Source of the DNA: Alphaproteobacteria bacterium
GTDB taxonomy: Bacteria > Pseudomonadota > Alphaproteobacteria > Sphingomonadales > Kordiimonadaceae
DNA length: 37,919 bases
NCBI GenBank assembly: GCA_021774775.1
Contig: JAJFIT010000059.1
Location: 1-37,919 of the forward strand
Direction: 5' to 3'
Below, piece after piece: positions 1-37,919 of this stretch. Positions within the stretch are counted from its first letter, which is position 1; each line of letters begins with the position of its first letter. A model generated the notes under the pieces. That model made no database searches and was not told where the DNA came from. It was given only the letters and a program-made list of their open reading frames with translations. Made by a program: the position numbers and the translations under genes.

Positions 1-242
1 GTGCCGTTGATGTACTCGAGCGATGCTTTGCCGGGGTTGCGAACTAATTTACGTAGTGTGCTCCAAAGCGTGCCATCAGATTCTGTTAGGGCTTCAAACA
101 GCTGCGCAAATAGCGCCGTTGTTGTTAGCCTGCCATCAACATGTTTTTGGCCGCACGAATGGCAATAGCGACCAATAAGGCTTGCGTCACAGTTACGGCA
201 CTGTGTTTGGTCATGATTGTCGACGGCGGCGCTGTTTTCCAT
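1..242 (-). CDS. DUF3667-like zinc-ribbon membrane protein, C-terminus truncated by window edge
   Basis: Not in the ORF track because it runs off the window. The minus strand from ATG at 242 reads MENSAAVDNHDQTQCRNCDASLIGRYCHSCGQKHVDGRLTTTALFAQLFEALTESDGTLWSTLRKLVRNPGKASLEYINGT..., with a CxxC...CxxCGQ zinc ribbon and a 'D.T.W.TLR.LVRNPG....EYI.G' segment typical of DUF3667-type proteins. Confidence 0.65.
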   Translation of the reverse strand, partial: MENSAAVDNHDQTQCRNCDASLIGRYCHSCGQKHVDGRLTTTALFAQLFEALTESDGTLWSTLRKLVRNPGKASLEYING

Positions 243-307
243 ACAATTGGTGTACTGGCCAAGGTGCCAACCGGTCAATTTATTTCATAGGGCGCTACGA
301 AGCGTGA

Positions 308-1225
308 TCAGCCAGATTTTGCAGCCAGTTTCTTTTCGCGGGCTGCTCGCAGTTTGGCAAAATCATCGCCTGCATGATAGCTGGACCGGGTTAGCGGGGT
401 TGCTGAAACCAGCAAAAAGCCTTTCCCTTTTGCCATGCGTCCGTACGCCTGAAATTCGTCCGGTGTGACAAAGCGTTCCACCTTCGCATGGCGGGGCGTG
501 GGTTGAAGGTATTGGCCAATGGTCATGAAATCGATGTCGGCCATGCGCATGTCGTCCATAACCTGGCTAACTTCAAGGCGTTCTTCACCGAGGCCCACCA
601 TAATGCCTGACTTGGTGAAGATGGAAGGATCGATCTGCTTTACTGTGTCAAGTAGCCTAAGCGAATGATAAAAGCGCGCGCCCGGTCTGATTTTTGGGTA
701 CAAACGCGGCACCGTTTCCAGATTGTGGTTGAACACATCCGGTTTTGCCTCCGCAACTTTTTCAATAGCACCTGGTTTGTTCCTGAAATCAGGCGTTAGA
801 ATTTCAATTGTGGTCGCTGGGCTCATGTCGCGGATGGCTTTGATCACTTGTACGAACTGATCTGCGCCGCCGTCGTCCAGATCGTCTCGGTCAACTGATG
901 TGATAACAATGTGATTCAAGCCCATCGCGGCACAAGCTTCGGCGGTGTGGAACGGCTCCATCGGGTCAACCGCCATGGGGCGACCGGTTTTAATGTTACA
1001 GAATGCGCAAGCACGGGTGCAGGTGTCGCCTAGTATCATGACTGTTGCATGTTTTTTGGACCAGCATTCGCCGATATTAGGGCAAGCGGCCTCCTCACAC
1101 ACCGTATGCAGGTTCTTGTCGCGCATCAGTTTGCGTGTTGCCTGATACTCGCGGCTGACAGGCGCCTTTACCCGTATCCATTTGGGTTTGCGCTGAAACT
1201 GCCCGGTGTTTTCTGGTTTGTTCAT
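308..1225 (-). CDS. lipA: Lipoyl synthase (radical SAM)
   Basis: [13 protein letters not shown] and [13 protein letters not shown] cysteine motifs typical of LipA. Confidence 0.97.
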
Positions 1226-1404
1226 GCTTCTAACTAACCTGTATGCGCCGCTTGTGGGTTGTGGGATGAGCGATTGATAATAAAGTGCGCGTTGTTTGTA
1301 ACAACCCGTTGTTTTTGCGTAGCTGCTTGTACCTGAGCGATTGGCGGCTGTCTACAAGTTGAAAATAGCGCTCCTGCAATACCATGGACTCGGGAAGCGC
1401 GTTA

Positions 1405-1989
1405 TTATTGTAATAGCTTCCATATCCAGCGGCGTTGAAACTTCCAGGTCCCGTTTGGGTTCTTTTCATAAACGTCAGAATGTTGTGTTCCGTTTTCGAA
1501 GAAAGTATTTTCGTGTTTGAGCGTTTGGATGGTTCCGTCTGCTTTGTGCTCGACAGCGATTCCAATTTCTGGCTGTCCAAACGGTGTGCGCGTGGCCCGG
1601 ACCGGAGTTTCATCCACAGAATATGTGCCAGACCGGCTGATTACAACTTGCCGTACCAGCTTGCGAACAGGATCGTAAAAAGCGTACATGGACGCGACTA
1701 TAAGCGAATGACCATCAGTGCTAATCGTTGAAATTTCGCCGACCAGATGCTGCTTATTAGGACCGAACTTCCATCTAACCGCGAATTCCTTAATTGTAGC
1801 ACCGGACTTCGACGTGGTTGCTGGATCATAGCCGGGGTTATCGGTTCGCCATTCGGCACTTCCCCGTAACCAGTGATACATGTGTGTTTCTAGCGCTGAC
1901 TGACCATCTGTTGCGTGTGACGTTGCAAAAGCTACGGCTGAAAGAGTGATGTATATGGTGAGTTTGCTTGCCCATTTTAATAGTTTCAC
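1405..1989 (-). CDS. Secreted hypothetical protein (194 aa)
   Basis: Hydrophobic N-terminus MKLLKWASKLTIYITLSAVAFATSHA resembles a signal peptide; coding orientation matches the flanking genes; no family recognised. Confidence 0.65.
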   Translation of the reverse strand: MKLLKWASKLTIYITLSAVAFATSHATDGQSALETHMYHWLRGSAEWRTDNPGYDPATTSKSGATIKEFAVRWKFGPNKQHLVGEISTISTDGHSLIVASMYAFYDPVRKLVRQVVISRSGTYSVDETPVRATRTPFGQPEIGIAVEHKADGTIQTLKHENTFFENGTQHSDVYEKNPNGTWKFQRRWIWKLLQ

Positions 1990-2016
1990 CTCAGTCTCCC
2001 AGCTTTTCTCTACCTT

Positions 2017-3426
2017 TTAGAAGTGAATAACTCTGCCGTAAGCGTCAAGTACACTTTCGTGCATCATTTCACTGAGCGTTGGGTGCGGGAACACCGTATG
2101 CATCAATTCCGTTTCGGTGGTTTCCAATGTGCGGGCAACCACATAGCCCTGAATAAGTTCCGTGACTTCTGCGCCAATCATGTGAGCACCGAGTAGCTCA
2201 CCGGTTTTCTTGTCAAACACGGTTTTAACAAAACCTTCTGCCTCACCCAGCGCAATTGCCTTGCCGTTACCGATGAAGGGGAACTTGCCGACCCGTATAT
2301 CATGTCCTGCGTCTTTCGCCGCCGCTTCAGTCATGCCAACGCTGGCCACTTGTGGCCTGCAATATGTGCAACCCGGGATGTTGCCGGTGTCCATAGGGTG
2401 AACATTGGGTAAGCCCGCCATTTTTTCGACGGCGATGATGCCTTCGTGACTTGCCTTGTGCGCTAGCCACGGTGGTCCCGCCACATCACCCAGCGCCCAA
2501 ACACCAGGCACTCCGGTCTGGCCGTAGCCATCAATGACAATATGGCCGCGGTCAACCTTCACGCCGATGTTATCAAGGCCAATATTTTCCACATTGCCGG
2601 TGATGCCAATGGCTAAAATCACTCGATCAACGGTGATTTCTTCTTTTTTACCACCGGTTTCAACAACACACGTGACGTTGGTTTTACCTTTTTTCAGCTC
2701 AGTTACTGACGCAGACTTCTTGATCGTCATGCCTTGCTTTTTGAAAGACTTTTCCGCAAACGCGGAAACTTCGGCATCTTCAACCGGCAATATGCGATCC
2801 ATCATCTCGACGACAGTGACATCGCTGCCCAGTTCGTTGAAGAAACTGGCAAACTCAATACCGATAGCTCCGGAACCAATCACCAAAAGCTTTTTGGGCA
2901 TGGTGTTGGGATTCAATGCGTGACGATAGCTCCATACAAGCTCGCCGTCGGCTTTCAGATGCGGTAATTCGCGCGCGCGGGCACCTGTGGCGATAATGAT
3001 ATTTGTGGCGGTCAGCTCGCTGGAGCCACCCTTTGCGTCTTTGACCGTGAGTGTATTCGCGGTTTTGAAGGACGCCTCGCCTGCAATATGAGTAACCTTG
3101 TTTTTTTTGAATAGGCCTTTAATGCCGCCGGAAAGTTGGCTGGCCACGCCCCGGCTTCGTTTCACAATGGTGGCGAAGTCATAGTCCACCGAGCCAATTT
3201 TAAGGCCGTAATCTGCGCCGTTTTTTGCAAGATGATAAATCTCAGCGGAACGTAGTAGCGCTTTAGTTGGTATGCAGCCCCAGTTCAGGCAAATTCCGCC
3301 CAGGTTTTCGCGCTCAACACAGGCCACATTCATGCCTAGTTGTGCTGCGCGTATCGCTGCCACATAACCACCTGGCCCACCGCCAATAACAATCAAATCA
3401 AAAGATTTACTCATATCAATTTCCAA
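2017..3426 (-). CDS. lpdA: Dihydrolipoyl dehydrogenase (E3); start likely at MSKSFDL, a few codons inside the ORF
   Basis: N-terminal FAD motif GGGPGGYVAAIRAAQLG, GGICLNWGCIPTKALL redox disulfide, C-terminal HPHPTLSE. Confidence 0.97.
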   Translation of the reverse strand: MEIDMSKSFDLIVIGGGPGGYVAAIRAAQLGMNVACVERENLGGICLNWGCIPTKALLRSAEIYHLAKNGADYGLKIGSVDYDFATIVKRSRGVASQLSGGIKGLFKKNKVTHIAGEASFKTANTLTVKDAKGGSSELTATNIIIATGARARELPHLKADGELVWSYRHALNPNTMPKKLLVIGSGAIGIEFASFFNELGSDVTVVEMMDRILPVEDAEVSAFAEKSFKKQGMTIKKSASVTELKKGKTNVTCVVETGGKKEEITVDRVILAIGITGNVENIGLDNIGVKVDRGHIVIDGYGQTGVPGVWALGDVAGPPWLAHKASHEGIIAVEKMAGLPNVHPMDTGNIPGCTYCRPQVASVGMTEAAAKDAGHDIRVGKFPFIGNGKAIALGEAEGFVKTVFDKKTGELLGAHMIGAEVTELIQGYVVARTLETTETELMHTVFPHPTLSEMMHESVLDAYGRVIHF

Positions 3427-3448
3427 TTATGTAGGCTTTTGAAAAGCG

Positions 3449-3808
3449 CTAAATTCGTTCGTGGTTTTCTTGGCGAAGCGGGCTGTCAATACCGCCGGTG
3501 TGATCGGTATTGCCGTTTTCAATGATCAGTACGCTACAGCCATCCGGCGCGTAGGGTTTATGCTCAACCCCTTTCGGCACCACCAGTATCTCGCCCTGCT
3601 CCAGCCATACTTGGCGGTCGCGAAAATCGATACGAAGTCGTCCTTCAACCACCTGAAAAAACTCGTCTTGCTCATCGTGCTGATGCCAGATGAAGTCGCC
3701 TTCCAATTTGGCGACATAAACCTGAAAATTATCGATATTGGCGACTATTTTTGGTGTCCAGGTGTCGGAAAATGTTTCCAGCTTTTTGGGCAGGTTAATC
3801 GGGTCCAT
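3449..3808 (-). CDS. Cupin-domain protein
   Basis: HQHDEQDEFFQVVEGRLRI...GEILVVPKGVEHKP matches the cupin motif 1/motif 2 pattern. Confidence 0.88.
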   Translation of the reverse strand: MDPINLPKKLETFSDTWTPKIVANIDNFQVYVAKLEGDFIWHQHDEQDEFFQVVEGRLRIDFRDRQVWLEQGEILVVPKGVEHKPYAPDGCSVLIIENGNTDHTGGIDSPLRQENHERI

Positions 3809-3817
3809 GGTCCCCTC

Positions 3818-5155
3818 CTATAAAAGCATTGTGATCGGATCTTGGATGAAGCCTTTGAACGCTTTCAGAAATTCCGCACCTACCGCGCCGTCAACAGCCC
3901 GGTGGTCACAAGAGATTGTGCAACTCATAACCGTGGCGACGGCAAGCGCACCATCCTTGATCACGGGGCGCTGTTCGCCCGACCCGATTGCTAGTATGGC
4001 GCCTTGCGGCGGATTGATGACTGCAGAGAATTCCTTGATGCCCATCATACCCAAATTGGAAATCGAGAACGTGCCACCAGCGTAATCTTCGGGCATCAGT
4101 TTGCCGTCGCGGGCTTTCAATGCCAGTTCTTTGGTGGTGTTGGCGATGTCAGCTAAACCTAATTGATCGGCACCGCGTACAACCGGCGTAACTAAGCCGC
4201 CTTCAATGGCAACCGCCATGGAAATATCGACGCGCTCGTACCAATACATTTTGTCCCCGGCGAACTGCACGTTTGCGGCGGGTACTTTCTTTAAGGCGAG
4301 CGCTGAGGCACGGATGATGAAATCATTGACCGATATTTTGATGCCGCTATCAGCAAGCTTTTCGTTCAGCTCCTTGCGTTGCGCTAGCAATTCATCCAGC
4401 TCACATTCTACAGTCAGATAGAAATGCGGCACTGTGGTTTTGGATTCTGTCAAGCGTTTGGCGATGGTCTTGCGCATGTTCGACAAACGTTCTTCACGGA
4501 ACGGGATGTCGTCGTGCGGCGGATAATAATCGCTGGAAGGCTGTGCGGATGGTTTGCTCGTGGTAGGCGCAGGTGCGGCAACTGGTGCAGGCGCTGTACC
4601 GCCTGCAAGCGCAGCTTCAACGTCGCGTTTGACAATACGGCCATGCGGACCAGAACCGGCGATTGCCGCAATGTCCACCCCCTCATTAGCCGCCATGCGT
4701 TTGGCGAGAGGTGAGGCCTTGATCCGACTTCCGTCTTCGGCAACATCGGTTTGCGTGGTCTTTAGCGCCGTCAGCAGGCTCATCATAGTATCGGGGGTGT
4801 CGCTTTGAGCAATTTTCGATTGAACATTGGCAGTGTCGGCAGTTGATGTAGTTGCGTTTTCGGGCATGGTAGAAGCGGAAACATTAGGCATTTTCACATC
4901 AGCAACATCTTCTCCCTCTTCCGCCAGTATTGCAATGATCTGTCCTACTGGCACACCGTCGGTTCCAGCCTCGATCAGAATTTTTGCAACTGTACCATCA
5001 TCGATGGATTCTACTTCCATCGTCGCCTTGTCGGTTTCAATTTCGGCGATCACATCACCGGATGTGACGGTATCGCCTTCTTTAACCAGCCATGATGCAA
5101 GTGTGCCCTCTTCCATGGTAGGCGATAGGGCGGGCATAAAAATTTCAATAGCCAT
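3818..5155 (-). CDS. pdhC: Pyruvate dehydrogenase E2 (dihydrolipoamide acetyltransferase)
   Basis: N-terminal lipoyl domain ([11 protein letters not shown]), peripheral subunit-binding domain (ASPLAKRMAANEGVDIAAIAGSGPHGRIVKRDVEAAL), catalytic CDHRAVDGAVGAEFL. Confidence 0.97.
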   Translation of the reverse strand: MAIEIFMPALSPTMEEGTLASWLVKEGDTVTSGDVIAEIETDKATMEVESIDDGTVAKILIEAGTDGVPVGQIIAILAEEGEDVADVKMPNVSASTMPENATTSTADTANVQSKIAQSDTPDTMMSLLTALKTTQTDVAEDGSRIKASPLAKRMAANEGVDIAAIAGSGPHGRIVKRDVEAALAGGTAPAPVAAPAPTTSKPSAQPSSDYYPPHDDIPFREERLSNMRKTIAKRLTESKTTVPHFYLTVECELDELLAQRKELNEKLADSGIKISVNDFIIRASALALKKVPAANVQFAGDKMYWYERVDISMAVAIEGGLVTPVVRGADQLGLADIANTTKELALKARDGKLMPEDYAGGTFSISNLGMMGIKEFSAVINPPQGAILAIGSGEQRPVIKDGALAVATVMSCTISCDHRAVDGAVGAEFLKAFKGFIQDPITMLL

Positions 5156-5164
5156 AGCTCGCTC

Positions 5165-6541
5165 CTAATCCTTGTAACAAACAGCTTTAACTACTGCGAT
5201 AATCTTGTCTGCGTTCACAACCGCTTCTTTTTCCAGGTTGTTGGCATACGGCAGCGGTACATCAACGCTGTTCACGCGCGTTACCGGTGCATCCAGCCAG
5301 TCAAATGCCTGTTCCATCAGTTGTGCAGAAATATCACTGGCGACAGAGCATTGTGGCCAGCCCTCTTCCGCAACAACGCAGCGGTTGGTTTTCTTCACGC
5401 TGTCGATGACTGCACCAATATCCAACGGCCTAATTGTCCGCAGGTCAATCACCTCGGCGTTGATGCCCTCGGCGGCCAACATATCTGCTGCCTTCAAAGC
5501 CTCGCCGACAGTAATAGAATATGACACGATGGTCACATCGTTGCCTTCACGGAATTTACGGGCTTTTCCAATTGGCACGACATAATCTTCGACGTCTGGC
5601 ACGTCGAAGTTTTCGCCGTACATCAGCTCGTTTTCCAGGAAAACCACCGGGTTGGGGTCACGGATAGCGGCCTTTAACAGGCCTTTGCAGTCAGCGGCGT
5701 CATAAGGTGCGATTACCTTCAGGCCGGGCACATTGGCATACCATGATGCGTAATTTTGACTGTGCTGTGCGCCCACGCGGCTGGCGGCACCATTGGGCCC
5801 GCGGAAGACAATAGAGCATTCCACCAAGCCGCCAGACATATAGCGGGTTTTGGCGGCTGAATTGATGATATGATCAATCGCCTGCATGGCAAAATTAAAG
5901 GTCATAAACTCGATAACGGGTTTCAGGCCATCAAACGCTGCACCAACACCCAGTCCGGCAAAGCCATGCTCAGTGATGGGCGTGTCGATTACCCGGTCAG
6001 ACCCGAATTCCTCGAGCAAACCTTGGGTTACTTTGTAAGCACCCTGATATTCGGCAACCTCTTCACCCATGACAAAAACGTCCGGGTCGCGGCGCATTTC
6101 TTCGGCCATGGCGTCACGCAAGGCTTCGCGCACCGTGATTGCGGTCATTGCTGTACCGTCTGGAATGTCGGTTTCGGCCTGAGCGACCACTGGCGCCGGC
6201 GCAGCGGCGGGTGCAATTGCTGGCGCACTGGTGGCAGGTTCAGCCGGCGCGGCAGGAGCCGTGGCAGATGCAGACACGGTTAAATTGTCAGCGTCTTCGC
6301 CTTCTTCGGCTAATACGGCGATTAAAGTGCCAACTGCCACATTGTCGGTGCCTGCATCAATCAATATCTGGGCAACTGTGCCGTCATCAATACTTTCAAC
6401 TTCCATCGTTGCCTTGTCGGTTTCTATCTCGGCGATAACATCGCCAGATGTAATTGTGTCGCCGACTTTGACCAACCAAGCAGCCAGTGTGCCTTCTTCC
6501 ATGGTCGGTGACAACGCGGGCATTGTAATTTCTATTGCCAT
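5165..6541 (-). CDS. pdhB: Pyruvate dehydrogenase E1 beta with N-terminal lipoyl domain
   Basis: N-terminal lipoyl domain ([11 protein letters not shown]) fused to an E1-beta body ([43 protein letters not shown]). Confidence 0.97.
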
Positions 6542-6550
6542 GTCTGCCCC

Positions 6551-7582
6551 CTACGCCATTACATCTGTATAAAGTTCGGAAAGGTCCGGCTCCGGGCATT
6601 CCTGCGCGAAGTTGGCGGCATCGGCCACAACGGCCTTTATGTCTTTGTCGATCGCCTTCAGGTCAGCTTCTGACATTTCGCCCATTTTCAAAATCATATC
6701 TTTCACCCGATCAATGGCGTCATGTTCAGCGCGCATCTTCTGGACTTCTTCCTTGGAACGGTATTTGGCTGGGTCAGACATGGAGTGGCCGCGGTATCGG
6801 TATGTTTCCATCTCCAGGATTATGGGACCTTTGCCGGAACGGCAGTGCTTAACCGCTTCGTCCATTGCGCCGCGCACCGCCAAAACATTCATGCCGTCTA
6901 CATGACGGCCAACGATGTTGAAGCTTTCACCGCGTCGGTACAACTGCGGTTGTGAGCTAGCGCGGCTAACGCTAGTACCCATGGCATACTGGTTGTTTTC
7001 GATAATGAAGATAACCGGCAGGTCCCAAATCTCTGCCATGTTAAAGCTTTCGTATACTTGGCCCTGGTTGGCCGCACCGTCACCGAAATAGGCAACTGAA
7101 ACTAAATCAGTCTTGCGGTATTTGTTGGCAAAGCCCAACCCGGTACCAAGAGCAACCTGCGCCCCAACAATGCCGTGGCCACCAAAGAAACCGCGTGCTG
7201 GGTCAAACATATGCATTGAGCCGCCTTTGCCTTTCGACACGCCACCGGACCGTCCGGTCAGTTCTGCCATAACGGCTTTGGGATCAGTGCCAAGTGCGAG
7301 CATGTGACCATGTTCACGATAGCCAGTGATAACCTTGTCTCCGTCCTTCAATGCGGTTTGAACGCCTACTGCGATGGCCTCTTGCCCAATATATAAATGG
7401 CAGAATCCTCCAATTAATCCCATCCCGTACATCTGACCGGCTTTTTCTTCGAAGCGTCGGATCAGCAGCATCTGTCTGTAGAATTCTTCCAGCTCTGCAT
7501 TGGTGGCCTTGTAAACAGGCGCTTTCGCAGTGCGTTTTCGGGGCGACGCCGTCGCCTTGGTGGTGGATTTTTTTGTGGTCAT
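6551..7582 (-). CDS. pdhA: Pyruvate dehydrogenase E1 alpha (start re-assigned to MTTKKS; ORF track starts at 7636)
   Basis: TPP-binding GDGAANQGQVYESFNMAEIWDLPVIFIIENNQYAMGTS and phosphorylation-loop-like RYRGHSMSDPAKYR. Confidence 0.95.
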   Translation of the reverse strand: MTTKKSTTKATASPRKRTAKAPVYKATNAELEEFYRQMLLIRRFEEKAGQMYGMGLIGGFCHLYIGQEAIAVGVQTALKDGDKVITGYREHGHMLALGTDPKAVMAELTGRSGGVSKGKGGSMHMFDPARGFFGGHGIVGAQVALGTGLGFANKYRKTDLVSVAYFGDGAANQGQVYESFNMAEIWDLPVIFIIENNQYAMGTSVSRASSQPQLYRRGESFNIVGRHVDGMNVLAVRGAMDEAVKHCRSGKGPIILEMETYRYRGHSMSDPAKYRSKEEVQKMRAEHDAIDRVKDMILKMGEMSEADLKAIDKDIKAVVADAANFAQECPEPDLSELYTDVMA

Positions 7583-7747
7583 GTCGGCCTTTCTGGAAAG
7601 GTCGCGGGACGGCAAGTCCCAGCTACTTGAGAACAACCCTAGAAATACCTCGGAATATTCGATTTGGCAACATGATATAAATTGTTGAAATGGTTAGATA
7701 TTATTCACTTAACAGGCTTTTGGTTAAGTGCGCAGCAGAAAGGCAGG

Positions 7748-8071
7748 CTATTTCAATATTATAATAACTTCGTCGGGATGAGCAAATCCGAGCCGATTGC
7801 GCACCTGTTCTTCCAGCATGTCAGGGTCAACCGCTTGACGAGATAGTGCAGTAGTTTTCATAATCATATAATTTCGTGCTGCACGAATAGCGGCCGCCTC
7901 TGCGGACAATTCAATTTCTTGCTGTTGCAGTGCCCGAAGAGCATGGATGCTATTGTCGCCCTGGAAGGCGTGAAAAGTGAAATAGGCAACCAAAAACAGC
8001 GACAGGCCCGACGGCCAATTGCGCTTCAAACCAAGAATGATATGTCCGACTCGATCCACGATTCGAATCAT
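7748..8071 (-). CDS. Septum formation initiator family protein (DivIC/FtsB-like)
   Basis: Short protein with one N-terminal TM helix, a coiled-coil segment and C-terminal 'LEEQVRNRLGFAHPDEVIIIL'; position between pdhA and eno matches alphaproteobacterial synteny. Confidence 0.85.
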   Translation of the reverse strand: MIRIVDRVGHIILGLKRNWPSGLSLFLVAYFTFHAFQGDNSIHALRALQQQEIELSAEAAAIRAARNYMIMKTTALSRQAVDPDMLEEQVRNRLGFAHPDEVIIILK

Positions 8072-8149
8072 ACAGTCCCGAGTCGCGAAAGCAAGAGGAA
8101 AAGCTCATTTTCAGATAGAAATGGGACGCTTTGTCAAAGTAAAGTTGGC

Positions 8150-8524
8150 CTATCCGTTTCGCAGGCCAGCAAGCCGAGAGACCAGACTGCGTGGCTGATG
8201 ACCTTGCGGAGTATGATCTTCGAGCAACGCACGAATTTCGTGCATGGCCGCCCCGATGATGGGGGCACCATAATATCCTCCAGCCTTTAGGTGAAGCCGA
8301 AAAGCTTCAGCAGTATTCAAGATGTTTTCGCTGTAATCCTGCCAGCTAACGGCACCCTGTGGCACCGCGGAAACTTTGGCGTGAAGGGTCATCATAGTGA
8401 AATGGTCTTGCGCAGCATCTGGGTCACCGGATGCTGTTATGCGCCTGTTCTGGGCGACAGAATAATGAAACAAGGCATTCAAAAACGCCTTGGCTTCGCT
8501 GTCGATATCGGTTTTTGTAAACAT
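8150..8524 (-). CDS. Hypothetical protein (124 aa)
   Basis: Intact co-directional ORF between ftsB-like and eno; no family recognised. Confidence 0.6.
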   Translation of the reverse strand: MFTKTDIDSEAKAFLNALFHYSVAQNRRITASGDPDAAQDHFTMMTLHAKVSAVPQGAVSWQDYSENILNTAEAFRLHLKAGGYYGAPIIGAAMHEIRALLEDHTPQGHQPRSLVSRLAGLRNG

Positions 8525-8619
8525 ACTATATATTTAGGCCGTTTTAGTGGCCGAAATATGGCTTCGTACATTATTTTTTACAATTCAATGGGCTGCAGTC
8601 GAAGCGCCTGACACTGGCG

Positions 8620-9957
<1,338 letters not shown>

Positions 9958-10047
9958 CTAGCCTGCAAGGACTACCACTTGATTGCGGACCAATAAAATG
10001 GTCATGATTGGTCAACATTTGAATTTCGCAATCCGAAGGGGTAACTC

Positions 10048-11586
10048 ATGGCTGGAAATCTTAAAGCGATACTGACACTTGGAATGCTATCTATGTCGGC
10101 ACATATCGTTTACGCCTTTGAAAACAACGATGATTATGTGGAGCTGTACCGCCAACAAAACGAATTGCGGATTCTTAATGATTTTAGAGACTTTCTATCT
10201 ATTCGCAACACAGCTGCTCGACCTGACGATCAGCAAAAAAATGCAGAGTGGATCGTTGAGTATATTGGCAAGCGTGGATTTGCATCGGAAATTGTTCGCG
10301 CCGGTGGTGCGCCATATGTAATTGCCGAGAAAACAGTGCCAAGTGCTACAAAAACAGTTTTATTTTATGTACACTTTGACGGCCAGCCGACCATTTCTGC
10401 AAATTGGGCAAGCCCACCATTTACTCCTACACTGCGAACTGGTGCCATCGAAAAAGGCGCACAGGACCTGCTTTGGCCAACAAAAGGCACCCCTATTAAC
10501 CCCGAATGGCGGTTATTTGCGCGTTCTGCAGGTGATGATAAAGCACCTATCATAGGTTTGATGGCAGCGCTGGACGCGATGGAAGCGGCGGGTATATCGC
10601 CGTCGATCAATATTAAATTGATATTGGATGGTGAAGAGGAAAAAGGCAGCCCAACCCTCAATGGGGTTTTAAAAGCTTATGGTGATCGACTGAAAAGCGA
10701 TTTGATTCTATTTTGTGATGCGCCGCTGCATCAAAGCGGTAACCGACAACTTGTATATGGTATGCGCGGGTCCATGACTCTTGAACTTACGGCATATGGT
10801 CCGCTAAGGCCTTTACACAGCGGGCACTACGGTAATTGGGCGCCGAGCCCGAATGATACGTTGATGCGGGCTCTTATCAGCCTGAAAAATGAGGACGGCA
10901 GTATTGCTGTTGAAGGATATTACGGTGACGTGCCACCGCCAAATGCCGCTGAACGCGCAGCGATAGCAGCAATACCGGACATAGACGGGCAATTGAAAAA
11001 GGAACTCGCAATTGCGGAACGGGAGCAGCCCGGCAAGCGGATTGAAGAACTTGTTATGGAACCGGCGATCGTAATCAAAGGGTTTCAAGGCGGCGGTGTG
11101 GAAGGAAAATCCCGTAATATTATCCAGCCAACCGCACAAGCATCAATTAATTTAAGATTGGTGAAAAATCAAACTCCAAGCGGCGTAAAACAAAAAATCG
11201 AGACTCATTTCAAAGCCAAAGGGTATCATATTGTTCGTCGGCAACCTTCGTTGGAAGATCGGCGCGCATACGGTAAGATCCTTAAACTCGATTGGCGGCC
11301 AGGCGCATACGGAGCGTTTAAAACACCGCTGGACGGTGTGGAATCATTAAAGCTAGTTGAAATTCTTAACGCCATTGATGGCAACCCAACCATGCAAACC
11401 CCGACCCTTGGTGGTAGTTTGCCAATTGTTTTGTTTGAAGAAAATCTGGCCGCTCCAATTATCGTTTTGCCGATTGCAAACCACGATAATAACCAGCATG
11501 GGCGAAATGAGAATATCAGGCTGCAAAACCTGTGGGATGCCATCGATATTTATGCGGCAGTGATCGAGAAATACGGGTTAGACTAA
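10048..11586 (+). CDS. Secreted M20-family metallopeptidase
   Basis: N-terminal signal-like segment; M20 metal-ligand blocks VHFDGQP, SAGDDKAP, DGEEEKGSP and C-terminal NHDNNQHGRNE. Confidence 0.88.
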   Translation: MAGNLKAILTLGMLSMSAHIVYAFENNDDYVELYRQQNELRILNDFRDFLSIRNTAARPDDQQKNAEWIVEYIGKRGFASEIVRAGGAPYVIAEKTVPSATKTVLFYVHFDGQPTISANWASPPFTPTLRTGAIEKGAQDLLWPTKGTPINPEWRLFARSAGDDKAPIIGLMAALDAMEAAGISPSINIKLILDGEEEKGSPTLNGVLKAYGDRLKSDLILFCDAPLHQSGNRQLVYGMRGSMTLELTAYGPLRPLHSGHYGNWAPSPNDTLMRALISLKNEDGSIAVEGYYGDVPPPNAAERAAIAAIPDIDGQLKKELAIAEREQPGKRIEELVMEPAIVIKGFQGGGVEGKSRNIIQPTAQASINLRLVKNQTPSGVKQKIETHFKAKGYHIVRRQPSLEDRRAYGKILKLDWRPGAYGAFKTPLDGVESLKLVEILNAIDGNPTMQTPTLGGSLPIVLFEENLAAPIIVLPIANHDNNQHGRNENIRLQNLWDAIDIYAAVIEKYGLD

Positions 11587-11587
11587 A

Positions 11588-12400
11588 TCACCTCGAGGCA
11601 GTTGAGGAGCCGAGCTTGTATTTGTCTTCCAGGCTGTAATACAGCTCGCGCACCCGGTCGACGTAAGTTGGCGACAGGGTATGTCCCATTCCTTTCATCA
11701 TCAATTCTATTTTTGATTGTAGGTCAGCCAGGTTAACGCGTTTTTCATCGACTTCCGGTTCGTAAAGCACCCGGATTTCAGTTTCACTAAGCAGGGCGTC
11801 CAGACGCGGTAACGTCCACATTGAAAATCCCTCTGAGAAACGGCGCATGTCCATCAAGTTATCGCGCAGGTGTCGCCAGGTCATTTGCTGACCGAGTGAG
11901 CGTAGTTCCTGAATGCGCAATCGTAACTGTAAAGACTTGGTATCTCGGTCTTTTGAGAAGGCATAGGTGCGGGCCGCGGCAAAATACTGGGTCGATGCGC
12001 GGTAATCGCCCACCTTTGCTGTTGCATTTGCCGCTGCGATGTTAAGGGTGAGCCTGCGTGAAGCCGGTAAATTTATTGGCTGAAGCTTTAGGGCTAATTG
12101 CCAGGCTTCCGCGACACGTGATTTGTCCTTTCTGCTTGTGGCAGATTTCGCTCGGATAAGCGCTAAATCACGCGCTACCACATTGCTGGTGCCGTAATAA
12201 TGAACAAGGTCAGAGAAGGCCTTCTCAATAGCTCGGTCCCCGTCGAACAGTTTTTCGACGTCGCTGGTACCAGCATATTGTTTGGTTATCTGTGTTGCAT
12301 ACTGCAGGGCGGCGAACGCCCTTTCCTGCCGATCAGCAGAAACGCCTAGCGACGGAAAAAATAGCAAAAACACTGTGGCAACCAGTAATTTTAAGCGCAT
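11588..12400 (-). CDS. Secreted, predominantly helical hypothetical protein (start re-assigned to MRLKLLVA)
   Basis: Signal peptide MRLKLLVATVFLLFFPSLGVSA; body of helical repeat-like sequence, possibly TPR-like. Confidence 0.65.
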   Translation of the reverse strand: MRLKLLVATVFLLFFPSLGVSADRQERAFAALQYATQITKQYAGTSDVEKLFDGDRAIEKAFSDLVHYYGTSNVVARDLALIRAKSATSRKDKSRVAEAWQLALKLQPINLPASRRLTLNIAAANATAKVGDYRASTQYFAAARTYAFSKDRDTKSLQLRLRIQELRSLGQQMTWRHLRDNLMDMRRFSEGFSMWTLPRLDALLSETEIRVLYEPEVDEKRVNLADLQSKIELMMKGMGHTLSPTYVDRVRELYYSLEDKYKLGSSTASR

Positions 12401-12484
12401 AACAACCTCGTTTTGAAAGTCGAACACAAAGCTCAAGTGATAGGCAAACTTTGCAGCCAGCCTGTATCATGTAAAGGTAAATGC

Positions 12485-12505
12485 AAAAAAGGGGCCGAAA
12501 GCCCT
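12485..12505 (-). terminator. Weak candidate rho-independent terminator after pyrG
   Basis: Minus strand reads AGGGCTTTCGGCCCCTTTTTT: 4 bp GGGC/GCCC stem followed by a T tract, about 30 nt downstream of the pyrG stop. Confidence 0.4.
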
Positions 12506-12533
12506 AAATTCAGAATCAAACGATAATTTTCTA

Positions 12534-14165
12534 TTAAACCAGACGGCTTTGAGCTACGGCTGCTTTGACAAAGCTTGCAAATAACGGGTGGGGTTCAAAT
12601 GGCTTTGATTTGAGCTCAGGATGATATTGTACGCCGACAAACCAGGGATGGTCAGGAATTTCAATTATCTCGGGCAGCTCGCCGTTAGGCGACATACCAG
12701 AAAATAGAACGCCAGATTCCTCAAGTTTCTTCACATATCCTACGTTTACCTCATAGCGGTGACGATGGCGTTCGGAAATCTTGGTTTTGCCGTATATCTC
12801 GGCGACACGCGACCCTTCTTTCAGGACGGCGTCATAGGCCCCTAATCTCATGGTACCGCCCAGATCGGTTTCCTCTGTGCGCTTTTCAACACTGCCATCC
12901 GAGCGAACCCACTCAGTGATCAATCCAACAACCGGATTGTTGTGTTCTTCAAACTCGGTTGAACCAGCGTCATTGAACCCAGCCAGGTGGCGTGCGGCTT
13001 CTACTGTTGCCATCTGCATACCGAGGCAAATACCGAAATAGGGAATTTTACGCTCACGCGCGAAGCGGGCTGCGGCAATTTTACCTTCGGTGCCGCGTTT
13101 GCCGAAGCCGCCTGGCACCAGAATAGCATGGACATTGTCCAGCTGAGTGATGGCGTCGTCCTGTTCAAAAACTTCGGATTCGATCCATTCAATGTTCACT
13201 TTGACTCGGTTGGCGATACCGCCGTGTGTGATCGCCTCATTAAGCGATTTATAGGCATCTTTCAGGCCGGTATATTTGCCTACCACCGCAATGGTGACCT
13301 CGCCTTCCGGGTTTTCAATACGGTCGGTTATGTCTTCCCACCGAGAAAGATTAGGGGACTGTGAATGCGCCAGGCCGAAGGCTTTCAGCACTTCTGTGTC
13401 CAGTCCCTCATTGTGGTAGCTGACCGGTACCGCATAAATGGATGAGCTATCAAGTGCCGGGATTACTGATGTTTCCGGCACATTGCAGTAAAGCGACATC
13501 TTGCGTCGCTCACTATCGGGGATTGGGTGCTCGGACCGACAAATCAGGATATCCGGCTGAATACCAATTGAACGCAGGTCACGCACGCTGTGCTGGGTTG
13601 GCTTGGTTTTCAACTCGCCTGCCGCGGCAAGATAAGGCACCAATGTCAAGTGGCAAAAAATAGATCGGCCACGACCCAGGTCGATGGACAGCTGGCGAAT
13701 AGCTTCCATAAAAGGCGCTGCCTCGATATCACCTGCGGTGCCACCAACTTCACATAGCATGAAATCGATGCCGTCCTGTTCGCCGAGAGCAAATTCCTTG
13801 ATTGCATCCGTAACATGCGGAATTACTTGTACGGTGCCGCCCAGATAGTCGCCCTTGCGTTCTTTGCTAATTATTTTCTGGTAAATTCTACCTGAGGTAA
13901 TGTTGTCGCTTTGGCGCGAGGTAACACCGGTAAAACGCTCATAGTGTCCGAGGTCCAGATCGGTTTCTGCGCCGTCATCGGTAACGTAAACTTCACCGTG
14001 CTGATAAGGGCTCATTGTGCCTGGGTCTACATTTAAATAGGGGTCAAGTTTGCGTAAACGCACAGAATATCCGCGTGCCTGCAAAAGCGCACCAAGCGAC
14101 GCTGACAAAAGACCCTTGCCCAACGAGCTAACCACACCACCGGTAATAAAAATGTATCGTGTCAT
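12534..14165 (-). CDS. pyrG: CTP synthase (start re-assigned to MTRYIFI)
   Basis: [53 protein letters not shown]; glutaminase [16 protein letters not shown]. Confidence 0.98.
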
Positions 14166-14257
14166 AAAACCCCTCAAGCTGACAAATTGCCAGCTCCTAT
14201 CGCCAAAACCCAGTTTCTCTCATCTGTTTTTGCCCAACCTCACCGGGAGAGAGGTTG

Positions 14258-14290
14258 CACAAAAGAGAAGCGGGGGCTCTTGGCCCCCGC
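14258..14290 (-). terminator. Rho-independent-like terminator downstream of secG
   Basis: Perfect 8 bp stem GCGGGGGC/GCCCCCGC (14270-14290) with 5 nt loop, followed on the minus strand by TTCTCTTTTG. Confidence 0.7.
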
Positions 14291-14301
14291 GTTAAAGTCT
14301 C

Positions 14302-14628
14302 TTATCCCTGCCCGTCCTCAGGGACGGTTGGAACTTCGGGTAGTATATTTTCGGGCGCTGCCGGTTCCTGTTCGGCTGCTTGCTCGATCACCGAAGCATT
14401 TTCATTGTTGTTTGCAGCGTACCAGCCAAGCAACAATGAATTGGCCAAAAATATAATAGCGAGCCACTTTGTTGTTTTGGAAAGCATGTCACCAGCACCG
14501 CGCGCTGTCATCATGCCGCCCGCGCCGCCGCCAATACCCAGCGCGCCGCCCTCTGATCGTTGCAGCAGGATGGTCGTTACCATCGCAATCGCGACAATCA
14601 GGTGTATGGTCAATAAAATTGTTTCCAT
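14302..14628 (-). CDS. secG: Preprotein translocase subunit SecG
   Basis: Two TM segments, LLQRSEGGALGIGGGAGGMMTARGAGDMLSKTTKWLAIIF; located between tpiA and pyrG. Confidence 0.93.
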   Translation of the reverse strand: METILLTIHLIVAIAMVTTILLQRSEGGALGIGGGAGGMMTARGAGDMLSKTTKWLAIIFLANSLLLGWYAANNNENASVIEQAAEQEPAAPENILPEVPTVPEDGQG

Positions 14629-14724
14629 CGATTAATTCCGTTCGGATTGCAGGTCTGTATATATAACCTGTATCAAAGCGCGGTTTCTATATCAAATCGC
14701 CTATGGTTGCCAAGGGTAAATTCA

Positions 14725-15480
14725 CTATTTTCGGTATGCGTCTATAATACCGTCGAAATCTGTGGCTTTCAGACTGGCGCCCCCAACCAGGGCACCGTCA
14801 ACATTTTCAACTGTCATCAGTTCGTCAGCGTTAGACGCTTTAACCGATCCACCATATAATATTGGCACCATACTACCCTGCTCGCCGAACCGTTTAACAA
14901 GTGCAGACCTGATCGCAGCATGCACTGTTGCCACATCGCCTGTTGTCGGCGTGCGGCCAGTGCCAATCGCCCATACCGGTTCGTAGGCAATGACGGTATT
15001 GCTGGCGGTCGCAGACGCAGGGACTGAACCCTCAAGCTGGCTAATAACAACAGAAAGCGTTTCATCCGCATCGCGCTCGCCCTCGGTTTCGCCGATACAA
15101 ATTATCGCATTAAGTCCGGCTAATTGGGCCGCAGTGGCCTTGCTGGAAACAAGGTCGTTTGATTCGCCGTGGTCGGCGCGTCGTTCTGAATGGCCCAGGA
15201 TCACAAAGGTTGCACCCGTGTCGGCAATCATATCTGCGGAAATATCGCCGGTGTGCGCACCGGAAACATTGAAGTGACAATCCTGCGCGCCAACTGCCAG
15301 GTCGTCAGAGACCAGGCTAGCGAATTGGCTCAGGAGCGTGAAGGGCGGGCAAATTAATACCCTGCAGTCAGGTTTCGTTTTTGATGACAAAAATGAATTT
15401 ATCGCATCAATTTGCTCAAAGCTTTGTTTCAAGCCATTCATTTTCCAGTTACCGGCCACTATCGGGCTTGGTACTGCCAT
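14725..15480 (-). CDS. tpiA: Triosephosphate isomerase
   Basis: [37 protein letters not shown]. Confidence 0.98.
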
Positions 15481-15745
15481 AGGATACGCTCCTTAAATTA
15501 GATGGTCTGTTACATTCGATTGCGTCAGGTCGCCAGTGAGCCACCTCGTAAAAAAGTGATTAGCAAATTTCCCGATTGCTGACCAGTTAAGATAACGAGA
15601 AACGCCGTGAATGTGACTGATAATCGTTGCCGGGCTTGTGTTTCAGTATCGTCGGCGGTATGGATGCTCAATTATATTTTTCTGGGTTTCCGAAGTAACT
15701 AAACGGAAGTCTGTTTGTTGAGTTGAAATAAGGGAGCAACAGCGA

Positions 15746-17677
15746 ATGCTGCTCAAATTGCGTGGGGGTTTAAACTCCTTCTTTGTCACTATATTGTTAG
15801 GCCTTCTGATAGCGGCTTTTGCCATTTTCGGCATCGGTCCCGGAATGCTGACCGGATCTAACCAGTCTGTCGCCAAAGTTGGCGATACTGAGGTGTCGAC
15901 AAACCGGTTCTTCAACGCAGTGCAACAACGTGCTCAAACTTTGCAAGCACAGTTCGGCGGCCAGTTCAGTACGCCGCAACTGGTTCAAATGATGCAGCTT
16001 GACCAGCAAATATTAAACCAGATGCTGGTCGAGGCGTCGGTAAAAGAACATGTGTCGTCGCTTGGACTGCGCGCCACTGACAAACAAACAGCAACGGAAC
16101 TCAGGGGCTTTGAGGCTTTCACTAATCTGGACGGCAGTTTTAGCCAACAATTGATGCTGCAGGCTTTGCGCCAAAACAATATCAACGAAAGCGAATTGCT
16201 CAATGATTTACGCTCTGGCATTGCTCGTCAGCAGCTGATCGAAAGTTTCATCGTTGAAGACATGATTCCGCGGGATTTGGCGAACCAGCTATATATTTGG
16301 CAGGCTGAACGCAGGCAGGCGTCTTTGATTAACTTTGCCGCCAGTGAAATTACAGGCGTGACAGCACCGACAGATGAACAGACACAAGAACATTATGATG
16401 CCAATAAAGCATCCTATATGACGGCCGAGCGTCGTTCATATGACTATGTATTGTTAACCCCCGCCTATTTTGCCGCGCAGGTGGAAATTCCTGCAGGCAC
16501 CATCGAGGCAGATTACCAAAGCCGGTCGGCCGAGTTTGGGGCATCTGAGTTGCGAACAATATTTCAAGCTATTTTTGACACTGAACAGGATGCCAATGAT
16601 TTCATCACTACGGTAGCGGGCGGAGCAGACTTTACTGAAACTGCCGTTGCCAGCACTGAGTTTGCCGCCAATGAAATTGATCTCGGCGATAATACCCGTG
16701 CGGACATGGAAGCCGAGTTTAACACTGCAGCCGCCGACCTTGTTTTCTCACTCGAAGAAAACAAACCGTCTGCGCCATTTGAAGACATTGGTGGCTGGAG
16801 CGTTTTCATGGTGCCTTCAATCACCATTATTGAAGGCAAAAGCTTTGACGACGTGAAAGCCGAGCTTGAGCAAGAGTATCGAAACGACGAAGCAATCAAT
16901 ACGCTGTTTGATTTCCAAAATAGTATTAACGATGCAATGGAAGAATCAGGTGACTTGAAAACAGTTGCGACCACGCTGGGTATTCCGCTTGCGCAGATTG
17001 TAGGTGTTGACGCTCAGGGCCAGGGCGCGGACGGCAGTCAGGTTGTTACTCAACAAAATGAATATATCGTCCAGTCTGCAGTGTTTCGGGAAGAATTGGG
17101 AGCGGAAGCCACAATTACTGACTTAAATCCAACCGATGCAACAGCCGGTTTTTTTCTGTTTAATTTAATAGAGATTACATCCCCTGCCCAACAGGAACTT
17201 GAAACTGTTCGCGGCGCTGTTGTCGCCGATTGGACTGCGAAAGCAAAGCAGGCAAAGGCTGGAGAAATTGCCGAAGCGGCTGTTGAACGACTAAAGAACG
17301 GCGAAGCAGCGGAGTTGATAGCAGAAGAACTTGGCGGTATTTCCTTTGATGCTAAAAATGTTGCGCGAACAGGCGACAGTAACTCCGGGGTTGCAGCGAA
17401 CATCCGCAATTTGATTTTTGACCTGGACAAGGGTGCCGTCGACAGCGCCGCAGCGGCTGACGGTAACGGATATGTTGTTGTAAAAATTATTGATGCATCT
17501 GCTGGCAACCCAGAGACTGCAGAAACGGCGGTGAATACTTTGCTCGACAAATTGAATGCTGACTTTCAGGAAGAATTGTTTGTCCAGTATCAGGCCTATT
17601 TGGCAACGCGGTACCCTGCCGAAGTCAATAGTTTGTTGATCCAGCAATTGTTCAGCCCTGAAAACTTCCAACGGTGA
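15746..17677 (+). CDS. ppiD: SurA-N/PpiD-like peptidylprolyl isomerase (foldase)
   Basis: N-terminal TM anchor, then 'VAKVGDTEVSTNRFFNAVQQRAQ' SurA-N-like region, parvulin-like mid region and C-terminal helical region. Confidence 0.85.
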   Translation: MLLKLRGGLNSFFVTILLGLLIAAFAIFGIGPGMLTGSNQSVAKVGDTEVSTNRFFNAVQQRAQTLQAQFGGQFSTPQLVQMMQLDQQILNQMLVEASVKEHVSSLGLRATDKQTATELRGFEAFTNLDGSFSQQLMLQALRQNNINESELLNDLRSGIARQQLIESFIVEDMIPRDLANQLYIWQAERRQASLINFAASEITGVTAPTDEQTQEHYDANKASYMTAERRSYDYVLLTPAYFAAQVEIPAGTIEADYQSRSAEFGASELRTIFQAIFDTEQDANDFITTVAGGADFTETAVASTEFAANEIDLGDNTRADMEAEFNTAAADLVFSLEENKPSAPFEDIGGWSVFMVPSITIIEGKSFDDVKAELEQEYRNDEAINTLFDFQNSINDAMEESGDLKTVATTLGIPLAQIVGVDAQGQGADGSQVVTQQNEYIVQSAVFREELGAEATITDLNPTDATAGFFLFNLIEITSPAQQELETVRGAVVADWTAKAKQAKAGEIAEAAVERLKNGEAAELIAEELGGISFDAKNVARTGDSNSGVAANIRNLIFDLDKGAVDSAAAADGNGYVVVKIIDASAGNPETAETAVNTLLDKLNADFQEELFVQYQAYLATRYPAEVNSLLIQQLFSPENFQR

Positions 17678-19182
17678 CGCCAGAGTTGGACTTTACTGAA
17701 TTTTCTCGCCGCTATAACCTGGGTGAGCCACAAGTATTGTATCAATCACTTGTCGCTGATCTGGACACGCCTGTTTCGGCCTTTATGAAGGTAACCAAAG
17801 GCGAAAAATACTGCTGTCTGCTGGAATCAGTTGAGGGCGGAGACACGCGGGGCCGCTATTCGATCATAGGCCTGAAGCCCGATATTATTTGGCGCAATGA
17901 CGGCAGCAATACTCAGGTATGCCGCGCGGTATCTGATACAGACGCGCCTGTTTACGCGAAAATGGACGGCGACCCGCTTGATTGTTTGCGCAAGCTGATC
18001 GATGAGAGCCTGATCGACCTGCCGCATCCGTTGCCGCCGATGGCTGCGGGGCTGGTTGGTTATATGGCTTATGACATGGTTCGCCAGATGGAGGATATTG
18101 GCCCTGCCCGGCCTGATCCTTTGAATTTACCAACGTCTATTTTCATCCGCCCAACTGTAATGGCGATATTTGACAGCGTAACCAATCTTGTGACTGTCGT
18201 TACTCCTGTGCGACCAGTTGCAGGCCTGGATGCCCGTGCGGCGTTTGATAATGCACAATTGTTGATAGATCAAATGATTGATCGGCTGGACGCGCCGCTG
18301 CCGATCAACGAGTCTATTGCCGCTCCAAAAATTGAAGAGCCAATATCCAACACCCCGAAGCAACGCTATTTGGATATGGTCAGAAAAGCGCAAGACTATA
18401 TTCTTACCGGCGACATTTTTCAGGTGGTGTTAAGCCAGTGCTTTACCATGCCGTTTGAATTGCCTGCATTTTCTCTGTACCGCGCGTTGCGCCGCACTAA
18501 CCCCTCGCCTTTTATGTACCATCTGGCTTTCGATGATTTTTCCATCGTTGGATCAAGCCCGGAAATTTTGGTGCGTTTGCGAGACGATGAAATTACGATT
18601 CGCCCGATCGCTGGCACGAGGCCACGCGGCAGTGATGTTGATACCGATAACGCCTTGACCAATGAATTGTTGTCTGACGAGAAAGAACTGGCAGAGCATT
18701 TGATGCTGCTTGACCTGGGCCGCAACGATGTTGGCCGCGTCGCCAAAGCCGGAACCGTTGAAGTTACTGCGCGCAACAGCGTGGAATATTACTCCCACGT
18801 TATGCACATTGTCTCCAATGTGATTGGTGAAATAGACCCACAATTTGACGCTATTGATGCGCTGTCTGCGGGTTTTCCTGCCGGAACTGTTTCAGGCGCG
18901 CCAAAAATTCGCGCTATGGAAGTGATCGACGAATTGGAAATAGAGGCCCGCGGGCCGTATGCCGGCAGTGTTGGTTATTTCAGCGCAAATGGTTCAATGG
19001 ACACGGCGATTGTGCTTAGAACTGCGATAGTCAAGGACGGTAACATGCATGTACAGGCTGGCGCTGGCGTTGTGGCGGACAGTGATCCGGACGCCGAGCA
19101 CCAGGAATGCGTGAACAAAGCACATGCACTGGTTGTTGCAGCGAAAGAAGCCTTGCGCTTTGCCTCATCAAACCGGGGTTAA
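17674..19182 (+). CDS. trpE: Anthranilate synthase component I (GTG start)
   Basis: IAGTRPRG, LMLLDLGRNDVGRVAKAGTVEVT, GTVSGAPKIRAMEVIDELE; starts in GTGA overlap with the ppiD stop. Confidence 0.97.
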   Translation: MTPELDFTEFSRRYNLGEPQVLYQSLVADLDTPVSAFMKVTKGEKYCCLLESVEGGDTRGRYSIIGLKPDIIWRNDGSNTQVCRAVSDTDAPVYAKMDGDPLDCLRKLIDESLIDLPHPLPPMAAGLVGYMAYDMVRQMEDIGPARPDPLNLPTSIFIRPTVMAIFDSVTNLVTVVTPVRPVAGLDARAAFDNAQLLIDQMIDRLDAPLPINESIAAPKIEEPISNTPKQRYLDMVRKAQDYILTGDIFQVVLSQCFTMPFELPAFSLYRALRRTNPSPFMYHLAFDDFSIVGSSPEILVRLRDDEITIRPIAGTRPRGSDVDTDNALTNELLSDEKELAEHLMLLDLGRNDVGRVAKAGTVEVTARNSVEYYSHVMHIVSNVIGEIDPQFDAIDALSAGFPAGTVSGAPKIRAMEVIDELEIEARGPYAGSVGYFSANGSMDTAIVLRTAIVKDGNMHVQAGAGVVADSDPDAEHQECVNKAHALVVAAKEALRFASSNRG

Positions 19183-20180
19183 TGTAGGTTTTCTGCGATT
19201 TTGCTTTGCTGAATGTCTATTTTCTCAGCCATTATCTGGCTAATAGGAACCAATCTGAACCCCTTGAAGGCCAGAGTTTTTTGCCATTTTTTTAGGGCCG
19301 CGAGTGTTTCCGGGTATGGGTGCCCGATAGCTACCGCATAGCCTCTCAGTTTCGCTATTCGCTCAGTTGTTTCAAGCTGGCGGCTGATATAGGTAGCGTC
19401 GCGCTCGTTATCGAGGAATACATCCCGCGCTAAAAATGGTACATCAATCGCTTTTGCTGCACGTTGACCCACGCTTTTGGGGGTTGTCAGACTGTCTACA
19501 AACAGCAATCCCTGGCGGCGCAAGCGGGCCATCAATCGCACCATCAATGCGGGATCTTCAGTCAATCGGCTGCCCATATGGTTATTGATGCCCACATAGC
19601 CTTCAAACCGGGTTAGATTCCATTCCAGGCGTGTGCCGAATTCGTCGAAACTCAGGCCCGTCAGCAAGGCATTTTTACCCGGGTCGGCGCTAAGGCGGTG
19701 AGACTGCATCGGTAGATGAACCATCAGTTCATGGCCCGCGGCTTTCACACTGGCTGTTTGCTGCGCCAAATTATCGGCATAAGGAAGATACGCCAGTGTG
19801 TATGGCCCCGGGACGGCCGCCAGATAGTTTGTGGCCTGTTGGTCTAGCCCCAGGTCATCAATGATGATTACGATTTTGGGAGCAATAGTTGCTTCAGCTT
19901 TGGCCGCGAACTCTCGCCATGCCGGTTTTTGAATTTGGGGGACCGCCGCACTTATGGCCTCAAGTGATACGTCTTCGGCTGGAACTTCATTGTCGCGGTA
20001 TTCTTCGATAATTGCAGCTATGTCACCGTCAGCGACTTCAAGAGGCTCGTCAACATGGTCTTCCAGACTGCGGTTATAAAGCGCAAACATAAGTCCTGCG
20101 AACACAGTCAGCACCAGCGCCGTGTATACGGTAATCAGGAAGTTTTTGTTTTTGGAAATAAGCAATGGCTGTTTTTTCAT
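19179..20180 (-). CDS. Divergent polysaccharide deacetylase family protein
   Basis: N-terminal TM, then 'PKIVIIIDDLGLDQQAT...PGPYTLAYLPYA...HELMVHLPMQSH...INNHMGSRLTED...LLFVDSLTT' typical of this family. Confidence 0.88.
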   Translation of the reverse strand: MKKQPLLISKNKNFLITVYTALVLTVFAGLMFALYNRSLEDHVDEPLEVADGDIAAIIEEYRDNEVPAEDVSLEAISAAVPQIQKPAWREFAAKAEATIAPKIVIIIDDLGLDQQATNYLAAVPGPYTLAYLPYADNLAQQTASVKAAGHELMVHLPMQSHRLSADPGKNALLTGLSFDEFGTRLEWNLTRFEGYVGINNHMGSRLTEDPALMVRLMARLRRQGLLFVDSLTTPKSVGQRAAKAIDVPFLARDVFLDNERDATYISRQLETTERIAKLRGYAVAIGHPYPETLAALKKWQKTLAFKGFRLVPISQIMAEKIDIQQSKIAENLH

Positions 20181-20313
20181 CAGGTTTGGGTCAATTACGA
20201 ATTATTTACTCGATCAGTGACAAGTGTCCTTGCTTGCTAAAAGCCTGCACAATAGAATGCCCAACAAATGGCCCGGCAATCGGTTTCAGCATGAGCAATC
20301 GAAGTTAGTATCA

Positions 20314-20904
20314 ATGTATATCCTAATCGATAATTACGACAGCTTTACCTACAATTTGTATCATTATCTAAATGATTTGGGCGCTGATGTGGCAGTGCAC
20401 CGAAATGATCAAATTTCTGTCGATGCAGTTATTGAACAAAAGCCGACGGGCATTATTATCAGTCCGGGCCCCTGTACACCCAATGAGGCAGGCATTTGCC
20501 TCGATTTGGTTGGGAAAGCCAAAGCAAATGTGCCTATTTTAGGCGTCTGTCTTGGCCATCAGTCTATCGCGCAGGCATTTGGCGGCAAAATTGTTCGCGC
20601 GCCCTATGTAATGCACGGCAAAACGAGCGAAATGCATCATGGCGCAGACGGTGTTTTCAAGGGCTTGCCTTCGCCTTTTTTAGCCACGCGGTATCATTCG
20701 CTTACGGTTGACCCTACCAGCGTGCCCGACTGCCTTACAGTCACCGCCAAAACCACAGACGGGATCATTATGGGACTTCGGCATAATGATTATGACCTGC
20801 ATGGTGTCCAGTTTCACCCGGAAAGCATTGCGTCGGAACAAGGGCATTCACTGATCAAGAATTTCCTTGAATTATGCGAAGCCAAGGTGGCCGAATATGC
20901 CTGA
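20314..20904 (+). CDS. trpG: Anthranilate synthase component II, glutamine amidotransferase (start re-assigned to MYILIDNYDSF)
   Basis: MYILIDNYDSFTYNL, GVCLGHQSIAQAFGG, GVQFHPESIASEQGH. Confidence 0.97.
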   Translation: MYILIDNYDSFTYNLYHYLNDLGADVAVHRNDQISVDAVIEQKPTGIIISPGPCTPNEAGICLDLVGKAKANVPILGVCLGHQSIAQAFGGKIVRAPYVMHGKTSEMHHGADGVFKGLPSPFLATRYHSLTVDPTSVPDCLTVTAKTTDGIIMGLRHNDYDLHGVQFHPESIASEQGHSLIKNFLELCEAKVAEYA

Positions 20905-21925
20905 GTTTAATGAATTGCTGGGGGACCTTGCCGACGGCCGCAAGCTCAATGCTGATCAGGCAGAGGCTGCTTTTGAGCAAATTATGGAGGGCGGTGTTGA
21001 GCCGCTGCAATTGTCCGCATTTCTGATGGCGCTGAGGGTGCGCGGCGAAACTGTTGACGAAATAATCGGCGGTGCAAAAGTTCTTCGAAACCGGGTTCTT
21101 TCCCTGGATGCACCGGCAGGCGCGGTTGATACATGCGGCACCGGCGGAGATGGCTCAGGTACTTACAATATATCAACCGCCGCTGCGATCGTGACGGCGG
21201 CGGCTGGTTCGGTTGTTGCCAAACACGGCAATCGGTCGGTCTCATCCAAGTCTGGTTCGGCTGATGTTTTGAAGGCGCTCGGTGCAAATTTTGATATTCA
21301 AGTTGCGGACCATGAAGAAAGCCTGAAGCGCTTTGGTTTTACCTTCATGTTTGCCCCAGCGCACCACCATGCAATGAAACATGTGGCTCCGGTGCGCTCG
21401 GCCCTCAAGCTGCGGACCATATTCAATCTGATCGGTCCACTCTCTAATCCGGCTAAAACCAAACACCAGATTTTAGGTGTTTACGACAAACGGTGGTTGC
21501 GCCCGATGGCAGAAGTGCTGCGAGTTCTTGGCAGCAAGCATGTGTGGGTGGTGCACGGTGAAGACGGATTGGATGAATTAACAGTAACCGGCAAAACCTT
21601 TGTTGCAGAATTAAAAGGCGGAAGCATTACTGAATTTGACGTTTCTCCGGCTGACGCCGGCTTGCCGGTCTCACCGCTTGAAAACCTGAAAGGTGGAGAC
21701 GCTAAAGAAAATGCCCAAGCTATCACTGCCCTACTGGCGGGCGATGCATCCAGCTACCGCGACATTGTTGTCCTGAACAGTGCTGCGGCATTATTGGTAA
21801 GCGGTGTTGCGGAAAATCTTGCGGACGGAGCCCGGCGAGCAGCTGCGGCAATTGATAATGGCAAAGCAAAATCATTGTTGGCTGAATGGATCGCCTTCAC
21901 TAACCAAACGGGCATGGGCGGGTAA
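20897..21925 (+). CDS. trpD: Anthranilate phosphoribosyltransferase (start re-assigned to MPEFNEL)
   Basis: DTCGTGGDGSGTYNISTAAAIVTAAAG, KHGNRSVSSKSGSADVLKALG, NLIGPLSNPA. Confidence 0.97.
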   Translation: MPEFNELLGDLADGRKLNADQAEAAFEQIMEGGVEPLQLSAFLMALRVRGETVDEIIGGAKVLRNRVLSLDAPAGAVDTCGTGGDGSGTYNISTAAAIVTAAAGSVVAKHGNRSVSSKSGSADVLKALGANFDIQVADHEESLKRFGFTFMFAPAHHHAMKHVAPVRSALKLRTIFNLIGPLSNPAKTKHQILGVYDKRWLRPMAEVLRVLGSKHVWVVHGEDGLDELTVTGKTFVAELKGGSITEFDVSPADAGLPVSPLENLKGGDAKENAQAITALLAGDASSYRDIVVLNSAAALLVSGVAENLADGARRAAAAIDNGKAKSLLAEWIAFTNQTGMGG

Positions 21926-21926
21926 C

Positions 21927-22739
21927 ATGCAAACAAACCACAAGGACATATTGGCAGAAATTTGTGATCGAAAGCGCGCTCATGTTGCTGGGCGAAAAGC
22001 GCAGGTTAGTGAGGCTGCGTTGGTCGGCAAACTCAACGGTGTTGATCTGCCCCGGGGCTTTGCAAAGGCACTCCAACAAAGCATCGAAAACGGTCAATAT
22101 GGCTTTATTTGCGAAATTAAAAAAGCCAGTCCGTCCAAAGGATTAATCAGACCGCGCGACTTTGACCCCGCGACGCTCGCGGCAGCATACGAAAGCGGGG
22201 GTGCAACATGCTTGTCGGTTTTAACCGATGAACCATATTTTCAGGGTCTAGACGCCTATCTGCAAGAGGCACGGTCTGCCTGTTCACTGCCGGTGCTGCG
22301 AAAAGACTTTATGGTAGACCCTTATCAGATCATTGAATCCCGCTCGTTGGGAGCAGATTGTATTTTACTAATTATGGCCGCGCTTGACGATAGTTTGGCG
22401 AACGAAATGGAATGCGCAGCGGTAGAGCTCGGCATGGATGTCCTGATTGAAGTGCATAATGCTGAAGAATTGGAGCGCGCGCTTAACCTCAAAAGTCAAT
22501 TGATCGGCGTTAATAACAGAAACCTGAAAACAATGGATGTTAGTCTGGACAATACGCTGACACTGGTGCCGGCGTTGCCGAAGGGCAGAATTGCGGTCGC
22601 AGAATCCGGGCTGCGAAACGCAGACGATCTAAGTGCATGCGCGGCTGTTGGAGCGAATTGTTTCCTGATCGGCGAGACCTTTATGCGCCAAGATGATGTT
22701 GCCAGGGCAGTGATGGCCCTGCAAAAGGATGTTGCGTGA
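21927..22739 (+). CDS. trpC: Indole-3-glycerol phosphate synthase (start re-assigned to MQTNHKD)
   Basis: [53 protein letters not shown]. Confidence 0.97.
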
Positions 22740-23230
22740 GTAGGTTAAGTCATACCGATGAAGCTGGCGCAGCGCGCATGGTTGATGTGGGCGATAAAAG
22801 CGTTACCAAACGTGTAGCGGTGGCCGAAGCGCAGGTTCGCATGCTGCCCGCTACTGCCGAGCTCATCAAGTCAAACAGTCTTAAAAAAGGCGACGTGTTA
22901 GCCGCTGCGCGCCTCGCCGGTGTTATGGCGGCAAAAAAGACATCTGATTTGATACCGCTTTGTCATCCGTTGGCCATAACAAGCGCACTCGTTGATTTTT
23001 CCTGGGTGAGTGAAAACGTAATTGCCATTACTGCGACTGTCAAAGTTGATGGCAAAACCGGTGTCGAAATGGAGGCATTAACGGCGGCATCAGTGGCCGG
23101 ACTGACCATTTATGACATGGCAAAAGCCGTGGATAAGAACATGGAGATTACTGGCTTGCGGCTTTTGTCCAAGGAAGGCGGTAAATCGGGCAGCTATAGT
23201 CGCACAGACGCACAGGAAGACAAAAATTGA
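22736..23230 (+). CDS. moaC: Cyclic pyranopterin monophosphate synthase (GTG start)
   Basis: [53 protein letters not shown]. Confidence 0.97.
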
Positions 23231-24420
23231 TAACCGTAGAACAGGCATTTGAGCGCATCGTTAATAAAGCCAAACCATTGACGACTGAAAAAGTTGACGT
23301 TGCCAAGGCGTCTGGCCGGGTTATAGCTTCACCAGTCGCCGCTCGCCGTTCGCAGCCCGCGGCTGATATGTCCGCGATGGATGGTTATGCGGTTATCAGC
23401 TCAGATTTGGGTGCGCCAACGAGTAAGCTAGCGGTTGTAGGTGTAAGCGCCGCTGGTCACCCGTTCGGTAAACCCGTGCAAAAGGGTCAGGCTGTAAGGA
23501 TTTTCACTGGTGCCGTTGTGCCCCAAGGTGCGGACCAGGTGGTTATCCAGGAAAATGTGGAGGTCATCGACGGTGTCATCTCTACCAGTGAAAAGGTCCG
23601 GGCAGGTGCACATATTCGGCCAATGGGCATCGATTTTTTGGAAAAGCAAACCGTTTTGGACGCTGGTACATATATGAGTGCCAAGTCGATTGGTCTGGCC
23701 GCAAGCGCTGGCCAAGCACACCTGATGGTTCATAGGCGTCCGCGCGTTGCTATTCTGTCCACCGGTGATGAGTTGGCCACTCCAGATAAAACCAAATTCT
23801 CCGCCTACGATACTGTCAACAGTGCTGGTCCTCAACTCAACGCGTTGGTTGAGGAATGCGGCGCAGAGGTTTGTTATATTGGGCAAGCGGGCGATACATT
23901 GGATGCTCTAACTGCTGCGATAAAGAGCAACGCCGATGCCGATATCCTGGTGACAATTGGCGGGGTTTCTGTCGGTGACAAGGACTTTGTCCAGGAGGCG
24001 CTTGAGGCAGAAGGGATGGAACTGGACTTCTGGAAAGTTGCCATGAGGCCCGGTAAGCCGCTGGTTTTCGGCAAACGGCCCGGGCAATCTGTTTTGGGGC
24101 TGCCCGGCAATCCTGCGTCTGCCTTTGTATGTGCGTTGTTGTTCCTGCGCCCACTCATCGACAAGCTCATGGGTCGCCCCGCACCCTTTCCCTCTGGTGT
24201 TCAGCTGCCGGTGGCAACTGACCTGCCCGCCAATGGTTCGCGGCAACATTATATCCGAGCACGTATTATCGGAGCACCCGGTGAGCGCATGGTAGACCCG
24301 GCGGCAAGCCAGGACAGCAGCCTGTCTACAGTACTGGCTCAATGTGACGGATTGATCATTCGCCCAATTGACGGCGAAGCAGTTTCAGCAGGCTCTTCTG
24401 TTGCCTTCTTACCCTTTTGA
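23227..24420 (+). CDS. moeA: Molybdopterin molybdenumtransferase (TTG start)
   Basis: [65 protein letters not shown]. Confidence 0.96.
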
Positions 24421-24464
24421 ACCAGCTCGCAGTTGTTGATATTGAAGGGATATTATTTTCTTTC

Positions 24465-24494
24465 TTGACTTACAATCAAAACGTGAACTAAAAG
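24465..24494 (+). promoter_or_regulatory. Candidate lexA promoter: TTGACT, 18 bp spacer, TAAAAG
   Basis: -35-like TTGACT at 24465-24470 and -10-like TAAAAG at 24489-24494, overlapping the SOS box. Confidence 0.45.
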
Positions 24495-24499
24495 AGAAC
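24485..24499 (+). promoter_or_regulatory. LexA box (SOS operator), GAAC-N7-GAAC
   Basis: GAACTAAAAGAGAAC is an exact match to the alphaproteobacterial direct-repeat LexA operator (GAAC-N7-GAAC / GTTC-N7-GTTC), 31 bp upstream of the lexA start. Confidence 0.9.
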
Positions 24500-24530
24500 A
24501 TAAGGTAAACGAATTTAGCGGAGATACCAT

Positions 24531-25208
24531 ATGTTGACGGCCAAACAGCAGCAATTACTTCTATTTATTGATGGAAGATTGAACAGTGGCGGTGTATCCC
24601 CCTCCTTCGACGAAATGAAAGATGCCTTGGGCTTAAAGTCGAAATCTGGCGTTCACCGCCTGATTAATGCGTTGGAAGAACGCGGTTTTATCAAACGAAT
24701 GGCTAATCGGGCCCGCGCGCTTGAGGTTGTGAAACTGCCTGATGGTCTTGCTGCTAGCGGACCTTCGGCTGAAATCAGCAATGTGGTTGAGGGAAATTTC
24801 GCCAAGGCACCGGTTGCTGACGGTATGCTTGAGATTCCCTTGCACGGACGGATCGCAGCGGGAACGCCTATTGAAGCCCTTGAGAATGCTGATAGTTTTG
24901 TTCACGTGCCAAGTAGTATGGTTGGACGCGGTGATTGCTATGCGCTTGAAATATCAGGTGAGTCTATGGTCGACCTGGGCATTTTGGACGGTGATACTGT
25001 TATTATTGAAAGCGGGGCTACCGCGAGAAGCGGCGAAGTTGTCGTAGCGCTGGTTGATGAAATGGAAGCGACGCTGAAGACCTTGCAAAAGGATGGAAGA
25101 AACGTTGCGTTAATACCGGCCAATAGAGACCACGAAACACAGACCTACGAAGCAAGCCGAGTGAAAGTTCAAGGCCGTTTGGTTGGCCTTTTCAGACAAT
25201 ATCATTAA
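24531..25208 (+). CDS. lexA: SOS repressor LexA
   Basis: N-terminal wHTH MLTAKQQQLLLFIDGRL..SPSFDEMKDALGLKSKSGVHRLI; Ala-Gly cleavage region GRIAAGTPIEA; catalytic GESMVDLGI and ATLK lysine. Confidence 0.97.
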   Translation: MLTAKQQQLLLFIDGRLNSGGVSPSFDEMKDALGLKSKSGVHRLINALEERGFIKRMANRARALEVVKLPDGLAASGPSAEISNVVEGNFAKAPVADGMLEIPLHGRIAAGTPIEALENADSFVHVPSSMVGRGDCYALEISGESMVDLGILDGDTVIIESGATARSGEVVVALVDEMEATLKTLQKDGRNVALIPANRDHETQTYEASRVKVQGRLVGLFRQYH

Positions 25209-25234
25209 GTTCATTATTGATTTTCTACTGCCAG

Positions 25235-27355
25235 CTAACGGTCTTTATCTGCTGGATTAGACCATTTGTATCTGATCGAAGATTTATCAGGGCCAATTGC
25301 CTGGCTCCACAGGCCAACTGGACCATATTTTTTGATGTCTTCGCTGGCTAGAAAAGTCGCCGCGCCTCGGCAAAAACGGCGGTGTGTGTAACTTGCAACA
25401 ACAATTGAACCGGCGTTACATGCCTGTCGTGTGGTGCCCAGCGTTCGGCTGATTACGATCGGCAATACGGTAACGTCACCCTCGCTTGCTTCCAACTTTA
25501 TGATTGTTTTGCATGCCCTGCTATCACAAGACCGCTCCAGTTTGCCAAGATCTTCCGATATTCTGATCCCCCAATAACGTTTCCAGGCATCATCTCGAAA
25601 ACCGTTTCTCCGCCCACCAATAATGGCTGCGGTTCCGGCACCGAGCTGTTGGGCGATGATATTTCCAGTTCCGGATATTAGTATATCTGCGGGCCGCCGG
25701 TTGTCGGTGACCAGCGTCATAACAACGAGTAAAAGCGCCGCAAGCAATGTCACGGTGCCTCGCCATAGCAACAACAATATGATCGCGAGGCCGCTCGCCA
25801 ACATCAGAGAGTTATCGTAAGGCATTGTTGTTATGATGCTATTTGGGTGGGCGGCCAACCCTTCTGCCATCGTTGTTATGAGAAACAAGCCGGTTTCCAT
25901 CACCGCAAGGAATGGTTGTTCAAGACCAACAAAGGAAAAAACGATTCCAAGAAAGGCGGCGGGCATAACGATAAATGCCATCAGAGGGATCGCAACGACA
26001 TTTGCAGCGATACCCACCAGTGAAAAGGTTTGAAAATGATACAATGCTATGGGCCCCACCGCCAACTGCGCGATTAAGCTGGTAGCCGCTGCCCCGCCGA
26101 GATACAAGAAAACTATTCTAATGGGGCCTGGGCGATTGTAGGGTGAATTTTCTGTTGGTCGTTGTTGGCGCCACAGCAATAGATAGTCATAGGCAACCAC
26201 AATTCCTATTGTTGCGGCGAACGACATTTGGAAACCACTGCTGAAAATAGAATCAGGACTTAGCAGCAAAATCACAAACCCGGCGACAGCGACACTGCGT
26301 AACGACAGAACCCGCCTGTCAGTCAAGACTGCGATAATGGCGATTGAAACCATAATAAATGCCCTGATAGTGCTTGTGCTGGCACCGGAAAGGCCGAGAT
26401 AGATGATCGCCACGACCCAAGCGACAACTGCTGCAAGTTTGCGCGGTGTGATGCGTAATGAAATTGCGCTGATTGCGGCGAATAAAAGTTCAAATATGAA
26501 AAAGGCAACGCCGGTCAGTAACCCCATATGCAAGCCTGATATCGCCAAAAGGTGTGCCAGACCAGCATCTCGCAAATTGTTAGCGGTTGCAGCGTCCATA
26601 TATTGCCGCTGGCCGGTAATCAGAGCAACAGCGACACCACCAAGTGGCTGTTCTATTGCATTTAATACCTTTCGGGACAAACTGGACCGTGCATTCTCTA
26701 TGTAGTTTTGCAATGTGGTTGACGCTTGTGGCCCGCTTTCGACCACGACCTCAGTGACTGCAAACCCTTGGCTGGCAATGCCTTTGAACTGGTTATATCG
26801 TCCAAAGTTAAAGCCATCGGGAACGATAGCGCCGGGTGGTTGACTTAAAACAGCCCTTAGGGAAACCCGTTGACCGGAAAAGGGGGTGGTTCCAAACCCT
26901 GTTCGTATCGAGAGGCGAACTTTTCGTCCTACTAACCATGTTTCTTTGCTGATATTCTCAATTTTCAGGGTCAACCGGGTCGGCCTATCGGTGCGATATT
27001 CAATTAATGTGACCAGCCCGCTTAACTCAACGAAGGTTTCCCGATCAATGGACTGTTTTGGCAATTGTTCCAGTTTGAACTGCGCGCTGGTATAGCCAAG
27101 GACGCAAATCGCCAATGGGAATAGAAATGAACGTAATTCCCTTGGTACAAGTGCACAAATGAACGCCAACACTGCAAACACCAAAACAAGACTATTACTG
27201 GTTAGCTCGAAACCTGAGACGAGAAACCGCAATAGAATTCCGCCCGCAAAAACCAAAACCAGAGCAATCAGCCGCCAGTCTTCGCGTGGGTTGGTTGTTT
27301 GACGAAGCCTGGTCAGTAACCTTTTTTGGTTCAAATTGAACGTAACGATCACCAT
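25235..27355 (-). CDS. comEC: ComEC/Rec2 family competence/DNA uptake membrane protein
   Basis: Polytopic; LLAISGLHMGLLTGVAFF, LSGASTSTIRAFIMVSI, FSSGFQMSFAATIGIV competence-domain motifs; located between lexA and gltX. Confidence 0.93.
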   Translation of the reverse strand: MVIVTFNLNQKRLLTRLRQTTNPREDWRLIALVLVFAGGILLRFLVSGFELTSNSLVLVFAVLAFICALVPRELRSFLFPLAICVLGYTSAQFKLEQLPKQSIDRETFVELSGLVTLIEYRTDRPTRLTLKIENISKETWLVGRKVRLSIRTGFGTTPFSGQRVSLRAVLSQPPGAIVPDGFNFGRYNQFKGIASQGFAVTEVVVESGPQASTTLQNYIENARSSLSRKVLNAIEQPLGGVAVALITGQRQYMDAATANNLRDAGLAHLLAISGLHMGLLTGVAFFIFELLFAAISAISLRITPRKLAAVVAWVVAIIYLGLSGASTSTIRAFIMVSIAIIAVLTDRRVLSLRSVAVAGFVILLLSPDSIFSSGFQMSFAATIGIVVAYDYLLLWRQQRPTENSPYNRPGPIRIVFLYLGGAAATSLIAQLAVGPIALYHFQTFSLVGIAANVVAIPLMAFIVMPAAFLGIVFSFVGLEQPFLAVMETGLFLITTMAEGLAAHPNSIITTMPYDNSLMLASGLAIILLLLWRGTVTLLAALLLVVMTLVTDNRRPADILISGTGNIIAQQLGAGTAAIIGGRRNGFRDDAWKRYWGIRISEDLGKLERSCDSRACKTIIKLEASEGDVTVLPIVISRTLGTTRQACNAGSIVVASYTHRRFCRGAATFLASEDIKKYGPVGLWSQAIGPDKSSIRYKWSNPADKDR

Positions 27356-27415
27356 GTTGTTGGATTCATTGGGCCTGTAATAACTTTTAAGTCAATAAGA
27401 CTAAAGCGAATTTGT

Positions 27416-27508
27416 TTTATTTGGGAACATATGATACAAGCCTGACCAAGCTTCTGATGCAGCGTTTTTCTGTCCGATAAACGTTGATTTTATTTAGAAC
27501 ACATATGA
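27416..27508. repeat. Imperfect direct repeat in the comEC/gltX divergent intergenic region
   Basis: TTTTATTTGGGAACATATGA (27416-27435) and TTTTATTTAGAACACATATGA (27488-27508), start-to-start spacing 72 bp. Confidence 0.55.
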
Positions 27509-27535
27509 ATTAACAAACTGAGCGTGCAACCACAC

Positions 27536-28936
27536 ATGCCCAAAGTAGTAACACGATTTGCGCCATCCCCAACGGGCTTTCTTCATATTGGAGGAGCGCG
27601 GACGGCCCTGTATAACTGGCTGTATGCGCGCCGCCACGGCGGTTCCTTCCTTCTAAGAATAGAGGATACAGACCGCGCTCGTTCAACAGATGCCGCTATT
27701 GAAGCCATTCTTTCGGGCATGAAATGGTTGGGTTTGGACTGGGACGGCGAAGCCGCTAGCCAATTTGGTCGTGCTGCACGCCACCAAACAGTTGCACAAG
27801 AGATGTTGGCAAGCGGTGCCGCCTATAAATGCTATGCCTCCGCGGAGGAGACTGCAGTCCTTCGGGCGCAGGCGCGTGAAAGCGGTGCGGTATTTCGCGG
27901 CGATATGTGGCGAGACCGCACGCCCGACGCTGAAACAGCCAAACAACCCTATTCTATCCGCATAAAAATGTCCCGGAACGGTGAAACCACGCTCGCCGAC
28001 GAAGTTCAGGGCGCAGTTACAGTACAGAACGCCACGCTCGACGATATGATTATCCTCAGGTCGGATGGAACACCAACTTATATGCTTGCAGTTGTCGTTG
28101 ACGACCATGACATGGAAGTAACCCACGTTATTCGCGGTGATGACCACCTTAATAATGCATTCAGGCAAGCCCAGATTTATCGCGCTATGGAATGGGATAT
28201 GCCGATTTATGCGCATATCCCGTTGATTCACGGCGCGGACGGCAAGAAATTATCCAAACGTCACGGTGCGCTGGGTGTCGATGCCTATGCGGAAATGGGC
28301 TTTTTGCCTGCGGCAATGCGAAATTATCTACTGAGGCTTGGCTGGAGTCACGGCGACGATGAAATTATTTCAACTGAGCAAGCGATCCAATGGTTTAACC
28401 TTGATAACATTGGCCGCGGTCCCGCCCGGTTTGACTTTGATAAACTGGATAGTTTGAACGCGTATTACATGCGTCAAATGAATCCGGCTAATATCTTGCC
28501 AATGATCGAAAACGAACTAGAAAATACTATTGAAACTACCCTTTCAAATATTGAAAGAACAAGAATACTGCGCGCCCTGCCCTCGATTGTAGAGCGTGCG
28601 AAACGGTTGCCCGATATTATTGACGCATCAATACTCTATTGTAACATGCGTCCTGTAACGGTGACTGAAAAAGCTGCAAACATGCTTAGTGGACAAGGTT
28701 CACTGGTGCAGGAGGTGGCAAATGAACTGGAAGCTATCACCGACTGGTCTACTGAGGTGATTAAAGCGGCCATTATGTCCTTTGCACAGGCGAAGGATTT
28801 GAAAATGGGCAAGGTAATGCAACCGATCAGAGCCGCTGTTACTGGCGGCGCACCATCCGGTGATCTGGTCGACCTTCTGGAAATACTAGGTCAGAAGGAA
28901 GTGCTTGGTCGTCTCGGCGATCAGGCGGATGCCTAA
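27536..28936 (+). CDS. gltX: Glutamate--tRNA ligase (start re-assigned to MPKVVTRFAPSPTG)
   Basis: RFAPSPTGFLHIGGARTALYNWL, KKLSKRHGALGV (KMSKS-type). Confidence 0.97.
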   Translation: MPKVVTRFAPSPTGFLHIGGARTALYNWLYARRHGGSFLLRIEDTDRARSTDAAIEAILSGMKWLGLDWDGEAASQFGRAARHQTVAQEMLASGAAYKCYASAEETAVLRAQARESGAVFRGDMWRDRTPDAETAKQPYSIRIKMSRNGETTLADEVQGAVTVQNATLDDMIILRSDGTPTYMLAVVVDDHDMEVTHVIRGDDHLNNAFRQAQIYRAMEWDMPIYAHIPLIHGADGKKLSKRHGALGVDAYAEMGFLPAAMRNYLLRLGWSHGDDEIISTEQAIQWFNLDNIGRGPARFDFDKLDSLNAYYMRQMNPANILPMIENELENTIETTLSNIERTRILRALPSIVERAKRLPDIIDASILYCNMRPVTVTEKAANMLSGQGSLVQEVANELEAITDWSTEVIKAAIMSFAQAKDLKMGKVMQPIRAAVTGGAPSGDLVDLLEILGQKEVLGRLGDQADA

Positions 28937-28986
28937 GCCCCACTTGTTTGTATGAACGAGTGATAATTTTATAAGGAGTATGGACC

Positions 28987-30273
28987 ATGTCAAACGATCC
29001 CCTGAAACTGACCGGTAACGGTCATGAAGTCGATCTCCCTGTTATGGAAGGCTCTGTGGGTCCTAAAGTAATCGATATTCGCAAACTATATGCCCAGACC
29101 GATATGTTCACTTTTGATCCGGGCTTTACGTCCACTGCCAGCTGTGAATCAAAAATTACTTATATTGACGGTGAAAAAGGCGAGTTGCAGTACCGCGGGT
29201 ATCCGATCGAACAATTGGCCGCTGATAGTGACTTTATGGAGGTTTGCTATTTGTTGCTATTCGGCGAATTGCCAACCAAAGCGGAAAAAGAGAAATTTGT
29301 TTGGGACATAACGCATCACACGATGTTGCATGAGCAGCTGCACAGGTTTTTCAGCGGATTCAGAAGAGACGCCCACCCAATGGCTATTATGGTCGGTGTG
29401 GTTGGGGCGCTCGCGGCCTTTTATCATGACAGCACAGAAATTAACGACCCGCACCAGCGTATGGTTGCCAGCTACCGTTTAATTGCGAAAATTCCGACAA
29501 TTGCAGCGATGGCTTATAAATATTCGGTTGGACAACCGTTTGTTTATCCGAGCAATGATTTGTCTTATGCAGGTAATTTCCTGAATATGATGTTCTCGGT
29601 TCCTTCGGAGGACTATAAGGTCAACCCCATTCTTGAAGAAGCAATGGATTTGATCTTCATTCTGCACGCAGACCACGAGCAAAATGCTTCGACTTCAACA
29701 GTTCGTTTGGCGGGTTCTTCGGGCGCCAACCCGTTTGCATGCATTGCGGCGGGTATTGCGTGTCTTTGGGGCCCAGCGCACGGCGGCGCGAATGAAGCTT
29801 GCCTGAATATGCTGGGTGAAATCGGTACAGTTGACCGTATTCCTGAGTTCGTTGCTCGGGCCAAAGACAAAAGCGATCCATTCAGACTGATGGGTTTCGG
29901 CCACCGGGTTTATAAAAACTTTGATCCGCGGGCGACAGTGATGCGCGATACTGCCCATAAGGTGCTGAAAGAACTGGGTGTTGATGACCCGCTGTTTGAT
30001 GTTGCTATGGAACTGGAGAAAATCGCTCTCGAAGACCCGTATTTCATCGAGAAAAAGCTCTACCCTAATGTGGATTTCTATTCCGGTGTTATTCTTAAAG
30101 CCATGGGCTTCCCGACTGAGATGTTCACAGTATTGTTTGCTTTGGCCCGTACCAGCGGCTGGATTGCGCAGTGGAACGAGATGATTGAGGATCCAACTCA
30201 GAAGATCGGTCGTCCGCGTCAGCTGTTTACCGGCACGCCAAAGCGTGACTATGTAGAGTTGGATGAGCGCTGA
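28987..30273 (+). CDS. gltA: Citrate synthase
   Basis: [52 protein letters not shown]; Shine-Dalgarno AAGGAG upstream. Confidence 0.98.
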
Positions 30274-30295
30274 TAACGCCGACAATGCCAGACAT

Positions 30296-30325
30296 AAAAA
30301 AGCCGCCCATCGGGGCGGCTTTTTT
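30296..30325. terminator. Bidirectional rho-independent terminator between convergent gltA and fabZ
   Basis: AAAAAAGCCGCCC-ATCG-GGGCGGCTTTTTT: perfect GC stem, tetraloop, A6/T6 flanks. Confidence 0.95.
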
Positions 30326-30344
30326 ATTAGCTAAAATGCACGGC

Positions 30345-30782
30345 TTATTCAGCGCCGAGCATTGCCGTTAATTTGGCTTGAGCGACAAGCTCGTCGTTAA
30401 CATAGGCTTCGGCATCGAATTTCCATACCGCACCGCCGCCGCGTGTTTTACTGACTTTCATATGCAACACATCCCCTGGAACGACAGGCCGCCTGAATTT
30501 GGCACCGTCAATCCCCATGAAATACATGACTTTGCCGCGGGCGCCGTCGCCCAGGAACTGCACCGCGAGCACACCGGCGGTTTGCGCCATTGCTTCAAGG
30601 ATCAACACGCCGGGCATTACCGGCTTTTGCGGGAAGTGACCGGGAAAGAACGGCTCATTGATAGTGACATTTTTAACGCCTGTGGCCGTTTCGCCGGGCA
30701 CGACGTTAATCATTTTATCAACCAGGAGGAATGGATACCGGTGTGGTATCGATTCCATTATGTCAGCAATGGAAAGTTCCAT
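30345..30782 (-). CDS. fabZ: 3-hydroxyacyl-ACP dehydratase FabZ
   Basis: IPHRYPFLLVDK, FFPGHFPQKPVMPGVLILEAMAQTAG. Confidence 0.97.
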   Translation of the reverse strand: MELSIADIMESIPHRYPFLLVDKMINVVPGETATGVKNVTINEPFFPGHFPQKPVMPGVLILEAMAQTAGVLAVQFLGDGARGKVMYFMGIDGAKFRRPVVPGDVLHMKVSKTRGGGAVWKFDAEAYVNDELVAQAKLTAMLGAE

Positions 30783-30811
30783 GGAGCCCCCTTCACAGTC
30801 AGCAGCGTATG

Positions 30812-31492
30812 CTACTGACCATCACCGTCTTTAGCTACCGGCACTTCTGCTGGTGCGCCGTCTTTCGCTGCAGCCGGTTGTTGCAGCAACGTCAGCGTAA
30901 CAGTTGGCAGTGTGTCATCAAGTTGCTCGATGAATTCGGTTGTTACGTCTAGCCCACTGGCAGAACCCATAACCAGACGTTTCCGCATAATAATTTTAGC
31001 ATCACGTTCTTTAAGAATGTTGCGCAAAACCGGCTGACGTGCTCGTTCCACCTGGGTTTGTGCTTCCTGGCGCAAGCGGTCAAAAACCAACTCCAGGCGA
31101 GACAACTGATCCGTTTCGGTCTGGTAGTTCCTGTTAAGGTTAAGACCTTCCTGCTGGAATTCTACTTCTTTTGCTGCAAGCTCTTCTTTATATTTGGTGT
31201 CACCGATGATTGATTTGCGTTGGTCCAAATCAGTTTTGGCGGCTTTTTGCCGGGCTTCAAAGTCCGCGAGGGCTTGCTCGAAGGTGCCGCCGCGCGCCAA
31301 TCGGTTGCGGAGCTGCAGAATTGCTTCCCGAATTTGATTTGTTTGCAAATTAAAATCTTTATAGGCCGCTGCTTCGCGCTCTACCCGCTCATCGTCAATG
31401 ATGAGAATGTCAGCGACGCCCGTTGAAGATATGCCTGTTATCAATAGCAAACCCGTTGCTGCCATTTTGATTTTTTGTGCGATGTTTGCCAT
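30812..31492 (-). CDS. OmpH/Skp-family periplasmic chaperone (start re-assigned to MANIAQK)
   Basis: Signal peptide MANIAQKIKMAATGLLLITGISSTGVA, 'ILIIDDERV' start of the mature domain, long coiled-coil, adjacent to bamA. Confidence 0.87.
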   Translation of the reverse strand: MANIAQKIKMAATGLLLITGISSTGVADILIIDDERVEREAAAYKDFNLQTNQIREAILQLRNRLARGGTFEQALADFEARQKAAKTDLDQRKSIIGDTKYKEELAAKEVEFQQEGLNLNRNYQTETDQLSRLELVFDRLRQEAQTQVERARQPVLRNILKERDAKIIMRKRLVMGSASGLDVTTEFIEQLDDTLPTVTLTLLQQPAAAKDGAPAEVPVAKDGDGQ

Positions 31493-31511
31493 TATTATAC
31501 CCCGTTTACTC

Positions 31512-34118
31512 TTAAAATGTTGTACCGACGTTAAACTGTAACGTCTGGGTTCTATCACCCAATTGTTTCTTTAAAGTCTTCGACAAGTCGATCCGAAATG
31601 GTCCGAAAGGAGATTGCCATGAGAAACCTATACCTACCGCTACCCTTGGTGACGGACTGTCTCCCGCAATACAATTTGTACTAAACGGGAAAACAAGATC
31701 TGGGTCGTCAACTGACGCTGCTTCAAAGTTTTCAAACTCCGTCAGAGAAAATTCGCAATTGGGAGTATCACTAATTTGACCGCGGAACAAGGAGCCTGCA
31801 TCAATAAAGATCGATGCGTTAATTCCTGATTCCAGCGCGGCGTCGCCCAGCGGGAAGAACAGCTCTGCCCGACCTATGTAGAATGCGGTTCCGCCGAGTG
31901 AACTTGTGCGCCCCGTCGTAGTGCCGGAGAAGTCACGTGGGCCAATGCCTGCGACGTCAAATCCGCGGATACGTGGGCCACCAATATAAAACTTATCCGC
32001 CAGCAAAACTGATTGACCAAGCCCTTCAATAAAGCCACCTTCTGCACTAGCCCTAAAGGTCCATCCAGCCCACGGTGTCCAATAATTGTCTGTATTGACG
32101 CGGGTGCGAAGATATTTTACGTCGCCGCCCAGGCCAGCAAAATCCTGGCTGATAGAGAATGATTTACCGCGTGTAGGTCGAATGAAACTGTTTCTAGTGT
32201 CGGTTCTTAAAGTAACCCCAACGATAGACTGAAACCTGCGTCCGATCGATTCCTGAAACGACCGCCCAAGGCCAACAGCAAGCTCACTGTCCTGAAATAC
32301 GCCATCATCGTTAACATCGAAATCAACCTCGTTAATCGTATCATCGCCGTTGCGGTCAAATCTCTCCAACAGAACCGCATCTTCAATTGGATCACCGGTA
32401 AGTTGTCCGATGATTTGGCCCAAAAAGCTGCCGAATGACGAATTAAGCAAACTACCCGGAATCTGAACATTATCTCTGCGCAATGTATAGCGGGTTGAGA
32501 CCTGCCAATACTCAGATATCGCCGCCCCTGCCCTAAGGGAGAAACCAACTGAATTCTGGTCAAATGCTGCGCCGAAGTTGGAGCTGTCGATTCTGCGGGC
32601 AAAAATGTCAAACCCAGCAGCTACACTTCGACCCAGGAAATAATTCTCGGTGAAGCCCAGGTCAATTTCCTGACGCGTGCCGGAAAGACGAAGGCCCAAC
32701 CGCAGGTCCTGGCCCCTGCCCTGAAAATTCCGTTGCCTCACGGAGAAGTCAAAGATGAAATTCTCCAGGCTGGAGAAGCCTGCACCCAGGTTCAGTTCAC
32801 CGGTGGCCTGTTCTTCAACCGCAACGTCCAATATCAAGCGGTCAGGTTGCGACCCTTGCAATTGTTCGATTTCCACTTCACGGAAGAAATCCAGACGCTG
32901 TAGTCTGTTTTCTGACCGGCTCACCAGCGCAGAGTTAAAGGCATCACCTTCTTGCAGGCGGAATTCCCGGCGAACGACACGGTCCAGAGTAACAACATTG
33001 CCGCGAATATTGATGCGTTCCACATAAACCCGGGGCGCGTCGAGAATACGGAACGTAATTTTAATGGTTCTGTTTTCGCGGTCACGTTCGATCTGTGGGC
33101 GCACATCAACAAATGCATAACCCAAAAGGCCAGCAGCATTTGACAATTGCTCGATTGTTTCTTCGATGGACTCAGCGTTGTAATTCTGTCCTTCGCGCAT
33201 CAACAGAAATGCGCGGAATAGCTGCTCGTTAACGTCTCTGATCTGGCTGTCGATCTCGATTTTACCGAAAGTATATATCTCGCCTTCCTCAACCGTGAAG
33301 GTGATGAAGAAATCTTCGCGGTCAGGGGTCAATTCCGACACCGCCGATACAACCCGAAAATCGGCATACCCTTCATTAAGATAATGCTGCCGCAAAACCT
33401 GTTGGTCATAAGCTAGTCGGTCAGGATCAAAGGTATCATTGGAGGTGAAGAACTTCCACCAGCGTGCCTCCTTGGTCGCCAAAACATCACGCAGGTCTCC
33501 ATCACCGTAAATTTTGTTGCCAAGGAAGTTGATCGAACTGACTTTGGTTTTTGGTCCTTCCTGGATTTCAAAAACAAGGTCAACACGGTTTTGTTCTTGC
33601 TGAACGACTTTGGGTTCAATGATCGCCGCAAAGCGCCCTGACCGTTGATACAAAACCAGCATACGTTGAACGTCGGCTTTAACACGGGCACGAGTGAAAA
33701 CCTGCCGAGGACGTAAGCGAACCTCCTCCGCCAATTCTTCATTGTCCAGCTTCTTATTGCCTTCGAAAATAATTCGATTGATGATCGGGTTTTCAACAAC
33801 CCTAACAATCAAAACACCGCTGCGTTCTGTCAATTCCACATCTGAAAACAGGCCGGTTGCAAACAGGTTTTTCAGGCTAATATCAAGCTGTGCCGGATCG
33901 AAAGGATCGCCTGTGCGTACCGTGAGATATGAGGCGATTGTCTCGGGCTCTACCCGCTCATTTCCGGAAACCGTTACTTGCCGAATTATCGGCAAAGCAG
34001 CTGGTGGTGCTGCGACAGGGCTTTGCTGGGAAAACGCTGGTACGGCGTATAAAAATGAACCCAGAACACCCAACAAAATAATAGCGGGTTTGATCATACG
34101 CATCGGTAATAAACTCAA
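31512..34118 (-). CDS. bamA: Outer membrane protein assembly factor BamA, with loop insertions (start may be a few codons internal)
   Basis: POTRA repeats (VSGNERVEPETIASYL, ...), barrel motifs FSISQDFAGLGGDVKYLRT, GGPRIRGFDVAGIGPRD, SPFGPFRIDLSK. Confidence 0.97.
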   Translation of the reverse strand: MSLLPMRMIKPAIILLGVLGSFLYAVPAFSQQSPVAAPPAALPIIRQVTVSGNERVEPETIASYLTVRTGDPFDPAQLDISLKNLFATGLFSDVELTERSGVLIVRVVENPIINRIIFEGNKKLDNEELAEEVRLRPRQVFTRARVKADVQRMLVLYQRSGRFAAIIEPKVVQQEQNRVDLVFEIQEGPKTKVSSINFLGNKIYGDGDLRDVLATKEARWWKFFTSNDTFDPDRLAYDQQVLRQHYLNEGYADFRVVSAVSELTPDREDFFITFTVEEGEIYTFGKIEIDSQIRDVNEQLFRAFLLMREGQNYNAESIEETIEQLSNAAGLLGYAFVDVRPQIERDRENRTIKITFRILDAPRVYVERINIRGNVVTLDRVVRREFRLQEGDAFNSALVSRSENRLQRLDFFREVEIEQLQGSQPDRLILDVAVEEQATGELNLGAGFSSLENFIFDFSVRQRNFQGRGQDLRLGLRLSGTRQEIDLGFTENYFLGRSVAAGFDIFARRIDSSNFGAAFDQNSVGFSLRAGAAISEYWQVSTRYTLRRDNVQIPGSLLNSSFGSFLGQIIGQLTGDPIEDAVLLERFDRNGDDTINEVDFDVNDDGVFQDSELAVGLGRSFQESIGRRFQSIVGVTLRTDTRNSFIRPTRGKSFSISQDFAGLGGDVKYLRTRVNTDNYWTPWAGWTFRASAEGGFIEGLGQSVLLADKFYIGGPRIRGFDVAGIGPRDFSGTTTGRTSSLGGTAFYIGRAELFFPLGDAALESGINASIFIDAGSLFRGQISDTPNCEFSLTEFENFEAASVDDPDLVFPFSTNCIAGDSPSPRVAVGIGFSWQSPFGPFRIDLSKTLKKQLGDRTQTLQFNVGTTF

Positions 34119-34167
34119 GTTTCAGCCCAATCTAAATAGTCTTAAGCGCGGTGGCGCTGAAATTGAC

Positions 34168-35277
34168 CTACAGCGCCATGGAATGCAAGTCATTCAAGGT
34201 CACAAACACCATAAAAATCAGTAAAAATGCCATTCCGGCGACAAAACTGGCTTCTTGAGCCCTTTTACTCAGTGGAGAGCCTTTCACAGCTTCTAAACCA
34301 AAGAATAAAAGATGGCCGCCGTCCAGCACTGGAATCGGCAGCAGATTGACGATTCCAAGGTTCAAAGACAGAATAGCCAGTATCCAAATAAAATCCTGGA
34401 AACTTCGATTAGCGGCTTCGCCGACCATATTTGCAATTCTTGGTGGCCCACCCAGTTCGGTTACCGACCGCAGCCCAATGACAATTTGGCCAAGGGTGGT
34501 AAACATGGTTTTGGTCATCGATGCAGTTTGACGCACGCCTTCACCAAAAGAATCGAGAGGGCCCAGATTAAGCCTGCTGCCAGGAGGTGATGTTACACCC
34601 AGCACTCCGTATGGATATTTGTTGTCAAACCTATCTTCAAAATAGGCAACACCAAGCGTCGCCTGAAAATTCATCACGCGTCCAGCACGTTCAATTTGAA
34701 CTGGAACTTCATAAGACGGCCGCAGCCTTACAATTGGGCCAATGTCATTAAAACGCTCCACAGATTCACCGTTAATGCTGATTATTTTGTCACCGATTTT
34801 CATTCCGGCAGTGCGGGCAGCGGAGGTTTCACTAAAACCTGCGATTATCGGTTCGGAAACCTGAATGCCGTATGTGTACATAAAACCTGCAAAAACCACG
34901 GCAGCAGCCAGTAGGTTGATTGCTGGTCCAGCAAAAACGATCAGTGATTTCTGCCATAACGGCTTGAAATGAAAGCATACCGCTCGCTCTTCTGCGCTCA
35001 ATCCCTCTGGAATATCGCCGGGATTGCTTGCCGCAGTCGCGTCACCGTAAAACTTTACATACCCGCCGATAGGAAAAGCACCTAACTTCCAGCGCATGCC
35101 ATTTTTGTCGGTGCGGCCAAATATTTCCTTGCCCATTCCGATGGAAAAAGTGTCAACCTTTACACCGAACATACGGGCAACAATGAAATGTCCCCATTCA
35201 TGGATGAATACCAATAGCGAAAAGCCACCTAAAAAAGCGACAATGGTAAACAAGATACCTGGAGCTTCGGTTTCCAT
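34168..35277 (-). CDS. rseP: RIP metalloprotease RseP
   Basis: FIHEWGHFIVARMFGVKV zinc motif, PDZ region, NLLPIPVLDGGHLLFF. Confidence 0.97.
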   Translation of the reverse strand: METEAPGILFTIVAFLGGFSLLVFIHEWGHFIVARMFGVKVDTFSIGMGKEIFGRTDKNGMRWKLGAFPIGGYVKFYGDATAASNPGDIPEGLSAEERAVCFHFKPLWQKSLIVFAGPAINLLAAAVVFAGFMYTYGIQVSEPIIAGFSETSAARTAGMKIGDKIISINGESVERFNDIGPIVRLRPSYEVPVQIERAGRVMNFQATLGVAYFEDRFDNKYPYGVLGVTSPPGSRLNLGPLDSFGEGVRQTASMTKTMFTTLGQIVIGLRSVTELGGPPRIANMVGEAANRSFQDFIWILAILSLNLGIVNLLPIPVLDGGHLLFFGLEAVKGSPLSKRAQEASFVAGMAFLLIFMVFVTLNDLHSMAL

Positions 35278-35334
35278 TATGTCTTCAGCCTACTCTTCAT
35301 TCAAAATAACGTATCAAAATATGTCGACAAACTA

Positions 35335-36507
35335 TCAGGTCGACATATCCTTAACAATTGCGTCAGACACCGCTCTGGCTTGTTCGTCCATTTCAAACAC
35401 CATTGAAAGGGATTGTGGCGCTTTCATGTCTAGTTTTGTCAGGGCGCTATTCACCACAGACGATATATCCATGAAACCAATTTTCTCACCCAGGAATGCC
35501 TCCACAGCCACTTCATTGGCGGCATTGAGCACGATCGGGGCTGACCCGCCGTTTCTTAGCGCATCCATTGCCTGTTGCAAACAAGGAAACGTGTCGTAAT
35601 CGGGCTCCGCGAAGGTTAACTGACCTATTTCTGCCAATGACAAGCGCTCAACCGGTGCTTCAAGGCGCTCAGGCCACGACATTGCATAGGCAATCGGCGT
35701 GCGCATATCAGGGCTACCCAGCTGTGCCAGAACACTGCCATCTATATATTGCACCATGGAATGAATGACAGATTGTGGGTGCACCAAAACTTCAATTTGG
35801 TCATGGCTTACCGGAAATAAGTGATAGGCTTCAATGACTTCAAGGCCTTTGTTCATCATTGTGGCAGAATCGACAGAAATTTTTCGTCCCATATCCCAAT
35901 TTGGATGCTTAACTGCCTGCTCGGGCGTAACACTTTTAAGGCAATCGGCCCGCTTATCCCAAAATGGACCACCGGACGCGGTCAAAATAATTTTTTCGAC
36001 AGATCGATCTGCGTTGAAATCAAAGACTTGAAAAATAGCGTTATGCTCAGAATCAACCGGTAGAATAGTAGCCCTACTGCGCCGAGCTTCCTCGATCATC
36101 AATTCGCCAGCACAAACGAGACATTCCTTATTGGCCAGGGCAATCGTCGCCCCGCGTTTTATTGCCGCTAAAGTTGGTCTGAGACCCGCAGCGCCAACGA
36201 TCGCTGCCATGACAATCTCTGCATCGGCTTGTGCCGCTTCTATTAGACCGCCCTCACCTGAAGCAACACGAATAGTGGTGCTACTCAGCGCTTCTTTTAG
36301 CTCCAGGAATTTATCTGGATTACCTATTACCGCTAGCTTGGCATTGAATTCAACCGCCAACTTTGCCAGCGCCCGAACGTTTGTATTGGCTGTTATGGCT
36401 ATTACCTTGAACCGTTCAGGGTTTCTGCGCACTAAATCAAGGGTGCTTAGGCCCACCGAACCAGTGGCACCAAGAATGGAGATCGTTTTAGGGTTGGATT
36501 GGTTCAT
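35335..36507 (-). CDS. dxr: 1-deoxy-D-xylulose-5-phosphate reductoisomerase
   Basis: ILGATGSVGLSTLDLV, LANKECLVCAGELM, PVDSEHNAIFQ, SATMMNKGLEVIEAYHLF, HPQSVIHSMV. Confidence 0.98.
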   Translation of the reverse strand: MNQSNPKTISILGATGSVGLSTLDLVRRNPERFKVIAITANTNVRALAKLAVEFNAKLAVIGNPDKFLELKEALSSTTIRVASGEGGLIEAAQADAEIVMAAIVGAAGLRPTLAAIKRGATIALANKECLVCAGELMIEEARRSRATILPVDSEHNAIFQVFDFNADRSVEKIILTASGGPFWDKRADCLKSVTPEQAVKHPNWDMGRKISVDSATMMNKGLEVIEAYHLFPVSHDQIEVLVHPQSVIHSMVQYIDGSVLAQLGSPDMRTPIAYAMSWPERLEAPVERLSLAEIGQLTFAEPDYDTFPCLQQAMDALRNGGSAPIVLNAANEVAVEAFLGEKIGFMDISSVVNSALTKLDMKAPQSLSMVFEMDEQARAVSDAIVKDMST

Positions 36508-37344
36508 TTAATTAGCTGTCTTGCTGAATTGCAGGCTGATCAACACTAGCGCCACGGCGGGCGCCGCGAAAACCAACCCGTCGACACGATCCAGAATGCC
36601 GCCGTGGCCCGGTATAAGGTTGCCGCTATCTTTGGCATTCAATGCTCTTTTCACTGCGCTTTCATAGAGATCACCCATCTGTGCAACGACTGCTACACCC
36701 GCGCCTGCCAGTGCCAGCCAAAACGGTGTACCCAGGCCAAATAACATGGAAATAGCGGCCGAAACTACTGCGGCCAGTACCATGCCCCCGATTAAACCGG
36801 CCCAGGTTTTTTTTGGACTAAGTTTCGGCGCCAGCTTGGGTCCACCAATACCTTTCCCCGCAAAATATCCACCCACGTCCATGGCCCAAACGGCAAAAAA
36901 CAGCCAAATGACGGTTATGCCATTGTCGTCAACGCTTCTGAGCCATGTCAGAGACAATAGAGCGAGCAGGACATAGGCGGTGCCAACATAAGCGTTTGAG
37001 CTGGACGAGCCAATATCGGCTCTTTTTGCCAATTTACCTGGGGGAACAAACACAAGTGCAAATGATGTAGCGAGTAGATAGAGTGCAAACGTCGCAAAAT
37101 GCTCTGCTGCGAGGTAGGTCGCAATTGCGGTTAAAGCTATTACAAAACCAATCTGTGTCTGAACTAAGCCCGTCGACCTGACACCTGTTAATGCACACCA
37201 TTCCTTGAGCATCAGCCATCCACCAACGGCTAACAATGCGAAAAACCACCAGCCGCCCAAATAGACCAGCCCCAGCACTACCGGTAGCAGCGCCAATGCC
37301 GACACAATGCGTTTAAACAGGTTATCTGATAGCCCTAACGGCAT
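36508..37344 (-). CDS. cdsA: Phosphatidate cytidylyltransferase
   Basis: Polytopic; C-terminal '[33 protein letters not shown]' CdsA signature. Confidence 0.95.
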
Positions 37345-37363
37345 TGGAAAATTCCTTTAACCC

Positions 37364-37919
37364 TCAGGGCCGCGCGCCAAACCGGCGGTCGCGTGACAGA
37401 TAGTCTTCAACCGCGTCCGCAAAGGTTTGGCTAGTGAAATCAGGCCAAAGAACCGGCATGAACAGGAATTCCGCATAGGCGGCCTGCCATAGCAAGAAAT
37501 TGGACAGTCGTTGTTCGCCGCTGGTGCGAATAATCAGGTCCGGGTCCGGGATGCCGTGGGTAAACAAAGCCCGTTCAACACTCTTTTCATCAATGGCTTC
37601 CAGACTCTGCCCTCCTGTCAGTACAGACTTCGCAATAATTTTCGCCGCATGGACAATTTCATCGCGTGATCCGTAGCTCAGAGCAATCACCAGCGTAAGG
37701 CGGCTGTTGTCTTTGGTCTGTTCTTCCGCCGCATCGATCATGTCCTTGATATCGCGGTTGAGCGAGGTTCTCTGGCCGATCACCCGAAGCTTAACGCCTT
37801 CTTTGGACAGCGTACGCACTTCTTTCTTCAGGTACATGCGCAGCAAACCCATAAGGTCGCTGACTTCTTCGGCGGGTCGGTTCCAATTTTCAGATGAGAA
37901 TGCGTATAAAGTCAGGTAG
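37364..37919 (-). CDS. uppS: Isoprenyl (undecaprenyl) diphosphate synthase, N-terminus truncated by window edge
   Basis: The ORF track starts at an internal Met (37852). The frame stays open to the window end, reading LTLYAFSSENWNRPAEEVSDLMGLL..., with downstream ALSYGSRDEI and PDLIIRTSGEQRLSNFLLWQAAYAEF. Confidence 0.95.
   Translation of the reverse strand, partial: YLTLYAFSSENWNRPAEEVSDLMGLLRMYLKKEVRTLSKEGVKLRVIGQRTSLNRDIKDMIDAAEEQTKDNSRLTLVIALSYGSRDEIVHAAKIIAKSVLTGGQSLEAIDEKSVERALFTHGIPDPDLIIRTSGEQRLSNFLLWQAAYAEFLFMPVLWPDFTSQTFADAVEDYLSRDRRFGARP

Follow-up and report, generated by a model that had tools for sequence, protein, structure and literature searches.

Lipid A is usually regarded as an essential hallmark of Proteobacteria. 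The window analyzed here, a stretch of 37,919 nucleotides from a marine member of the Kordiimonadaceae, contains a bamA-ompH-fabZ-gltA locus without lipid A genes, and it raises the question of whether these genes were removed or relocated, and of what lipid would then face outward in the outer membrane.

The bamA-gltA locus

The expected frame is provided by three control loci (L053-L055), taken from the alphaproteobacterial genomes G284, G061 and G052, all of which have LpxC. They read rseP-bamA-(ompH)-lpxD-fabZ-lpxA-lpxI-lpxB, followed by a convergent gltA-gltX, which agrees with the order that the preliminary description had given as typical of many Alphaproteobacteria. All four lpx genes (lpxD, lpxA, lpxI and lpxB) were confirmed by Pfam in G284; for G061 and G052, LpxD and LpxA were confirmed by Pfam and LpxB by genome search. 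The window has the same locus without the lpx genes. Its minus strand runs uppS-cdsA-dxr-rseP-bamA-ompH-fabZ and is followed by a terminator and the convergent gltA, with gltX outward, and the backbone from uppS to bamA is retained together with FabZ, as had been claimed. The features are as follows.

27524-28936, plus strand: gltX, the outer flank common to L053-L055
28987-30273, plus strand: gltA, citrate synthase (Pfam Citrate_synt, 478 bits; same place in L053-L055)
30274-30344: fabZ-gltA junction, the site of lpxA, lpxI and lpxB in lipid A-bearing relatives; contains the bidirectional terminator
30296-30325, bidirectional: terminator, a perfect 13-bp inverted repeat with A6/T6 ends, -21 kcal/mol (direct check)
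30345-30782, minus strand: fabZ, 3-hydroxyacyl-ACP dehydratase, retained (NCBIfam TIGR01750, 192 bits, above cut-off; Pfam FabA)
30783-30811: ompH-fabZ junction, 29 bp, the site of lpxD in lipid A-bearing relatives
30812-31492, minus strand: OmpH-like periplasmic protein, with no family match of its own (position, and a weak tblastn match, 28%, to the Pfam-OmpH protein of L053)
31512-34118, minus strand: bamA (Pfam POTRA, five stretches, and Omp85 barrel)
34168-35277, minus strand: rseP (syntenic homolog in L053-L055)
35335-36507, minus strand: dxr (syntenic homolog in L053-L055)
36508-37344, minus strand: cdsA (reading of the translation, position)
37364-37852, minus strand: uppS (reading of the translation, position)

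The preliminary description had placed fabZ directly after ompH, about 30 bp away and without lpxD, and had reported a perfect bidirectional terminator and a convergent gltA beyond fabZ, without lpxA, lpxI or lpxB. Both claims hold. The bamA-ompH gap measures 19 bp, the next gap is the 29 bp listed above, and no relic of LpxD, LpxA, LpxI or LpxB came up when tblastn was applied to the window and 17 related loci. The hairpin is absent from the output of the terminator scan, probably because its T run sits inside the stem. FabZ would have been retained because fatty acid synthesis needs it.

Comparison with close relatives, which had been suggested as a check, shows that the layout is shared. 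Judged by BamA (65-97% identity), the closest named relatives are Kordiimonas-type genomes, and fabZ follows ompH in the same arrangement in 16 of 17 of their loci; the exception, from Pseudokordiimonas (L012), has ompH with neither fabZ nor gltA as a neighbor. The fabZ-gltA gap is occupied by unrelated genes in some relatives (L005, 10015-10524; L009, 9791-10762; L015, 9883-11424), as is the stretch after ompH in L012 (9232-11358). These inserted genes include a repeat protein with GGxG-type motifs and a sulfotransferase-like protein, among others.

Lipid A and Kdo genes across the order

A genome-wide profile search had also been proposed, with the expectation that intact lpx genes elsewhere would point to simple relocation. 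LpxC above the curated cut-off occurs in none of 81 genomes of the order, comprising 30 of the family (with completeness of 90% or more in 25), 47 further members of the order and 4 more, and a sample of 289 genomes from the class, taken almost entirely outside the order, contains it in 250. One LpxC match in G010 (20.8 bits, residues 20-88) falls short of the curated cut-off and was not counted. LpxB was found in 0 of 34 genomes of the order versus 6 of 6 controls, and WaaA in 0 of 25 family genomes versus 11 of 11 LpxC-containing controls, with weaker WaaA-family matches in two genomes of the order outside the family. The same profiles do recover LpxC, LpxB and WaaA in E. coli, Caulobacter and other controls. 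Neither LpxC nor LpxB was found in the draft genome from which the window comes, in any family genome searched, closed ones included, or in K. gwangyangensis, K. laminariae, K. marina, K. aquimaris and Pseudokordiimonas caeni. The genome-wide searches cover LpxC, LpxB and WaaA, and LpxD, LpxA and LpxI were followed at the locus. Taken together, these sequence data support a model in which the lipid A genes were lost, rather than moved, throughout the order. Because LpxC, LpxB and WaaA are absent from the family genomes searched, the suggestion of an outer membrane that lacks canonical lipid A is very likely correct.

Separately, one genome (G077, 95% complete) gave no LpxC match and yet has WaaA, LPS-type LptFG and LptD, which is probably due to an assembly gap.

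Beyond what the preliminary description had covered lie the order-wide extent of the change, the absence of kdsA from between pyrG and eno, the absence of the LPS-type lptFG pair and a sphingolipid cluster with an lptFG pair of its own. KdsA adjoins pyrG in all ten genomes from outside the order that were fetched at their KdsA gene, a set that includes genomes both with and without LpxC, and eno lies beyond it in seven. In the window, pyrG and eno enclose other genes and kdsA is gone.

9895-12533: pyrG-eno interval without kdsA (control genomes and Pfam)
10048-11586, plus strand: M20 peptidase (Pfam)
11588-12436, minus strand: unassigned 282-aa protein (Pfam search)

Simple loss of kdsA was considered and proved wrong: the Kordiimonadaceae retain KdsA elsewhere in the genome. 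In seven family genomes, kdsA stands beside kdsC, kdsB and a capsule-type gene (PF05159) and not among LPS genes, whereas in the genome of the window a divergent KdsA and a NeuB-family gene both belong to a sugar cluster that adjoins flbT-flaF. Because of these surroundings, Kdo in this family is probably used for capsule or protein glycosylation. Since KdsA is kept in a family without lipid A genes, Kdo genes alone are unusable as a marker of LPS. At L122 (10085-14297) and its syntenic loci in Kordiimonas relatives, the genes form a kdsA-kdsC-kdsB operon that ends in a 687-aa PF05159 protein; Kdo there probably goes into the capsule of a cell that has no lipid A. The sugar cluster (L121, 842-19935, on contig C52 of the same genome as the window) also has two split transketolase-like pairs and an asparagine-synthase-like gene, and probably serves flagellin glycosylation.

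The Lpt exporter and the sphingolipid cluster

Genomes with LPS have the gene order pepA / lptF-lptG-lptD-surA. An LPS-type lptFG lies between pepA and lptD in 9 of 9 such genomes (as lptG alone in G052), and pepA is directly beside lptD, without LPS-type lptFG, in all 24 LPS-negative genomes. The same scar is present in the genome of the window, outside the window itself: pepA adjoins lptD with no lptFG in between. LptD was found in 24 of 25 family genomes and in 21 of 21 other genomes of the order tested, and the copy belonging to this genome (G000:C53:8073-9185) scores 185 bits.

A second type of LptFG is present instead. In a tree of 44 LptF+LptG rows, LPS-type pairs and the pairs of LPS-negative genomes are split at 100/100 by a branch of 1.5, and two genomes that have both LpxC and serine palmitoyltransferase (SPT), G109 and G134, carry one pair of each type. 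In E. coli LptG, K40 and K41 contact the lipid A phosphate and core (PMC6744409). The equivalent positions are mostly Arg in the LPS type and mostly acidic (Asp/Glu) in the second type, a shift that fits a changed cargo without amounting to proof. LptG K34 was tried as a type marker and fails, being acidic in nearly all members of both types; because it does not separate them, only K40 and K41 are taken as a sign of cargo change. As a side observation, two genomes of family f56, G084 and G264, have SPT, and no LpxC, WaaA, KdsA or LptD was found in them; G084 (a single contig, rated 100% complete) is additionally without LptF/G. LptD and second-type LptFG are present in G184 of the same family.

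The SPT query was verified as identical to PDB 2jg2. SPT is present in 55 of 55 genomes of the order tested, at 55-80% identity, and six LpxC-containing controls give matches of at most 39%, the level of paralogs. The SPT of the window's genome is 59% identical to the S. paucimobilis enzyme; it scores 627 bits against NCBIfam SerpalmtaseAlphaP (NF047603), below the cut-off of 670, and 599 bits against SerpalmtaseBetaP (NF047599), above the cut-off of 500. It lies in a cluster (L036) that reads aasR-cerR-acpR-spt / orf324-cerK-duf2141 / lptF-lptG-flippase-like.

L036, 5724-9963: aasR-cerR-acpR-spt (Pfam AMP-binding, Epimerase, PP-binding and Aminotran_1_2)
L036, 12882-15307: lptF-lptG, second type (on its side of the tree split described above)

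The DAGK_cat protein of this cluster is a putative cerK, and the flippase-like gene, which has no family match, is named from its look and position. The arrangement aasR-cerR-acpR-spt / cerK / lptF-lptG is kept in most families of the order and is found, whole or in part, in other LpxC-negative lineages. Beside the lipid kinase, a conserved 324-aa protein (L036, 9972-10946) without a Pfam or NCBIfam match recurs in many LpxC-negative lineages.

Proposed replacement, its possible recurrence and known systems

Judged from the sequences, loss of lipid A is nearly certain, and as the best account of what followed we infer replacement by a sphingolipid carried by the Lpt machine. We are fairly confident that the lineage gave up lipid A, hence LPS as well, and now has sphingolipids as the special outer-leaflet lipid of its outer membrane. 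A phosphorylated or otherwise decorated ceramide would be synthesized at the inner membrane. LptB2 together with the second-type LptFG would extract it and send it across the periplasmic bridge to the original LptD, which would insert it.

Of the two possibilities named in the preliminary description, removal is the one supported. Lipid A genes might lie elsewhere in the genome or in an unassembled part of it, since the source is a draft (2.93 Mb, 259 contigs, 83.6% complete). However, closed and 100% complete relatives also lack LpxC and LpxB, those searched for WaaA lack it as well, and the LPS-type lptFG pair is missing too. Relocation is thereby refuted for LpxC, LpxB and WaaA and is highly improbable overall. 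The retention of LptD, of an LptFG pair and, in the family, of KdsA could instead suggest a divergent, unrecognized lipid A pathway that is still exported by the Lpt machine. This we consider very hard to sustain: three unrelated families (LpxC, LpxB and WaaA) are all absent by profiles that work in controls, the LptFG pair that was kept is the one beside SPT, and KdsA lies beside a capsule-type gene or in the flbT-flaF sugar cluster.

It is also conceivable, but unlikely, that lipid A was lost with no specific substitute, such that phospholipid, ornithine lipid or hopanoid forms the outer leaflet and sphingolipids have a minor or other role. The taxonomic literature gives sphingolipids for Sphingomonadales proper only and not for Kordiimonadales (PMC7179689), and in Rhodothalassium salexigens, which lacks LPS and is a relative by the published tree, plain dihydroceramides make up just a small fraction (PMC11762602). 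Against this, SPT, the carrier protein, the ligase and the reductase occur in all or nearly all members of the order, clustered with a private LptFG pair, and the retained LptD would otherwise be idle.

The association extends beyond the order, where SPT occurs in 20 of 32 LpxC-negative versus 2 of 54 LpxC-positive genomes (Fisher p 2e-9, uncorrected for relatedness; the LpxC-positive set was partly chosen by hand). The LpxC-negative genomes without SPT are mostly small. A proxy tree from the pepA-lptD-surA-pdxA-ksgA region implies about seven changes of LPS state, taken here as losses rather than regains. Because parts of this tree are weakly supported and several rows are LptD only, four changes is a cautious minimum. 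Well-supported sister pairs, among them G162/G052 and G107/G200, differ in LPS state. On balance, we favor the idea that Alphaproteobacteria exchanged lipid A for sphingolipid on several separate occasions, through a modular series of steps that can be repeated. A lineage that had a sphingolipid cluster with its own LptFG would shed its lpx genes along with waaA and the LPS-type lptFG, and LptD would remain as a shared outer-membrane gate. If so, the Lpt bridge would be able to switch between cargoes, with the LptFG pair deciding which one it carries.

An entire order, cultured Kordiimonas type strains among them, is without lipid A genes, and the exchange seems to recur in the class. The natural pairs allow a test of what must change for outer membrane life without LPS, and they bear on whether the Lpt machine can carry sphingolipids, whose transport has been stated to be not known (PMC11324152). 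The findings are also relevant to predicting which environmental bacteria carry endotoxin. LPS-free Sphingomonas-type envelopes and Lpt-like sphingolipid export in Caulobacter are already proposed; what seems to be new, relative to the papers examined, is that the Kordiimonadaceae belong here, that the loci carry such scars, that the exporter pair was swapped and that the exchange recurs.

The Sphingomonas-type outer membrane, which lacks LPS and bears sphingolipids, is known chemically for the Sphingomonadaceae. The Kordiimonadaceae resemble it in having SPT and no lipid A genes (LpxC, LpxB and WaaA genome-wide; LpxD, LpxA, LpxI and LpxB at the locus), and other families of the order, as told apart by kinship codes, likewise have SPT and no LpxC. 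They differ from it in being another family whose sphingolipid genes form one cluster, unlike the scattered genes of S. wittichii and Z. mobilis (PMC11324152), and in that several relatives have a separate kdsA-kdsB-capsule operon. By published description, R. salexigens is also similar, lacking LPS and having SPT and dihydroceramides, and its sphingolipid genes were attributed by the authors to transfer from Sphingomonadales (PMC11762602).

The cluster itself is closest, again by published description, to Caulobacter CC_1168-CC_1152 with lptC2-lptF2-lptG2, for which Lpt-like export of phosphosphingolipids was proposed (PMC11324152): aasR, cerR, acpR, spt, a lipid kinase and lptF-lptG lie in one region in both. 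Caulobacter retains LPS and the LptFG pair that goes with it, whereas the Kordiimonadaceae lost lipid A and the LPS-type pair, and therefore the second pair is the only one left. Lipid A-deficient mutants of Caulobacter are reported to rely on an anionic sphingolipid, which can replace LPS (PMC10331486, PMC13228409). That is a laboratory condition, whereas in the order considered here the lipid A-deficient state is fixed and natural.
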